Assembly (NCBI RefSeq): GCF_027923385.1
Contig: NZ_BSEC01000001.1
Location: forward strand, 248,001-312,000
Direction of reading: 5' to 3'
DNA: 64,000 nucleotides
Source of the DNA: Methylocystis echinoides
GTDB taxonomy: Bacteria; Pseudomonadota; Alphaproteobacteria; Rhizobiales; Beijerinckiaceae
Positions 1 through 64,000 of this stretch are shown here, in pieces. Each line of letters begins with the position of its first letter. Within the stretch, counting starts at the first letter, position 1. The translations under genes and the position numbers were made by a program. The notes beneath the pieces were generated by a model that saw only the letters and a program-made list of their open reading frames with translations, ran no database searches and was not told the DNA's origin.

Positions 1-2089
1 ACATCTTGCGGCCCTTCTCGTCGAGCACGAAGCCATGCGTCAGCACGGCGTCGTACGGCGCGCGCAAGCGCGTGCCGCAGCTTTCGAGAAGCGAGGAATG
101 GAACCAGCCGCGATGCTGGTCCGAGCCTTCCAGATACATCACCTCATCGGCGCCGCCGTCGCGCTTCCTGTGCAGGCCGGCGAGCGCGGGGAAGTTTTCG
201 GCGTCGTCCAGCACGAAGGCGTGCGTGGAGCCTGAGTCGAACCACACGTCGAGAACGTCGGCGACCTTCTCGTAATCATTGGGGTCGTAGTCGGGCGCCA
301 GAAAACGCTCGGCGGCGCGCGCCTCGTACCAGGCGTCGGCGCCTTCCTTCCCGAACGCTTCGACGATGCGCGCATTGACGCGCGAATCAACGAGAATTTC
401 GTGCCCGCCCTTCTTCACGAAGACGGCGATCGGCACGCCCCAGGCGCGCTGGCGCGACACGACCCAGTCGGGCCGGTTGGCGATCATGCCGCGAATACGG
501 TTCTCGCCCGCCGCCGGCGTCCATTGCGTGCGCGAGATTTCCTCGAGCGCAATGGCGCGCAGGGTGGGCATGTTCCCCCTCTCCCCGCCTGCGGGGAGAG
601 GGTTGGGGTGAGGGGCAAGGCCGCCCGAGACCCCTTGCCCCTCATCCGTCGCGCTTCGCGCGGCGCCTTCTCCCCGCGCGCGGGGAGAAGGGGTCATCCC
701 CTTGTCCATCGCGATGAACCATTGCGGCGTATTGCGGAAGATCACCGGTTTCTTGGAGCGCCAGGAATGCGGATATTGGTGCTTCAGGCGCCCGCGCGCG
801 ATGAGATTGCCGGCCTTGACCAGTTCGGCCATCACGGCCTCATTGGCGTCGCCCTTCTCGCCCTTTTCGGTGAGCACGCGCTTGCCCGAAAAGCCCGGCG
901 CCTCCTGTGTGTAGAAACCGTCCGCGTCGACCGTATAGGGAATGCGCGTGTCGACGCCGCTCTCAGTGAGCCGGCGGCCATTCGCCATCCAGATGTCGAA
1001 GTCCTCGCGGCCGTGGCCGGGCGCCGTATGCACGAAGCCCGTGCCCGTGTCGTCGGTCACATGGTCGCCGTCGAACAGCGGCACGTCGAAGGCGTAGCCC
1101 AGATGCGCCAGCGGATGGGCGCAGACGAGATCGTTCAGCTCATCGGCGCGCACGTCGCGCAGCCGCTCGAAGCCCTCGACCTTGGCCGCCTTGAAGACGT
1201 CGCCGGCGAACTTGTCGGCGAGAATGAATTTCGCGCCGGGAAAGGCCCAGTTTTTGTCGGCCGCCTGCGTCACGCGATAGAGGCCGTAGCCGATCCTGGA
1301 CGAATAGGAGATGGCGCGATTGCCCGGCAGCGTCCAGGGCGTCGTCGTCCAGATGACGACGCGGGCGTCGGCGAGGTCGTCGGGCGCGCCCTTCGGGATC
1401 GGGAAGGCGACCCACACCGTATCGCTCGTATGATCCTCATATTCGACTTCGGCCTCGGCCAGCGCGGTCTTTTCCACCACGCTCCACATCACCGGCTTGG
1501 AGCCGCGATAGAGCAGGCCGTTTTCGGCGAATTTCATGATCTCGCGCGCAATGATCGCCTCGGCGGGATAGGCCATCGTCGCATAGGGACGATCCCATTC
1601 GCCGGCGACGCCGAGCCGCTTGAACTCCTCGCGCTGCACCGACAGCCAGTTTTCGGCATAGGCGCGGCACTCGCGGCGGAAGGCGATCATCTCGTCGGGA
1701 TGGGAGAAATCCGGCTTCTTCTTGCCCTTGGCGCGGTAATTCTCTTCCTCGATCTTCCACTCGATCGGCAGGCCGTGGCAGTCCCAGCCCGGCACGTAAA
1801 CGCAGTCCTTGCCGGTCATGCGCTGGCTGCGCGTGACGATGTCCTTGAGGATCTTGTTCAGCGCATGGCCGATATGGATGTTGCCATTGGCGTAGGGCGG
1901 GCCGTCGTGCAGGGTGAATTTCGGCCGTCCCTTCGCCGCCTCGCGCATTTTCTCATTGAGGCCGATCTCGGCCCAGCGTTTGAGAAATTCCGGCTCGCGC
2001 TGGGGCAGGCCGGCGCGCATCGGAAAGTCGGTGACGGGCAGATAGAGGCTCTTGGAATAGTCCGGCCCTTTGGGCGTTTCGTCGTTCAT
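1..2089 (-). CDS. ileS: isoleucyl-tRNA synthetase (partial, C-terminus outside window)
   Basis: Class I aminoacyl-tRNA synthetase that charges tRNA-Ile in the cytoplasm. About 696 codons are present, reading off the window edge. The ATG at 2089 begins [18 protein letters not shown]. The HIGH signature appears as [12 protein letters not shown] near residue 70, and the last visible residues LDEKGRKM run directly into the expected KMSKS loop, which lies outside. The frame stays open throughout although a repeat pair at about 572-698 adds roughly 40 residues between WFIAMDK and [10 protein letters not shown]. The family has no such segment there. Family identity is certain. Whether the inserted peptide is tolerated is inference, based on the intact frame. 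Confidence 0.95.
572..698. repeat. inverted pair of REP-like palindromes inserted in frame in ileS
   Basis: Two palindromic units lie head to head. The first has CCCTCTCCCCG / CGGGGAGAGGG arms followed by TTGGGGTGAGGGGCAAG. The second starts CCTTGCCCCTCATCCG and ends with CCTTCTCCCCG / CGGGGAGAAGG arms. Related units occur at 30467-30510 and, more distantly, 31302-31429. On the ileS strand the element has no stop and encodes a Gly/Pro/Arg-rich peptide including [12 protein letters not shown]. Exact ends are uncertain by about 10 bases. Confidence 0.8.
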
Positions 2090-2294
2090 GGCTCGATAAA
2101 CCGAAGGCGGGGCCGGGCGCGCCGGCAAGTCCCGCGTGACATAAAGGATTTGAGAGGCAAGCGCCAACGCGCCGATAACCCGGGTTCCGCGCGAGCACAG
2201 CTCAAGCGCGGACCGGGCCGGTAATTCGAAGAGTCTGACGAATGGACATACCCCCCTTTAGCAAGCGGGGCGGGACCGGAAAAGCCTCAATAAT

Positions 2295-2585
2295 CTAGCG
2301 CAGCCGTCGAAACGGGCCGAAGCCGAGCCGGCTCGCGACCCAGGCGCCGGCCCCGAGCAGGGCGACGGCCGGCACGAGGATCAGAAACAGGCCCGAGAGG
2401 AAAAACAGCCCCAGCCCGACGATCGTCATCAGGCCGAGACCGAGCAGCATGCTCTGGAACGGGCCGAGGCGGACCATTTTCACCTCGCCCGAGCCCGAGG
2501 AAACCCAGATCCGCGACGTCGGGAAATGTTCCGGCTCTTCGCCCGGCGGAATGATCTCGATCTCGCCCTTGCGATCCTCGCTCAT
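2295..2585 (-). CDS. small membrane protein of unknown function
   Basis: A 96-residue protein I do not recognise. The N-terminal 40 residues are acidic and polar (MSEDRKGEIEIIPPGEEPEH), followed by two adjacent hydrophobic segments at about residues 46-63 and 63-85, and a basic C-terminus FGPFRRLR. It is therefore probably an inner-membrane protein with a short cytoplasmic head. A strong GAAGGAG ribosome-binding site lies eight bases before the ATG, which supports translation. It sits between the esterase gene and ileS on the same strand, with about 205 bases separating it from ileS. Confidence 0.75.
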   Translation of the reverse strand: MSEDRKGEIEIIPPGEEPEHFPTSRIWVSSGSGEVKMVRLGPFQSMLLGLGLMTIVGLGLFFLSGLFLILVPAVALLGAGAWVASRLGFGPFRRLR

Positions 2586-2657
2586 GACGCGAACTCCTTC
2601 GTGTCACTGCAAGATAGGCGCTCGCCGCGCGCGCTGCAACGCGGCGAGCGGAGCCGC

Positions 2658-3338
2658 TCAGCGTCCGGCGTAGCCGTAATGCCCGTGGGCGCGGCGATCA
2701 ACGGCGTTCATTTCACGCGCGACGAGCGGCGCAAGGCGCGAGGCGATGTAATCGGAGCCCGCCGCATTGGGATGCTCGCCGTCCTCCAGCATCATGCGCG
2801 GATTGCCGAAGGCGCCGTCGAGGAAGAAGGGATAGAGCGGCACCTTCTCGCGGGCCGCCAGCGTCGGAAAGACGGCGTCGAAACGCTTCTTGTAGGACGG
2901 ATCGCGCTTGGGCAGGGACACCATGCCGGTCAGGATCACCCGCGCGCCCACGCGCTTGCTGTGGTGGACGATCTTTTCGAGATTGCGATAGACGACGCCG
3001 GGGTCGACGTCGCCGAGCATGTCATTGCCGCCGAGTTCGACGATGACGACATCGGCGCCGGCGCTGAAGGCCAGCGGAATGCGGTCGACGCCGATCGCCG
3101 TGTCGTCGCCGGCGCGCGACGTGTTCATGACCAGCGCGTCGCTGCGCCCGCGCTGCGCAAGATGTCGCCGCAGCGCCCAGGCGAAGCCCGCGCCCTCCGG
3201 AAGGTCGAAGCCGGACGTCAGGCTGTCGCCGAAGATGAGCACGCGCTTGAGGCGCCCCGCCTGCGCGGCGTCGAGAGACGCGACAGCGCCGAGGGCGCAA
3301 GTGAGAAGGGCGATGATTAGCCGCATGCCGCCGCTCAT
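2658..3338 (-). CDS. SGNH-family arylesterase / lysophospholipase (TesA-like)
   Basis: Secreted GDSL/SGNH hydrolase acting on ester bonds of small lipids or aryl esters, probably periplasmic. Block I is IFGDSLTSGFDLP with the nucleophilic Ser, block III is VIVELGGNDMLG, and block V is GEHPNAAGSDY with the Asp/His pair replaced by the usual HPN arrangement. The N-terminus MRLIIALLTCALGAVASLDAAQA is a signal peptide. The ATG at 3338 is preferred because GGGAGG lies six bases upstream; ATGs at 3344 and 3326 are alternatives. Length of about 226 residues is normal for TesA-like enzymes. The substrate cannot be told from sequence. Confidence 0.88.
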   Translation of the reverse strand: MSGGMRLIIALLTCALGAVASLDAAQAGRLKRVLIFGDSLTSGFDLPEGAGFAWALRRHLAQRGRSDALVMNTSRAGDDTAIGVDRIPLAFSAGADVVIVELGGNDMLGDVDPGVVYRNLEKIVHHSKRVGARVILTGMVSLPKRDPSYKKRFDAVFPTLAAREKVPLYPFFLDGAFGNPRMMLEDGEHPNAAGSDYIASRLAPLVAREMNAVDRRAHGHYGYAGR

Positions 3339-3461
3339 GAGCATCCTCCCGTAAGGAGAGCGGTCAGCCCCTTGGGAGGAAGGCTAGGGTGCGCGCACGG
3401 CGGACCAAGCGCGGCGGGAGAATGTTTTGCTGGGGTTGGAGGCGGAGAGGGCCGCTGCCGG

Positions 3462-4412
3462 CTACCACCCCTTCAGCATCTCCCGCGCTTTTGCGCTGTC
3501 GTCCTCCATCTGGGCGATCAGCGCCTCGACGCTGTCGAATTTCTCTTCGCCGCGGATGAAGCCGTGAAAGGCGACCTCGACCTCCTTGCCGTAGAGATCG
3601 CCCGAGAAATCGAAGACGAACACCTCGAGCAGCGGCGGGCCATTGTCGAAGGTCGGGCGACGGCCGAAATTGGCGACGCCGTCGCGCAGGACGCCGTCGA
3701 CCGCCATGGTCACGGCGTAAATGCCATGACGCAGCCGATTGGATGGATCGAGCGCGATATTGGCCGTGGGGAAGCCAAGCAGGCGGCCGCGCTTGTCGCC
3801 ATGGCGCACCAGGCCGCGCACGAAATAGGGATGGCCAAGCAGACGCCGGGCCAGCGCCACATCGCCCTTTTCCAGCGCCTCGCGCGTCGCCGTGGAGGAG
3901 ACGGCGTCGAGGCTCCCCTCCTCGTCCTGCGTGATGCGATCGACGATCTCGACCGCAAAGCCGAGACGCGCGCCTTCCGCGCGCAGAAAATCGGCGTCGC
4001 CGGCGCGGCCGGCGCCGAAGCGGAAATCATAGCCGGCGACCACCGCCGAAACGCCGAGCCGCCTGGCCAGAATTTCCTGCGTGAAATTCACCGCCGGCCG
4101 GGCGGCGAAATCGCGGTTGAACGAGAGGACGATCATGCCGTCGAGCCCGAGGCGGGCCGCCTGCGCCGCCTTGGCCTGCGGCGGGGTGAGACGGAAGATC
4201 ACCGGACGGCCGGCGAAAATATCGGCGGGATGCGGCTCGAAGGTGAGCAGCGCGCAGGGCTTGCCCAGCTTTTTCGCCAGCGCCTGGGCGCGCGCGACGA
4301 CGCCGCGGTGGCCGCGATGCAGCCCGTCGAAATTGCCGATGGCGACCACGGCGCCCTCGAGACCGGCGGGCGGCGCCTCAGGATCGCGGGCGACGATGAA
4401 GGGGGAGGCCAT
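3462..4412 (-). CDS. ribF: bifunctional riboflavin kinase / FAD synthetase
   Basis: Converts riboflavin to FMN and then FAD in the cytoplasm. The N-terminal FAD-synthetase nucleotidyltransferase domain carries AIGNFDGLHRGHR, the family HxGH-type site, and LLTFEPHP. The C-terminal flavokinase domain has GRLLGFPTANIAL and NFGRRPTFDNG. At 316 residues it has the usual length for the bifunctional enzyme. It lies downstream of the MaoC gene by 18 bases on the same strand. In related bacteria ribF typically precedes ileS, which fits the order here apart from the two intervening small genes. Confidence 0.95.
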   Translation of the reverse strand: MASPFIVARDPEAPPAGLEGAVVAIGNFDGLHRGHRGVVARAQALAKKLGKPCALLTFEPHPADIFAGRPVIFRLTPPQAKAAQAARLGLDGMIVLSFNRDFAARPAVNFTQEILARRLGVSAVVAGYDFRFGAGRAGDADFLRAEGARLGFAVEIVDRITQDEEGSLDAVSSTATREALEKGDVALARRLLGHPYFVRGLVRHGDKRGRLLGFPTANIALDPSNRLRHGIYAVTMAVDGVLRDGVANFGRRPTFDNGPPLLEVFVFDFSGDLYGKEVEVAFHGFIRGEEKFDSVEALIAQMEDDSAKAREMLKGW

Positions 4413-4430
4413 GGGAGAAGCCGCCGCGCG

Positions 4431-4907
4431 TCACGCCGTCGCCGGTTTCTCCACGGGCGCGGCGACGCGCGCGGCCTGTTCGCGCGAGGGAACCATCACC
4501 GTGGCCTCGCCGTCGAGCACCACCTTGCTGTCGACCAGGCACTCGCATTTGAGCTTGGCGCGGCGGCCTTTCTCGACGAGCTCGACCACTTCGACGACGA
4601 CGGTGATGACGTCGCCGATCTTCACCGGCGCGCGGAAATTCAGCGTCTGCGACAGATAGACCGCGCCCGGGCCCGGCAGATACATGCCGATGACGGTCGA
4701 GATCAGCGAGGCGGTGTAGAGGCCGTGCACGATGCGCTCGCCGAAGCGCGTCTTGGAGGCGAAATGATCCGAAAGATGGATCGGATTGCGGTCGCCCGAG
4801 AGATCGGCGAAGGCGATCACGTCATCGTCCATCACCGCCTTCATCAGCGTCTCGCGCATGCCGACGCTCAGATCTTCGAAATAATAGATTTTGAAGGGCG
4901 TCGACAT
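4431..4907 (-). CDS. MaoC-like hot-dog dehydratase
   Basis: (R)-specific enoyl-CoA hydratase-type protein of the MaoC hot-dog fold, cytoplasmic. The hydratase signature is visible as FADLSGDRNPIHLSDHFA with the catalytic Asp/His pair, followed by RIVHGLYTASLIS. The length of 158 residues is typical. I take the ATG at 4907 (MSTPFKIYYFEDL); a GTG at 4916 would add three residues and neither start has a clear ribosome-binding site. The neighbours ribF and the HAD gene are on the same strand, and this gene trio is common in rhizobia. The physiological substrate is unknown; fatty-acid or polyhydroxyalkanoate metabolism is only a family-level guess. Confidence 0.88.
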   Translation of the reverse strand: MSTPFKIYYFEDLSVGMRETLMKAVMDDDVIAFADLSGDRNPIHLSDHFASKTRFGERIVHGLYTASLISTVIGMYLPGPGAVYLSQTLNFRAPVKIGDVITVVVEVVELVEKGRRAKLKCECLVDSKVVLDGEATVMVPSREQAARVAAPVEKPATA

Positions 4908-4988
4908 GCGGGTCACCGGAACGTTGCGAGTAGGAAGACCAAGGGCGCCTTGCGCCCGTAAGGGGGCTTTAAGCCCGTCGGCCCCTTA

Positions 4989-5882
4989 TTACCAGAAAAT
5001 TGCGCGGGCCAAAGCGACGGGCCGCGCCCCGGCGACCGCGATCAGCCGCGCCAGCGCCGCCCCGTCGACGCCGGCGCCGCCCGGACGCAGCTCCTCGCCA
5101 TGCACGCCGTCCGTGATGAACACGCAGTCGAGCCCGGCCCGGCCGGCGCCGGCGAGATCCGTGAGGGCGCCATCGCCAATGGCCACGATGCGGGAGTCGG
5201 GCACCGGCGCGCCGGTCAACCGCGCGAGACGCGCGCGGGCGGCGTCGTAGATCGGCGCGTGCGGCTTGCCGAACATCAAGACGTCGCCGCCCATGGCGGC
5301 GTAGCGCTCGGCCAGCGCGCCGGCGCAGTAGACCACGTCGTCGCCAATGGCCACGACGATGTCGGGATTGGCGCAGAGCATGGTGAGGTCGCGCGCCTTC
5401 AGCGCCGCGAGCCGTTCGTCATAATCCTGCGGGATTTCGGCCTTCTCCTCGAAGAGCCCCGTGCAGACGACGTAATCCGCGGCCTCCGGCCCGACCTTGC
5501 GAAGCGGCGCGCCGAGACGGCGCGCGGCCTCCTCAAACAGGCCATTGTCGCGCGGCGGACCCAGATGATAGACGGCCTGCCCCTTGCGGGCGACCATGTC
5601 GGCGAGCGTCAGCTCGCCCGCCGAAACGAGATCGTCGAAGGCGTCTGCCGGCAGGCCAAGGCCGAGCAGCTGCCGGCGCACCTCGGCGTCGGGACGCGAG
5701 GCGTTGGTGACGAGCACGACCTTGCCGCCCCGGTCGCGGAACGTCTTCAGCGCCGCCGCCGCCTGCGGGAAATGCTTCTTGCCGTCGATCAGCACGCCCC
5801 AGACGTCGCAGAGGATCGCGTCATAGCGGCCGGCGAGATCGTGAAGACCGGCGATTTCGGGGACGCACGCGACTTCGCTCAA
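4989..5882 (-). CDS. HAD superfamily IIA hydrolase (TIGR01459/CECR5-like)
   Basis: A haloacid-dehalogenase-type phosphatase of subfamily IIA. Motif I is CDVWGVLIDG with the nucleophilic Asp, motif II is LVTNASRP, and motif IV is IAIGDGALTDLAGA. The start is inferred to be TTG at 5882: it overlaps the carbonic anhydrase stop in a TTGA arrangement, and GGAG lies about eight bases upstream within the preceding gene. No ATG or GTG is available nearby before the conserved IAGLHDLAGRYDAILCD region. This gives 297 residues, normal for the family. Overlap with the upstream gene suggests translational coupling. The phosphorylated substrate is not known. Confidence 0.88.
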   Translation of the reverse strand: MSEVACVPEIAGLHDLAGRYDAILCDVWGVLIDGKKHFPQAAAALKTFRDRGGKVVLVTNASRPDAEVRRQLLGLGLPADAFDDLVSAGELTLADMVARKGQAVYHLGPPRDNGLFEEAARRLGAPLRKVGPEAADYVVCTGLFEEKAEIPQDYDERLAALKARDLTMLCANPDIVVAIGDDVVYCAGALAERYAAMGGDVLMFGKPHAPIYDAARARLARLTGAPVPDSRIVAIGDGALTDLAGAGRAGLDCVFITDGVHGEELRPGGAGVDGAALARLIAVAGARPVALARAIFW

Positions 5883-6592
5883 AGGCGGGACTCCTGGAGC
5901 GCGGCCGCGTGCGCGCCTTCGGCAATGGGGCGAAACTCGCCGGAAGCCTCGTCGAGCGCCAGCAGGCGTCCGTCGGAGACGCCAAAATAGGCCGCATGGA
6001 GATGCAGATAGCCGCGCCGCTCCAGCACCTGCACCATGGGGAAGCTGCGCAGATGCGACAGTGTCAGCTTGATCGCCTCGAATTCGAGCTGTTGCAGATA
6101 GGCCGGATTTTCCGGATCGACCGCGCCGCCAAGCCGCTCCATGGCGGGGGCGAGCATCTTGATCCAGTCGCCGATGAAATCGCTGTGCGAGAGCCGCGGC
6201 GTGTCGGGATTGGCGGTGATGTCGGCGAAGGCGCGCACGCCGCCGCACTGGGCGTGACCCAGCACGACGATGTGCTCGACCTCGAGCGCCATGATGGCGT
6301 ATTCGAGCGCGGCGGAGGCGCCGTGGAAATGGTCGTCCGGTTCATAGGGCGGCACCAGCGCCGCGACATTTCGCAGCACGAAGAGCTCGCCGGGGCCGGC
6401 GTCGAAGATCGCCTCCGGCGCGACGCGCGAGTCGCAGCAGCCGATCACCATGGTCGTCGGCCGCTGGCCCTTGATCGACAAATTCCTGAAACGCGCCTGC
6501 TCCGAGCGGAAACGGCCGGCGAGAAACACCTTGTAGCCTTCGATCAGATGGGGCGGAAGATCGCCGGGCGTATTGCTGTCGTCAGCTTGCAT
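5879..6592 (-). CDS. beta-class carbonic anhydrase
   Basis: Zinc enzyme interconverting CO2 and bicarbonate, probably cytoplasmic as no signal peptide is seen. Zinc ligands are Cys52 in GCCDSR, His113 and Cys116 in LGHAQCGG, with the Asp54/Arg56 dyad beside them. The 237-residue length is usual for bacterial beta enzymes. Its stop codon overlaps the start of the downstream HAD gene by four bases, so the two are probably cotranscribed. Bicarbonate supply for carboxylases is the known family role. The specific need in this organism is not shown by the sequence. Confidence 0.95.
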   Translation of the reverse strand: MQADDSNTPGDLPPHLIEGYKVFLAGRFRSEQARFRNLSIKGQRPTTMVIGCCDSRVAPEAIFDAGPGELFVLRNVAALVPPYEPDDHFHGASAALEYAIMALEVEHIVVLGHAQCGGVRAFADITANPDTPRLSHSDFIGDWIKMLAPAMERLGGAVDPENPAYLQQLEFEAIKLTLSHLRSFPMVQVLERRGYLHLHAAYFGVSDGRLLALDEASGEFRPIAEGAHAAALQESRL

Positions 6593-6742
6593 CGTTGACC
6601 GTCTGAAATGATCCCGCGGGAAAGTCCCCGCGAAGGCGGATGGCGGAACCCCCTCTTATTGTGTAGGAGAGCCGGCGCGGCAAGAGAAAGATGGACCGCC
6701 CGACCGGGCGCGCGCCAAAACCATTCGAGCGAGTTTGACCAG

Positions 6743-7612
6743 ATGATTTCCAAACTGAAGCGCAGCGTTCTCGCCATGCCGGGCTCCAACGCGCGCGCGC
6801 TGGAAAAGGGCAAGAGCCTGCCTGCCGACGTTCTGATGTTCGAGCTCGAGGACGGCGTCGCCGAGCCGGCCAAGGAGACCGCCCGGGCGCAGGTCGCCGC
6901 CGCCGTGGCCAATGGCGGCTATGGCGCGCGCCAGATCGTCGTGCGCGTCAATGCGCGCGGCTCCGAATGGTACAAGGCGGATGTCGCCGCCGTCGCGCCG
7001 ACCGGCCCCGACGCCATCGTGATCCCCAAGGTCAACTCCCGCGACGATATTCTCAAGGCCGCCGCCGACATCATCGCGGCCGGGGCGCCGCTGAAGACGC
7101 GGCTGTGGGCGATGATCGAGACGCCGCGCGCCATCTTCGACATCGAGAGGATCGCCAGCGCCGCCGACGATCCGTCCTCGCGGCTCGAAGTTCTGGTGCT
7201 CGGCCCCAACGACATCGCCAAATCGACCCGCGCCCGCCTCACCCCCGGTCGCGCCGCGCTCGTGCCCTGGCTTTCGGCCGGCGTGCTCGCCGCCCGCGTG
7301 CACGACATCGAGATCATCGACGGCATCTACAACGACTTCAACGACGAGGCCGGACTGCGCCGCGAGGCCGAACAGGGCCGCGACATGGGCTTCGACGGCA
7401 AGATGCTCATCCATCCGAGCCAGATCGGCCCGGTGAACGCCATCTTCGCGCCCTCGGCGGAAGAGGTGGATTTCGCCCGCAGGATCATCGCGATCTTCGA
7501 CGAGCCGGAAAATCTCGAAAAGGGCGTCGTGCAGATCGACGGCAAGATGGTGGAGCGCCTGCATCTCGACATCGCCCGCCGCACGCTGGCGCTGATGGCG
7601 GCGGCCGGCTGA
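6743..7612 (+). CDS. HpcH/HpaI-CitE family CoA-ester lyase
   Basis: A TIM-barrel aldolase of the citrate-lyase-beta / malyl-CoA lyase family. Visible motifs are RSVLAMPGSNARALEK, the metal-binding MFELEDGVAEPAK, WAMIETPRAIFDIERIA, and GKMLIHPSQIGPVN. At 289 residues it is closer to CitE-like or malyl-CoA thioesterase members than to the longer serine-cycle malyl-CoA lyase (about 320 residues). The ATG at 6743 is chosen because the conserved family start KRSVLAMPG follows directly. It is the first plus-strand gene after a convergent-free junction, with its own short upstream region shared with carbonic anhydrase. The substrate is uncertain. Confidence 0.85.
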   Translation: MISKLKRSVLAMPGSNARALEKGKSLPADVLMFELEDGVAEPAKETARAQVAAAVANGGYGARQIVVRVNARGSEWYKADVAAVAPTGPDAIVIPKVNSRDDILKAAADIIAAGAPLKTRLWAMIETPRAIFDIERIASAADDPSSRLEVLVLGPNDIAKSTRARLTPGRAALVPWLSAGVLAARVHDIEIIDGIYNDFNDEAGLRREAEQGRDMGFDGKMLIHPSQIGPVNAIFAPSAEEVDFARRIIAIFDEPENLEKGVVQIDGKMVERLHLDIARRTLALMAAAG

Positions 7613-7792
7613 TGATCGCGTCCGGCGACCCCGGACGCGGCTCGCGATGACTGAGAGGATGCGCCGGGGGATCGCCGCGCGCGGTTTCCCCTTCGGCGGA
7701 AAGCGTTCCGAAGCGTTCTAAAGCCTGTTTCGCGGGCAGGCCGCCTATTCTATACATGCCGTGCAGCGTTAACCACAGCAAGGACGGCAAGC

Positions 7793-9148
7793 ATGGCGGC
7801 GCCTCAACCCGAGAAGAGCGATCAGGCCACAAAGGCCAGCAGCCCGGCGACGGGCGGCGACGGCCCCAAGCCCGGCGCAGCCGCCACGCCCAACGCCTCC
7901 AAGCCCAATGCGGCCAAACCCGTCCGCCGGGCCGGGAGCCTGGTCTCGCGGCTGTTCTTTTCGCTTGTCATCCTGCTGATGCTGCTCGGCGTCGCGGGCT
8001 ATGGCGCGCTGCTGCTGCGTGACACGGACCCGCGCATCCGCGTCGCGGCGGATTATGTCGACGAGGGCGTGACGCAGGCGAGGGGGCTCATCGCCGGTCT
8101 GACTGGCGCAGCCCCGACAGCAGAGCCGCCGCGCGGCGGCGTGCGTCCCACGCTCGAAAAGGCGCCCCTGACTCCGCAGGAGCCCGGCGCCGAGCCGGAG
8201 AAATCCGCCGAAGCGCCTGCCCCTGAAGCCCCTGCCCCTGACGCGCCGGCCAAAAACGCCGAAGCCAAAAACGCCGAAGCGGAGATTGCCGAGGCGAAGC
8301 CCGCGGAAGTCAAACCGGACGAGCCGAAAGCCCCCGAAGCCAGACCGGTTGAGCCCAAGGCCGCCGAAAGCAAGCCCGCGGAGCCCGCGCCCGAGGTCAA
8401 GCCCGTGGAAGCCGCGCCGCCTGTCGCCGCCGCCGCCCCTGCGCCGGCCCCCGTCGCGAAGGCCGAGAGCCGCGACGCCGACGGCTTCAGCGACCGCGAC
8501 CTGATCAACGCCCTCGAGGGGCGCCTCGACGCGCTGTCGGACGAATTGCGCGGCCTGCGCGAAAAGCTCGACGCGCCCAAGAACGAAACCCGCGCCGCCC
8601 CCGTCGCCGAGACGCCGAAGCCGGCCGCAAGCTCAGACGCCGCCGCGGCGGCGGTGGTTCTGGCCTTCGCGCTCCAGCGCGAACTGGAGGCGGGCCGGCC
8701 CTATGCGGCCGAGATCGCGGCCTTCGCGCGTCTGGGGACCGAGCCGGCGCCCGCCCCCGTTCTGGTCGAACTCGCCGAAAAGGGCGCCCCCACCGGGCCG
8801 GCGCTGCGCGAGGCCTTTCTGCCGCTCGCCAAGAAGCTGCGCGCCCATGAGAGCCACGCCGACTCCGGCGCGCTGACCGACCACCTGCTTCAGGGCGCCA
8901 GCAAGCTGGTGAAAGTGCGGCCCACGGGAGAGGCGCAGCCGGAAACGCTCGACGGCAAGATCGACCGGCTGGAGGCCGCGCTCGGCCACAATGACTTCGA
9001 CGCGGCGGCGCGCCTCTTCGACAGCCTGCCGGAGGAGGCGCGGACAGACGCCGCCGATTTCGGCGCGCGGCTGCGTCAGCGTCAGGAGGCGGCGAAGGCC
9101 GCCGACGAATTGCTCAGCGGCGTCATCGCCGCCCTCGGCAAGAAATAA
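7793..9148 (+). CDS. Mic60/mitofilin-like inner-membrane protein
   Basis: Probable alphaproteobacterial mitofilin homologue (COG4223), anchored in the inner membrane with a periplasmic body. The Ala/Pro/Lys-rich cytoplasmic segment (1-48) is followed by one membrane helix at about 52-75, then a long Ala/Glu/Pro/Lys-rich linker at 105-230 with repeated EAKPAE-type units. A short coiled coil follows at about 233-263, then an alpha-helical C-terminal domain ending in LLSGVIAALGKK. It lies 15 bases upstream of hemY, the arrangement known for this family, but hemC and hemD, often found before it, are not here. The family is implicated in membrane curvature and contact sites; that role is inferred. 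Confidence 0.8.
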   Translation: MAAPQPEKSDQATKASSPATGGDGPKPGAAATPNASKPNAAKPVRRAGSLVSRLFFSLVILLMLLGVAGYGALLLRDTDPRIRVAADYVDEGVTQARGLIAGLTGAAPTAEPPRGGVRPTLEKAPLTPQEPGAEPEKSAEAPAPEAPAPDAPAKNAEAKNAEAEIAEAKPAEVKPDEPKAPEARPVEPKAAESKPAEPAPEVKPVEAAPPVAAAAPAPAPVAKAESRDADGFSDRDLINALEGRLDALSDELRGLREKLDAPKNETRAAPVAETPKPAASSDAAAAAVVLAFALQRELEAGRPYAAEIAAFARLGTEPAPAPVLVELAEKGAPTGPALREAFLPLAKKLRAHESHADSGALTDHLLQGASKLVKVRPTGEAQPETLDGKIDRLEAALGHNDFDAAARLFDSLPEEARTDAADFGARLRQRQEAAKAADELLSGVIAALGKK

Positions 9149-9163
9149 GCGGAGCCAAACCTC

Positions 9164-10543
9164 ATGCTTTTCCTGTTCTTCTTCCTGATCGCGCTCGCCG
9201 CCGCCAGCTATGGCGTCGTCTGGCTGGCCGACCAGCCGGGGTCGCTGACGCTCGAATTCGCCGGCCAGCACATCGAAACCTCGATCCCCGTCGCGATTGG
9301 GGGCCTGCTGCTGCTCATCGCCGCGATCATTCTGGTCTGGGCCATCATCGTCGCGCTGGTGCGCCTGCCCAAGCGCATGGCCGGCGGCTCGCGCGAGCGG
9401 CGCAAGGCGAAGGGCCTCGACGTGCTGTCGCAGGGCCTCGTCGCCGTCGGCGCCGGCGATCTCGCCCGCGCCAAAAAGGCCGCGCAGCTTGCGCAGAAGC
9501 TGCTTCCCGAGGAGCCGCTGACCCAGCTTCTGGTCGCCCAGTCGGCGCAACTCTCCGGCGACAACAACACCGCCGCCAAGGCCTTCCACAAGATGACGCT
9601 GAAGCCCGAGACCAAGCTGCTCGGCCTGCGCGGCCTGCATGTGGAGGCGAAGCGCCGCGAGGACGCCGACGCCGCCCATCATTTCGCGGCCAAGGCGCAG
9701 GACATTGCGCCGCTGCCCTGGGCGGGCTCGGCCGTGCTGCAGCATCTCGCCGCCTCCGGCGAATGGGACAAGGCGCGCGAGGCGCTCGAAAAGAGCGTGA
9801 CGGCCAAGGCCATTGATCTCCCCGAGGCGCAGAAGCTGCGCGCCGTCATCGAGACCGCCATGGCTGTCCAGCGTGAGCGCGAGCAGCCGCATGACGCGCT
9901 GCATCTCGCCCGGCAGGCGCTCAAGCGCCGGCCGAATTTCGTTCCGGCCGCCGTCACGGCGGCGCGGGTTTTGATCCGCCACGGCGACCAGAAACAGGCG
10001 ATGAAGCTGATCGAGACGGTTTTCGCCGCCAGTCCGCATCCCGATCTCGTCGAGGTCTATCTCGACGCGCTGCCGGGCGAGGCGAACAGCCAGCGCGTCG
10101 CGGGGGTCGAACGACTCGCCCGTCTCGCCTGGTCGGCGCCGGCCGCCCGCCACGCGCTGGCGGAAGCCGCGCTCGCCGCCCGCGACTTCGCCAAGGCGCG
10201 CGAGGCGCTGGCTCCGCTCGTCGCGGAAGGCGAGCATCCGACGGCGCACACCTGCCTGCTGATGGCGGAAATCGAAGACGCCGAAAACGGCCCGTCGGGT
10301 CCGGTGCGCGAATGGCTCGCCCGCGGATCCCGCGCGCCGCGCGACCCGGTCTGGATCGCCGACGGCGTCGTCTCCCGCCACTGGCTGCCGCTCTCGCCGG
10401 TCACCGGCCGGCTCGACGCCTTCGAATGGAAGACGCCGCCGCATTCCGTGCATCATCTGACCGAAGAGGGCCGGCCGAACATTCCGATCGCCTTCCGGTC
10501 GCGGCCGGACCGACCGGCGATCGAGGCGGCGGCGCAGTCCTAG
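9164..10543 (+). CDS. hemY: HemY-type membrane TPR protein
   Basis: A 459-residue protein with two N-terminal membrane segments (about 2-20 and 44-66) forming the HemY_N region, followed by helical TPR-like repeats up to about 380 and a proline-rich tail. This is the proteobacterial HemY, unrelated to the Bacillus protoporphyrinogen oxidase of the same name. It is genetically linked to heme synthesis, but its biochemical role is unclear. It follows the Mic60-like gene by 15 bases, forming a two-gene operon. The TPR repeats suggest a scaffold role at the inner membrane. Confidence 0.85.
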   Translation: MLFLFFFLIALAAASYGVVWLADQPGSLTLEFAGQHIETSIPVAIGGLLLLIAAIILVWAIIVALVRLPKRMAGGSRERRKAKGLDVLSQGLVAVGAGDLARAKKAAQLAQKLLPEEPLTQLLVAQSAQLSGDNNTAAKAFHKMTLKPETKLLGLRGLHVEAKRREDADAAHHFAAKAQDIAPLPWAGSAVLQHLAASGEWDKAREALEKSVTAKAIDLPEAQKLRAVIETAMAVQREREQPHDALHLARQALKRRPNFVPAAVTAARVLIRHGDQKQAMKLIETVFAASPHPDLVEVYLDALPGEANSQRVAGVERLARLAWSAPAARHALAEAALAARDFAKAREALAPLVAEGEHPTAHTCLLMAEIEDAENGPSGPVREWLARGSRAPRDPVWIADGVVSRHWLPLSPVTGRLDAFEWKTPPHSVHHLTEEGRPNIPIAFRSRPDRPAIEAAAQS

Positions 10544-10597
10544 CGCCCCGCGCCAACTCCATGGGAGAGAGGGGCGAGGGAGGGGGCCTTCCCCGCT

Positions 10598-11164
10598 CTA
10601 CCGCCCCCTCAGCCGATCCGACCGGCGGATGCGGACATAAAGCGCCCCCTCGCCGCCGTGGTGGCGGGCCGCCTCTCCAAATCCCACGACGACGTCGCGC
10701 AGATGCGGCGCCTGAAGCCACATGGGCACCACCCGGCGCAGAACGCCCCCCTCCTCGCGCGACAGGCCCTTACCGGTCACCACAATCGCAATCTTCGCCC
10801 CATCCGCCTGGGCGCGGCGCAGAAAGGCCGACAGCGCGCGCTGCGCCTCGTCCTGACGCAGGCCATGCAGATCGAGCTTGGCGTCGACGTCGAGGCGCCC
10901 GCGCTTGATCTTGACGCGGGTGCGGTGGTCGATCTCGGTGAGGGGGGTGGGCGGCGGCGGCGGCGCGGGGCGGTCGCGCGGGGCGACCGGCGCGGGCGTC
11001 CGGCCCGCTTCACGCAGGGGCGCGGGCGGCTTGGCGGGTGGCGCGGCTTCGGCCGGCGCCGTCGGCGGGCGCTGGCGGTAGGGCGTGACGCTCGCCGTCA
11101 CGATCTCCCACAGCTCGGCCTCGGCATGAGTGAGGCGGCGGATATAGCGGGGCGTGTCGCTCAC
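10598..11164 (-). CDS. Smr-domain protein
   Basis: A 188-residue protein with an N-terminal proline/alanine-rich linker (about residues 30-80) and a C-terminal Smr domain, a small nuclease-like fold. The signature LDLHGLRQDEAQRALSAFL and the later IVVTGKG motif are visible. The start codon ATG at 11164 overlaps the mltA stop by four bases, so the two are coupled. Smr domains are associated with nicking or RNA cleavage; the target here is unknown. The order tim44, mltA, smr opposite fxsA-secB is widely conserved in rhizobia. Confidence 0.9.
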   Translation of the reverse strand: MSDTPRYIRRLTHAEAELWEIVTASVTPYRQRPPTAPAEAAPPAKPPAPLREAGRTPAPVAPRDRPAPPPPPTPLTEIDHRTRVKIKRGRLDVDAKLDLHGLRQDEAQRALSAFLRRAQADGAKIAIVVTGKGLSREEGGVLRRVVPMWLQAPHLRDVVVGFGEAARHHGGEGALYVRIRRSDRLRGR

Positions 11165-12255
11165 GGCGCCCGGTCCGCGCGCGGCAGCAGGAAGGTGAAG
11201 TCGGCGTCATGGCGGACGCGGCCTGCGAGCGCTCCCGCCCGGTCGCCGGCGCCGAAAAACAGATCGGCCCGCGCCGCGCCCAAAATCGCCGATCCGGTAT
11301 CCTGCGCGATCATCAGCCGTTGGAACCCCGTCTCCGCCTCGCTCTCCCAGGGGACGCGCGTCGCGATCCAGAAAGGGAGGCCGTAACTCCAGATCGACCG
11401 GTCGACGGCGATCGAGCGCAGCGGCGTCAGCGCACAGCCTTCGCCGCCGATCGGGCCCCGTCGCCGGTCGTCCGAGTCATCCCCGCGGAAGAATACATAA
11501 GATAAATTTTCATGCATCAGCCTTCGGCCCGGCTGATCGGAGGAAAGGCCCATCGCGCGCAATTGCGCCTTGAGGCCGTCGAGCGACATGCTGGCCGGCG
11601 CGATCAATCCCCGCTCGATGGCGAGACGCCCGATCGACGTATAGGGCCAGCCGTTGCGCCCGTCATAGGTCAGGGCCCGCGTCGTCCCGTCGGGAAGCCG
11701 CAGCCGGGCCGACCCCTGCACCTGCATGAAGAACAGCTCGACGGGATCGCGGACATAGGCGAGCGGCGCCGCGCCCGCCGCCGCGCCGTCGACCTCGATG
11801 GCGCGGCGGACCGGATAGGGGACGAGGCGGCCGTCGGGGAGGCGCCGCGCGCTGGTCAGCGCTTCGCCCGACGGCAGGCGCAGCGGCGTTTCGTTCAGGG
11901 TGACGAGATCGGGCGGGCGCGACAGAACGGGGGTCTCGAAGCCCGGCCCGGGCGCAGGCCGCGCCGCGATCTCGGGCTCGTAATAGGCTGTGACGAATCC
12001 CGTTCGCGGCAGGCGCCAGGGGGAGAACCAGCGGCGGAAAAAGCTTTCGCCGCTGTCGCTGTCGCCCGCGAGCGCGGCGCGGGCGGCGGCCAGGAGCCCC
12101 GGCGGGGGCGGGCAGGCGGGGCGCTGCTCCGGCGCGCCCTCGAGAAGGCGCGCGGCGGAGCGGCGGAAAACCGCAAGGGCGGCGTCGAGATCGTCGCCGC
12201 CAAATCCCTCGATCGCCTCGAAGGCGACGGGCGCGAGGCCGTCCGGCGGGCGCAC
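11161..12255 (-). CDS. mltA: membrane-bound lytic murein transglycosylase A family
   Basis: Peptidoglycan-cleaving transglycosylase with MltA and 3D (double-psi beta barrel) domains. Visible landmarks are TGFVTAYYEPEI at about 92-103, EVDGAAAGAAPLAYVRDPVELFFMQ split around residues 185-205, the VQGSARLRLPDG block, and the catalytic region IAQDTGSAILGAARADLFFG near 325-345 containing the conserved Asp. The start is GTG at 12255. It directly follows the tim44 TAA stop with no gap and in the same frame. No signal peptide or lipobox is seen, which is unusual for an enzyme acting on the cell wall. The family assignment is firm; the export route is not. Confidence 0.9.
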   Translation of the reverse strand: MRPPDGLAPVAFEAIEGFGGDDLDAALAVFRRSAARLLEGAPEQRPACPPPPGLLAAARAALAGDSDSGESFFRRWFSPWRLPRTGFVTAYYEPEIAARPAPGPGFETPVLSRPPDLVTLNETPLRLPSGEALTSARRLPDGRLVPYPVRRAIEVDGAAAGAAPLAYVRDPVELFFMQVQGSARLRLPDGTTRALTYDGRNGWPYTSIGRLAIERGLIAPASMSLDGLKAQLRAMGLSSDQPGRRLMHENLSYVFFRGDDSDDRRRGPIGGEGCALTPLRSIAVDRSIWSYGLPFWIATRVPWESEAETGFQRLMIAQDTGSAILGAARADLFFGAGDRAGALAGRVRHDADFTFLLPRADRAP

Positions 12256-12936
12256 TTACACGGGTCGGGTGGCGACGAGCTTCCAGTTGGGGTCCGCGGC
12301 GCGCGGATCGCGCGCGAAGGTCCATAGCTCCTCGACCGGCCGCGTCGCGCCGCCGTCGAGCGTCTCTCCGGCCTTGTCCTTGAGCACCGTCATCAGCCGC
12401 ACCGCGAAGCGCACGGTGATCTCATTGAGCCGGGGCTCGGCGCGCGCCGCCTCGACCAGCGCCGAATCAATGGCGACGATAGCGATCTCCATGGTGTCGC
12501 CGGCCTGCTCGCGGCGGGCGATCTCTCCCGCGAAACCATCGAAGACTTCCTTGGCGAGCAGCGGCCGCAGCGTGTCGCGGTCGCCTTTGGCGAAGGCGGT
12601 CACAATGACCTCATAGGCGCGGCGCGCGCCGTCGAGAAAGCCCGGCCCGTCGAAACGGGGATCGGCGGCCGCGATGGCGTCGAGGCCCGGCTCGGCCGCG
12701 CTGTCTTTCTCGATGACGCCCTTCCAGCGCGCCTCGGGGGGCGGCGGGGCGACGTCGGTCGCCGGCGGCGCGCCGGGAAGCGGCGCGGGCCGCAGGGGGG
12801 CGCGGAACTGCGCCGGCGGCGCCTCCTCGCGGTCGACGCGCACGCCGAGCACGGCGCGAAGTTTCCAGACGACGAAGATGGCGAGGGCCGCAAAAACGAT
12901 GAGCGACGGGTCGAAAGGTTCGCCGGTCGGCGACAT
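12256..12936 (-). CDS. Tim44-like domain membrane protein
   Basis: A 226-residue protein with one N-terminal membrane helix (PSLIVFAALAIFVVWKLRAV), a proline/alanine linker, and a C-terminal Tim44-like domain of about 140 residues (FDGPGFLDGARRAYEVIV onward) related to the C-terminal domain of the mitochondrial import motor subunit. The ATG at 12936 is chosen over an upstream start because GGGAGA lies seven bases before it. The gene is divergent from fxsA. Bacterial members are thought to act at the inner membrane, but no defined function is established. Confidence 0.85.
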   Translation of the reverse strand: MSPTGEPFDPSLIVFAALAIFVVWKLRAVLGVRVDREEAPPAQFRAPLRPAPLPGAPPATDVAPPPPEARWKGVIEKDSAAEPGLDAIAAADPRFDGPGFLDGARRAYEVIVTAFAKGDRDTLRPLLAKEVFDGFAGEIARREQAGDTMEIAIVAIDSALVEAARAEPRLNEITVRFAVRLMTVLKDKAGETLDGGATRPVEELWTFARDPRAADPNWKLVATRPV

Positions 12937-13127
12937 TGATATCTCCCGGATCGAGCTGTTCTCGGCTACCATGTCGCGGCGCGCATGTCACGAATCAAGG
13001 GGCGTGCGCTTCGCCGCAGGCCGCGCGCTGTCAGGCGCTTGCGCGCGTTGCGCCGCAATGGCCCTGCGCGGCGGCCTTTCGAAGCAACCTCTGGGCGACG
13101 ATATCACTTCGGAGACGTTTGGGGATC

Positions 13128-13571
13128 GTGAACGACAAGACCAGATTCATCGGTCTGGCGCTGGGCCTTTGGCTCGCCTTCGAGATCGTGGCTTTCGCCC
13201 TCGTGCTGCGCGCCGTCGGGATGCTGGCGGCGATTGCGCTCGGGCTCGCCACCACGGCGCTGGGCCTTGCCGATGTGAAGCGTCTGCTCTCCGTCTGGCG
13301 CGCGCGCGGCAAGCTGCGGGCCGACGGCGCGATGGCCGATGGCGCCTTGCAGGCGCTCGCCTCGCTGCTGCTGATCCTGCCGGGCTTCGCCTCGGACGTC
13401 GCCGGCCTCGCGCTCAAATCGCCCTCCGTGCGGTCAGCGGTCCTTTCCCGCCTCCGTCAGCGGGGCGCGCCCCGCGCCGCCAGCGGACCGCAGACCATCG
13501 ATCTCGAACCGCATGAGTGGAAACATCTGACCGCGAGCGGGCGCGCTAAACGCAAGCGGCGCGCGCCGTAA
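13128..13571 (+). CDS. fxsA: FxsA family inner-membrane protein
   Basis: A 147-residue polytopic membrane protein. Hydrophobic segments are visible at about 7-45 (two helices) and 72-92, and the soluble C-terminus is strongly basic, ending RAKRKRRAP. The GTG start at 13128 gives VNDKTRFIGLALGLWLAFE, matching the family N-terminus. FxsA in Escherichia coli relieves phage T7 exclusion by F plasmid; its normal role is unknown. It is divergent from tim44 and precedes secB on the same strand by about 170 bases. Confidence 0.88.
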   Translation: MNDKTRFIGLALGLWLAFEIVAFALVLRAVGMLAAIALGLATTALGLADVKRLLSVWRARGKLRADGAMADGALQALASLLLILPGFASDVAGLALKSPSVRSAVLSRLRQRGAPRAASGPQTIDLEPHEWKHLTASGRAKRKRRAP

Positions 13572-13737
13572 CGCCCGACCGCGCCGCGCGGCCGCGCGGG
13601 ACGCCCTGCAACGACGCGTCACGCTGTCCCCACGCTGGATTGGCGTGGCTTCCAGGACCCGCGCGCCTTGTTCCGGCCCGGCAGACGTGTTACCCGGGCG
13701 CCCTTAAAGAATTTGCCGCAGGGCTGGAGATCCCGAC

Positions 13738-14214
13738 ATGACCGATACGAATGGAAACGGCGCAAATCCCGCCGCCGGGGGGGCGCCGGCCCTCAACGCG
13801 CTCGTCCAATATCTGAAGGACTTCTCCTTCGAAAATCCCAATGCGCCCAATTCGCTCGGGCCGCAGGAGAAGGCGCCGGACATTTCGATTCAGGTCAATG
13901 TCAATGCGCGCCAGCTCGCGCCGACCGATTTCGAGGTTTCGCTGACGCTCGACGCCAAGGCCGGCGAGGGCGCGGGCCTGCTGTTCAAGCTCGATCTCGA
14001 ATATGGCGGCGTCTTCCGCCTCATCAATATCCCGGAAGAGCAGGTCGGTCCCATCGTGATGATCGAATGCCCGCGCCTGCTGTTCCCCTTCGTGCGCCAG
14101 ATCGTGGCCGACGCCACCCGCGACGGCGGCTTCCCGCCGCTCTACATCGACCCGATCGATTTCGTCGCGCTCTATCAGCAGAAGGCGTCTCAGGCCGCCG
14201 CCGCGCAGGCGTAA
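13738..14214 (+). CDS. secB: protein-export chaperone SecB
   Basis: Cytosolic homotetrameric chaperone that keeps preproteins unfolded and delivers them to SecA. Family landmarks are [24 protein letters not shown], and the C-terminal [21 protein letters not shown] with [11 protein letters not shown], the SecA-interacting region. Length 158 is normal. It is transcribed alone toward the convergent dnaQ gene, with a terminator hairpin just beyond its stop. The ATG has a nearby GGAGA ribosome-binding site. Confidence 0.97.
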
Positions 14215-14219
14215 GACTT

Positions 14220-14945
14220 TTACGCGGCGGAGGGCGACTGCTCTCCGCCGCTGTTTTCCGGGGACGGATATTTGTCCCACAGCGGCGTTTTCATCGTCGC
14301 GACGAATGCGCGATGCGCCTCTTCTTCCTCCACGCTCAGACGCGGCGCCAATGGCGCCGGACGCGCGCGCAGCAGATCATCCCGCTGCGCCGCACGGCGC
14401 GCAACCCCCGCCGTCGCAAGCGACAGCGCCGCCTGGCGACCCCCCCGCAATTCGGCGTAGACCTCCGCCAGAAGGCCAGCGTCGAGCAGCGCGCCATGCT
14501 TGTCGCGGCGCGAGAGATCGACGCCATAGCGCTGGCAAAGCGCGTCGAGCGAGGCCGGACTGCCGGGATGTAGCCGGCGCGCCATGGCCAGCGTGTCGAC
14601 GATGCGCGCGGGCGCCAGCGGCGGCAGTTTGAGCAGGCCGAATTCAGCGTTGAGAAAGCGCACGTCGAAGTCGGCGTTATGCGCGACCATCGGGCTATCT
14701 TCGAGAAAATCGACGAATTCCCGCGCGATCTCGCGAAATTTCCTGTGCTGCGAAAGGAACTCCCGGGAGAGCCCGTGGACGCGGAAAGCTTCCTCGGGCA
14801 TGTCGCGTTCGGGATCGATGTAAACGTGAAAGACGCGCCCGCTCGGAATGAGATTCAGGATCTCGACCGCGCCGATCTCGACGACGCGATGACCGTCTTT
14901 CGGATCGAGGCCGGTGGTTTCAGTGTCGAAAACGATTTCGCGCAT
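14220..14945 (-). CDS. dnaQ: DNA polymerase III epsilon subunit
   Basis: Proofreading 3'-5' exonuclease of the replicative polymerase. The three DEDDh exonuclease motifs are intact: FDTETTGLDPKDGHRVVEIG (ExoI, with the two acidic residues), HNADFDVRFLNAEF (ExoII), and HGALLDAGLLAEVY (ExoIII, His and Asp). The C-terminal region from about 180 is divergent and basic, then Ser/Pro-rich, as expected for the alpha-subunit-binding tail. The 241-residue length is normal. It lies downstream of coaE on the minus strand with a 48-base gap, in the familiar maf, coaE, dnaQ order. Confidence 0.96.
   Translation of the reverse strand: MREIVFDTETTGLDPKDGHRVVEIGAVEILNLIPSGRVFHVYIDPERDMPEEAFRVHGLSREFLSQHRKFREIAREFVDFLEDSPMVAHNADFDVRFLNAEFGLLKLPPLAPARIVDTLAMARRLHPGSPASLDALCQRYGVDLSRRDKHGALLDAGLLAEVYAELRGGRQAALSLATAGVARRAAQRDDLLRARPAPLAPRLSVEEEEAHRAFVATMKTPLWDKYPSPENSGGEQSPSAA
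14224..14257 (+). terminator. rho-independent terminator of secB
   Basis: A nine-base stem GCGGCGGAG / CTCCGCCGC with a ten-base loop, followed by TGTTTT. It begins nine bases after the secB stop and lies inside the last codons of the convergent dnaQ gene. Confidence 0.65.
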
Positions 14946-14993
14946 GAGCTTCCGCTGGTTTTTACAAGGCCGCGCGACGTCGCGACCACATTC

Positions 14994-15581
14994 TCAAGCC
15001 TTTTCATCGAGCGCCCGAAGAATCGCCGCCACGTCAGCTCGCGCCGCGTCGATTCCCGCACCGGTGTCGACAACGAAATCCGCGCGCGCCCGCTTTTCGC
15101 TGTCGGGAACCTGCTTCGCCAGAATGGCCGCAAATTTCTCTTCCGTCATGCCGGGTCGCGCCAGAACGCGCGCTTTTTGCACATCTTCCGGCGCAGAAAC
15201 GACGACGATGACGTCGACGCTGGTCTCCGCCCCCGTCTCGAACAGCAGCGGCACATCATAAACGACGATCTTCGCACCCTGCTGTTCCTGCTCGCGCAAG
15301 AAGGCGTCGCGCGCCGCCCAGACCAGCGGATGCACGATCGCCTCGAGCCGTTTCAGCGCTTCGGCATCGGCCAGAACGCGCTGGGCGAGTTTCCCGCGAT
15401 CCACGACGCCGTCGACGACGACGCCCGGAAACGCCAGTTCGATGGGAGCGACCGCCGCGCCGCGATAGAGATCGTGCACGATCTGATCCGAATCGAGTAC
15501 GGCGATCCCCAGCTCGCGGAACATCTGCGCGGTCGTCGATTTCCCCATGCCGATGGAGCCGGTGAGGCCGATCCTGATCAT
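14994..15581 (-). CDS. coaE: dephospho-CoA kinase
   Basis: Catalyses the last step of coenzyme A synthesis, phosphorylation of dephospho-CoA by ATP. The P-loop [17 protein letters not shown] is at the N-terminus, and [11 protein letters not shown] and [12 protein letters not shown] follow as in the family. Length of 195 residues is standard. The gene starts seven bases after the maf stop, so the two are probably cotranscribed. Many relatives have aroE between these genes; it is not present here. Confidence 0.95.
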
Positions 15582-15588
15582 GTGGCGC

Positions 15589-16206
15589 TCACGTCATCAC
15601 CACGCCGAGACGGCGCAGCGCGTCGAGCAGCGGCAGGATCGGCAATCCCATGATCGTCCAGTGATCCCCCGAGACGCTCTCGAAAAGCTGCGCGCCGAGC
15701 CCCTCGACCTGATAGGCGCCGGCTGACGCCAGCGCGGCGTCTCCCATCGCATCGAGATAGGCCGCGATGAATTCGTCGCTCAAGGGGCGCATCGCCAGAT
15801 CGGCGTGGGCGAGCGTCTCGAACAGGATGGCGCCGTCTCGCACGAGCGCCAGAGCCGAGTGCAGACGGTGACGGCGCGCCGACAGAAAGCGCAGCAGCTC
15901 GGCGGCTTTTTCGCACGTTTCGGGCTTGCCGAAGAGGCGCGCGCCGCAGCTCGCCACCTGATCCGCGCCCAGCACCAGCCGCCCCGGCGCGGCGGCGGAG
16001 ACAGCCAGCGCCTTGGCGCGGGCGAGCGCGGCCGCGACGGCGTCGGGGCCGACGTCGCCAAGCGCTGATTCGATGGCCCGTTCGTCGACATCCGCCGGGC
16101 GGGCCTCGAAATGAAGGCCCGCCTGGGCGAGAACCTGACGCCGGCCGGCGCTTTTCGATGCGAGAATCAGCGGCGCGTCGGCGCGCCAGAAACAAGCCTG
16201 AGACAC
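15589..16206 (-). CDS. maf: Maf-like nucleoside triphosphate pyrophosphatase
   Basis: House-cleaning pyrophosphatase that hydrolyses non-canonical or m7G-type nucleoside triphosphates. Motifs visible: [18 protein letters not shown] at the N-terminus, [14 protein letters not shown], and [11 protein letters not shown], the position of the catalytic acidic residue. The 205-residue length is normal. Start is GTG at 16206 ([15 protein letters not shown]); a shorter start is not obvious. It is the first gene left of the proposed origin and is transcribed away from it. Confidence 0.9.
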
Positions 16207-16345
16207 GGCCTCATCTTTCCACAGCGGTGCTGACGATGCGGGAACAGCGGGGACAATTCATGCGGGCTGGACCCGACGCTGTCGACAGCTGGGCATATCC
16301 CCGGGAAGCTTTCAACAGGGAAACCACTGTCGCAAACGAAGCCGT

Positions 16346-16365
16346 GAATCCGCGACTCTTGACTC
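16346..16365. promoter_or_regulatory. cluster of CcrM-type GANTC sites
   Basis: GAATC at 16346, GACTC at 16354 and GACTC at 16361, with a fourth (GAATC) at 16479. GANTC is the target of the alphaproteobacterial cell-cycle methyltransferase CcrM. Three sites in 20 bases is far above random density. Confidence 0.6.
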
Positions 16366-16392
16366 ATACACATCAAACGACGCTGTTGTCCC

Positions 16393-16401
16393 TGTGGATA
16401 A
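16393..16401 (-). promoter_or_regulatory. DnaA box (perfect)
   Basis: TGTGGATAA, the exact complement of the consensus TTATCCACA bound by the initiator DnaA. Confidence 0.75.
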
Positions 16402-16491
16402 GATCCTGTAATGAATTGTATTCATTAAGATAAAGGCGTTTTCCGCGCTTTTCCGGCGCGAGCGCTGAAAACTGTCCCGAATCGTCAGGCT

Positions 16492-16500
16492 TGTGGATAG
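16492..16500 (-). promoter_or_regulatory. DnaA box (one mismatch)
   Basis: TGTGGATAG, same orientation as the perfect box, 99 bases further toward hemE. Confidence 0.55.
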
Positions 16501-16535
16501 AGGGCGAACGGATCGTAAGCACCCCGATCGGCTGG

Positions 16536-16550
16536 TTAATAAAAAGTTAA
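16536..16550. promoter_or_regulatory. CtrA box 1
   Basis: Perfect TTAA-N7-TTAA (spacer TAAAAAG), the binding sequence of the cell-cycle regulator CtrA, which represses initiation in Caulobacter. It lies about 100 bases before the hemE start. Confidence 0.65.
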
Positions 16551-16562
16551 TTCAGTTCTCTT

Positions 16563-16577
16563 TTAAAGAGATTTTAA
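16563..16577. promoter_or_regulatory. CtrA box 2
   Basis: Second perfect TTAA-N7-TTAA (spacer AGAGATT), 27 bases after the first. Together they lie on one AT-rich segment that could serve both origin and hemE promoter. Confidence 0.65.
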
Positions 16578-16649
16578 TTTTTGGCGCTTTCGCGCTACCT
16601 CCGGGTCTCGAGACCTGCGGTCACTGGCCAGCCTATCGGGAGACGTGCC

Positions 16650-17678
16650 TTGAGCGATGAGAAACGCCTGATTTCGGCCCTGCGCGGCAAAGCGCAGGAC
16701 ATTCCGCCGATGTGGCTGATGCGTCAGGCGGGACGCTATCTGCCCGAATATCGGGCGCTGCGTTCGGAGGCCCGGAGCTTTCTCGATTTCTGCTACACGC
16801 CCGCCATGGCGGCGGAAGTGACCCTGCAGCCGATCCGGCGCTTTCACTTCGACGCGGCGATCCTCTTCTCGGACATTCTCGTCATTCCCGACGCGATGGG
16901 CCAGACGGTTTCCTTCGAGACGGGCGAAGGCCCGAGGCTCGATCCCATCGAGACGCCGGAAGGCGTGGCGGCGCTCGGCCGCTTCGACATCGAGAAGCTT
17001 GCGCCGGTGTTCGAGACGATCGACCGGGTGAAAAGCGCGCTTCCCAAAGACGTCGCCTTCATCGGCTTTTGCGGCGCGCCCTGGACGGTCGCGAGCTACA
17101 TGATCGCCGGCAAGGGCACGCCGGATCAGGCGCCGGCGCGGCTTTTCGCCTTCCGGCACCACGACGCCTTCCAACAGCTCATCGACCGGCTCGTCGAAGC
17201 CTCCGTGGCCTATCTGCTCCGCCAGATCGACGCCGGCGTCGAGGTCGTGCAGATCTTCGACAGCTGGGCGGGCGTGCTGCCTGCCAATGAATTCGAGGCC
17301 TGGTGCGCCGCGCCCATCGCCCGCATGGTGACGATGCTGAAAGAGAAGCGGCCGGAGGTTCCGGTCATCGCTTTCGTGCGCGGCGCCGACGCCCATCTGC
17401 CCGGGCTGACCCGCCGGCTCGGCGCGGCCGGCTACGGGCTCGATACGGCGCTCGATCCGAAATGGGCGGTCGCGGAAACGGCGGCGACGGTCTGCCTGCA
17501 AGGCAATCTCGATCCGCTGGCGCTCATCGCGGGCGGCGCGGCGCTCGACCGGGAAGTCGATACGATTCTGGAGGCGTTCCGCGGCCGGCCGCATATTTTC
17601 AACCTCGGCCACGGCATTCTGCCCCAGACGCCAATCGAGCATGTCGAAAGGCTGGTCGCGCGGGTGCGGCGCGGTTAA
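16650..17678 (+). CDS. hemE: uroporphyrinogen decarboxylase
   Basis: Decarboxylates uroporphyrinogen III to coproporphyrinogen III in tetrapyrrole synthesis, cytoplasmic. Signatures PPMWLMRQAGRYLPEYRAL and GFCGAPWTVASYMIAGKG are intact. The start is taken as TTG at 16650 (LSDEKRLISALRG), with GGGAGA about seven bases upstream; this gives 342 residues, the usual length. A TTG at 16581 would place the start inside the AT-rich origin region and is less likely. It is the first gene right of the proposed origin and is followed by hemJ after 27 bases. Confidence 0.95.
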   Translation: MSDEKRLISALRGKAQDIPPMWLMRQAGRYLPEYRALRSEARSFLDFCYTPAMAAEVTLQPIRRFHFDAAILFSDILVIPDAMGQTVSFETGEGPRLDPIETPEGVAALGRFDIEKLAPVFETIDRVKSALPKDVAFIGFCGAPWTVASYMIAGKGTPDQAPARLFAFRHHDAFQQLIDRLVEASVAYLLRQIDAGVEVVQIFDSWAGVLPANEFEAWCAAPIARMVTMLKEKRPEVPVIAFVRGADAHLPGLTRRLGAAGYGLDTALDPKWAVAETAATVCLQGNLDPLALIAGGAALDREVDTILEAFRGRPHIFNLGHGILPQTPIEHVERLVARVRRG

Positions 17679-17705
17679 GATTCACGTTTGCAGTTGAGGC
17701 GATGC

Positions 17706-18125
17706 ATGTATCTCTGGATCAAGGCGCTCCACGTCATCGCCATCATCTCCTGGATGGCGGGGCTGCTCTATCTGCCGCGGCTCTTCGTCTATCACGCGAG
17801 CACCCCGCCCGGCCCGCAGTCCGAGACCTTCAAGATCATGGAGCGCCGGCTCTTTCGCTACATCATGAATCCGGCCATGATCGTCGCCTGGGCGACGGGT
17901 CTCTTTCTCGCGGCGGACGCCGGCTGGTTTGCCGCGCCCTGGTTTCAAGTCAAGGCGACGCTCGTGCTGCTGCTGACCGGCGCCCACATCCATGACGGTC
18001 TGCTGCTTTCCCGTTTCGCCGTCGACGGCAACCCCCACTCGGCGCGTTATTTTCGCATTATCAACGAGATTCCGACGCTGTTGATGATCGGGATCGTGAT
18101 CATGGTGATCGTCAAGCCTTTCTGA
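17706..18125 (+). CDS. hemJ: HemJ-type protoporphyrinogen IX oxidase
   Basis: Small membrane enzyme that oxidises protoporphyrinogen IX to protoporphyrin IX in bacteria lacking HemG and HemY-type oxidases. The 139-residue protein has four hydrophobic segments. The conserved N-terminal histidine lies in [21 protein letters not shown] and the family residues continue through [15 protein letters not shown]. The ATG at 17706 is chosen because GAGG lies upstream with good spacing. It follows hemE in an apparent heme operon. This family uses heme as cofactor in studied members; that is not visible here. Confidence 0.92.
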
Positions 18126-18131
18126 GGACGC

Positions 18132-18160
18132 TTGCGCCGACGCAAAAAAAGCTTTATAAA
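18132..18160 (+). promoter_or_regulatory. putative rho promoter
   Basis: TTGCGC (18132-18137), a 17-base spacer, and TATAAA (18155-18160), leaving a leader of about 110 bases before rho. Long leaders are typical of the autoregulated rho gene. Confidence 0.45.
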
Positions 18161-18277
18161 ATCGTCCTCACCTCTGGCAGACAGTCGTTTCCTCGACCGC
18201 TGATCGTATTATCGGCGCGCGAAAAAAAGCGCCCATTCCCCTGCCCTCTCCCAACGCACGTCTCCTCGAAGGCCCAC

Positions 18278-19546
<1,269 letters not shown>

Positions 19547-19553
19547 TGCAGGA

Positions 19554-19576
19554 GGCGACCGTTCGAAGCGGTCGCC
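19554..19576 (+). terminator. hairpin after rho
   Basis: Perfect eight-base stem GGCGACCG / CGGTCGCC with a seven-base loop, eight bases after the rho stop and before the convergent acetyltransferase stop. The following bases are only moderately T-rich. Confidence 0.45.
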
Positions 19577-19585
19577 GTCTGGCTT

Positions 19586-20092
19586 TCAGAATTTCACCCT
19601 CAGCGCCATCAGGATCTCGTCAAGATACGCATCTTCGGCAAGCTTGATGGCGCGTTCCTCCACGCCATAGGCGCGAAAGCCCCATCGCTCATAGAAGCGG
19701 CGCGCGCGGTCGTTCTGCGAAACGACAGTGAGCGTGACGATTTCAACGCGCGAACGTGCGGCGTCGACAAGCTCTCTCATGATGGCGTCGGCGACGCCCG
19801 CGCCTCTGTGGGCGCGACGGACATACATGCCGTAGAGCAGCGCCTTGTGCCCTGTCTTGACGCCCGTCTCGCACGCAAGCCCGCCAATTCCGATGAGTTC
19901 ATCGCCAGCACAGGCGCCGACGACGTGGTCGCGCCGCAGACGCATTTCGACCGCCGCCAGCGTCACGCCCGATTCGTCCTCGGGGGCGTAACGAAAGGCG
20001 CGGGGCTCGAGGTGGAATCCTTCTATCCGCAGGCTCTGGTAGGCGTTTGCATCCGCGACGCCGAGCCGGCGACATTCAATTCGCATTGGCAT
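19586..20092 (-). CDS. GNAT-family N-acetyltransferase
   Basis: A 168-residue acetyl-CoA-dependent acetyltransferase. The GNAT core is visible: motif D/A strands IGGLACETGVKTGHKALLYGMYV, the pyrophosphate-binding loop RRAHRGAGVADAIM, and motif B NDRARRFYERWGFRAYG. Start at the ATG 20092 has GAGG about eight bases upstream; the ATG at 20086 is an alternative. It is divergent from the Rieske gene and convergent with rho. The acceptor cannot be predicted. It and the Rieske gene interrupt the otherwise conserved rho-mnmE order. Confidence 0.85.
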   Translation of the reverse strand: MPMRIECRRLGVADANAYQSLRIEGFHLEPRAFRYAPEDESGVTLAAVEMRLRRDHVVGACAGDELIGIGGLACETGVKTGHKALLYGMYVRRAHRGAGVADAIMRELVDAARSRVEIVTLTVVSQNDRARRFYERWGFRAYGVEERAIKLAEDAYLDEILMALRVKF

Positions 20093-20151
20093 AATCTCTG
20101 CCTCAATCCTCCGCAGTCTGAAGTCTACACGCCAGGGAGCGCGCGGCGCGC

Positions 20152-21114
20152 ATGTTCACCAACTTCGCCAATGTCTGGACCCCCGTCGCCGTTGCGGGCG
20201 ATCTGAAGCCCGCCAGGCCGCTCGGGCTGCGCATCGCGGGCGAGCGGGTGGTCCTGTTTCGCGACGCGGCCGGCCAGTCCGGCGCGCTGATCGACCGTTG
20301 CCCGCATCGGGGCGTGGCGCTTTCGCTGGGCAAGGTCGTCAGGGGCGAAATCGAATGCCCCTTTCACGGCTGGCGTTTCGACCGCGCCGGCGGCAATTGC
20401 GGCGTGCCCTGGAATCCCGACGCAAAACGCGAACTTCTTGGCGCCACAGCCCTGCCGCTGCGCGAGGCCGCCGGATTATTGTGGCTCTACACCGGCCTCG
20501 CGCCAACGGCCGAGCCGGACATTTCCGAAAGCTTTGCGCAGCCCAACGTCACTGTCTGCGCCCAGTCGGTGATCTGGAACGTCCATTGGACGCGGGTGAT
20601 GGAAAACATGCTCGACATGCCGCATCTGCCCTTCGTGCACAGGCGCACCATCGGCAAGGAGCTGACCGGCATTGTCGCCGGCGCGCGCATGGACATGACG
20701 GTCGAGGACCGGCCCTATGGGTGGCGCATTTCCAACGCGGTGGACGGGGTCGAACGACCGGGCCGGCTCGACTATCGTTTCCCCAACATGATGGAGCTTC
20801 TCATCGATCCGCCGGGCCGGCTGCTGCGCCTGATGGTCGCCTGCATTCCGGAAGACGATCGCCGCACGCGCCTGCTCCTCCTCACCCTGCGTGATTTCGC
20901 CCGCTCGCCGCTGCTCAATCCGGTCTTTCGCCTGATGAACGCCCGCATCGCCCGGGAGGATCGCGCCATTGTCGAATCCTCCCTGCCCCCGGAAGTTCCG
21001 CCGCCAGGCGAGGAAGCGTCCGTGCGCACGGACGCGCCGACCCTCGCCTTCCGTCGGCTGTATCGACAGAAGCTCCTCGGCAGCGACGCCTGCCCGGCGC
21101 AGTCGAAGGCCTGA
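20152..21114 (+). CDS. Rieske non-heme iron oxygenase (ring-hydroxylating type)
   Basis: A 320-residue oxygenase. The Rieske cluster ligands are Cys50-x-His52 in CPHRG and Cys69-x2-His72 in CPFHGW. The mononuclear iron site is complete: Asn152, Asp155, His158 and His163 in the pattern N-x2-D-x2-H-x4-H. The full set of ligands indicates an active oxygenase alpha subunit rather than a ferredoxin. No reductase or beta subunit is adjacent. The gene ends two bases before mnmE, so the two may be cotranscribed, although no functional link is known. The substrate is unknown. Confidence 0.88.
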   Translation: MFTNFANVWTPVAVAGDLKPARPLGLRIAGERVVLFRDAAGQSGALIDRCPHRGVALSLGKVVRGEIECPFHGWRFDRAGGNCGVPWNPDAKRELLGATALPLREAAGLLWLYTGLAPTAEPDISESFAQPNVTVCAQSVIWNVHWTRVMENMLDMPHLPFVHRRTIGKELTGIVAGARMDMTVEDRPYGWRISNAVDGVERPGRLDYRFPNMMELLIDPPGRLLRLMVACIPEDDRRTRLLLLTLRDFARSPLLNPVFRLMNARIAREDRAIVESSLPPEVPPPGEEASVRTDAPTLAFRRLYRQKLLGSDACPAQSKA

Positions 21115-21116
21115 CC

Positions 21117-22415
21117 ATGGCGACGATCTTTGCATCGGGCACGGGCGCCGGCCGCGCGGCGATTGCGGTGATTCGGATCTCCGGCCCGGCGGTTCGCGAT
21201 CTGCTCACCGGACTTGCAGGCGCCCTGCCGTCGCCGCGTCTCGCGCGCCTCGCGACCTTGCGTGATCCGGCGACCGGCGAGGCGCTCGACCAGGGAATCC
21301 TGCTGTTTTTCCCGGGACCCCGTTCCGCGACGGGCGAGGATTACGCCGAGCTGCATATCCATGGCGGCTCCGCCGTGGTTAACCGCATCCTGACGACCCT
21401 CTCGGCCTTCCCCGGCCTGCGCCCGGCCGAAGCTGGCGAATTCGCCCGTCGTGGCTTCGCCAATGGCAAGCTTGATCTTTCTCAAGCCGAGGCGCTCGCC
21501 GATCTCATCGACGCGCAAACCGAGGCGCAACGCCGTCAGGCGCTTCGCGTGGCGGGCGGGGCGTTGCGTCGGCAGGTCGAGAGCTGGCGGGCGGCCCTGA
21601 TCGACGCTTTGGCGATGGTGGAGGCCGAGCTTGATTTCAGCGACGAAGCGGATGTGAGCGCCTTCGACCGCGCCGCGCTTCGCGCCGCGCTCGACCCGAT
21701 CCGGGCAGAGATGCGCGCCGCGCTCTTGGAAGCGCCGGCGTCGGAACGCCTGCGCGAGGGGTTTCTGGTGATGATCATGGGTCCGCCCAACGCCGGCAAA
21801 TCGACCCTGCTCAACGCGCTTGCGCGCCGCGACCTGGCCATCGTCTCCGCGACCCCCGGCACGACGCGCGACATGATCGAGGCCCATCTCGACATCGCGG
21901 GCCTGCCGGTCACCGTCGTAGATACGGCGGGACTGCGCGAGGCGGCCGATGAAATCGAGCGTATCGGCGTCGACAGGGTGCTGGCGCGGGTCGAGACAGC
22001 CGATCTCGCGCTGTGGCTGTCGACCGGCGGGGGAACCCCACCCGAGGGGATTCCGCCGGGCGTCGAGCCACTCAAGGTCTCCACCAAGAGCGATCTGAGG
22101 CCGCCGCCGGCCGGCTGGCTCGGCGTCTGCGCGACCAGCGGCATGGGCCTCGGGGCGCTTCTGGACGCGATCGCCCTGCGGGCGAAGGCCCGGCTGGGGG
22201 ATGGCGGGTCCTCCCTGCTCATCCGGGACAGGCATCGCGCCGCGATCGCCTCGGCGTTTTCTGCGCTGGATCACGCGGTCGAGGACGAAAAGGACTTGGA
22301 ATTTGCGGCGGAAGATTTACGCTCCGCCGCGCGGGCGTTGGGGCGCATTGTCGGCGCCGTGGATGTCGAGCATGTGCTCGACGCCGTCTTCTCCCGCTTT
22401 TGCATCGGCAAATAG
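21117..22415 (+). CDS. mnmE: tRNA modification GTPase MnmE (TrmE)
   Basis: GTPase that works with MnmG to place the (carboxymethyl)aminomethyl group on wobble uridine 34 of certain tRNAs. The N-terminal folate-binding domain starts [20 protein letters not shown]. The G domain has [14 protein letters not shown] (G1) and DTAGLREA (G3), and the C-terminus ends in the expected FSRFCIGK with the conserved Cys. At 432 residues it is slightly shorter than typical (about 450). AAGG lies seven bases before the ATG. It is followed by mnmG after about 110 bases that contain a parS site. Confidence 0.95.
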
Positions 22416-22475
22416 GCGCGCGTTTCGCTGGTGGCGAACCATTCGGTCGAAAGCGGGCGCGGACAAGAGACAGGC

Positions 22476-22491
22476 TGTTTCACGTGAAACA
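22476..22491. promoter_or_regulatory. parS: parS centromere site 1
   Basis: TGTTTCACGTGAAACA, a perfect 16-base palindrome identical to the ParB-binding consensus, in the gap before mnmG. Confidence 0.92.
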
Positions 22492-22524
22492 GCCGCACAG
22501 GGGCGAAGAACCGTGGAAGGCGGC

Positions 22525-24369
22525 GTGAAGGCTTTCGACGTGGTGGTGATCGGCGGCGGTCATGCGGGCTGCGAGGCGGCCGCGGCGGCGGCGCGACTTG
22601 GCGCGCGCACGGCGCTTGTCACCCATTCCCGCGCCACCATCGGCGCCATGTCCTGCAATCCCGCCATCGGCGGGCTCGGCAAGGGCCAGCTCGTCCGGGA
22701 AATCGACGCGCTCGACGGACTGATGGGCCGGGTCGCCGATCGCGGCGGGATTCAGTTTCGTATGCTGAACCGCTCCAAGGGTCCCGCCGTGCGCGGACCC
22801 CGCGCCCAGGCGGATCGCAAGCTCTACCGCGCCGCCATGCTGTCGGCGATTGAGGAAACCGAAAATCTCTCTGTCATCGAGGCGGCCGTCGAGGACCTGA
22901 TCGTCGACGGCGACCGGGTGCGCGGCCTGCGCACCGCCGAGGGCCTGGAGATCATGGCGGACGCCATCGTCATCACCACGGGCACCTTTCTGGGCGGCGT
23001 CATCCATATTGGCGACGAGCGGACCCCCGCCGGCCGCATGGGCGATCCGCCGGCATTGGGTCTGGCCCGGCGCCTGCGCGCCACGGGATTGGCGGTCGGC
23101 CGTCTGAAGACCGGCACGCCGCCGCGTCTCGATGGCAAGACGATCCGCTGGGAGGCGCTCGAAAAGCAATATGGCGACGAGACGCCCGAGCCCTTTTCCA
23201 GCCTGACGGAGCGGATCGGAAATCCGCAGATCGCCTGCGCCATCACCCGCACCACGGCGCGCGCGCATGAGGTGATCCGCGCCGATCTGCACCTTTCGCC
23301 CCTGAAAACCGGGGCGATTTCCGGCCCCGGCCCGCGTTACTGCCCCTCGATCGAGGACAAGGTGACGCGTTTCGGCGACCGGGACGGCCATCAGATCTTT
23401 CTGGAGCCGGAAGGGCTCGACGACGACACGGTCTATCCGAACGGCATTTCGACCTCCCTGCCGCTCGTGACGCAGGAAGCCTTCATCCACGCCATTCCGG
23501 GACTGGAAGAGGCGCGCATTCTGCGGCCGGGCTACGCCATCGAATATGACTATGTCGATCCGCGCGAGTTGACGCCGGGCCTCGAAGTCAAGCGGCTCCG
23601 GGGCCTCTTCCTCGCCGGGCAGATCAACGGCACGACCGGCTATGAGGAAGCGGCGGCGCAGGGGCTCGTTGCGGGACTCAACGCCGCGCGCTTCGCCGGC
23701 GGCGGGTCTCCGATCATTTTCGACCGGGCCGAAGCCTATCTCGGCGTGATGATCGACGATCTGGTGACGCGTGGGGTGACCGAGCCCTATCGCATGTTCA
23801 CCTCGCGCGCCGAATATCGCCTGTCTCTGCGGGCGGATAATGCGGACGAGCGGCTCACGCCAAGGGGACTCGATCTGGGCTGCGTCGGCGCGGCGCGGCG
23901 CGCGATGTTTGCGACGCGGGCGGAAAAGCTCGCGCGCGCCCGCGCGCTGCTCGAGGGCGTATCGCTCACCTCGGCCGCGGCGCTGAAACAGGGCCTGCCG
24001 GTCAATCAGGATGGTCAGCGGCGCAGCGGTTTCGCTTTGCTTGCCCTGCCCGCCGTCTCGGTCGCGCGGCTGGCGGAAATCTGGCCGGAACTGCGCGAGA
24101 TCGAGTCCGCGACAGCGGAGAGGATCGAGACCGACGCCCGCTACGCCGTCTATCTGGACCGGCAGCAGGCCGATATTGACGCTTTCCGCCGCGACGAGCA
24201 GCTGGCGCTGCCGGAGGCGCTGGATTATGGCGCGATTGCAGGGCTCTCCGCGGAACTGCGCGGCAAGCTCACTTTGCTGCGGCCGCGCACGCTCGGACAG
24301 GCGCAACGCATCGACGGCATGACGCCTTCGGCCCTCACCCTCCTCGCGGCGCGGGCGCGACGGGCGTGA
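22525..24369 (+). CDS. mnmG: tRNA U34 modification enzyme MnmG (GidA)
   Basis: FAD-dependent partner of MnmE in wobble-uridine modification. The N-terminal dinucleotide-binding motif is [25 protein letters not shown], split here as [13 protein letters not shown]. Further family blocks are [12 protein letters not shown] and [12 protein letters not shown]. The C-terminal helical domain contains [13 protein letters not shown]. The start is taken as GTG at 22525 with GGAAGG just upstream; GTG at 22513 is possible. Length of 614 residues is close to family norm. It overlaps rsmG by four bases (GTGA). Confidence 0.96.
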
Positions 24370-24996
24370 GTGACGCGCGCGCGCAGGCGCTCGAGCAGTT
24401 CCCCAGCCTGAAGCTGATCGCGCGGGAGCTGGCGATCTATGAAGATCTGCTGCGCCGCTGGCAGGCGAAGATCAATCTCGTCGCGCCCAACACGCTGGAT
24501 GAGGTCTGGCTGCGTCATTTCGCGGATTCGGCGCAGGTCGCGGCCGCCCTGCCGAAAGCGGTGCGATGGGCGGATATTGGCGCCGGCGCCGGCTTTCCCG
24601 GCCTGGTGACGGCGCTTCTCAACAAGACCCGGCCGGGCGGGCGCGTCCATCTGATCGAGAGTGACCAGCGCAAGGCCGCCTTTCTCCGTGCTGTTTCACG
24701 TGAAACAGACGCGGCTGTCACGGTCCATGCCGAGCGCATCGAAAAGGCGCTGCCTCCCCTCGCCGGCGAGATCGACGCCATCAGCGCCCGCGCCCTGGCT
24801 CCGCTCGATCGCCTGCTCGTCATGGTTAACCAACCTTTAAAAAACGGCGCAATAGCCGTGTTTTTGAAGGGCGCCGAGTGGCAGGACGAATTGACCGCCG
24901 CCCAAGGCGTCGGTAATTTCAGGCTCCAGACCATTCAAAGCCGCACCCATTCGCGCGCGAGATTGATCGTCGTCGATTCACCGTCAGAGGCAGATT

Positions 24997-25013
<17 letters not shown>
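24366..25013 (+). CDS. rsmG: 16S rRNA (guanine-527-N7)-methyltransferase RsmG (GidB)
   Basis: SAM-dependent methyltransferase that modifies G527 of 16S rRNA. Family blocks: [21 protein letters not shown], the SAM loop [16 protein letters not shown], and [19 protein letters not shown]. Length of 215 residues is standard. It starts with GTG overlapping the mnmG stop and its 3' end overlaps parA by 17 bases, so mnmG, rsmG and parA look like one transcription unit. A perfect parS site and a CtrA box lie inside this coding sequence. Confidence 0.95.
24692..24707. promoter_or_regulatory. parS: parS centromere site 2
   Basis: Second perfect TGTTTCACGTGAAACA, located within rsmG, about 2.2 kb from site 1 and 290 bases before parA. 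In frame it encodes VSRET, a stretch also found in RsmG proteins of other bacteria. Confidence 0.92.
24826..24840. promoter_or_regulatory. possible CtrA box within rsmG, upstream of parA
   Basis: Perfect TTAA-N7-TTAA (spacer CCAACCT) about 160 bases before the parA start. Followed by an A-rich run. Could mark an internal parAB promoter under cell-cycle control. Confidence 0.45.
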
Positions 25014-25818
<805 letters not shown>

Positions 25819-25839
25819 GTCGATCAAGGAGTAGATGTG

Positions 25840-26715
25840 ATGGCTGAAGAACCGCGCCGGCGGCTGGGCCGCGGCCTGGCCGCGCTTCTGGGCGACGCCG
25901 GGGAGGATGTGCAGGCGGAGCGCCCGCGCGGCCAGCGCAAGGTTCCGATCGAGTTCCTGCGGCCCAATCCGCGCAATCCGCGCAGCGCCTTCCGCGAGGA
26001 AGACCTCGCCGATCTCACCAATTCGATTCGCGAGAAGGGCATCATCCAGCCGATCGTCGTGCGCGCCATTCCGGGCGTCGCCGACGCCTATGAGATCATC
26101 GCCGGCGAAAGGCGCTGGCGCGCTGCGCAAGCGGCGGGGGTCGCCGATGTGCCGGTCGTGATCCACGAGGCGGACGATAAGGAAGCGCTCGAAATCGCCA
26201 TCATCGAGAACGTCCAGCGCGCCGATCTCAACGCCATCGAGGAAGCGAAGGGTTACGAGCGGCTCGGGACGGAGTTCGGCTATTCGCAGAGCGATGTGGC
26301 CAGGATCATCGGCAAGAGCCGTTCGCATGTCGCCAATACGCTGCGCCTGTTGAATTTGCCGGAAGCCGCCAAGGCGCTGGTGCGCGATGGGGCGATTTCG
26401 GCCGGCCATGCCCGCGCCCTGCTGGCGGTCGACAATCCGGAGGCCATCGCCCGCCGCATTGTCGCCGAAGGGTTGACGGTGCGCGACGTCGAGGCGCTGG
26501 GCCAGGCGCAGCAGGGAGAGAGCGGCGCCAAGGGCGCTTCGGCGGGCAAGAAGCCAAAGGCCGAGAAGGACGCCAACACCCGCGCGCTGGAAAAGACGCT
26601 TTGCGACGCGCTGGGAATGATGGTGGAGATCAATGGCCGGGGCGAACGGGGTGAAATCCGCATTCGCTACGAATCGCTCGATCAGCTCGACGCTGTTTGC
26701 CGACTGTTGGGATAG
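25840..26715 (+). CDS. parB: chromosome partitioning protein ParB (Spo0J)
   Basis: CTP-dependent DNA clamp that loads at parS. The N-terminal region carries RRRLGRGLAALLGD, likely the ParA-stimulating segment. The CTPase motif is EIIAGERRWRAAQAAG with NVQRADLNAIEEA, and the helix-turn-helix is SQSDVARIIGKSRSHVANTL. The C-terminal dimerisation domain is VEINGRGERGEIRIRYESL. Length of about 291 residues is normal. AAGGAG lies eight bases before the ATG at 25840; a GTG three bases earlier is in frame. It forms an operon with parA. Confidence 0.96.
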   Translation: MAEEPRRRLGRGLAALLGDAGEDVQAERPRGQRKVPIEFLRPNPRNPRSAFREEDLADLTNSIREKGIIQPIVVRAIPGVADAYEIIAGERRWRAAQAAGVADVPVVIHEADDKEALEIAIIENVQRADLNAIEEAKGYERLGTEFGYSQSDVARIIGKSRSHVANTLRLLNLPEAAKALVRDGAISAGHARALLAVDNPEAIARRIVAEGLTVRDVEALGQAQQGESGAKGASAGKKPKAEKDANTRALEKTLCDALGMMVEINGRGERGEIRIRYESLDQLDAVCRLLG

Positions 26716-26718
26716 AGT

Positions 26719-26745
26719 GGCGGCCCCGTTTTCAGGGGAGCCGCC
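26719..26745. terminator. hairpin between convergent parB and prfB
   Basis: GGCGGC-CCC / GGGG-A-GCCGCC stem with one bulge and a short loop, four bases after the parB stop. No T tract, so intrinsic termination is uncertain. Confidence 0.35.
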
Positions 26746-26764
26746 AGCCTACTGATTCACAAAC

Positions 26765-27896
26765 TTAATCGACGTCTTCGACCGCGTCCGGCCCGCCGCC
26801 ATAGATGCGCTGGGCGAGCGACGCCTGCATGAAGTCGTCGAGTTCGCCATCGAGCACCTCGGCCGGCGTGCCGGAAGTCACGCCCGTGCGCAGATCCTTC
26901 ACCAGCTGATAGGGCTGCAGCACGTAGGAGCGGATCTGATGGCCCCAGCCGATGTCGGTCTTGCTGGCGGCCGCCTTGTTGGCCTCCGCCTCGCGCAGCT
27001 CCAGCTCCCGCTCATAGAGGCGGGCGCGCAGCATGTTCCACGCCGTGGCGCGGTTCTTGTGCTGCGACCGCTCGGCCTGACAGGCCACGACAATGCCGGT
27101 CGGCAGATGGGTGATGCGGATGGCGGAGTCTGTCGTATTGACGTGCTGGCCGCCGGCGCCGGATGATCTATACGTGTCTATACGGCAGTCCGACTCATTG
27201 ATGTTGACCTCGATCCGGTCGTCGACCACCGGATAGACCCAGACCGAGGCGAAGCTCGTGTGCCGGCGCGCATTGGAGTCGAAAGGCGAGATGCGCACGA
27301 GGCGATGCACGCCCGATTCGGTCTTGGCCCAGCCATGGGCGTTGTGGCCCTTGACTAGCAGCGTGCCCGATTTGATGCCCGCTTCTTCGCCGGCCGTCTC
27401 CTCGATCACCTCGACCTTGAACTTCTTGCGTTCGGCCCAGCGGGCGTACATGCGAAACAGCATGCGCGCCCAGTCCTGGCTCTCGGTGCCGCCGGCGCCG
27501 GAGTGGATTTCGATGAAGGTGTCGTTGCCATCGGCCTCGCCCGAGAACAGCGTCTCGATCTGCTTGGCCTGCGCCTCCTTGAGGACCGCCTTGAGCGCCT
27601 CGACGCCTTCCTTCTCGGTGTCGGCGTCGCCGGCTTCCTCGCCGAGCTCGACGAGGGTCAGCGCGTCGTCGAGATCGCGCCCGAGTTTTTCCACCGCGCC
27701 CATCTGCTCTTCGAGCTGGGTGCGTTCGCGCATCAGTTTCTGCGCTTCTTCCGGGTCGTTCCAGAAATTGGGGTCTTCGGCCTTGACGTTCAGTTCGGCG
27801 AGACGGCGGGTCGCGGTCTCGACGTCAAAGATGCCTCCTCAGCAGCCCCACCGACTGCTCGATCTGTTCCTTGAGCGCAAGCGGCTCGGCGCGCAT
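26765..27896 (-). CDS. prfB: peptide chain release factor 2, expressed by programmed +1 frameshift
   Basis: Recognises UGA and UAA stop codons and triggers peptide release. The gene is split by a natural frameshift: 23 codons from ATG at 27896 (MRAEPLALKEQIEQSVGLL) end CAT CTT TGA at 27825. The +1 frame continues as DVETATRRLAELN to the stop at 26765. This gives about 376 residues, the usual size. The GGQ peptidyl-transferase motif is intact in SSGAGGQHVNTTDSAIRI. The tripeptide corresponding to SPF is visible in RISPFDSNAR. It is convergent with parB and 155 bases from corA. Confidence 0.95.
27824..27839 (-). promoter_or_regulatory. prfB programmed +1 frameshift site
   Basis: On the minus strand AGG AGG CAT CTT TGA C: an internal Shine-Dalgarno-like AGGAGG, the slippery CTT, and in-frame TGA followed by C. 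This matches the classical RF2 autoregulation signal, where low RF2 lets the ribosome shift from CTT to the +1 frame. Confidence 0.92.
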
Positions 27897-28051
27897 GTGA
27901 CGTGTTCTTTCGGCTGGATCGGGAGCGGCGCTCCCGCGGCTAGCGCGGAAATTAGGCGCGGCGCGGCGGGATGTAAAGCAAGCCGGCGCCGCTTTGCGGC
28001 GCGACGTTGCGTTTGCGTGGCAATCAGCATCTCCCCGGCGTCGCAAGACGC

Positions 28052-29152
28052 CTAGAAACTCTCGTCGGCGGGCCGCGATGCGGGTCCCGGCGCGCGCGGG
28101 CGGCTTTCCTCCGCATCCGCGTCATTGGTGAAGCCCCAGCGGCGCATCAGCAGCAGCACGAGACTTGCCGCGACGACGCAGATGAGGGTGGCGTAGACCG
28201 TTCCCTCCTCGCTCTCGGCGAAGGGCAGGTTTTTGAGGTTCATCCCGAAAAAGCCGGTCACGAAGGTCGCCGGCAGCAGGAGGGTCGTCACCACGGTGAG
28301 GACATAGAGCCGGTCATTGGTTTCGAGATTCAGCATGGCGTTCAGCTCGTCCTGCAGGAGACGGGCGCGATCCTGAAGGCTCTGCATGTCGCGGCCGAGC
28401 GATTCCGTGTGCTGCACCAGCCGCGCCGCCATTTCGCGAAGTTCGTTGTCGGTGGGGCCCTGGGGATCGTCCTCGATGTCCTCGAGACGGGCGAGCGTCG
28501 ACACCAGCCCCCCGACATGCCGGGAGAGCCGGACGGCGTCGCGGCGCGCGGCGCCGAGCAGCGGCCGGACCTTGCGGCAGCGCCCGTCGATGATGAGGTC
28601 CTCGGCCCGGTCAAAGGCGTCGCCGACGTCATTCGCCATGCGACTGAGTTCGTCGACAAGGTCGGTCGCCATCAGCTCGAACAGCGCGAGGGGCGAATCG
28701 ACGGCGATCCCGCGTCCGATCCTGCCGCGCGCCGACTCGACGCTGTTCATCGGCCGCCGCCGCGCCGTCACGATGAAGCCCTCGCCAATGGCGAAGCGCA
28801 GGAAGTCCGTGCGCGAAGCCGGTCCGGCGAGGGTGCGCTCGTGATCGAGCAAGGCGCCGCTGACCAGCCCTTCGGAATATTCGAGATATTGATGATCGAG
28901 CGGCTCGCAGAGCGCTTCACGGGCATTTTCCGACAGCGTGGCGATTCGGCCGATCAGCGGCCGGGCGCGCACGTCGGTGAGATCCATGTGCAGCCACACG
29001 AATCCCGCGCGCGGCGCGCCCAGGGCGTCGATATCGGCCGCCGATCCGGGTTCGGCGCGGCCGTCCGCGTCGAAGCGGATGATCCAGAGGCAACCGGGCG
29101 TGTCGGCGTGGAGCGCGTCTTTGAGACGATCGGCGGTCTTGGTGCGGGCCAT
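28052..29152 (-). CDS. CorA/ZntB-family divalent metal transporter
   Basis: A 366-residue inner-membrane protein of the CorA superfamily. The large cytoplasmic N-terminal domain runs to about 285. Two C-terminal helices follow: LYVLTVVTTLLLPATFVTGF and TVYATLICVVAASLVLLL. The family GMN signature is FFGMNLKNLPF at the end of the first helix, which marks the pore entrance. Extended N-terminal and ZntB-like sequence features (SENAREALCEPLDHQ) make a zinc or magnesium role possible; which ion cannot be told. It lies between prfB and trpB, all on the minus strand. Confidence 0.88.
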   Translation of the reverse strand: MARTKTADRLKDALHADTPGCLWIIRFDADGRAEPGSAADIDALGAPRAGFVWLHMDLTDVRARPLIGRIATLSENAREALCEPLDHQYLEYSEGLVSGALLDHERTLAGPASRTDFLRFAIGEGFIVTARRRPMNSVESARGRIGRGIAVDSPLALFELMATDLVDELSRMANDVGDAFDRAEDLIIDGRCRKVRPLLGAARRDAVRLSRHVGGLVSTLARLEDIEDDPQGPTDNELREMAARLVQHTESLGRDMQSLQDRARLLQDELNAMLNLETNDRLYVLTVVTTLLLPATFVTGFFGMNLKNLPFAESEEGTVYATLICVVAASLVLLLMRRWGFTNDADAEESRPRAPGPASRPADESF

Positions 29153-29203
29153 GCCCCCATCAAAACCCGCCGATCGATGACAGTCCTATGACGGTCGCGC
29201 GCT

Positions 29204-30442
29204 CTACATCCCGCCGAGATGCTCGGCGACGGTGAAGATGTCCTTGTCGCCGCGGCCGCACATGTTCATCACCATCAAATGATCCTGCGGCTTCTGCGCC
29301 GCGAGCTCGAAGACCTTGGCGAGCGCGTGGGAGGGCTCCAGCGCCGGAATGATGCCCTCGAGCTTGGAGCAGAGCTGGAAGGCGGCGAGCGCCTCCTTGT
29401 CGGTCGCGCTGATATAGGTGACGCGGCCGGTCTCGTGCAGCCAGGAATGTTCCGGGCCAATGCCGGGATAGTCGAGGCCCGCCGAGATCGAATGACCTTC
29501 GAGAATCTGGCCGTCGTCGTCCATCAGCAGATAGGTGCGGTTGCCGTGCAGCACGCCGGGCTTGCCGCCGGTGAGTGAGGCGGCGTGGCCATTGGGTACG
29601 TCGATGCCATGGCCGGCGGCCTCGACGCCGTAGATCTCGACCGAGCGGTCGTCGAGGAAGGGGTGAAACAGGCCGATGGCGTTGGAGCCGCCGCCGATGC
29701 AGGCGATGAGCGAATCAGGCAGACGCCCCTCCATCTCCTGCATCTGCGCGCGCGTCTCGTTGCCGATGATCGACTGGAAATCGCGCACCATGGCCGGATA
29801 GGGATGCGGGCCCGCGGCGGTGCCGATGCAGTAGAAAGTGTCGGAGACATTGGTGACCCAGTCGCGCAGCGCCTCGTTCATCGCGTCCTTCAGCGTGCGC
29901 GCGCCGGACTGCACGGGCACGACCTCGGCGCCGAGCATTTTCATGCGGAAGACGTTGGGCTTCTGCCGCTCGACATCGACCGCGCCCATATAGACCACGC
30001 ATTGCAGGCCGAAGCGGGCGCAGGCGGTGGCGGTGGCGACGCCGTGCTGGCCGGCGCCCGTCTCGGCGATGATGCGCTGCTTGCCCATGCGGCGGGCGAG
30101 CAGGATCTGGCCCAGCACATTGTTGATCTTGTGCGCGCCGGTGTGGTTGAGCTCGTCGCGCTTGAAATAGACCTTGGCGCCTTTGCCCGGCTCGGCCCTT
30201 GCGCGCACATAGTCGGTGATGCGCTCGGCGAAATAGAGCGGCGACGGCCGGCCGACATAGTGCTTGTGGAGGCTCGTCAGCTCCTCATGGAAGGCGGGGT
30301 CGTTCTTCGCGTCCGCATAGGCCTGTTCGAGATCGAGCACGAGCGGCATCAGCGTTTCGGCGACGAAGCGCCCGCCGAAGATGCCGAAACGGCCGTTTTC
30401 ATCCGGGCCGGCGCGGAAGGAATTCTGAAGGGGCTTGCTCAT
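29204..30442 (-). CDS. trpB: tryptophan synthase beta chain
   Basis: PLP enzyme joining indole and serine to form tryptophan. The PLP lysine lies in [13 protein letters not shown], and the phosphate-binding loop is [15 protein letters not shown]. The start at 30442 ([17 protein letters not shown]) is chosen because a longer reading starting at 30541 would translate the palindromic repeat ([14 protein letters not shown]), which is not part of the family. Length of 412 residues is standard. It follows trpF. The alpha subunit gene trpA, usually next, is absent from this window. Confidence 0.96.
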
Positions 30443-30466
30443 GGGGCGCGATCCTTTTGGCGGGTC

Positions 30467-30510
30467 TTGCCCCCTCCCCACCCCTCCCCCGCTGCGCGGG
30501 AGAGGGAGCA
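30467..30510. repeat. REP-like palindromic unit upstream of trpB
   Basis: CCCCTCCCCACCCCTCCCCC, then GCTGCGCGGGAGAGGG. This is the same unit type as in the ileS insertion (TTGGGGTGAGGGG spacer complement plus CCCTC / GAGGG arms), here in the short trpF-trpB gap. Confidence 0.65.
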
Positions 30511-30610
30511 GGGCGTCGCCTTCACCAGCAATGCTGCTCATGAGCTCAGGGAGGGGGCGGGCCCGTTTGTTCTCTCTCTGCGGAAATCTTTAGAGCCTTC
30601 CCGCCGCGAT

Positions 30611-31255
30611 TCAAAGCGCGCGGACGGCCTTTATGAAATCGGCGATGCGCGCAGGGTCCTTCACACCCCTCTCGCGCTCGACGCCGGAGGACACGTCGAC
30701 CGCCGGCGCCTTCGTGACACGGAGCGCCCCGGCCACATTTTCGGCGTCCAGCCCGCCGGAAAGCATCCAGTTTGCTGCGCCTATGTTGCGCAGCAAATTC
30801 CAGTCGAAGCTCACCCCCGCCCCACCCGGAACCGCCGCGTCGGGGGCGGGCTTGGCGTCGAAAAGCAGCACGTCCGCCCCCCGATAGGCGCTGGCCCGCG
30901 CGACATCCTCGGGCGTCGCGACGCCGATGGCCTTGATGACCGGAAGGTCGAAACGCGCCTTCACCGCCGCGACACGTTCGGGGCTCTCCTTGCCGTGGAG
31001 CTGCAGCATGTCGGGGGCGAGCGCGTCGACGATCTCGTCGAGCTCGGCGTCGCGGGCGTCGACCGTCAGGGCGACCCTGGAGATTCGGTCCTGCGCCATC
31101 AGCCCGAGCGTTCGGGCGGTTTCGAGATCGATATGACGCGGGCTCCTCTCGAAGAAAACGAAGCCAGCCATATCTGCGCCGGCGGCGATGGTCGCGCGCA
31201 GCGTCTCGGGCGAGGAGAGACCGCAGATTTTGACGAGGGTTCTGTGTTGCGTCAT
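30611..31255 (-). CDS. trpF: phosphoribosylanthranilate isomerase
   Basis: Isomerises N-(5-phosphoribosyl)anthranilate in tryptophan synthesis, a TIM barrel. Catalytic Cys is in LVKICGLSSPETL, the Asp in ALTVDARDAELDEI, and phosphate-binding loops are in LLFDAKPAPDAAVPGG and ALRVTKAPAVDVSSGVE. Length of 214 residues is typical. trpB follows after about 170 bases that hold a palindromic repeat, so cotranscription is likely but not certain. Confidence 0.95.
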   Translation of the reverse strand: MTQHRTLVKICGLSSPETLRATIAAGADMAGFVFFERSPRHIDLETARTLGLMAQDRISRVALTVDARDAELDEIVDALAPDMLQLHGKESPERVAAVKARFDLPVIKAIGVATPEDVARASAYRGADVLLFDAKPAPDAAVPGGAGVSFDWNLLRNIGAANWMLSGGLDAENVAGALRVTKAPAVDVSSGVERERGVKDPARIADFIKAVRAL

Positions 31256-31301
31256 GGCCGCGCTCTTTGTCTTTTCGGCCTGGCGGCGCCGGAGGCGCCC
31301 T

Positions 31302-31429
31302 ACTTCCCCTTTACGGGGAGGTCGGCGGTCGAAGACCGCCGGGTGGGGTCTCGAGCCGCAACAGCCATGATGGGGCCTTACCCCACCCGACGCGCGTTCC
31401 GCGCGCCACCCTCCCCGTAAAGGGGAGGG
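31302..31429. repeat. inverted pair of palindromic repeats between trpF and manC
   Basis: Two about 48-base units face each other. The left reads CTTCCCCTTTACGGGGAGG, a GGCGGTC / GACCGCC hairpin, then GGGTGGGGT. The right, reversed, has CCTCCCCTTTACGGGGAGG, a GCGCG hairpin, then GGGTGGGGT. The whole pair can fold into a long cruciform. Distantly similar to the ileS and trpB repeats in its GGGG-containing hairpins. Confidence 0.75.
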
Positions 31430-31463
31430 ATGAGCTCACGACCGGCGTTCGGAGCGGTGCGAA

Positions 31464-32876
31464 TTACCCCCGATTATACACATCCTCGAAGCGGACGATG
31501 TCGTCCTCGCCGAGATAGGAGCCGGTCTGCACCTCGATCAGCTCCAGATCGATCTTGCCGGGATTGGTGAGCCGGTGCTTGCAGCCGATCGGCAGATAGA
31601 TCGATTCGTTTTCGTGGACGAGGTGAATCTCCTCGTCGCGGCCCACCTCGGCGGTGCCGCGCACCACGATCCAGTGCTCGGCGCGGTGGAAGTGCTTTTG
31701 CAGGGACAGGCGCTCGCCCGGCTTCACGACGATGCGCTTCACCTGATAGCGCTGGCCTTCGTCGATCGACTGATAATAGCCCCAGGGCCGGAAGATGCGC
31801 TTGTGCGCCCCCGCCTCGCGGCGGTTCTGGATCTTGAGCTCGTCGACGAGCTGCTTCACCCGGTCGCCATGCTCGTGGTTGAGCACCAGAACCGCGTCCT
31901 GCGTCGTGACGACAATCACGTCGCTGACGCCCACGACGGTCGTCAGCATGTCCTCCGAGCGGACATGGACGTTTTTCGCGTCCATCACCACGCCCTCGCC
32001 GCGCACGGAATTGCCCGCTTCGTCGCGCTCGGACAGCTCCCACACGGCGCGCCAGGTGCCGACATCCGACCAGCCGATGTCGGCGGGGATCAGCGCGGCC
32101 TTGTCGGTCTTCTCCATCACGGCGTAGTCGATGGATTTCTTCGGCGCGCGGGCGAAGGCCTCCGCGTCGAGCACACAGAAGCCGAGATCATTCGCGGCGG
32201 CGTCGATGGCGGCCTCGGCGGCCTCGAAGATCGCCGGTTCGAAATGGGCGATTTCCGCCTGCATCACATCGGCGCGGAAGATGAAATTGCCGCTGTTCCA
32301 GAAATAGCCGGCCTCGATGTAGCGCTGCGCCGTCTCGCGGTCGGGCTTTTCGACGAAGGCGTCGAGCTTCAGCACCTCGCCGCCGGCATGGGTCGGCGCG
32401 CCGGGACGCAGATAGCCATAGCCGGTCGCGGGACTGTCGGGCTTGACGCCGAGCGTGACGATATAGCCTTCGGCGGCGGCTTCCCCGGCCTTCTTGCAGA
32501 GCTTCACGAGGCCGGCGCGGTCGCGCACGACATGGTCGGCGGCGAGCACGACGACGACCGTATCCGGCGCGCGGCGCGCGGCGAGGCCGGCCGCCACGGC
32601 GACCGCCGGACCCGAATCGCGGCGCGAGGGCTCCAGCACGATGTCGGCCTGCGCGCCGATCTGGCGGAGCTGGTCGGCGATGAGAAAGCGATAGTCGGCG
32701 TTGGAGATGACGATGGGCTTCTCGAAGGCCGGATCGGCCAGCATGGCCATGGTCGTCTGGAAGGTGGAGCGCTCGCCGACGAGCGGGATGAACTGCTTGG
32801 GCAGGGTCTCGCGCGATTCGGGCCACACCCGCGTGCCGGAGCCGCCGCACATGATCACGGGCAGGATTTTCGTCAT
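31464..32876 (-). CDS. manC: mannose-1-phosphate guanylyltransferase / mannose-6-phosphate isomerase
   Basis: Makes GDP-mannose for polysaccharides; the bifunctional class also interconverts mannose-6-P and fructose-6-P. The N-terminal nucleotidyltransferase has VIMCGGSGTRVWPESRE with LPKQFIPL, and FVEKPDRETAQRYI. The C-terminal type II isomerase cupin has PWGYYQSIDEGQRYQVKRI and GERLSLQKHFHRAEHWIV, with the metal-binding His residues. ATG at 32876 has AGGGGA eight bases upstream, giving 470 residues. It is separate from the CDP-sugar operon by the helicase gene and on the opposite strand, but serves the same envelope-sugar theme. Confidence 0.95.
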   Translation of the reverse strand: MTKILPVIMCGGSGTRVWPESRETLPKQFIPLVGERSTFQTTMAMLADPAFEKPIVISNADYRFLIADQLRQIGAQADIVLEPSRRDSGPAVAVAAGLAARRAPDTVVVVLAADHVVRDRAGLVKLCKKAGEAAAEGYIVTLGVKPDSPATGYGYLRPGAPTHAGGEVLKLDAFVEKPDRETAQRYIEAGYFWNSGNFIFRADVMQAEIAHFEPAIFEAAEAAIDAAANDLGFCVLDAEAFARAPKKSIDYAVMEKTDKAALIPADIGWSDVGTWRAVWELSERDEAGNSVRGEGVVMDAKNVHVRSEDMLTTVVGVSDVIVVTTQDAVLVLNHEHGDRVKQLVDELKIQNRREAGAHKRIFRPWGYYQSIDEGQRYQVKRIVVKPGERLSLQKHFHRAEHWIVVRGTAEVGRDEEIHLVHENESIYLPIGCKHRLTNPGKIDLELIEVQTGSYLGEDDIVRFEDVYNRG

Positions 32877-33085
32877 CGTCAATTTCCCCTCCAGCCCCGG
32901 CGACAGGCGCGGCGGCGCAAGATTCGCCGGGATCGTGGCTTCAAGCAATGGCCCGCGGAAGAATCCGGGCGGGCTTTCGACCAATAGGCGACGCGCGCCC
33001 AACCGGGCCCTGCGCCGGTTCGGCCGCGTTCACGTCAATCCGCCGGTTTCTTGGCGAGAATTTGACCGCAGCCGGGAATGTCTTG

Positions 33086-36000
33086 TCAGGCCTTGCCTTT
33101 CTTCTCGAGCTCAGCTTTGAGCGCGGCGAGTTTGGCGAAGGGCGAATCCGGGTCCGGCTGCCGCTCCCGCTTTTCGGTCGGGGCGAAGCCGCCGGGGCGC
33201 CCGCCACGGCGATCATCTCGCCGGTCATCGCGCGGCGCGCCGCCGCGGGGCTTGTCGAAACGCGGCTTGTCGAAGCGTGGCTTGTCAGGCTTGCCCGCCG
33301 GACGCGGCGCGCCCTCGGCGCCGCCTTCCGCCTGACGCGGCCGGTCGCGGCGCGGGCCGCGTCGGTCGCCTTCGGCGCCGGCCTCGCGCGGTCCGCGCTG
33401 CTGCGGGGCGCCCTGCCGGCGCGGGCCGCCGGCATGGGCATGCCGAACCGGGGCCCAGATCTCGATGGTCGCCGGCGCTTCCGCAGTCGCCTCTCCCGCG
33501 CCGTCGGCGGACGCCGTCTCGCCTGTCGTTTCCACGGCGCCTTCCGTCGCGACGGCGTCAGCGGTCTCGACGGCGACGGGCGCCTCCGGCGCGGCGGATT
33601 CAGTCTCGTCCGGCGCGACAACCTGCGCCTCGATCGGCGCGGCCGCTTCGCCCGCGGCCTCCGGGGCGGCCTCCGCCGGCGCTTCCTCTCCCGCCGCCTT
33701 CGGCTGCAGGGGCTCCGTCGACGCGGCGGGGATCAGGGGCACGGTGATGGCCGGGCCCGGCCGCTGGGTCGCGCCATAGCCAAGCGACTTGAGGATGGAG
33801 GAGAAGGCCTCGCCCGAGCAGCCGGTGAGCGAGGTCATCGCCACGGTGACGACGAAACCCTCGCCATCGGCCGCGCCGGCCGGCGGATCGCCGGCGGTGA
33901 CGCCCGGCTTATAGGCGATGGCCGGCCGAATCAGATCGGCGAGGCGCTCCAGAATGTCGACGCGCACGACGCGCTCGCCGCAGACGCGGAAGCCGGCGGC
34001 GCGATAGAAGCCCTTGTGGATCGACTGGTCGGCGGCGAAGGAGGTCCGCCCGGAGGCCGCGAGATGCGGCACTTCCTCGAGCCCCTTCACATTGTCGAGG
34101 CCGCCGTGGTGCAGCGCCCAGAGCAGCGAGGCCAGCGTGCGCGGCGCCGGCTTCAGAAGCTGCGGCAGGTAGATGTGATAGGCCCCGAAGCGCACGCCGA
34201 GCTTGCGCAGCGCGCCGCGGTCGTCCTGCGAGAAGGCCTTGATTTCCTTGGCGACGCGGGCGCGGTCGAGCACGCCGAGCTCCTCGGCGAGCTGGAAGGC
34301 GACGCCGCGCGTCACGCCCTCGAGCCCCTCGCCCTTTTCGAGCTGCTCCAGCGGGCCGAGCAGTTTCTTCACATGCTGGCCGAGCCAGAGGTTGAGGCGG
34401 GTCTGGACCTTCTCCAGCGCCGCGCCCGACAATTGCTCGTCCGCGAGAATGCGGGTCGTGGGGGAGAGCACCCCCGCGCCGGCGGCGATCTTGGCGACCG
34501 GCTCGCCAAGCCAGCGGATGACGCCGTCATTGCCGAGCACGAAAGCGTCGTCCACGGCGTCGAAGACGCGGGTGGCGCGCGCCTCGAATTCGCCGGCCAG
34601 CGCCTTCTGGGCGGCCGCGCTCAGGGCGCGGGCGGCTTCGCCAGACGCGCCGGGGTCCGGCGTGAAGCGAAAACCCTGGAGGCTTCCGACATGCTGGCCT
34701 TCGACCAGGACGTCGCCGGCGGCGTTAATTTCGGCTTCGAGCATCGCATTCTCTCTTAAGCGGCGCATCAGCACGCTGGTGCGGCGATCGACGAAACGCT
34801 GCGTCAGGCGGTGATGCAGCGCGTCGGACAGGCTGTCCTCTACCCGACGCGCGACGCTCTGCCAATGCTCGGCGTCGTCGAGCCAGCCGGATCGGTGCGC
34901 GATGAAGCTCACCGTGCGCACCTGCGCGAGCCGGTAGGAGAGCGTGTCGATGTCGCCGTCGATGCGGTCGACGGCGTCGATATGGCGGGCCATCCAGTCG
35001 GCGGGGATCTTCCCCTTGCGGGCGATAAAGCTGAAAATCTGCATCGCCAGATCGGCGTGGGCCTGCGGCGAGGTCTTGCGATAATCGGGAATCTGGCAGG
35101 CTTCCCATAGCCTTGCGACATCGGCCGGGGCCTTCGCGTTCTTCTGCGCGATTTCGTCGCGGCTCGCCGCTTCGAGCGCAAGCTGGTCCACGGCGATGGG
35201 GGCGCGGGTGAAGCGCGGATGGGTCGGCGTCTTTTCAAGCGAGGCCGAAAGATCCCGGATCGAGGAAAAATCGAGATCGCTGTTGCGCCATTGGAGAAGT
35301 TGCACCGGATCGAAGCGATGATCCTCCAGCGCCTCGATCAGTTCCTCCTCGAACGGCGGGCAGCGGCCGGTCGCGCCGAAGGCGCCGTCATTCATATGGC
35401 GGCCCGCGCGCCCCGCGATCTGGCCAAATTCCGCTGGCGTCAGGCGACGATAGCGCCAGCCGTCGAATTTCCGGTCGGAGGCGAAGGCGACGTAATCGAC
35501 GTCGAGATTGAGCCCCATGCCGATGGCGTCGGTTGCGATGATGTAATCGACGTCGCCGGACTGGAAGAGTTCGACCTGCGCGTTGCGCGTGCGCGGCGAG
35601 AGGGCGCCGAGCACCACCGCCGCCCCGCCCCGCTGGCGCTTGATCCATTCCGCAATGGCGTAAACCTCCTCGGCGGAGAAGGCGACAATCGCCGTGCGCG
35701 GCGGCAGGCGGGAAATTTTCCTGTCGCCGGCGAAGCTCAGCCGCGACAGACGCGGGCGCGTGAAGATCGGCGCGCCGGGGAAAAGCTCGGCGATGATCGG
35801 CGCGATGGTGCCGGCGCCGATGAGCAGCGTTTCCTGCCGCCCGCGCCAGCGCAGCAGCCGGTCCGTGAAAATGTGGCCGCGGTCGAGATCGGCGGCGAGC
35901 TGCACTTCGTCGATCGCCAGAAAATCCACGTCGATGTCGCGCGGCATGGCTTCGACGGTCGAAATCCAGTAGGCGGGCGAACGCGGCTTGATTTTCTCCT

Positions 36001-36214
36001 CGCCGGTGACGAGCGCGACATTCGACGCGCCGACCTTCGCGACCACGCGATTGTAAACCTCGCGCGCGAGCAGCCGCAGCGGCAGGCCGATGGCGCCGCT
36101 CGGGAAGGAGAGCATGCGCTCGATCGCGTGATGGGTCTTTCCGGTGTTGGTGGGGCCGAGAACGGCCGCGACGCCTGTTGTGTCGCGGCGGCTGCCCGGC
36201 GGGAGCGGCGGCAT
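33086..36214 (-). CDS. SUV3-like DEAD/H helicase with long disordered C-terminal tail
   Basis: Probable RNA helicase related to mitochondrial SUV3. The N-terminal core has Walker A LGPTNTGKTHHAIERM, the DEVQ-type Walker B FLAIDEVQLAAD, and the helicase C block IIATDAIGMGLNLD with FGQIAGRAGRHMNDGAFG. A long conserved alpha-helical region extends to about 820. From about 825 to 1042 the sequence is Ala/Glu/Pro-rich and then Arg/Gly-rich with PRFDKPRFDKPRGG repeats, a likely disordered RNA-binding tail. No exoribonuclease partner is adjacent. The start has only a weak ribosome-binding site. The role in RNA decay is inference from the family. Confidence 0.88.
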   Translation of the reverse strand: MPPLPPGSRRDTTGVAAVLGPTNTGKTHHAIERMLSFPSGAIGLPLRLLAREVYNRVVAKVGASNVALVTGEEKIKPRSPAYWISTVEAMPRDIDVDFLAIDEVQLAADLDRGHIFTDRLLRWRGRQETLLIGAGTIAPIIAELFPGAPIFTRPRLSRLSFAGDRKISRLPPRTAIVAFSAEEVYAIAEWIKRQRGGAAVVLGALSPRTRNAQVELFQSGDVDYIIATDAIGMGLNLDVDYVAFASDRKFDGWRYRRLTPAEFGQIAGRAGRHMNDGAFGATGRCPPFEEELIEALEDHRFDPVQLLQWRNSDLDFSSIRDLSASLEKTPTHPRFTRAPIAVDQLALEAASRDEIAQKNAKAPADVARLWEACQIPDYRKTSPQAHADLAMQIFSFIARKGKIPADWMARHIDAVDRIDGDIDTLSYRLAQVRTVSFIAHRSGWLDDAEHWQSVARRVEDSLSDALHHRLTQRFVDRRTSVLMRRLRENAMLEAEINAAGDVLVEGQHVGSLQGFRFTPDPGASGEAARALSAAAQKALAGEFEARATRVFDAVDDAFVLGNDGVIRWLGEPVAKIAAGAGVLSPTTRILADEQLSGAALEKVQTRLNLWLGQHVKKLLGPLEQLEKGEGLEGVTRGVAFQLAEELGVLDRARVAKEIKAFSQDDRGALRKLGVRFGAYHIYLPQLLKPAPRTLASLLWALHHGGLDNVKGLEEVPHLAASGRTSFAADQSIHKGFYRAAGFRVCGERVVRVDILERLADLIRPAIAYKPGVTAGDPPAGAADGEGFVVTVAMTSLTGCSGEAFSSILKSLGYGATQRPGPAITVPLIPAASTEPLQPKAAGEEAPAEAAPEAAGEAAAPIEAQVVAPDETESAAPEAPVAVETADAVATEGAVETTGETASADGAGEATAEAPATIEIWAPVRHAHAGGPRRQGAPQQRGPREAGAEGDRRGPRRDRPRQAEGGAEGAPRPAGKPDKPRFDKPRFDKPRGGAPRDDRRDDRRGGRPGGFAPTEKRERQPDPDSPFAKLAALKAELEKKGKA

Positions 36215-36758
36215 GAGCTGTGTCGCTTCTTGTCTTCTACGAGTTCCCGAACGCCCCGTCGGCGCGCCCCCGTCTCATAAGGGATGTTTGCGCCGCGCGC
36301 GACCTTCACCGCCCGCGCCGCGAATCAGGGCCGCGCATTGATTCCACGGCATATAGGGTGCGCGGCGGTTTCCGTCATCGCGCGGGGCCGCCGCCGCCCT
36401 GTTAACGGTCCGGATCAAAGGCGAACGGAAGCGGCACGAATCGCTGACCCTGCGCCGTTGACTCTCTGTTCGAACAGATATGGGGGTCGACGGGCGCAGC
36501 AGGCCCCAGATGTCGACGCCCCCCGGCGCGCCGCGCCGACCCAGCTCCGCCGGCCTGCGCCGCCGTTTTAACCTCTGGTCCGATTTTGGCGCAGCGGCGG
36601 GGCCGCATGGTTAAGAAGTCCCTGCGCGCGGCGTCGACTTTCAGCCTTCGCTTAAGCTTTGCGTTAACCTTTCGTAAGCCATAGTCGGAAGGCCAAGTCC
36701 GCGCTTGCGGACGGGCGGCCGGCCGGGGTCTCTCCGGCGCCCGGGAAGACGGCGAGAC
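36215..36758. other. gene-free region upstream of the glycan operon
   Basis: 544 bases between the divergent helicase and rfbF genes. No credible gene is seen. The last 160 bases before rfbF hold several TTAA tetramers and an AT-richer segment (about 36600-36680) that probably carry the operon promoter, but no convincing -35/-10 pair was found. Confidence 0.5.
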
Positions 36759-37529
36759 ATGAAGGCGGTTTTGCTCGCAGGGGGTCTGGGCACGCGGCTC
36801 GCGGAAGAGACGTCGCTGCGCCCCAAGCCCATGGTCGAGATCGGCGGCCGTCCGATCCTGTGGCACATCATGAAGATATACGCGGCGCACGGCTTCACCG
36901 ACTTCGTGTTGTGCCTCGGCTACAAGGGCTATTGCGTCAAGGAGTTCTTCTCCAACTATTTTCTCCACATGGCGGATGTCACCTTCGACATGCGCACGCG
37001 CGCGATGGAGGTGCATCGCGGCGCCGCCGAGCCCTGGCGCGTCACGCTGGTCGACACCGGCGACGCCACCCAGACCGGCGGCCGCATCCGGCGCGTCGCC
37101 GACCATCTGAAAGACGCGGATGTCTTCGCGCTGACCTATGGCGATGGCGTCGCCGACATCGATCTCACCGCCGAACTCGCCTTTCACCGCGCCCATGGCA
37201 AGATGGCGACCGTCACCGCGGTGCGCCCCGAATCGCGCTTCGGCGCGCTGACGCTCGAGGGCGACCGCGTCACCTCCTTCGTCGAAAAGCCCATCGCGGA
37301 AAATCTCTTCGTCAATGGCGGCTTCTTCCTCCTGTCGCCGAAGGTCGTCGATCTCATCGATGGCGACGACACCGTCTGGGAGCACGCGCCGATGCGCTGG
37401 CTCGCCGAGAACGATGAATTGCGCGCCTTTCATCACGACGGCTTCTGGCGGCCGATGGATACGCTGCGCGACAAGATCTACCTCGAAAACGAATGGAACG
37501 CGGGACGCGCCAAGTGGAAAATCTGGTGA
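36759..37529 (+). CDS. rfbF: glucose-1-phosphate cytidylyltransferase
   Basis: Activates glucose-1-phosphate to CDP-glucose, the first step toward 3,6-dideoxyhexoses. The nucleotidyltransferase signature is KAVLLAGGLGTRLAEET with RPKPMVEIGGRPILWHIM. TYGDGVADID marks the catalytic acid region, and FVNGGFFLLSP follows. The 256-residue length is standard. The start at 36759 (MKAVLLAGG) is the only sensible one. It leads a plus-strand operon with rfbG starting in a four-base overlap with its stop. Confidence 0.95.
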   Translation: MKAVLLAGGLGTRLAEETSLRPKPMVEIGGRPILWHIMKIYAAHGFTDFVLCLGYKGYCVKEFFSNYFLHMADVTFDMRTRAMEVHRGAAEPWRVTLVDTGDATQTGGRIRRVADHLKDADVFALTYGDGVADIDLTAELAFHRAHGKMATVTAVRPESRFGALTLEGDRVTSFVEKPIAENLFVNGGFFLLSPKVVDLIDGDDTVWEHAPMRWLAENDELRAFHHDGFWRPMDTLRDKIYLENEWNAGRAKWKIW

Positions 37530-38659
37530 TCTCCTCCGCCTTCTGGCTCAACCGGCGGGTCTTCGTCACGGGCCAGACGGGCTTCAAGGGCGCATGGCTC
37601 TCGCTTATGCTCTCGCGCCTCAATGTGCGCGCGACAGGCTTCGCGCTGGCGCCGCCGACAGAACCCGATCTCTTTACGCTGGCCGGCGCCGGCGCATGCA
37701 TCGAGGATATGCGCGGCGACATCCGCGACGCGGACGCGCTTGCCGGCGCCATGCAGGCGGCGGCGCCGGAGATCGTCATTCACATGGCGGCGCAATCGCT
37801 CGTGCGCGAGTCCTACGCCGATCCGGTCGCAACCTACGCGACCAATGTGATGGGCGTCGTCAATGTGCTGGAAGCCGCCCGTCGCACGCCCGGCGTGCGC
37901 CTCGTTCTCATCGTCACGACGGACAAATGCTACGACAATCGCGGCTGGGTGTGGGGCTATCGCGAAACCGACGCGCTCGGCGGGCGTGATCCCTATTCCA
38001 GCAGCAAGGCCTGCGCGGAACTCGTCGCCGCCGCCTATCGCGACAGTTTTCGCGCCCAGGGCCCCCGCATTCTGACGGCGCGCGCCGGCAATGTGATCGG
38101 CGGCGGCGATTTCGCAACGGATCGCATCCTGCCTGACGCGCTGCGCGCCTTCAGCGCGGGACGCACGCTCAAGGTGCGCCATCCGCAGGCCGTGCGCCCC
38201 TGGCAGCATGTGCTGGAGCCGCTTGCCGGCTATCTCTGCCTGATCGAATCCGCGATGACCTCGGATGAGAAGGCGGCGCAGCTCGAAGGCGGCGTCAATT
38301 TCGGGCCCGGTCCCGAGTCGGAGCGCAGCGTCGAGGAATTATTGACGCAGTTCGCCGGAGCCTGGGGGGCTGGCGCGCGCTGGGAGAGAGACGGCGACGA
38401 TCATCCGCATGAAGCGTCGCGCCTGCGTCTCGACACGGCGAAGGCGCGCGAAACGCTCGGCTTCGCGCCGATCCTCGATTTCGAACAGGCGACGCTCTGG
38501 ACGGCGCAATGGTATCGCGCGCAGGTCAACAGGGAAGACATCGCCGCGCTGACGCTGAAACAGATCGACCGTTATCTCGGGCAGCGCGTGCGCCTCTCCT
38601 CACCCTTCCCGCAAGCCTCGAAGGACGCTCAGGATGACCGACGCATCGTCGCAGGCTGA
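37526..38659 (+). CDS. rfbG: CDP-glucose 4,6-dehydratase
   Basis: Converts CDP-glucose to CDP-4-keto-6-deoxyglucose, an extended short-chain dehydrogenase. The NAD motif is [14 protein letters not shown], the family SxYxxxK site reads VTTDKCYDN followed by [13 protein letters not shown], and [20 protein letters not shown] is the usual substrate block. GTG at 37526 overlaps the rfbF stop (GTGA) and gives 377 residues; a GTG at 37514 would add four. It overlaps rfbH by 26 bases. Confidence 0.95.
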
Positions 38660-39977
38660 GGCGCTGCGCGCGCAAATTCTCGATCTCGTGGGCGAATATC
38701 ACCGGCTCGCGCATGGCGCCGGCGCCTTTGTTCCCGGCGAGACGCCGGCGCCGGTTTCGGGCCGCGTCTATGACGCGCGCGACATGCGGACGCTCGTCGA
38801 CTCCGCGCTGGATTTCTGGCTGACGACCGGCCGCTTCAACGCCGCTTTCGAGGCGCGGCTCGCGGCATATGTTGGCGCGCGCAAAGCGCTCACTGTCAAT
38901 TCCGGCTCCTCGGCGAATCTCGTGGCCTTTGCGGCGCTGACCTCGCCTGTGCTGCGCGACAGGGCGCTGAAGCCGGGCGACGAGGTCATCACCTGCGCCA
39001 CCGGCTTTCCGACGACGGTCAATCCGATCCTGCTGTTTGGCATGGTTCCCGTCTTCGTCGACGTCGATATTCCCACTTACAATATCGACGTCGCGGCGGT
39101 GGAAGCGGCGATCACGCCGAAGACGAAGGCGATCATGGTCGCCCATACGCTCGGCAATCCCTTCGACGCGCGCGCGATCAAGGCGCTGTGCGAACGCCAC
39201 AATCTGTGGCTCGTCGAAGACTGCTGCGACGCGCTGGGCGCCACCATCGAGGGCCGGCATGTCGGCTCCTTCGGCGACATCGGCACGCTCTCCTTCTATC
39301 CCGCCCATCACATCACCATGGGCGAAGGCGGGGCGGTCTTCACCAGCAACAATCATCTCGCCAAGGCGATGGAGTCGTTTCGCGACTGGGGCCGCGACTG
39401 CTACTGTGAACCGGGCAGGGACAACAGCTGCAACAAGCGTTTCGGCTGGCGCCTCGGCGATCTGCCAAAGGGCTACGATCACAAATATGTCTATTCGCAT
39501 CTCGGCTTCAATCTGAAGATCACCGACATGCAGGCGGCTGTCGGCCTTGCGCAGATGGATCATCTCGATGGCTTCATCGCCGCGCGCCGCCGCAATTTCG
39601 ACGCGCTGACGGCGGGGCTCGCAGGTCTCGACGATGTCTTCATCCTGCCGGAGGCGACGAGAGGGACCGAGCCCTCCTGGTTCGGCTATCCCCTCACGCT
39701 GCGCGCAGACGCGCCCTTCACGCGGGACGAACTCGTCATTCATCTCAATGCGCGCAAGATCGGCACGCGCCTGCTGTTCGGCGGCAATCTGGTGCGCCAG
39801 CCCTACATGAAGGGCCGCGATTTCCGCGTGAGCGGCGCGCTGACAAACGCCGATGTCGTCGTGGATCGGACGTTCTGGATTGGCGTCTATCCGGGCCTTG
39901 GCGAGCCTCATATCGATTACATGCTCGAAACAATCGCCGATTTCTGCGGGCGCGCTTCACTGAAGGCGGCGGAATGA
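38634..39977 (+). CDS. rfbH: CDP-4-keto-6-deoxyglucose 3-dehydratase (E1)
   Basis: PMP and [2Fe-2S]-dependent enzyme that removes the C3 hydroxyl during 3,6-dideoxysugar synthesis. Two features set it apart from ordinary aminotransferases. The PLP lysine is replaced by His (His225/His226 in [13 protein letters not shown]). The cluster cysteines Cys198, Cys256, Cys258 and Cys266 follow the E1 pattern C-x57-C-x-C-x7-C exactly. Length of 447 residues is standard. The electron-donating reductase E3 (rfbI/ascD) is not in this window, so it must be encoded elsewhere or replaced. Confidence 0.95.
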
Positions 39978-41077
39978 GCATCGCCATTCCCGACGGCGCG
40001 GCGCTTTCGCGTCATCCGCTCTGGCGCGCGGACATCGCGCGCATTCTTTCCGCGCCGCTTCCCTGGGAGGCGTTCGAGGGGCGAACCGTGCTCGTCGCCG
40101 GCGCCAATGGCTTTCTGCCGGCGGCGATGGTCGAAACGCTGTTGACTCTTTCCGATCGAGGCGCGGGTCTGAAGGTGATTGCGCTGGCGCGGTCGCGGGA
40201 AAACGCGCTGCGGCGTTTCGCCGGCTGGCTCGCCCATCCGGCTTTTTCACTGATCGTCGCCGACGTCAGCGCGCCAGTGGAGATCGACGACCCGATCGAC
40301 ATGATCGTGCATGCGGCGAGCCAGGCCAGTCCGCGCTATTACGACGTCGACCCCGTGGGAACGGCGCTGCCGAACATTCTCGGGACACAGCGCCTGCTGG
40401 AATTGGCGCGACGCAAGGAAACACGGCGCTTCCTCTATCTTTCGAGCTCTGAAGTCTATGGCGTCGGCGACAGGCGCGATCCGATCGCGGAGCATGATTT
40501 CGCGGCGCTCGACCCCGCGACATTGCGCGCCTGCTACGCCGAGTCGAAGCGCATGGGCGAAACGCTTTGCGTGAGCCATGGGGCCCAATATGGCGTCGAT
40601 TGCGTGATTGCGCGGCCCTTCCATACCTATGGGCCCGGCATGCGTCTCGACGACGGCCGCGTCTTTGCGGATTTCGTGCGCGATATTGTCACGGGGCGCG
40701 ACATTGTGCTCAACAGCGACGGCGGCGCGCAGCGCGCTTTCTGCTATCTCGCCGACGCTGTCGAAGCCTTCTTCACGCTGCTGCTGAAAGGCGCGCAGGG
40801 GACGGCCTATAATGTCGGCAATGCGCAGGCGGTGATGGCGATCCGGGACCTCGCGACTCTGCTCGTGGGGCTTCGGCCCGAGCGCGGACTCGTCGCGCGC
40901 TTCGCGCCGCCGCGCGACGGCTATCTGGCGAGCGGGGTCGCGCGCGCGGAGCCGAACACAGCCCGACTTGAAGGGCTCGGCTGGCGCCCGCGGACAGGCG
41001 TCGCAGAGGGTTTCCGCCGCACGATTGACATCTACGCCGATATTTATGACAGGCGCGCTCCGGGAGCCATCGCATGA
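39974..41077 (+). CDS. NAD-dependent sugar epimerase/dehydratase (extended SDR)
   Basis: A 367-residue extended short-chain dehydrogenase. The Rossmann motif is [16 protein letters not shown], the catalytic Ser is in [10 protein letters not shown], and YxxxK is [10 protein letters not shown], followed by [17 protein letters not shown]. It overlaps rfbH by four bases (ATGA). In context it could reduce the C4 ketone, as abequose or paratose synthases do, or epimerise a sugar; its closest general resemblance is to UDP-glucuronate decarboxylase-type SDRs. The specific reaction is inference. Confidence 0.82.
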
Positions 41078-42051
41078 TCATGGAGAGTCCCGAAGCGACG
41101 GCTGCGCCCGATGCGCCCGATCCGCCCATGGCCTGGCGCCGTGCGTTCGAATGCGGACGCCTCGACCGTCTCGATCTGTGGAAGCGTTTCGCGGACCGAC
41201 ACCAGTTGATCGCGCAGCACGCCGCCGCGCTTGCCGGGACAGAGATCGCGGCATTCGTCTTAGAACCATCCGGGCTATCGGTGACGCTCGCAAACGGCCT
41301 CTCCTTCACGCTCGATCCGACCGCGCTGCGCGAAGCGCCAAACGTGATCATTGCGCAGGGTGGCTACGAGACCTTCGAAAAGGCGCTGATCCTTCGGCTG
41401 GCGCGCGGGGCGCGAACGGTTTTCGACATCGGCGCCAATATTGGATGGCACAGCCTGCATATTGCGCAGCAGGAGCCGAAGGCGCGCGTCTATGCGTTCG
41501 AGCCGGTTCCGACCACCCATGCGCGTCTGCGCTCCAATCTCGCACGCAACGACGCCGGCGCGCGCGTTACAGCCATCGCCGACGGGCTTTCGGACAGGGA
41601 GGGCGTCTTCGACATGTTCGTGCCGGCGACCTCCGGCTCGCCCGCCGCCTCTCTCAACGAGCTGCATCCCGCTGAGGGCAGTCATCGCACGCCCTGTCGT
41701 TTCACCACGCTGGACGATTTCGTCCGCGCGCAGGGCGTCGAGACTCTCGATCTGCTCAAATGTGATGTGGAAGGCGCCGAGTTGCGCGTCCTCGCGGGGG
41801 GAAAAACCACTCTTGCGCGCTTCCGGCCGGCGCTCATCATCGAACTCTTGCGGAAGTGGGCTGCGGCCTTCGGCTATCACCCAAACGACGTCATCGATCT
41901 CCTCGGCGGGCTGGGCTATGTCTGTTATGGCGTCGGCGATCATGCGCTGACGCCCATCTCACGCGTCACGGAGGATACGCGCGAGACGAATTATCTCTTC
42001 CTCCTTCCCGAGCGGCATCCGCCGGTCGACGTCCTTCTCGCCGGCTTGTAA
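41074..42051 (+). CDS. FkbM-family SAM-dependent methyltransferase
   Basis: A 325-residue protein whose Rossmann core begins with the SAM loop VFDIGANIGWHSLHIA, followed by RVYAFEPVPTTHARLRSN and LLKCDVEGAELRVLAGG, all FkbM features. Members O-methylate sugars or polyketides. It starts four bases before the end of the SDR gene and ends two bases before gtrA. Its likely target is a hydroxyl on the sugar made by this operon, which is inferred from position only. Confidence 0.85.
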   Translation: MIMESPEATAAPDAPDPPMAWRRAFECGRLDRLDLWKRFADRHQLIAQHAAALAGTEIAAFVLEPSGLSVTLANGLSFTLDPTALREAPNVIIAQGGYETFEKALILRLARGARTVFDIGANIGWHSLHIAQQEPKARVYAFEPVPTTHARLRSNLARNDAGARVTAIADGLSDREGVFDMFVPATSGSPAASLNELHPAEGSHRTPCRFTTLDDFVRAQGVETLDLLKCDVEGAELRVLAGGKTTLARFRPALIIELLRKWAAAFGYHPNDVIDLLGGLGYVCYGVGDHALTPISRVTEDTRETNYLFLLPERHPPVDVLLAGL

Positions 42052-42052
42052 T

Positions 42053-42457
42053 ATGCGCGCGATGGTCGGCTCGCTCTGGCGCCTGCGTTTCGCGCGCTTT
42101 CTCATCATCGGCGCGCTCAATACGCTCTTCGGCTTTGGCGTGTTCTATCTGCTGTTGCTGGCACATCTCCGGCCCGGTCCGGCATTGGCCGTGGCGACCG
42201 TCCTCGGCGTCCTGTTCAATTTCATGACGACCGGGCGTGTCGTCTTCGAGAATGCGGAGGGGTGCCGGCTCTGGCGTTTCGCTGGCGTGGCTCTCCTCGT
42301 CTTTGTCGTGAATGGCGTCGCGCTGGAAGGCGCGATGCGACTCGGGCTCGGCGCGGCCGCCGCGCAGGCGCTGCTGCTCCTCCCCTGTGTCATCCTCTCC
42401 TATGCGCTCAATCGCGCCTTTGTCTTTGCGACGGCGCCGGAGGCTTCCAAGGCATGA
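42053..42457 (+). CDS. GtrA-like membrane protein
   Basis: A 134-residue protein with four membrane helices, starting RFARFLIIGALNTLFGFGVF and containing LGVLFNFMTTGRVVF, the GtrA family hallmarks. GtrA proteins are thought to flip lipid-linked sugars across the inner membrane. Its stop overlaps the glycosyltransferase start (ATGA). The three genes from here form the gtrA-gtrB-transferase pattern known from serotype-conversion cassettes. Confidence 0.88.
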   Translation: MRAMVGSLWRLRFARFLIIGALNTLFGFGVFYLLLLAHLRPGPALAVATVLGVLFNFMTTGRVVFENAEGCRLWRFAGVALLVFVVNGVALEGAMRLGLGAAAAQALLLLPCVILSYALNRAFVFATAPEASKA

Positions 42458-43392
42458 AAACCATCTCCATTGTCACGCCCTGCTATAATGAGGAGATGAA
42501 CATTCGCGATTGCCACGCAGCAATCAGGGCGCTTTTCGAAAATGACCTGAAAGACTATCGCCGCGAACATGTCTTCTGCGATAACGCCTCGACGGATCGA
42601 ACCGTCGACATCCTGCGCGAAATCGCAGCGGTGGACGGGGATGTCAAAGTCATCCTCAATGCGCGCAATTTCGGAGCGATGCGCTCCAATTACAATGGCG
42701 TGATGGCGACGACGGGCGACGCCGTGCTGCTGTTCTTTCCAGCCGACATGCAGGATCCGCCCGAACTCATTCCACAGATGGTCGCGCATTGGGCGCAGGG
42801 CGTCGAGGTCGTCTATGGCGTGCGGAAAATCCGTGAGGAAAATGCGACCATGCGTCTGTTGCGGGGGCTTTACTATCGCCTCCTCACCTCGCTTTCCGAT
42901 CTGTCGACGCCACCCGGCGTCGGTGACTTCCAGCTCGTCGACCGCAAAGTCGTCGAAGCCATGCGTCGGATCGAGGACGCCTATCCCTTCATGCGGATGA
43001 TGACCTTTGAATGCGGGTTTCGATCCGTGGGCCTTCCCTATCGCTGGGTGGAGCGCCGGCGCGGCGTCTCGACGAATACGATAGGAAGTCTCGTCGATCA
43101 GGGACTGAACGGGCTCGTCACCAATACGCTCGCGCCGCTGCGACTCATGTTGTTTTGCGGATTCGGCCTCGCTGCGCTGTCCCTCCTCTACGCCTGCTTC
43201 AATCTGGTGATCGGGCTCATCTACTACCGCGATATTGCGGCGCCAGGGGTCATGACGATCATCACGGCGGTCTTCTTCTTTGGCGGCGTCCAGCTTTTTG
43301 CGATCGGCGTGCTCGCCGAATATGTGCTCGCCATCTATTCGCAAGTGCGCCGCAAGCCGGTCGTGTTCGAACGTGAACGCATCAACTTCTGA
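42454..43392 (+). CDS. GT2 glycosyltransferase, GtrB/ArnC type
   Basis: A 312-residue family 2 glycosyltransferase that probably loads a sugar onto undecaprenyl phosphate. The catalytic domain begins ISIVTPCYNEEMNI and has the metal-binding FFPADMQDPPELIP with DxD-like acidic residues. Two C-terminal membrane helices follow at about 230-255 and 265-290, as in GtrB and ArnC. The start at 42454 overlaps the gtrA stop. The donor sugar is not known, although a CDP-sugar is suggested by the operon. Confidence 0.9.
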   Translation: MKTISIVTPCYNEEMNIRDCHAAIRALFENDLKDYRREHVFCDNASTDRTVDILREIAAVDGDVKVILNARNFGAMRSNYNGVMATTGDAVLLFFPADMQDPPELIPQMVAHWAQGVEVVYGVRKIREENATMRLLRGLYYRLLTSLSDLSTPPGVGDFQLVDRKVVEAMRRIEDAYPFMRMMTFECGFRSVGLPYRWVERRRGVSTNTIGSLVDQGLNGLVTNTLAPLRLMLFCGFGLAALSLLYACFNLVIGLIYYRDIAAPGVMTIITAVFFFGGVQLFAIGVLAEYVLAIYSQVRRKPVVFERERINF

Positions 43393-43411
43393 GGAAATGG
43401 AGCCTCCTGTC

Positions 43412-44992
43412 GTGACGGAAATCTCCGGTCAGAAGCCTGTGGCGGCCGCCAGAGCATGGAAGGTGACGACGCTCGCCGGCGCCGCGTCCAACTTTCACCT
43501 GTTCATTTTCACGTCCATACTGTTCATCGCGCCCAATGCGCTTTTCGCGGCGGCGTTGCGCCCGGTTCCGGCGGCGCTGGTGCTCGTCGGATGCGCTGGC
43601 GCGGTCGCCATCCTGTGGCGCGAGCGGCTTCGCAGTGACTTGTTCCGCGCGGTCGTGGACCGCCGGCAGTTGGGCCTTTGTCTGGCGCTTGGATTTGCCG
43701 TCTGTCTTCTGGGCGGCGGCGGGCATGTGTTCCTGCCCAAATCCGACTGGCTGATCCGCGACGCGGTCCTCGCGGATCTCGTCCGGGAGGGGTTCCTCGC
43801 GCTCTATCGTGACGCGGGGCAGGACTATCTTCTGCGCGCACCGCTCGGCATGTATCTCCTGCCAGCGATGGTTGGGCGCTTTTTCGGGCTTTACGCCGCG
43901 CATCTCGCGCTGCTGACGCAAAACGCCGGCATCGTCGGCATGATCGCCTATTTTACAACGACAGTTGCGCAAGTCAGGCGCGCGCCGATGCTCCTGCTGC
44001 TCCTCGGCTTCAGTGGCCTCGACATTGTCGGCGTATTTGCGGCCGAAGCGGCGGAGCTCGCCGGGGGCGGGGCGTTCATGCCCGTCAATCATACGGAATG
44101 GTGGAGCCAATATTTCTGGCCCGGTCGATTGCAGTATTCGAGCCTGATCACGCAATTCTTCTGGGTGCCGAACCATGCCGCGCCCGGCTGGTGGTTCGCG
44201 CTGCTCATTCTGCTTCATGCGCGCGGCGCGGTGCGCTTTCCGGCGCTGCTTGCGAGCTTTGCGCCATTACTGATCTGGTCGCCACTCTCGATGCTGGGCG
44301 CGGCGCCCTTCCTTGCCCTTTTCGCCACATGGCGATGGCGGACGCTGCTGTCCAGGGACGTGATGGCGAGCGTCGCAGCCAGCCTGTGCTTTCTGCCGGT
44401 CGCGATCTATCTCGTCGTCGACGCGGGCGCCGTCGCGCATGAATGGCTCATTTTACGAGACGGGTTCGCGCGGCTCTACCCTTTCTTCCTGCTGGTCGAG
44501 GTCCCGCAGGCGGCTCTCGTCCTCTACTGTTTCCGCTATGTCGCGACGGCGGATCGGCCGGTTTTCTGGGTGGCGCTGGCGATTCTGTTCATTCTGCCCG
44601 TTTACAGTTTCGGCCCCTATAATGATCTGATGATGCGCGCGTCGATCCCGGCGCTCTTCCTGCTCGCCTTTCATTTCGCGCGAATTGTCGTGCTGACGCG
44701 AAGCGGCGGCGGCGCCCTGGCGAGCGTGGCGTCGACGCTCGTTCTTTTGGCCGCCGCGACGCCCTTCATCGAGATCGTGAGCGCCCTTGCCCCTTCCTAC
44801 GCGATCAGCGACTGCGATCTGCTGACGGGTTCTCACAAGCTCGAACCCGGGAAGTTGCCGACGAATTATCTGGCGCGGATCGAGAAGGTCCCGGTCTGGC
44901 TCGTCGATCCCGCCGGCGCCCGGGCGCCCCGGACCGTCGTGGACCGCAAATGCTGGCCGGACCATCCGGGGCTGGACGAAAGCCTGAAATAG
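43412..44992 (+). CDS. polytopic membrane protein, possible Gtr-type glycosyltransferase
   Basis: A 526-residue protein with about ten to twelve predicted membrane helices spread over residues 20-450 and a soluble periplasmic-like C-terminal segment of about 60 residues. I recognise no specific signature. Position after gtrA and gtrB matches the serotype-specific transferase of Gtr cassettes, which has similar size and topology. GTG at 43412 is preferred since GGAG lies nine bases upstream; the ATG at 43397 has almost no spacing from its GAGGA. Function is inference from context. Confidence 0.72.
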   Translation: MTEISGQKPVAAARAWKVTTLAGAASNFHLFIFTSILFIAPNALFAAALRPVPAALVLVGCAGAVAILWRERLRSDLFRAVVDRRQLGLCLALGFAVCLLGGGGHVFLPKSDWLIRDAVLADLVREGFLALYRDAGQDYLLRAPLGMYLLPAMVGRFFGLYAAHLALLTQNAGIVGMIAYFTTTVAQVRRAPMLLLLLGFSGLDIVGVFAAEAAELAGGGAFMPVNHTEWWSQYFWPGRLQYSSLITQFFWVPNHAAPGWWFALLILLHARGAVRFPALLASFAPLLIWSPLSMLGAAPFLALFATWRWRTLLSRDVMASVAASLCFLPVAIYLVVDAGAVAHEWLILRDGFARLYPFFLLVEVPQAALVLYCFRYVATADRPVFWVALAILFILPVYSFGPYNDLMMRASIPALFLLAFHFARIVVLTRSGGGALASVASTLVLLAAATPFIEIVSALAPSYAISDCDLLTGSHKLEPGKLPTNYLARIEKVPVWLVDPAGARAPRTVVDRKCWPDHPGLDESLK

Positions 44993-45011
44993 CCCGAATC
45001 GCGCGCAAGTG

Positions 45012-45039
45012 GCGTTTGCAAAAAACGCAAGCGCATTTT
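45012..45039 (+). terminator. possible terminator of the glycan operon
   Basis: Stem GCGTTTGC / GCAAGCGC (one GT pair) with a seven-base A-rich loop, followed by ATTTT, about 20 bases after the last gene. Confidence 0.4.
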
Positions 45040-45138
45040 GAGGGGAAATCACCGTTCTCCTCGCGCAAAACCGGCGGCGAGTCTTTGACTTCCGTTGGCA
45101 GGGCTGGCTAAAAGCCTCGCTCCATTTCCGGAGAGAGG

Positions 45139-47313
45139 ATGCAGATGACATCGATCGTCGAGCGGCTGAGCGCCGAACTTGCGGCGAAACCCTGGCAGGT
45201 GGAGGCGGCGGTCGGCCTTCTCGACGGCGGCTCGACGGTGCCCTTCATCGCCCGTTACCGCAAGGAGGCGACCGGTCAGCTCGACGACGTGCAATTGCGC
45301 AAGCTCGAGGAGCGGCTGCGCTATCTGCGTGAGATGGAAGAGCGCCGCAAGGCGATCCTCGATTCGATCGAGAGCCAGGGCAAGCTCGACGACGCGCTGC
45401 GCCGGGTCATCATGGAGGCCGACAACAAGGCGCGTCTCGAAGACATTTATCTGCCCTACAAGCCGAAGCGCCGCACCAAGGCGCAGATCGCCATCGAAGC
45501 CGGCCTCGCGCCCCTTGCCGACGCTCTCCTCTCGTCCCCTGAAAAAGACCCTAAGGCGGAGGCGGAAGCCTTCGTCGACGCGGAGAAGAATGTCGCCACG
45601 GCGGAAGCGGCGCTCGAAGGCGCGCGCGCGATTCTCGTCGAGCGATTCGCCGAGGACGCGGATCTCATCGGCGCGTTGCGCGAGACGCATTGGTCGCAGG
45701 CGGTGATGAAGTCGCGCCCGCGCGAGGGAAAGGCGGCGGCGGCCGCGAAATATTCCGATTATTTCGAATTTTCCCAGCCGATCTCCAAGCTTCCCTCGCA
45801 TCGCATTCTCGCGCTGTTCCGCGGCGAGAAGGAAGAGATGCTGGAGCTGGAAATGGCGCCGGAGGCCGAGCCCGGACTCGGCGGCTATGAGAGCCGCATC
45901 GCGCGCCGTTACATGATCGAGGATCGCGGCCGGCCCGGCGACAAATGGCTCCTGGACACGGCGCGCTGGGCCTGGCGCACCAAGATCGAACTCCATCTGT
46001 CCGTCGACGCGCGTTCGCGCCTGTGGCGGGTCGCTGAAGAAGAGGCGATTCGCGTCTTTGCGGAGAATCTGCGCGATCTGCTGCTTGCGGCGCCCGCCGG
46101 CGCGCGCGCGACGCTTGGCCTCGATCCCGGTTTCCGCACCGGCGTCAAGGTCGCGGTGATCGACGCAACAGGGAAGATCGTCGCGACCACCGCGATCTAT
46201 CCGCACGAGCCGCAGCGGCGCTGGGACGAATCGATTGCAACGCTCGCGAGCCTGGCGCGCCAGCACAAGATCGAGCTGATCGCCATCGGCAATGGCACGG
46301 CCTCGCGCGAGACCGACAAACTGGCCGGCGCACTCATGGCGAAACATCCGGAGCTGAAACTGACGAAGATCGTCGTCTCGGAAGCGGGCGCGTCGGTTTA
46401 TTCCGCCTCCGAATATGCGTCGAAGGAACTGCCCGATCTCGACGTGTCGCTGCGCGGGGCCGCCTCCATCGCCCGCCGCCTGCAGGACCCGCTGGCGGAA
46501 CTCGTGAAGATAGAGCCGAAGTCCATCGGCGTCGGACAGTATCAGCATGACGTTTCCGAGATGAAGCTCTCGCGCGCGCTGGACGCCGTGGTGGAAGATT
46601 GCGTCAACAAGGTGGGCGTCGATGTGAACACGGCTTCCGCGCCGCTGCTCGCGCGCGTGTCGGGCCTTGGCGAGACGCTTGCGGCCAACATCGTCGCCTT
46701 CCGCGACGCCAACGGTCCGTTCCGCACTCGCGCGGCGCTGAAGGAGGTGCCGCGTCTGGGGCCGAAGGCGTTCGAGCAGAGCGCGGGCTTTCTGCGAATC
46801 ATCGACGGCGACGATCCGCTCGACCGTTCGGGCGTGCATCCGGAAGCCTATCCGCTGGTGCGGCGCATTCTGGCGGCGGCGAAGAGCGACATCCGGACGC
46901 TGATCGGCAATGCGACGGAGCTGCGCAAGCTGCGGCCGGCGCAATTCGCCGATCAGACCTTCGGTCTGCCGACGGTGACGGACGTGCTCGCCGAGTTGGA
47001 GAAGCCCGGCCGCGACCCGCGCCCGGCCTTCAAGACGGCGACCTTCCAGGAGGGGGTGGAGACCCTGAACGATCTCAGGCCCGGCATGGTGCTGGAAGGG
47101 GTCGTCACCAATGTCGCGGCCTTCGGCGCCTTCGTCGACATTGGCGTGCATCAGGACGGCCTCGTCCACATCTCCGCGCTGTCGAAGGAATTCGTGAAAG
47201 ACCCCCGCAGCGTGGTGAAGCCCGGCGACATCGTCCGCGTGAAGGTGATGGAGGTGGATGCGCCCCGCAAGCGCATCTCGCTCACCATGCGCCTCGACGA
47301 CGTTCCCGGCTAG
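45139..47313 (+). CDS. tex: Tex-like RNA-binding protein, truncated by an in-frame amber codon
   Basis: Transcription-accessory protein with N-terminal HTH region ([19 protein letters not shown]), YqgF RNase-H-like fold ([18 protein letters not shown]), HhH domain ([19 protein letters not shown]), and C-terminal S1 RNA-binding domain ([20 protein letters not shown] to [14 protein letters not shown]). The frame stops at TAG 47311-47313, giving 724 residues, whereas family members usually have about 770 with a Gly/Arg/Gln-rich tail. Such a tail follows here in the same frame. The folded domains are complete, so the product is probably functional. Confidence 0.93.
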
Positions 47314-47475
47314 CAGGCCAAGGGGGGACAGGGCGGCGGTCAGAGCCGCGACCAGAATCGCGCGCGCGGGCCGCAGTCCTTCGGCGCGCCGCGTGGCGGA
47401 AAGCCGGCAGGCAGCTCTCCGGGCGGGCTGGGCGAGGCGCTGCTGGCGGCAATGAAGGAAAAGGGTGGGCGCTGA
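47314..47475 (+). pseudogene. untranslated or read-through C-terminal tail of tex
   Basis: 53 in-frame codons after the TAG, ending with TGA: QAKGGQGGGQSRDQNRARG then a segment ending LGEALLAAMKEKGGR. This composition and the terminal helix resemble the normal Tex C-terminus. Its intact frame suggests a recent nonsense change, read-through of TAG-CAG, or a base-call error. Confidence 0.65.
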
Positions 47476-47484
47476 GGCGCCTGA

Positions 47485-47512
47485 CCTTCGGCCGCTGTCC
47501 TGGCGGCGGCGG
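47485..47512 (+). terminator. hairpin downstream of tex
   Basis: CTTCGGCCGC / GCGGCCGAAG arms, ten bases after the TGA that ends the tex tail reading frame. There is no T tract. Its position fits the original end of tex lying at the TGA. Confidence 0.35.
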
Positions 47513-47615
47513 CCGAAGGCTCCCGCCAGAGCCGGCGCCTAGACGCGCGCTCGAAAGCAGGGAAGGCCGTCGCGATCACATGTCATGATCGCCTCCCGAA
47601 AGGATCTGGGGATAC

Positions 47616-47689
47616 TGGAGCGGGTGAAGGGAATCGAACCCTCGTATTCAGCTTGGAAGGCTGCTGCTCTACCATTGAGCTACACCCGC
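47616..47689 (-). tRNA. tRNA-Gly (anticodon TCC)
   Basis: Minus-strand 74 bases begins GCGGGTGTAGCTCAATGG, has a D arm, anticodon loop CTTCCAA (TCC), T arm GGGTTCGATTCCC, and encoded CCA. Acceptor stem GCGGGTG pairs with CACCCGC and the discriminator is T. Confidence 0.97.
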
Positions 47690-47698
47690 GACCCTTTT

Positions 47699-47727
47699 TC
47701 TATGCCAATCCACGCGGCGCTTTGCAA
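47699..47727 (-). promoter_or_regulatory. putative tRNA-Gly promoter
   Basis: On the minus strand TTGCAA (47722-47727), a 17-base spacer, and CATAGA (47699-47704), ending nine bases before the tRNA 5' end. Confidence 0.45.
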
Positions 47728-47862
47728 TGGTGGAATGCGGGCCGCCGGGCGGCGCATTTATCCATTTGACAGCGCGGCCGGAGCCAACTAACCCGGGCGC
47801 CCGACGGTCCATCATCAGGCGGGCGTTCCCCACGCTGCTTCTTTCGCAAGGATCTCCGAACC

Positions 47863-48222
47863 GTGGCCAAACCCGAACTCGGCGCCAAGCGCCAATGCCA
47901 GTCCTGCGCGACGAAATTCTACGACCTCGGTCGTGACCCCATCATCTGCCCGAAATGCGGGACCATCTTCCAGGTCGCGCTCACCCGCGCCCCGGCGCGC
48001 GTCGAGGCCGAGGAAGAGCCCGATACGGAGAAGGAGGGCGTCGACACGGTGTCGCTCGACGAGGTCGAGGAGAGCGAGAACGCCGCCGAGACGATCGACG
48101 TCGACGAAGACGTCGAGCTGGTCGACGATACGGACGACACCTTCCTCGAGGAGGAAGAGGGCGAGGACGACGACGTGGCCGGCCTCATCGACGGCGATCT
48201 GGAAAGCGACGACGAGGCCTGA
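47863..48222 (+). CDS. FYDLN-acid zinc-ribbon protein (TIGR02300 family)
   Basis: A 119-residue cytoplasmic protein. The N-terminal zinc ribbon has CQSCATKFYDLGRDPIICPKCG, shown as two CxxC pairs around the conserved FYDL. The remaining two thirds is strongly acidic, with runs of Asp and Glu ending LESDDEA. The start is GTG at 47863. The family is restricted to alphaproteobacteria and has no known function. A terminator lies about 40 bases after the stop. In several relatives it is adjacent to a tRNA-Gly or aroA; here the tRNA is present. Confidence 0.9.
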   Translation: MAKPELGAKRQCQSCATKFYDLGRDPIICPKCGTIFQVALTRAPARVEAEEEPDTEKEGVDTVSLDEVEESENAAETIDVDEDVELVDDTDDTFLEEEEGEDDDVAGLIDGDLESDDEA

Positions 48223-48263
48223 CGGCCCGCCGCCGCTGGCGACAGCCGGCACGGGAGATTTCG

Positions 48264-48316
48264 CCCCTCGCGCTGCGAGACGGCCCTTTGGGCCTTCCCG
48301 GCGCGAGGGGTTTTTT
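48264..48316. terminator. rho-independent terminator between convergent genes
   Basis: Ten-base stem CCCCTCGCGC / GCGCGAGGGG closing an inner GGCCC / GGGCC hairpin, followed by TTTTTT (48311-48316). Lies between the FYDLN gene and mucR. Confidence 0.8.
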
Positions 48317-48348
48317 ATTGATCGCGAGCGAGAAAGGCCCGGGGGGTT

Positions 48349-48756
48349 TTACTTGGCGCGGCGGCGGCGCTGCTGGCCGAGGCCCATCTGCTTGGCGAGA
48401 TTGGAGCGCGCCTGGGCGTAATTGGGCGCGACCATCGGATAGTCGGCCGGCAGACCCCATTTTTCGCGATATTCCTCGGGCGAGAGGCCGTATTGCGTGC
48501 GCAGATGCCGCTTCAGCGACTTGAACTTCTTCCCGTCTTCGAGACAGATGAGGTAATCATTGTGAATCGAGCGCTTCACCGGCACGGCCGGCTTCGGCGG
48601 TTCGACGGGCTCGGGCGCGACGCCGGAGCCCACGCGGAGCAGGGCGTTGTAGACGTCGCTGATGAGCGCGGGAAGGTCTGAAGCGGGCACGGAATTGTTG
48701 CTGACATAGGCGGAGACGATATCCGCAGCGAGCTCAATGTTGCTGTTAACGGTCAT
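48349..48756 (-). CDS. mucR: MucR/Ros-family transcriptional regulator
   Basis: A 135-residue H-NS-like regulator that binds AT-rich DNA. The N-terminal oligomerisation region is followed by the Ros-type zinc-finger domain: [20 protein letters not shown] and [19 protein letters not shown]. The C-terminus is basic (GQQRRRRAK). Candidate zinc ligands are Cys71, Asp74 and His84. The fourth, usually His in RTHY, is Gln88 here, which resembles the zinc-free members. MucR usually represses its own gene and exopolysaccharide or cell-cycle genes. It is divergent from the acuI-like gene across a 357-base gap. Confidence 0.93.
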
Positions 48757-49113
48757 GGGGCGCCCATTTGCCTTGGGTTGACGTCTATCTGGCTGAAATC
48801 CAGCGTTGAGCTTCCACGAAAACGAGTTTGCACCCGAACCACTCGACGAAAACCATTTCTACCCAGAAGTTCTTTCGAAGAAGCAAGATTATCTATCCAT
48901 TTAACGCATGTTTTCTTGCCTCGCAAGATTTATTGCGTACATGACTGCTTGGGTTGTGTGGGTTCGTCAGTGGTTTCGACTTCTCCCTTTAGGCGACGCG
49001 CGCCACTTGCCAGCAACTACAAGTTTAGGCGCGCCTGTCTGTAGACTAGGCGCCGCCGCAGCCCTTCTAGATGAGCAGGCGCCGGCGGCGGCGCCGGGAT
49101 GGATCGGAGCGAG
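48757..49113. other. AT-rich divergent regulatory region of mucR
   Basis: 357 bases between mucR and the reductase gene, noticeably richer in A and T than neighbours, with runs near 48850-48960 (TATCTATCCATTTAACG, AGATTTATTGCGTAC). This is the sort of region MucR binds for autoregulation. No gene, clear palindromic operator or single promoter stands out. Confidence 0.5.
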
Positions 49114-50100
49114 ATGAGCTTTTTCAAGGCGATCAGGATCGATCAACGCGCAGAGACATGCGACGCCCGATATGTCGATATGGCGGAAGAGGAGCTGATG
49201 CCGGGCGACGTCGACCTCGCCGTCACCCATTCGGCTATCAATTACAAGGACGGGCTGGCGGTGACCGGCAAGGGGGCCGTGGTGCGCCGCTTCCCCATGA
49301 TCCCGGGCGTCGACCTCGCCGGCCGCGTGACCCGCTCGACCCATCCGGATTTTTCCGCGGGCGACCTGGTCGTCGCGACAGGCTGCGGCGTCGGCGAGGC
49401 GCATTATGGCGGCTTCGCCGAGCGGGCCCGGCTGTCCGGCGACTGGCTGGTGAAGCTGCCCGGGACGCTCACCCCGGCGCGGGCCATGACGGTCGGCACG
49501 GCCGGGCTCACGGCGATGTTCTGCCTGCTTGCGCTCGAGCGCCATGGGCTTGCGCCGACCGACGGGCCGGCGGTGGTGTCGGGGGCCTCGGGCGGCGTCG
49601 GCTCCTTCGCGGTTGCGCTCCTCGCCGCCGCCGGCTGGCGCGTCGCGGCGATCACCGGCCACCCCGCCGAGGCCGACTATCTCACATCGCTTGGCGCGGC
49701 CGAGATCCTCGCGCGCGAGGCTTTCGCACAGCCCGGCAAGCCGCTGCAGTCGCAGCGCTTCGCGGCCGGCGTCGACACGGTGGGGGGCGTCACCCTCGCC
49801 AACATACTGGCGCAGACGCAGTTCGACGGCGCCGTCGCCGCCACTGGCAATGTCGGCGGCATGGATCTGCCCGCGAGCGTCGCGCCCTTCATCCTGCGCG
49901 GCGTGGCGCTTCTGGGCGTCGAAAGCGTGCGGCCGCGAATCGCGCTGCGTCGCGCCGCCTGGGCGCGTATTGCGACGGATCTGGACGCCGCCCTGATCGA
50001 CGCCATGTGTGAAGTGATCCCCTTCGATCAGGCGCTCGAGCGGGCGCGCGCGATCGTGACGGGAAAGATCAGGGGGCGGGTCGTCATCGAGATGCCTTGA
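49114..50100 (+). CDS. acuI: AcuI/YhdH-type NADPH quinone or acryloyl-CoA reductase
   Basis: Medium-chain dehydrogenase/reductase without the catalytic zinc ligands. It contains HSAINYKDGLAVTGKG, FPMIPGVDLAGRV, and the NADPH-binding VVSGASGGVGSFAVALLAA. This matches the YhdH/AcuI branch, where AcuI reduces acryloyl-CoA to propionyl-CoA in 3-hydroxypropionate and DMSP metabolism. ATG at 49114 (MSFFKAIRID) is preferred for its GGAG spacing; the ATG at 49099 is possible. Length is 328 residues. The substrate is inferred from family. A strong terminator follows. Confidence 0.85.
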   Translation: MSFFKAIRIDQRAETCDARYVDMAEEELMPGDVDLAVTHSAINYKDGLAVTGKGAVVRRFPMIPGVDLAGRVTRSTHPDFSAGDLVVATGCGVGEAHYGGFAERARLSGDWLVKLPGTLTPARAMTVGTAGLTAMFCLLALERHGLAPTDGPAVVSGASGGVGSFAVALLAAAGWRVAAITGHPAEADYLTSLGAAEILAREAFAQPGKPLQSQRFAAGVDTVGGVTLANILAQTQFDGAVAATGNVGGMDLPASVAPFILRGVALLGVESVRPRIALRRAAWARIATDLDAALIDAMCEVIPFDQALERARAIVTGKIRGRVVIEMP

Positions 50101-50186
50101 GCGCGCGGCCGCGTTGACGCCTATTGTCGCAGCGTCCGCGCGCGTTCTCGACTTTCGTGTCCGGCTCGGATGTAATGTCGGATGTT

Positions 50187-50214
50187 CGGCCCGCAGGAGG
50201 GCCGTTTGTTTTTT
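50187..50214 (+). terminator. rho-independent terminator of the acuI-like gene
   Basis: Stem CGGCCC / GGGCCG with a six-base loop, then TTTGTTTTTTC. It lies 30 bases before the GreA-like gene start. Confidence 0.7.
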
Positions 50215-50244
50215 CTTGCCCAAGCGGCGCTAAAGGTAGGACGC

Positions 50245-50712
50245 ATGAGTTCGGCTTTCACCAAGGAACAGGAAGACGACAATCCTCGCGAGGATCTTCC
50301 CGATCGCCCGGTCAGTCCGCACCGCAATCTCGTGACGTCGGAGGGCCTGCAACAGATCGACGACGCGCTGACGCGGCTGCATGGCGAGATCGAGAAGGCC
50401 ACGGCGGCCGACGACCATCACGCCCTCGCCATGGCGCAGCGCGACCTGCGCTACTGGACCGCGCGGCGCGCCAGCGCAGAGATCGTGCAGCCGATCAAGG
50501 ATCACGCGCATGTGCGCTTCGGCCATCGCGTTGTCGTGAAGCTAGAGGGCGGCGAGACGCGGGTGTTTCGCCTCGTGGGCGAGGACGAAGCCGATCCGGC
50601 CAAGGGGCTCATCCCCTATGTGGCGCCGCTCGCGCAGGCGCTGATGGGCAAGAGCGTCGGCGACAAGGTCGAGGTCATCCACCATAGCGCCACCATCGTC
50701 GAGATCGGCTGA
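50245..50712 (+). CDS. GreA/GreB-family elongation factor
   Basis: A 155-residue transcript-cleavage-factor relative. The N-terminal coiled coil spans about residues 30-75 (LVTSEGLQQIDDALTRLH onward), and the C-terminal FKBP-like domain includes RFGHRVVVKLEGGETRVFRL and LMGKSVGDKVEV. The acidic tip residues seen in true GreA are not clear. This makes it a GreA-like or nucleoside diphosphate kinase regulator (Rnk)-like protein; which cannot be settled here. ATG at 50245 has AAGG upstream. Confidence 0.8.
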   Translation: MSSAFTKEQEDDNPREDLPDRPVSPHRNLVTSEGLQQIDDALTRLHGEIEKATAADDHHALAMAQRDLRYWTARRASAEIVQPIKDHAHVRFGHRVVVKLEGGETRVFRLVGEDEADPAKGLIPYVAPLAQALMGKSVGDKVEVIHHSATIVEIG

Positions 50713-50739
50713 GAGCGGCTTTCCGGCGTCGTAAATGAA

Positions 50740-50785
50740 GAAGCCATCCAGAGCCGCGACAGGGGCCTCTGGATGGCTTCTTGTT
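50740..50785. terminator. strong hairpin terminator
   Basis: Fourteen-base perfect stem GAAGCCATCCAGAG / CTCTGGATGGCTTC with a thirteen-base loop, followed by TTGTTATT. It separates the GreA-like gene from the convergent ParA gene. Confidence 0.75.
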
Positions 50786-50845
50786 ATTAGCGAGCGCCAA
50801 CCGACGATTTGCGCCTCAGGCGGAACGTCGAACCGCGCTGACGGA

Positions 50846-51544
50846 TCAGGCGGCTTTTTTCGCCGTCTTCCTGGGCGCCTCGGCTTTCGGATTTTCAGCT
50901 GCGGGCTTTTCCGGCTGTTTCGCGGCGCGGCGCAGGCGCCGCTTGATCGAGGCCCACAGCTCCTTCATCTCCAGCGCCGCGACCCCGTCGGGATTATATT
51001 CGGTCACGCCGAGTCCCAGCCGCGCGGCTTCCTGATAATCGACGCGGGCGGAAACCAGCGGCGCCAGCAGCCCGCCGATCGCCTGCAGCGCTTTCGCCCC
51101 CAGTTCGACGCGCGCGGTCTGCTGCGAGGGCGGGCACTGGTTGAGCAGGAAGGCGTAATCGGCGCGGGCCTCCTTCACCTGCGCGCGCGTCTTCTCGCTC
51201 GCCCAGAGGTCGAAAGCATTGGGGCGCGCCGGAATGATGCAGAGATCCGCCGCGCGAATGGCGGCGAGCGTCTCCTCGCCGCCCTGGCCGGGCGCGTCGA
51301 TGACGACCAGCGTGACGCCCTTCTTCTCGAGCGCGGCAAGGAGCGTCTTCAGCTTCGCCGGCGGCGCGTGCTCGACGGAGATGGAGTCGTTGCGCGTCGC
51401 CGACCACGTCACCAGAGTCTGAAGCGGATCGAGGTCGATGACCGCGACGCGCTCGCCGGCGGAAGACGCCGTCACGGCGACGCTGCTGGCAAGCGTGCTC
51501 TTGCCGGCGCCGCCCTTTTGCGTAACGAAAGCTATAATCCGCAT
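50846..51544 (-). CDS. orphan ParA/MinD-type ATPase
   Basis: A 232-residue member of the ParA family. The deviant Walker A is FVTQKGGAGKSTLASS, the A' strand is VAVIDLDPLQTLVTW, and Walker B is LVVIDAPGQGGEE. A Lys/Ala-rich tail at 205-232 follows. There is no ParB partner here, unlike the parAB locus. Such orphan ATPases position other cargo, for example carboxysomes, chemoreceptor clusters or storage granules. The cargo here is unknown. It is divergent from rarA over a roughly 195-base AT-rich gap. Confidence 0.88.
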   Translation of the reverse strand: MRIIAFVTQKGGAGKSTLASSVAVTASSAGERVAVIDLDPLQTLVTWSATRNDSISVEHAPPAKLKTLLAALEKKGVTLVVIDAPGQGGEETLAAIRAADLCIIPARPNAFDLWASEKTRAQVKEARADYAFLLNQCPPSQQTARVELGAKALQAIGGLLAPLVSARVDYQEAARLGLGVTEYNPDGVAALEMKELWASIKRRLRRAAKQPEKPAAENPKAEAPRKTAKKAA

Positions 51545-51739
51545 TGTGATTTTCCGTAGTCGGCGGGATGGGGAAGCCGTGAGCGGCTGATACGCGAGCG
51601 AACGCAACCGGGAGCGCGTCCGAATCATTTTACTTGGGGAAATGGTAATCTTTGCCTCTCGCCGCGTCGAGGTGGTAATTAACTGTAAACATACCGAAAT
51701 ATCCATCAGCAGTAGAAAAGCTAGTCATGGTTGAGCTCG

Positions 51740-53047
51740 ATGTCTGATCTTTTCGCCGCCGCGCGCCTCGACGAAAACGCGCCCCGGCCGCTCGCCGATC
51801 GCCTGCGGCCGACGCGGCTTGACGAGGTCGTGGGACAGGATCATCTGCTCGGCCCCGACGGCGCGCTGACCCGGCTGCTGCGCGGCAATTCGCTCGGTTC
51901 GCTGATTCTCTGGGGCCCGCCCGGCTCCGGCAAGACCACGGTCGCGCGCTTGCTCGCGCATGAAACCAATCTCGCTTTCGTTCAGATTTCGGCGATCTTC
52001 TCCGGCGTCGCGGAACTGAAGAAGACCTTCGAGGCGGCGCGCGCAAGGCGCGCGACCGGACAGGGCACGCTGCTCTTCGTCGACGAGATTCATCGTTTCA
52101 ACCGCGCCCAGCAGGACAGTTTTCTTCCCGTGATGGAAGACGGCGCGATCACGCTTCTCGGCGCGACGACGGAGAATCCCTCATTCGAACTCAACGCCGC
52201 TTTGCTTTCGCGCGCGCGCGTGATGACGTTCAGATCGCTCGACGCCGCGGCGATCGAACGGCTGCTCGCGCGCGCCGAGGCGGTGGAGGCGAAGCCCCTG
52301 CCGCTCGACGCCGACGCGCGCGCGGCGCTGGTCGGCATGGCGGATGGCGACGGCCGGGCGGCGCTGACGCTCGCGGAGGAGATCTGGCGCGCCGCGCGGG
52401 CGGGCGAGACCTTCGACCGTGCGACGCTGGCCGAGGTCGTGCAGCGCCGCGCGCCGATTTACGACAAGGCGCAGGAGGGTCATTACAACCTCATCAGCGC
52501 ACTGCACAAATGCGTGCGCGGCTCCGATCCCGACGCGGCGCTCTATTATTTCGCGCGCATGCTCGATGCGGGAGAGGACCCTTTGTTTCTCGCGCGGCGC
52601 ATCGTGCGCATGGCGGTGGAGGACATCGGGCTCGCCGATCCGCAGGCGCTCGTCATCGCCAATGCGGCGAAGGACGCCTATGACTTTCTCGGCTCCCCCG
52701 AAGGCGAACTCGCGCTGGCGCAGGCGGTGATCTATGTGGCGACGGCGCCGAAATCCAACGCCGGCTATGTCGCTTACAAGAAGGCGCGCCGCCTTGCGCA
52801 GGACAAGGGCTCGCTCATGCCGCCTCGGGTGATCCTCAACGCGCCCACCAAGATGATGCGCGATGAAGGCTATGGCGAGGGCTATGAATATGACCATGAT
52901 TCGCCCGACGCCTTCTCGGGACAGGATTATTGGCCCGAGGCGCTGGGCCGGCAAAAGATCTACGCGCCGGTCGAGCGGGGCTTCGAGCGCGAACTGGCGA
53001 AACGACTCGATTATTGGGAGAGGCTGCGGCGCGAACGCAACACCTGA
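51740..53047 (+). CDS. rarA: replication-associated recombination protein RarA (MgsA)
   Basis: AAA+ ATPase, related to clamp loaders and WRNIP1, acting at stalled forks. N-terminal [19 protein letters not shown], Walker [18 protein letters not shown], Walker [17 protein letters not shown] and sensor [12 protein letters not shown] are all present. The C-terminal tetramerisation domain includes [20 protein letters not shown]. Length of 435 residues is standard. Start ATG at 51740 is preferred; a TTG nine bases earlier is in frame and no strong ribosome-binding site is seen. Confidence 0.95.
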
Positions 53048-53245
53048 TGGAATCCAAATGTCGTTTCACCCTTAATTCTGTTGCCTTTTTGTCACGTTGG
53101 TCTGCAAACATTTCGCCCAAGGCTTGAACAGCCCGCCTTTTCATTGACCACTTCCGCGGTACGGCCGTAAGTCTTTCTTCGATAGCGGGACGACGCCACC
53201 GCGCCGTGACGCCGGGGTTTTCTGAAAGACACTTGAGGGGTCAAG

Positions 53246-55084
53246 ATGGCCAAAGCTTCCTATTTAGCCGGCGTCTCGCTGGCGCTGCTCGCCGGTTCCG
53301 CGCTCGCGGCCGATCTCCCCTCACGCAAGGCTCCGCCGCCGGCGTTCGTGCCCCCGCCGCCGGCGTTCAGCTGGACCGGCCTCTATGGCGGTGTGAACAT
53401 CGGCTACGGCTTCGGCGCCAGCAGCTCGATCATGGGCGGCGAGCTGATTGCGCAGCGTCCGCAGTCCCTTCTGGCCGGCGCGGGCCCGCTCGACATTCCG
53501 GGCGGCGCCTGGAACGTGCCGGTGAATCTGAGCGGCGTCATCGGCGGCGGCCAGGTCGGCTATAACTATCAGTGGAACCCCTATCTGGTTGTCGGTCTCG
53601 AGACTGACGTTCAGGCCGCCGATCTGCGCGCCAATCAGAGCGCGGCCACTGGTTATGCTTCAGGCCTCGCGCCGAACCCGGCCATCGTCGGCTATATGAA
53701 TTCCAACCAGTACGTCGACTGGTTCGGCACGGTTCGCGGCCGCCTCGGCCTGACCCTTCCCTCCATGCCGAATCTGATGATCTACGGCACGGGCGGCTTC
53801 GCTTACGGCTCCGTCGAGTCGGCCCATCGCTACACGCGCTTCGACACTGGCACGGGCCCGCTGGGCGTGGGCAACCTCGCTTCGCAGGCGTCGGCGACGA
53901 CCACCAGCACCAATGTCGGCTGGACCGCGGGCGGCGGCGTCGAGTGGACCCCGATGTCCTTCCCGTCCTGGTCGATCAAGGCCGAGTATCTCTACACCGA
54001 CCTCGGCCCGGTCAATCAGAATGGCGTCGGCTACTATAGCGGCTCGTCCTTTGCCGCGAACAACGGCGCCCTCGGCGCGGCCACTGTTCCTGGAACGACC
54101 GTTCTGGCGACCAACAGCCAGGCCTCGCTGCGCTGGCACACGGCCCGCGTCGGCCTGAACTGGCACTTCAATCCGTTCGCCGCCGTCTCGCCGCTTCTGG
54201 CGCCCTCTTCCGCGATCGCGGGTCTGCCGAACACCAAGGGTCCGGCCCCGGTCGTCGAGCCCTTCCATCCCTTCCAGGTTCGCCTGAAGGTCGGCGGCGT
54301 CGTCCCGACGGACGGCTCGGCCTACATCACCGACCGTGGCGACGGCAATTACCTGTCCGGCCCCGTCGTCGGAGCGGTGACCGGCTTCAATACCCCGGTG
54401 ACGGCGCTCAACGCCCTCGGCTGGAGCGGCGGTCCGGGCACGCAGTTCTTCGGCTCCAACACGAAGATCTCCTCTTCTGTCGTCCCGACGATCGACGTCG
54501 CCTACTACCTGACCCGGAACTGGGCGATCGAGGCGATCTGCTGCGTCACGCCGCATCACGTCACCGGCGTCGGCCCGCTTCAGGGCGCCAGCGTCATCAA
54601 GACCTGGGTCTTCCCGCCGTCCCTGATGCTGCAGTATCACTTCACCAACTTCGGCGCCTTCCAGCCCTACCTCGGCGTCGGCGTGAACTACACCGCCTAC
54701 TGGGGCACCCGTCCGGGCAATCAGACGGTCTCCTTCCCGGCGCTGAACCCGAATATCAACAACGCCGCCGGCGGCGTCCTGAACCCCACCAACGCCTGGG
54801 CGACCGCCACGTCGGCGAGCATCACCTCGTCCTGGGGCGTCGTCGGTCAGGCCGGCGCGGACTACATGTTCAACGACCGCTGGGGCGTGAACGTCGACGT
54901 CAAATACATCATGATGGAGCCGAATGCGCATGTCTGGGCCGTGGCCAACACGACCCCGGCCAACGTCGGCCCGGTCAGCGTCCCGCTGAACCTCGCCGTG
55001 AAGATCAACCCGCTCGTCGTGTCGGGCGGCCTCACCTACCGCTTCGGCGCGGACTGGGGTGTGCCGAAGATCCTGCCCTTCTGA
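53246..55084 (+). CDS. two-barrel outer-membrane protein (Omp25/31-like plus OmpW-like)
   Basis: A 612-residue secreted protein. Signal peptide MAKASYLAGVSLALLAGSA ends near residue 22. Residues about 35-306 resemble rhizobial Omp25/Omp31 porins: the Pro-rich DLPSRKAPPPAFVPPP, FSWTGLYGGVNIGYGFG, and a closing strand ending SLRWHTARVGLNWHF. After a Pro/Ala linker, residues about 340-612 look like an OmpW-type barrel, with FQVRLKVGGVVPTDGS, YLGVGVNYTAYWG, and a C-terminal aromatic (KILPF). Both halves end in aromatic residues typical of barrel closure. Fused barrels of this kind are unusual. Single and intact reading frame; strong gene-like codon use. Confidence 0.85.
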   Translation: MAKASYLAGVSLALLAGSALAADLPSRKAPPPAFVPPPPAFSWTGLYGGVNIGYGFGASSSIMGGELIAQRPQSLLAGAGPLDIPGGAWNVPVNLSGVIGGGQVGYNYQWNPYLVVGLETDVQAADLRANQSAATGYASGLAPNPAIVGYMNSNQYVDWFGTVRGRLGLTLPSMPNLMIYGTGGFAYGSVESAHRYTRFDTGTGPLGVGNLASQASATTTSTNVGWTAGGGVEWTPMSFPSWSIKAEYLYTDLGPVNQNGVGYYSGSSFAANNGALGAATVPGTTVLATNSQASLRWHTARVGLNWHFNPFAAVSPLLAPSSAIAGLPNTKGPAPVVEPFHPFQVRLKVGGVVPTDGSAYITDRGDGNYLSGPVVGAVTGFNTPVTALNALGWSGGPGTQFFGSNTKISSSVVPTIDVAYYLTRNWAIEAICCVTPHHVTGVGPLQGASVIKTWVFPPSLMLQYHFTNFGAFQPYLGVGVNYTAYWGTRPGNQTVSFPALNPNINNAAGGVLNPTNAWATATSASITSSWGVVGQAGADYMFNDRWGVNVDVKYIMMEPNAHVWAVANTTPANVGPVSVPLNLAVKINPLVVSGGLTYRFGADWGVPKILPF

Positions 55085-55108
55085 TCGGAACGGCAAACAC
55101 AAAAAGAA

Positions 55109-55130
55109 ACCGGCCTCGCAAGGGGCCGGT
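55109..55130. repeat. 22-base target duplication, left copy (terminator palindrome)
   Basis: Palindromic unit with stem ACCGGCC / GGGCCGGT and loop TCGCAAG, identical to 56659-56680. This left copy has lost the T tract that follows the right copy, since the insertion sequence begins immediately after it. Confidence 0.85.
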
Positions 55131-55142
55131 CAGACCACTGAC

Positions 55143-55173
55143 AAACCCCCGTCATTTTTTGGCGGGGGTTTTT
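55143..55173 (+). terminator. terminator inside left end of the IS
   Basis: Nine-base stem AAACCCCCG / CGGGGGTTT with an eleven-base loop and T tract. It could end transcription from the upstream gene whose own terminator was split. Confidence 0.55.
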
Positions 55174-55234
55174 AATTTGGTGTCGGGCGGTCTGAGGTGT
55201 CGGATTTGTTGTCGGGTGAGGATGTCTTGGCCTG

Positions 55235-56605
55235 TCAGGCGGGCCTTGGCTCTGCCCTGCTGGCGGTCAGGAGGGCGATTTTCTTCATATTCTGCGCGGC
55301 GGCGGCGAGCAGACATTGCCACCGCACCCGCAAAAGTCCCCGGAACCTCGCATAGCGGTGGCCGAAGAGCTGCTTGGCGTCGGCGAAAGAGCGCTCGACC
55401 GTCTCCTTGCGGCGTTTGTAGATGAACCTGCCTTCGGTCGTGAGGCGATGGGCGTCGACCCGATCGCGCGCGTCCTGCCAGACATGGCGGGTGATGGCGC
55501 GCTCGGCCTTGGCGTTGCCGGTGCAGGAGGAAAGCAGCGGACAGGCGCGGCACTGATCCGGGTCCGACGTGTAATGGCGGTAGCCTGTGCGGTCGGTCGT
55601 GGCGTAGGTCAGCGCCTGGCCCTGTGGGCAGCGGTAGACGTCGGCCTCGGCGTCATATTTGAAGGCGCTCTTGCGCATCATGCCGGGCCTGGGCGGCGTC
55701 GGGTTGCGATAACCCGTCACCCCGTAAAGCCCGCGATCCTCCAGACCCTTGGCGATGCCCGCCGTGGCGTAGCCCGCGTCCAGCCCCACCGCCCGCACAT
55801 CGAGATCGAACCGTTCCCGCTGCCGGTCGAGCCGCGTCAGATAGACGATGCTGTCATGCACATTCGCCGGCGTCGCAAAACTGTCCAGGATGATGCCGTG
55901 ACGCCCGTCCACCGTGCGGTGATCGAGATAGAAGAAGCCCTTCGGCTTCCCATCCCGCACCATGTAGCCGCTCTCGGGATCCGTGCGGGAAACCTTGGTT
56001 TCGACCACCGGCGGCTGGCGCTTCTTCTCCGGCAAAGGCTTCCTGCCATGCGCGGCGCGATCTTCCTCGACCGCCGCGTCCAGCGCCGCCCAATAGTCGG
56101 CCCGCGACTTCTCGACCATGGCCTTGTCGAACCTGTTCCTGTTGGCGGAGGCCTTCAGATGGGTCGAGTCGGTGTAGAGAACCTTCCCCGACACGAAGCC
56201 CCGCGCCATCGCCTGCTCGACAATGCGGTCGAAAATGTCCTGTGCGACGCTCTCGTCCTGAAAGCGGCGGCGGCGGTTCTGGCTCAGGGTCGAGGCGTCG
56301 AAGACCTTGTCTGTCAGCTTCAGCCGCAGGAACCAGCGATAGGCGACATTGACCTCGATCTCGCGCACGAGCTGGCGCTCCGAGCGCACGCCGAACAGAT
56401 AGCCAATGAACAGCGCCTTGAACATCAGCGTCGGATCGAGCGGCGGCCGCCCGTTGTCCGGGCAGTAAAGACCCGCCACACGATCATGGATGAACGAGAA
56501 ATCGACCGCCGCCTCGATCTTGCGAAGCAGGTGATCAGCGGGGACAAGCTCATCGAGCGTCACCATCTCGAGCGCTGTCTGTTCGGGGCCGGGCTTGCGA
56601 AGCAT
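55235..56605 (-). CDS. IS1182-family transposase
   Basis: A DDE transposase of 456 residues. The N-terminal DUF772 region has DHLLRKIEAAVDFSFI and RPPLDPTLMFKALFIGYL. Catalytic acids are in LYTDSTHLKASANRN, AVGLDAGYATAGI, and the C-terminal KRRKETVERSFADAKQ. A Cys-rich segment (YRCPQGQ, CRACPLLSSC) is typical of the family. The start is taken as ATG 56605 (MLRKPGPEQTALEM); an upstream ATG at 56635 would lie next to the inverted repeat. No internal stop, so it may be active. Confidence 0.93.
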   Translation of the reverse strand: MLRKPGPEQTALEMVTLDELVPADHLLRKIEAAVDFSFIHDRVAGLYCPDNGRPPLDPTLMFKALFIGYLFGVRSERQLVREIEVNVAYRWFLRLKLTDKVFDASTLSQNRRRRFQDESVAQDIFDRIVEQAMARGFVSGKVLYTDSTHLKASANRNRFDKAMVEKSRADYWAALDAAVEEDRAAHGRKPLPEKKRQPPVVETKVSRTDPESGYMVRDGKPKGFFYLDHRTVDGRHGIILDSFATPANVHDSIVYLTRLDRQRERFDLDVRAVGLDAGYATAGIAKGLEDRGLYGVTGYRNPTPPRPGMMRKSAFKYDAEADVYRCPQGQALTYATTDRTGYRHYTSDPDQCRACPLLSSCTGNAKAERAITRHVWQDARDRVDAHRLTTEGRFIYKRRKETVERSFADAKQLFGHRYARFRGLLRVRWQCLLAAAAQNMKKIALLTASRAEPRPA

Positions 56606-56658
56606 GATCCAGTGAATCAAAAACCCCCGGCTCACGCCAGGGGTTTGTCAGCAGTCTG

Positions 56659-56680
56659 ACCGGCCTCGCAAGGGGCCGGT
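56659..56680. repeat. 22-base target duplication, right copy with T tract
   Basis: Second copy of the ACCGGCC-loop-GGGCCGGT palindrome, followed by TTTTTTC. This is the original complete terminator of the outer-membrane protein gene. Confidence 0.85.
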
Positions 56681-56913
56681 TTTTTCATGTCTGGACGCCT
56701 CTTCGCCTTCCCTGGCCGGCGACGTCCGTCCCGTCAGGCGGCGGAAGCAATGGCCGGACCGCAGGGATGCTGCGGAAACACTTGTAGATTCAATATATAC
56801 AGCATATGGGGATAAGCACTTGTTGAACGTCCCCGCCCATGGTTTCCCTTCCGCTCCGGTGTTAACCCTGTAAGGGCAGCCCGCCGCCGCGACCTGGAGC
56901 CGGTCCAGCCGAA

Positions 56914-58104
56914 ATGTCCCGTAAGCTCGCTCTCTCTCTGGTCATTCTGGCGAGTCTCGCCGTCGGCGCGACCCTTCCGGGTCTCGTCGCGCGTTTCAGC
57001 GGCGCCCGCGCGCCGGCCGTCGTGACCGCGCCGACGGACGCCCCGGCTCCCGCCGAAGGGCTGATCCCCCTCACCGCCGTGCAGATCGAGTCGGCCAAGA
57101 TCGGCGTCGAAAAGGCCGGGCCGGGGGTGATTCGCCGGCAGATCACCGTGCCGGCGACCGTCAAGCCGGACCCCGACCGTCTCGCCCGCGTCGCCGCCAA
57201 GGTTGCGGGCGTGGTTTCCGCCATGCGGGCGAAGCTCGGCGACGACGTCCAGAAGGACCAAACCATCGCCGTCATCGATTCGCGCGAGGTGGCCGACGCC
57301 AAGAGCGAATATCTCGCCGCCCGCGCCAATTTCGATTTGCAATCGCAGCTCTTCCAGCGCGAGAAGGGCCTGTTCGAGAAGAAGATCACCGCAGAGCAGC
57401 TGTTTCTGAAAGCGCGGGCGGCCTTCACCGAGGCGAAACTCAGGCTCGATCTCGCCCGGGGCAAGCTCGCGGCGCTCGATCTTTCCGACGCGGAGATCGC
57501 CGCGCTCGGTTCGCAGCCCATCGCCCGCCTGCGCGAAAAAGAGATTCATGCCCCGATCAGGGGCCGCGTCATCGAGCGCCTCGCCAACATCGGCCTGCCG
57601 GTGACCCCCGAGACGCAGCTCTATGTGCTCGCCGATCTGTCGGAAGTCGAGGTTGAGCTCGCCGTGCCCGTCGCCGATCTCGCAAGCGTGCGCGTCGGCC
57701 AGCCGGTCATGCTCAAGGGCGCGGACGGGCGCAAGTTCGAGGGCGCGGTGCGCGTCGTCCATTCGATCATCACGCCGGACACCCGCACCGGCCATGTTGT
57801 CGCCACCTTCAGGAACGCGGATTACGCCCTGCGCGCGGGCTCGCTGCTCAATGCGGAAATCACGGTGGAGCAGAGCCCGGCCAAAGTGCTTATTCCCCGC
57901 GCGGCGGTGCAGCTCGTTCACAATGAGCCGACGGTCTTCGTGCGGGTGGCGGACGGATTCGAGAAACGCGTCGTCGAGCTCGGCGATGGCGATGAAAAAT
58001 CGGTCGAGATCATCAAGGGGATCTCGGCGGGGGAGCCGATCGCGGTCGAGAACAGCTTCGTGCTGAAGGCCGAAGCGGGCAAGACGGAAATTCCCGAGGA
58101 GTGA
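56914..58104 (+). CDS. RND efflux periplasmic adaptor (CzcB/CusB-like)
   Basis: A 396-residue membrane-fusion protein linking the inner-membrane pump to the outer-membrane channel. The N-terminal membrane anchor (about residues 5-25) precedes the barrel-sandwich domains: VAAKVAGVVSAMRAKLGDDVQ and EIHAPIRGRVIERLANIG. A helical hairpin lies at about 120-195 (DSREVADAKSEYLAARAN), and the beta-barrel region is VELAVPVADLASVRVGQPV. No metal-binding His/Met N-terminal extension is seen. It starts an operon with the pump and TolC genes, 13 bases apart from the pump. Confidence 0.9.
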   Translation: MSRKLALSLVILASLAVGATLPGLVARFSGARAPAVVTAPTDAPAPAEGLIPLTAVQIESAKIGVEKAGPGVIRRQITVPATVKPDPDRLARVAAKVAGVVSAMRAKLGDDVQKDQTIAVIDSREVADAKSEYLAARANFDLQSQLFQREKGLFEKKITAEQLFLKARAAFTEAKLRLDLARGKLAALDLSDAEIAALGSQPIARLREKEIHAPIRGRVIERLANIGLPVTPETQLYVLADLSEVEVELAVPVADLASVRVGQPVMLKGADGRKFEGAVRVVHSIITPDTRTGHVVATFRNADYALRAGSLLNAEITVEQSPAKVLIPRAAVQLVHNEPTVFVRVADGFEKRVVELGDGDEKSVEIIKGISAGEPIAVENSFVLKAEAGKTEIPEE

Positions 58105-58117
58105 GCGCGCAAAGACC

Positions 58118-61100
58118 ATGATGCAGCGGATCATCGCCTTTTCGGTCCATAGCCGCTGGCTGGTCGTCCTGCTGGTTTCGCTGGTTGGCGCCTTCGGCCT
58201 GTTCGCGCTCGCGCATCTGCCGATCGACGCCGTGCCCGACATCACCAATAATCAGGTGCAGATCAACGCGCGCGCCCCCGCGCTCTCCGCCTTCGAGATG
58301 GAGAAGCAGGTCGTCTATCCGATCGAGAACGCGCTCGCGGGCATTCCGGGCCTCGAATATACGCGCTCGCTGTCGCGCAACGGCTTCGGACAGGTGACGG
58401 CGGTGTTCGCCGACGGCGTCGATATCTATTTCGCGCGCCAGCAGGTGAATGAACGCATCGCCCAGGCGCGCGAGGATTTCCCGCCCGCCGTCGAGCTGCG
58501 CACCGGGCCGATCGCGACGGGTCTGTCCGAAATCTACATGTGGACGGTGCGGTATCGCGAACCGCATGTGATCGCCAAAGAGGGCGAGGCGGGCTGGCGG
58601 CGCGACGGCGCCTATCTGACGCCCGAGGGCGCCCTGCTGCGCACGCCGGTGGAGCTCGAATCCTATCTGCGCACGGTGCAGGACTGGATCATCCGCCCGC
58701 AGCTGCGAACCGTGCCGGGCGTCGCCGGCGTCGATTCGCTCGGCGGCTACATGCGGCAGTATCACGTGCAGCCTGATCCGGCGAAGCTGATGTCGCTCGG
58801 GCTCTCCTTCAATGATCTCGCGAGCACCATCCAGAAGAACAACGTCAGCCGCGGCGCGGGCTATGTGGAGCGCAATGGCGAGGGCATCGTCGTGCGCAGC
58901 GGCGGACGGCTCGAGAATGTCGAGGACATCGGCAATGTCGTGGCGACGACGCGCAACGGCGTGCCGGTGCGGGTGCGCGAGATCGCCTCGGTCTCCATCG
59001 GCAAGGAGCTGCGCACCGGCAGCGCCAGCATGAATGGCGAGGAGGTGGTGATCGGCACGGCGCTGATGCTGATCGGCGCCAACAGCCGCACCGTCTCGGC
59101 TTCCGTCGACGAGCGGATGAAGATGATCGTCAAATCGCTGCCGCCGGGCGTCGAGGTGAAGACGATCCTCAACCGCACGGTGCTGGTCGACGCCACGATC
59201 AGGACGGTCGCCAAAAATCTGGCCGAGGGCGCGGCCCTGGTCATTCTCGTGCTCTTCGTGATGCTCGGCAATTTCCGGGCGGCGGTGGTGACGGCGACGG
59301 TCATTCCGGTGACCATGCTGTTTCTCGCCATCGGCATGTATGTCTTCAAGATCAGCGCCAATCTGATGAGTCTCGGCGCTCTCGACTTCGGCCTGATCGC
59401 GGACGGCGCCATCATCGTCGCCGAGAACAGCCTGCGCCGCCTCTCGGAGCGCCATCATGCGGCGGGGCGTCCGCTCACAACCGACGAACGGCTCGACACG
59501 GTGATCGATTCCGCCGTCGAGATGCGGCGGCCGACGGTCTACGGCCAGTCGATCATCATCCTCGTCTATCTGCCGATCCTGAGCTTCTCGGGCGTCGAGG
59601 GGAAGATGTTCCATCCGATGGCGATGACGGTCATCATCGCCCTGCTGTCGGAATTCCTGCTCTCGCTGACGTTCTTCCCCGCGATGATCGCGCTCTTCGT
59701 TTCGGGCGAGGGCGAGGAGGGCGAGAACTGGCTCGTCTCCCGGCTCAAGCGTGGATACGAGCCGTTGCTGCGCTGGGCGATGCATGAGCCGCTCAAGGTC
59801 ATGGGGATGGCGGCGGGCGCCTTCGCGCTGGCGGTTCTGCTCTATCTCAATCTCGGTCAGGAGTTCATCCCCAAGCTCGACGAAAAGAATCTCGCCATGC
59901 AGGCGAACCGGATTCCGAGCGCCTCGCTCACCCAGTCGCAGGCGATGCAGCTCGATCTGGAGAACGCCATCCGCAGCCTGCCGCAGGTGGATTACGTCTT
60001 CTCCAAGACCGGCACGGCGGATATCGCCACCGATCCGATGCCGCCGAATCTGACCGACACCTTCATCATGCTGAAGCCGGAGCGCGAATGGCCCGACCCG
60101 CATCTCAGCAAGGACAAGCTCATCGAGGACATCAGCGCGAAGATCGCCGAGCTTCCCGGCAACGCCTATGAATTTTCGCAGCCGATCCAGCTTCGCTTCA
60201 ACGAGCTGCTCGCCGGCGTGCGCGGCGATATTGCGGTGAAGGTGTTCGGCGAGGATTTCGACGCCATGCTGAAGGCCGCCAATCAGATCGCCGCCATCCT
60301 GCGCGCGACGCCCGGCGCGGAGGATGTGAAGGTCGAGCAGGTGACGGGTCTGCCGGTGCTCGACATCAAGGTGGATAAGACCGCGATCGCGCGCTACGGA
60401 CTCAGTCTCGGCGATGTGCAGGACACGATCGGCGCAGCCATCGGCGGCGAGCCGGCGGGCGTCATCTTCGAGGGCGATCGTCGCTTCCCGATCTTCGTGC
60501 GGCTGCGCGACAATCTGCGGGAGGACGCGGGCGCGCTGGAGACGATCCCCGTTTCATTGCCGCCGGACGCGCAGGGCCATGTGTCGACGGTGCAGCTCAA
60601 ACAGGTGGCGAGCTTCTCGACGGTCGACGGACAGAACCAGATTTCGCGCGAGAACGGCAAGCGTCGCGTCGTCGTCAGCGCCAATGTGCGCGGGCGCGAC
60701 ATCGCCTCGGTGGTCAATGAAGCGCGCGCGAAAGTCGATGCAAAGGTGCATGTCCCCGCGGGGTACTGGATCGTATGGGGCGGACAGTTCGAAAATCTCG
60801 CGGCGGCGCGCACGCGGCTGATGATCGTCGTGCCGATCTGCTTTTTCATGATCTTCCTGCTGCTCTATTCCGCGCTCGGCTCCGCGCGCGACGCGCTGCT
60901 CGTCTTCACGGCCGTGCCGCTGGCGCTCATCGGCGGCGTGCTCGCGCTGTGGCTGCGCGGCATGCCCATGTCGGTGTCGGCGGCGGTGGGCTTCATCGCG
61001 CTCTCCGGCGTCGCCGTGCTCAACGGCCTCGTCATGCGCACCTATATTCATCAGCTCATGGTCAGCGGCGTGCCGGAGCGGGAGGCGATCTTCAGAGGTG

Positions 61101-61336
61101 CCATGACGCGTCTGCGCCCCGTCGTCATGACGGCGCTGGTCGCGTCGCTCGGCTTCGTGCCCATGGCGCTCGCCACCTCGACCGGCGCGGAAGTGCAGCG
61201 GCCGATCGCCACCGTCGTCATCGGCGGCCTGATCAGCGCGACCCTGCTGACGCTCATCGTGCTGCCGGCGCTCTACGCCTTCTTCGGCGAGGACGAGAAG
61301 GCGCTCGCGGCGGCGCGGGAAAGGGCGGGCGTTTGA
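58118..61336 (+). CDS. heavy-metal efflux RND pump (CzcA/CusA family)
   Basis: A 1072-residue inner-membrane proton antiporter with the expected twelve membrane helices and two large periplasmic loops. The heavy-metal signature in helix 4 is DFGLIADGAIIVAEN with Asp423, Asp429 and Glu436. The spacing matches the CzcA residues needed for proton and divalent-cation exchange. This pattern suggests a Co/Zn/Cd rather than a Cu/Ag pump, though not conclusively. ATG at 58118 is followed by a second ATG. It sits between the adaptor and the TolC-like gene, which overlaps its end. Confidence 0.93.
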   Translation: MMQRIIAFSVHSRWLVVLLVSLVGAFGLFALAHLPIDAVPDITNNQVQINARAPALSAFEMEKQVVYPIENALAGIPGLEYTRSLSRNGFGQVTAVFADGVDIYFARQQVNERIAQAREDFPPAVELRTGPIATGLSEIYMWTVRYREPHVIAKEGEAGWRRDGAYLTPEGALLRTPVELESYLRTVQDWIIRPQLRTVPGVAGVDSLGGYMRQYHVQPDPAKLMSLGLSFNDLASTIQKNNVSRGAGYVERNGEGIVVRSGGRLENVEDIGNVVATTRNGVPVRVREIASVSIGKELRTGSASMNGEEVVIGTALMLIGANSRTVSASVDERMKMIVKSLPPGVEVKTILNRTVLVDATIRTVAKNLAEGAALVILVLFVMLGNFRAAVVTATVIPVTMLFLAIGMYVFKISANLMSLGALDFGLIADGAIIVAENSLRRLSERHHAAGRPLTTDERLDTVIDSAVEMRRPTVYGQSIIILVYLPILSFSGVEGKMFHPMAMTVIIALLSEFLLSLTFFPAMIALFVSGEGEEGENWLVSRLKRGYEPLLRWAMHEPLKVMGMAAGAFALAVLLYLNLGQEFIPKLDEKNLAMQANRIPSASLTQSQAMQLDLENAIRSLPQVDYVFSKTGTADIATDPMPPNLTDTFIMLKPEREWPDPHLSKDKLIEDISAKIAELPGNAYEFSQPIQLRFNELLAGVRGDIAVKVFGEDFDAMLKAANQIAAILRATPGAEDVKVEQVTGLPVLDIKVDKTAIARYGLSLGDVQDTIGAAIGGEPAGVIFEGDRRFPIFVRLRDNLREDAGALETIPVSLPPDAQGHVSTVQLKQVASFSTVDGQNQISRENGKRRVVVSANVRGRDIASVVNEARAKVDAKVHVPAGYWIVWGGQFENLAAARTRLMIVVPICFFMIFLLLYSALGSARDALLVFTAVPLALIGGVLALWLRGMPMSVSAAVGFIALSGVAVLNGLVMRTYIHQLMVSGVPEREAIFRGAMTRLRPVVMTALVASLGFVPMALATSTGAEVQRPIATVVIGGLISATLLTLIVLPALYAFFGEDEKALAAARERAGV

Positions 61337-62739
61337 GACGCGCGGGTCTTTCCCTCCTTCTCGCCGTGTCGGCCGTCGCGCCCCTGCGCGCGGAAACGCT
61401 GAACAGCGCGCTGCTGCGCGCCTATCACAACAGTCCGGTGATCAATTCGAGCCGCGCCGGCGTGCGCGCGCTCGACGAGAAAGTGCCGCAGGCGCTTTCC
61501 AGCATGCGGCCGCGCGCCAGCGGCAACGCCTTTCTCGGTGTGCAGGAAAACCGGATGGTGTCGAAACAGCGGGACATTCCGCTGACCGACTCGACTCTGG
61601 AAGGTCCGGTCAAGAGCATTCAGAGCGGCGGCAGCGTCCCGCGCTCGGCGGCGGTCAGTATCGAGCAGCCGATCTTCGACGGCTTCAAGGCGCTGAACAA
61701 CACCCGCATGGCGGAGACCGGCGTCTTCGCCGGACGCGAGCGATTGCGACTTACTGAACAGCGCGTGCTGTTCGGCGCGGCTTCAGCCTATATGAACGTG
61801 CTACGCGACACGGCGGCGCTGCGCTTGCAGGAGAGCAACGTCTCGGTTCTGGCCGAGCAGTTGCGGCAGACGCGCGAGCGCTATGTCGCGGGGCAGATCA
61901 CGCTCACCGACATCGCCCAGGCCGAGGCGCGGCTCGCGGCGGGGCAGTCGCTCGCCAGCCAGGCGCGCGCGACGCTGGAGGCGAGCATCGGCGCCTATCG
62001 CCAGACCATCGGCGTCGAGCCGAAGAAACTGGCGCCGGGGGCGCCGGTCGACAGCCTCATTCCCAAATCACGCGAGGACGCGGAGCGCATTGCGCTGGCC
62101 GAGCATCCGGTCATCCTCGCCGCCCTGCATGACGCCGACGCCGCCGACATCGACATCAAGGTGATCGAGGCCGATTTCATGCCGAAGCTCTCCGTCGTCG
62201 GCAGCGCCTTCACCCAGACCGACGTCTCGGGCATCTACAACCGCAACGTCGGCGGCTATATCGGCGGGCGGCTCAACGTGCCCCTCTACGAAGGCGGGCT
62301 CACCTCCTCGCAGGTGCGGGAGGCGAAAGAGCTCGCGGGCCAGCGGCGGCTCGACGTCGACGTCGCCCGCGCCGACGTTCTGGCCCTCATCCGCGCCAAT
62401 TGGGGCGCGTTGCAGGCGGCCAAGACCCAGATCGCCGCCGCCCAGTCGCAGATCGCCGCCGCCGAGCGCGCGCTCTATGGCGTGCGCGAGGAGGCCAAGG
62501 CCGGCCAGCGCACGACGCTCGATATTCTCAACGCCCAGCAGGAACTGCTCAACGCCCGCATCGGGCTGATCATCGCGCAGCGCGAGCGCGTGGTGGCGTC
62601 CTACGCCGTGCTTTCCGCCATGGGGCGGCTGACGACGCAGACCCTCGGCCTCGACCCCATGGGCTACGATCCGTCGATCCATTTCGAGCAGGTGCGCGAT
62701 CTCTGGGGCGGGACCGACACGCCCGACGCCGGGCGCTGA
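61333..62739 (+). CDS. TolC-like outer-membrane efflux channel
   Basis: A 468-residue outer-membrane factor completing the tripartite pump. The N-terminal signal peptide RRAGLSLLLAVSAVAPLRA is followed by two OEP repeats: SVSVLAEQLRQTRERYVAGQ-type helix pairs around residues 175-200 and QIAAAERALYGVREEAKAGQ near 380. The family motif RTTLDILNAQQELLNARI is clear. The start is a TTG at 61333 overlapping the pump stop in TTGA; no ATG or GTG lies upstream of the signal peptide in this frame. The overlap suggests translational coupling. Confidence 0.9.
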   Translation: MRRAGLSLLLAVSAVAPLRAETLNSALLRAYHNSPVINSSRAGVRALDEKVPQALSSMRPRASGNAFLGVQENRMVSKQRDIPLTDSTLEGPVKSIQSGGSVPRSAAVSIEQPIFDGFKALNNTRMAETGVFAGRERLRLTEQRVLFGAASAYMNVLRDTAALRLQESNVSVLAEQLRQTRERYVAGQITLTDIAQAEARLAAGQSLASQARATLEASIGAYRQTIGVEPKKLAPGAPVDSLIPKSREDAERIALAEHPVILAALHDADAADIDIKVIEADFMPKLSVVGSAFTQTDVSGIYNRNVGGYIGGRLNVPLYEGGLTSSQVREAKELAGQRRLDVDVARADVLALIRANWGALQAAKTQIAAAQSQIAAAERALYGVREEAKAGQRTTLDILNAQQELLNARIGLIIAQRERVVASYAVLSAMGRLTTQTLGLDPMGYDPSIHFEQVRDLWGGTDTPDAGR

Positions 62740-62815
62740 AGACTTTTGCCGCAAAGCATTTTACTCTCCCGCCCAATCGCCGGACAAACGGCGACGCAAC
62801 GAAAGAGGAAACCCG

Positions 62816-63295
62816 ATGCGAGGCGTGTTCTTGAAATTGATGGCCGTAACGCTTGCCGTAACGCCGCTTGCGGCCGGACCGGCGCAGGCCTATTGCATGT
62901 TCGGCTGCGATCCGACCGAGGATCACGCGAAACAGATTTTCGAGAATCTGCTCAAGCAGCGTTTCGACAAGCCGGCCAAGGTCGTCGAATTCAAGCAGAC
63001 CATGTCCGAGAAGCTCGAAATGCACGCCACGGGCGAGAAGGGCTTCGAGATCTTCTTCAACGCGAAGGCGCTCTTCCCCGAGGGCGCCAATCTCGAGTGC
63101 AAGCCCGACGCCGCCGGCGCATTCAAGGAAGGCTGCTCGCCGAGCAAGCATTACGTGACGGCGCCGCGCAACTCCGATCCCAAGGGCAAGCAATATGTCG
63201 CGCCCGGCGAGACGGTGCTCTTCGATGAGGAATACCGCTTCTACGAGGACCCCAAGGGCTGGAAGGGTCCCGACGGCAACGTCTATTCGCAGTAA
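62816..63295 (+). CDS. secreted cysteine-containing protein of unknown function
   Basis: A 159-residue protein I do not recognise. Signal peptide MRGVFLKLMAVTLAVTPLAA with cleavage near AQA-Y. The mature part starts YCMFGCDPTEDHAKQIFENL, with four cysteines in total (two near the N-terminus, two at LECKP and GCSPS), suggesting two disulfides in the periplasm. The C-terminus is Gly/Asp/Tyr-rich (YEDPKGWKGPDGNVYSQ). AGAGGAA precedes the ATG. It follows the efflux operon by 76 bases and may or may not belong to it. Confidence 0.75.
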   Translation: MRGVFLKLMAVTLAVTPLAAGPAQAYCMFGCDPTEDHAKQIFENLLKQRFDKPAKVVEFKQTMSEKLEMHATGEKGFEIFFNAKALFPEGANLECKPDAAGAFKEGCSPSKHYVTAPRNSDPKGKQYVAPGETVLFDEEYRFYEDPKGWKGPDGNVYSQ

Positions 63296-63379
63296 CGTCC
63301 GGGCGATGCGCTGCTCGCCTCGCGCGCGGGGCGAGCGGCAAATCCCGACAGCGCACCGTCAGGCGGCGCAAAAAATTAT

Positions 63380-63411
63380 GGGCGCGCAGAAACTGCGCGC
63401 CCGAAGCTTTT
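63380..63411. terminator. strong bidirectional terminator
   Basis: Perfect ten-base stem GGGCGCGCAG / CTGCGCGCCC with an AAA loop, preceded by AAAAAAT and followed by a T-rich run. Serves both convergent small secreted-protein genes. A related stem lies at 63977-63997. Confidence 0.8.
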
Positions 63412-63445
63412 TTCGTCTCTTTGTAAGAGAGGAAACCCGCCGATC

Positions 63446-63688
63446 TTACTTCAGCAGGCTGCTGTTCTGCGGGCAGCCGGCCTTCTCGTTGCAGGCCTGG
63501 AAGTTGGCGCGGAGCTCGGCCTTGTCAGCGCCGTAGTTCTGGGCGCGGGAGAGATACTCGTCGTAGCACTTGGACGCGGCCGCAGCCTGCTTGTCCTCGT
63601 CAGCCTTGCGGGTGTCGCAATCGGCGAAAGCCGGGGTCATCATGCCGGCAAACAGGGCCGCCGCCGCAACAAAGGCGAATTTGTTCAT
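63446..63688 (-). CDS. small secreted four-cysteine protein
   Basis: An 80-residue protein of unknown function. Signal peptide MNKFAFVAAAALFAGMMTPAFA, then a mature chain of about 58 residues starting DCDTRKADEDKQAAAASKCY with four cysteines (two near each end, CNEKAGC), which suggests a helical hairpin held by two disulfides. GAGGAAA is seven bases before the ATG. The convergent partner gene also encodes a small periplasmic cysteine protein. I cannot name a family. Confidence 0.75.
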   Translation of the reverse strand: MNKFAFVAAAALFAGMMTPAFADCDTRKADEDKQAAAASKCYDEYLSRAQNYGADKAELRANFQACNEKAGCPQNSSLLK

Positions 63689-64000
63689 CTGGTCGTTTCC
63701 TCTTCTTCGTCATTTTCGGCTAGTCGCTTGCGCTGGGCAGAACCCTCCCGCCGATAACAGTAGCGGCCCCTCGTAACGCGCGAAGCGGGGGAACGATGGG
63801 GGAAGAAAGCGCCGGAGTCAATTGCATGCCAGTGCGACAATCGCGCTTGGAGCCAACTGCGGATAAAACCGGCGACGTCTTCTTTCTGTTTGAATAGACA
63901 AGGGATCAGCGCCGCGGCGCCCGATTCCGCGTCATCGCCCGAAGCCGCTCAAAACAGTGGCGAGCCGAAAAAATAAGGGCGCGCCGAAAGCGCGCCCCAT
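63689..64000. other. gene-free right end of window
   Basis: 312 bases with no credible gene. Contains the upstream region of the small secreted-protein gene and, at 63977-63997, a terminator hairpin. Nothing else stands out. Confidence 0.5.
63977..63997 (-). terminator. terminator hairpin for a minus-strand gene beyond the window
   Basis: Eight-base stem GGGCGCGC / GCGCGCCC with a CGAAA loop; reading the minus strand, the stem is followed by a TTATTTTTTC tract. Confidence 0.65.

Follow-up and report, generated by a model that had tools for sequence, protein, structure and literature searches.

The origin of Caulobacter crescentus (Cori) lies next to hemE and combines DnaA boxes, an AT-rich region and TTAA-N7-TTAA (N7) CtrA sites near or overlapping the DnaA sites, according to the accounts in PMC1914354 and PMC4468827. 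Rickettsia/Wolbachia-type origins also adjoin hemE, in a gap of about 400 bp, and are reported to carry from 0 to 7 CtrA sites depending on species or strain (PMC1914354). In Hyphomicrobiales, the order that in NCBI taxonomy holds Methylocystis together with S. meliloti, B. abortus, Methylocella, Microvirga and Chelatococcus, the Sinorhizobium/Brucella-type origins share with the locus described here an origin gene cluster reported as common to Azorhizobium, Bradyrhizobium and Caulobacter (PMC2443382). Unlike our locus, the S. meliloti origin is reported to be without a CtrA motif and unbound by CtrA (PMC4433202), and in B. abortus CtrA is reported not to bind the origin (PMC2877005). Caulobacter offers an established case of CtrA at the origin (PMC4468827), and another was seen in Hyphomonas neptunium, a stalked budding alphaproteobacterium studied by ChIP with a CtrA peak adjoining the origin and the motif TTAA-N7-TTAAC (PMC7200025), whereas the Methylocystis case below is drawn from sequence alone. 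A sequence-only reading of this DNA had placed the organism outside the Caulobacter model; this was too strong, because reports of the origin cluster, of origins beside hemE and of CtrA/CcrM extend well past Caulobacter (PMC2443382, PMC1914354, PMC2877005), and the origin type and position are already known (PMC2443382, PMC1914354). CtrA-type boxes at the origin do exceed the published Hyphomicrobiales models, since S. meliloti and B. abortus were reported without CtrA there.

We analyzed a 64-kb window (C1:248001-312000) of a Methylocystis genome of 5.32 Mb in 10 contigs; positions are those of the window unless prefixed with the contig. The maf-hemE intergenic gap of 443 bp (16207..16649; C1:264207-264649) was taken as the candidate replication origin region on the basis of skew, KOPS, gene order and parABS. 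It is flanked by maf (15589..16206, minus strand; PF02545) and by hemE, encoding uroporphyrinogen decarboxylase (16650..17678 from a putative start codon, plus strand; PF01208), and the order of the genes scanned was exonuclease, coaE, maf, gap, hemE, a UPF0093 gene that we take to be hemJ, rho, mnmE, rsmG, parA and parB. The parA (24997..25818; AAA_31/ParA-type families) and parB genes (25837..26715; ParB_N, HTH_ParB, ParB_C) are both on the plus strand, as are two perfect parS sites (22476..22491 and 24692..24707) within about 10 kb of the gap, where 0.04 sites would be expected at ≤3 mismatches. The COG1806/DUF299 gene that forms the other origin flank in Caulobacter and Rickettsia was absent at the locus, with maf in its place. 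In Methylocapsa aurea, a Kinase-PPPase gene (PF03618, presumably the same family as DUF299; 3700-4989 of locus L048) lies between maf and hemE. The maf-hemE distance was 410-480 bp in 35 Methylocystis/Methylosinus-like loci and 1210-1986 bp in the other loci with maf found ("Methylosinus-like" is a label by hemE identity, and one locus so labeled, L041, shares coordinates with genome G034, classed in the window's genus).

Origin position was mapped by best two-switch fits over 60 sampled 20-kb stretches, with 300 permutations each for KOPS and GC skew. The fits for GC skew, KOPS and GC3 all started the right arm at stretch 280761; for GC skew and KOPS the switch fell between the stretches at C1:210571 and C1:280761, and their terminus estimates, 2.32 and 2.46 Mb, lay approximately opposite. 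The KOPS score was 159 against a permutation maximum of 103, and that of GC skew 0.73 against 0.69. The TA skew fit switched at 210571, and coding-strand bias gave no agreeing switch at the gap over the same 60 stretches. On a joined sequence of 441 kb, the minimum of cumulative GC skew (C1:260191-270191) spanned the gap and the KOPS minimum fell at 279409; GC3 skew disagreed there, with its minimum at C1:422092, and was not used for fine mapping. The skew signal at the gap is weak. KOPS outside a paired repeat were polar, with counts of 138 to 55 for the right arm against 38 to 88 for the left (1.5 Mb, with arms set from this gap). The paired repeat is a dispersed element of about 45 bases on C1 (window position 30472) with a CCCTCTCCCGC-GCGGGGGAGGG inverted repeat that places two KOPS 10 bases apart; 28 copies were counted in 1.5 Mb of chromosome, with an orientation that agrees in part with the replication arms (12 against 6 in one arm and 2 against 8 in the other).

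The hemE-type origin features present were a gap adjoining hemE in the origin cluster, DnaA boxes, an AT-rich stretch, parABS and a polarity switch. The chromosomal replication origin of this Methylocystis species is very probably the gap between maf and hemE. The placement of the origin next to hemE in the sequence-only reading is upheld by GC skew, KOPS, parABS and gene order. A dnaA-linked origin was rejected, as sampled KOPS and GC skew were without a sustained switch at dnaA, which lies at C1:2992184, about 1.48 Mb from the gap. By that distance this genome departs from the trend reported in a survey, in which dnaA is generally kept near ori in Rhizobiales (PMC8116508).

To describe the gap across the genus, 30 gaps were aligned, namely those of this genome and 29 relatives, drawn from 34 same-genus hemE matches of which 4 were left unaligned; the window's own locus (L001) and L032-L038, on the same contigs as other loci, were dropped as duplicates. 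From the maf side, the gap contains a weak DnaA-like box CTTTCCACA with two mismatches (16215..16223, plus strand), whose TCCACAG core at this end of the gap occurs in 25 of the 29 relatives; three clustered GANTC (CcrM) sites (16346..16365, starting at 16346, 16354 and 16361), a triple also present in two relatives (L008 and L009); and a perfect DnaA box TTATCCACA (16393..16401, minus strand), the sole perfect one in the window. A fourth GANTC site (16479..16483) is followed by a DnaA-like box CTATCCACA with one mismatch (16492..16500, minus strand). Two predicted N7 CtrA boxes, TTAATAAAAAGTTAA (16536..16550) and TTAAAGAGATTTTAA (16563..16577), both overlap an AT-rich stretch (16527..16586; 72-75% AT in 40-base windows) that is a probable unwinding element. 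These elements confirm the inventory of the earlier reading, which had listed one perfect and one near-perfect DnaA box, two perfect N7 boxes 27 bases apart and four GANTC sites with three clustered. The two perfect N7 boxes contrast with the five CtrA sites of Cori, and no convincing IHF site was found in the gap, the one single-mismatch match to an IHF consensus being scattered among the 13 relatives displayed. The third N7 box in the window, TTAACCAACCTTTAA (24826-24840), lies inside rsmG, upstream of parAB.

Enrichment was assessed with 5000 dinucleotide-preserving shuffles of the 443 bp. At least two N7 boxes occurred in 0 of 5000 shuffles, at least one in a fraction of 0.0046, a perfect DnaA box in 0.001, and three GANTC sites with starts spanning ≤15 bp in 0.0014. 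At least four GANTC sites were reached in 0.18 of shuffles, within chance, and the GANTC number alone is therefore unremarkable and was rejected as stand-alone evidence; across the genus, GANTC numbered 166 against 71 expected in 30 Methylocystis hemE loci, and 8 against 11 expected in five Methylosinus-like loci. Elsewhere on the chromosome (1.2 Mb sampled) we found neither a perfect DnaA box nor such a GANTC triple, and among TTAA-pair spacings in the sampled sequence N7 stood at 12, TTAA-N6-TTAA (N6) at 0 and the others at 0-5. Two of the window's three N7 sites are in the gap; genome-wide there are 39 in 5.32 Mb, with one other pair ≤50 bp apart (C1:720669/720713). N7 in the candidate origin exceeds chance, and the AT-rich composition of 16527-16586 favors TTAA.

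The corresponding trans-acting factors are encoded in the genome. CtrA was found on C1 near 1703623 (NF045991, 422 bits at a cut-off of 350); another candidate, L186, proved to be another regulator, ctrA having been located by motif in L183 and L136, and ctrA does not lie beside sciP in this genome. A CcrM-type methylase scored over the RAMA cut-off and matched the CcrM structure 6pbd at 1e-152; against the CcrM equivalog (NCBIfam) it scored 601.6, below the cut-off of 830. A DUF1153 (SciP-type) protein and DnaA are also encoded. The DnaA profile gave 22 further weak matches, many with identical scores, to frames of 284 or 333 amino acids on the chromosome and other contigs; these many-copied matches resemble the ATPase partner of IS21-type insertion sequences.

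The sequence-only reading had proposed conservation of the boxes in related genomes as a check, and its listed boxes fail that check: they are not kept, and a different CtrA-like element is conserved in the genus and lost here. The perfect DnaA box at 16393 occurs in none of the 29 relatives and is specific to this genome among the 30; 24 of 29 relatives have TCCACA on the opposite strand within the columns that correspond to 16375-16402. The 16536 box is TTAA-N7-TAAA, one base off, in the eight closest relatives (L003-L010), and counterparts of the 16563 box were seen as N7 in L008 and L009 and as N6 in L005. The conserved element is a composite, TGTGG-N8-TTAA-N6/7-TTAA, present at the origin in 25 of 29 aligned relatives (not in L011, L012, L013 and L017), which adjoins the DnaA core and ends more than 110 bases from hemE. 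Across 39 genus genomes, TGTGG-N6..14-TTAA-N6/7-TTAA matched 36 times, in 32 of the genomes, and the reversed pattern 11 times. By coordinates, 26 of the 36 lie within about 200 bp of hemE; two more (G213 and G214) are identical to these in sequence; and eight are elsewhere, including this genome's only match (C1:464222).

In this genome the composite frame reads TGTGG-ATAGAGGG-CGAA-CGGATC-GTAA (16492-16518). The DnaA half is kept, its TGTGG core (16492-16496) forming part of the one-mismatch box, and both TTAA halves are lost, leaving CGAA-CGGATC-GTAA (16505..16518, plus strand) as a degenerate relic of the TTAA-N6-TTAA half. A perfect N7 box (16536) stands 17 bases beyond the decayed composite, completed by a T at 16548, where every one of the 29 aligned relatives has A. 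By leave-one-out comparison of conserved columns across 16492-16519, 8 of 23 were changed in this genome and 0-3 of 20-22 in each of the eight closest relatives, and this genome is the outlier at the composite; outside 16491-16553 it differed at 17 of 135 columns and L010 at 45 of 139. Fisher's exact tests gave p = 0.043 for the composite (5/18 changed versus 8/88) and p = 0.0017 for 16491-16553 (9/31 versus 4/75), in both cases for a region chosen after looking. In Rickettsia/Wolbachia, of a different order and lifestyle, CtrA site number varies as described above, and in Methylocystis the turnover is visible at base level in one aligned box.

TTAA spacing was then compared upstream of hemE in wider samples: 67 of 68 loci from named relatives (one dropped for <300 bp of upstream sequence), a same-order draw of one genome per family (20 of 23 matches fetched, one cut by a contig end, 19 used; the order limits behind this draw may differ from NCBI's Hyphomicrobiales), and 68 other-order loci, taken from 126 genomes with matches outside the family of this genome, lower-identity ones being left out. 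N7 was present in 31 of the 67 loci from named relatives, against 0.7 expected. In the same-order draw it was present in 7 of the 19 other families (0.3 expected; N6 in 0 of 19), and in other orders in 4 of 68 loci (0.6 expected; shuffle maximum 4). N6 occurred in 25 of 30 Methylocystis (0.2 expected). Across 102 hemE-upstream loci, whose counts are not independent because the loci are related, N6 was found in 33, N7 in 39 and spacings of 0-5 and 8-12 in 0-8; N13, N14, N16 and N17 were found in 19, 8, 6 and 15, and are perhaps half-sites of neighboring boxes. Over 15 Methylocystis genomes, N7 totaled 358 and N6 105, N7 exceeding N6 in all 15, while reversed-pattern controls gave 433 (N7) and 510 (N6) and N7 exceeded its own reversed control in only 6 of 15, most clearly in this genome (39 versus 20). 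By these totals N7 is conspicuous beside N6 and the other TTAA spacings, and less so beside AATT pairs; N6 is not enriched, at 2-15 sites per genome. Methylocella and Microvirga are among the groups with N7 boxes upstream of hemE. Five Microvirga origins (L092, L098, L103, L104 and L108) show three successive TTAA, an N6 pair followed by an N7 pair with the middle TTAA in common, and one more N7 box roughly 60 bases farther along.

The origin position, box enrichment, conservation of the composite, its loss, and the ctrA and ccrM-type genes, all computed here, are together best explained, and in our judgment quite likely so, by a Methylocystis origin with DnaA assembly, a CtrA-imposed delay through TTAA pairs and CcrM/GANTC reporting. 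DnaA would assemble on few, mostly weak boxes and open the AT-rich stretch at 16527-16586 next to hemE. Paired TTAA half-sites next to or within the DnaA assembly zone would be occupied by CtrA~P, which would hinder the assembly and delay initiation, and the GANTC sites would let CcrM report whether the origin has already been copied. In the genus, the CtrA input would typically be the composite, with the TTAA-N6/7-TTAA pair 8 bases on from the DnaA core TGTGG; in this species, with the composite decayed, it would pass through two N7 boxes inside the AT-rich stretch, beside DnaA boxes that are nearer the consensus. Binding by DnaA and CtrA at the candidate origin, like repression and control by methylation, is predicted from these motifs, and a coupling of initiation to CtrA/CcrM would be expected with them.

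This could instead be a true origin in which the N7 boxes are by-products of the AT-rich element and the species escaped CtrA by losing the composite, a reading that we consider unlikely. Both boxes do lie within the 72-75% AT stretch, they are not perfect in most relatives while the conserved composite is specifically degraded here, and origins unbound by CtrA are reported for S. meliloti (PMC4433202) and B. abortus (PMC2877005); against it, the shuffles that preserve the dinucleotides of the gap never produced two N7 boxes, the base completing the 16536 box is T here and A in every aligned relative, and N7 is the genome's outstanding TTAA spacing. The genus-level site raises a different doubt. 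The N6 composite, the more frequent form in the genus and a further difference from Cori, may not be a CtrA site because N6 is not enriched genome-wide, and it could be bound by another protein, either another OmpR-type regulator or DnaA opening the AT element; the rarity of N6 (2-15 per genome in 15 genomes, none in 1.2 Mb here), unlike N7, speaks for this. L004, L006 and L012, however, carry N7 in place of N6 at about the composite position, and the five Microvirga origins overlap N6 and N7 pairs on one shared TTAA, which leaves a different binding protein a doubtful explanation. Because three relatives have N7 about there, CtrA may recognize the N6 composite as a site with altered spacing, and the TTAA pair that most relatives keep beside the DnaA core is probably a CtrA site.

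That the TTAA boxes serve hemE transcription, the 16563 box lying at a CtrA-type -35 for a GCTACC -10 at 16594, is improbable: the second TTAA does end at 16577, 16 bases before GCTACC, GCTAC is present in 24 of 29 aligned relatives and most CtrA-activated Caulobacter promoters are reported to have the site at -35 (PMC11264516), but the conserved composite lies >110 bases from hemE and adjoins the DnaA core, the -10 reported for the methanotroph Methylosinus sporium 5 is TATAHT, not GCTACC (PMC12403871), and a TTAA pair occurs at the 16563 place in only 3 of 29 aligned relatives.

In Methylosinus sporium 5, promoters have already been reported to carry TTAA-N7-TTAA as a CtrA-like motif (PMC12403871), and our searches of mostly open-access literature turned up no account of origin CtrA boxes in Methylocystis or Beijerinckiaceae. 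What appears new is that several families of the order have predicted N7 boxes at their hemE origins, that the genus has a composite and that this composite has turned over in this species. We tentatively suggest, at somewhat less than even confidence, that CtrA control of the origin is an old Hyphomicrobiales trait, lost in Sinorhizobium/Brucella and kept in Methylocystaceae and at least some Beijerinckiaceae, Microvirga and Chelatococcus; that Methylocystis uses a DnaA-TTAA-N6/7-TTAA composite for it; and that this species rewired it: the composite was lost, N7 boxes arose in the unwinding stretch, and the DnaA boxes became stronger. Direct CtrA control of initiation would be a lineage-variable trait if the CtrA boxes at the origins of related families are functional. 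If this is true, how such control is lost or moved could be tested directly in this methanotroph genus, with its 26 located composites and its one rewired species.
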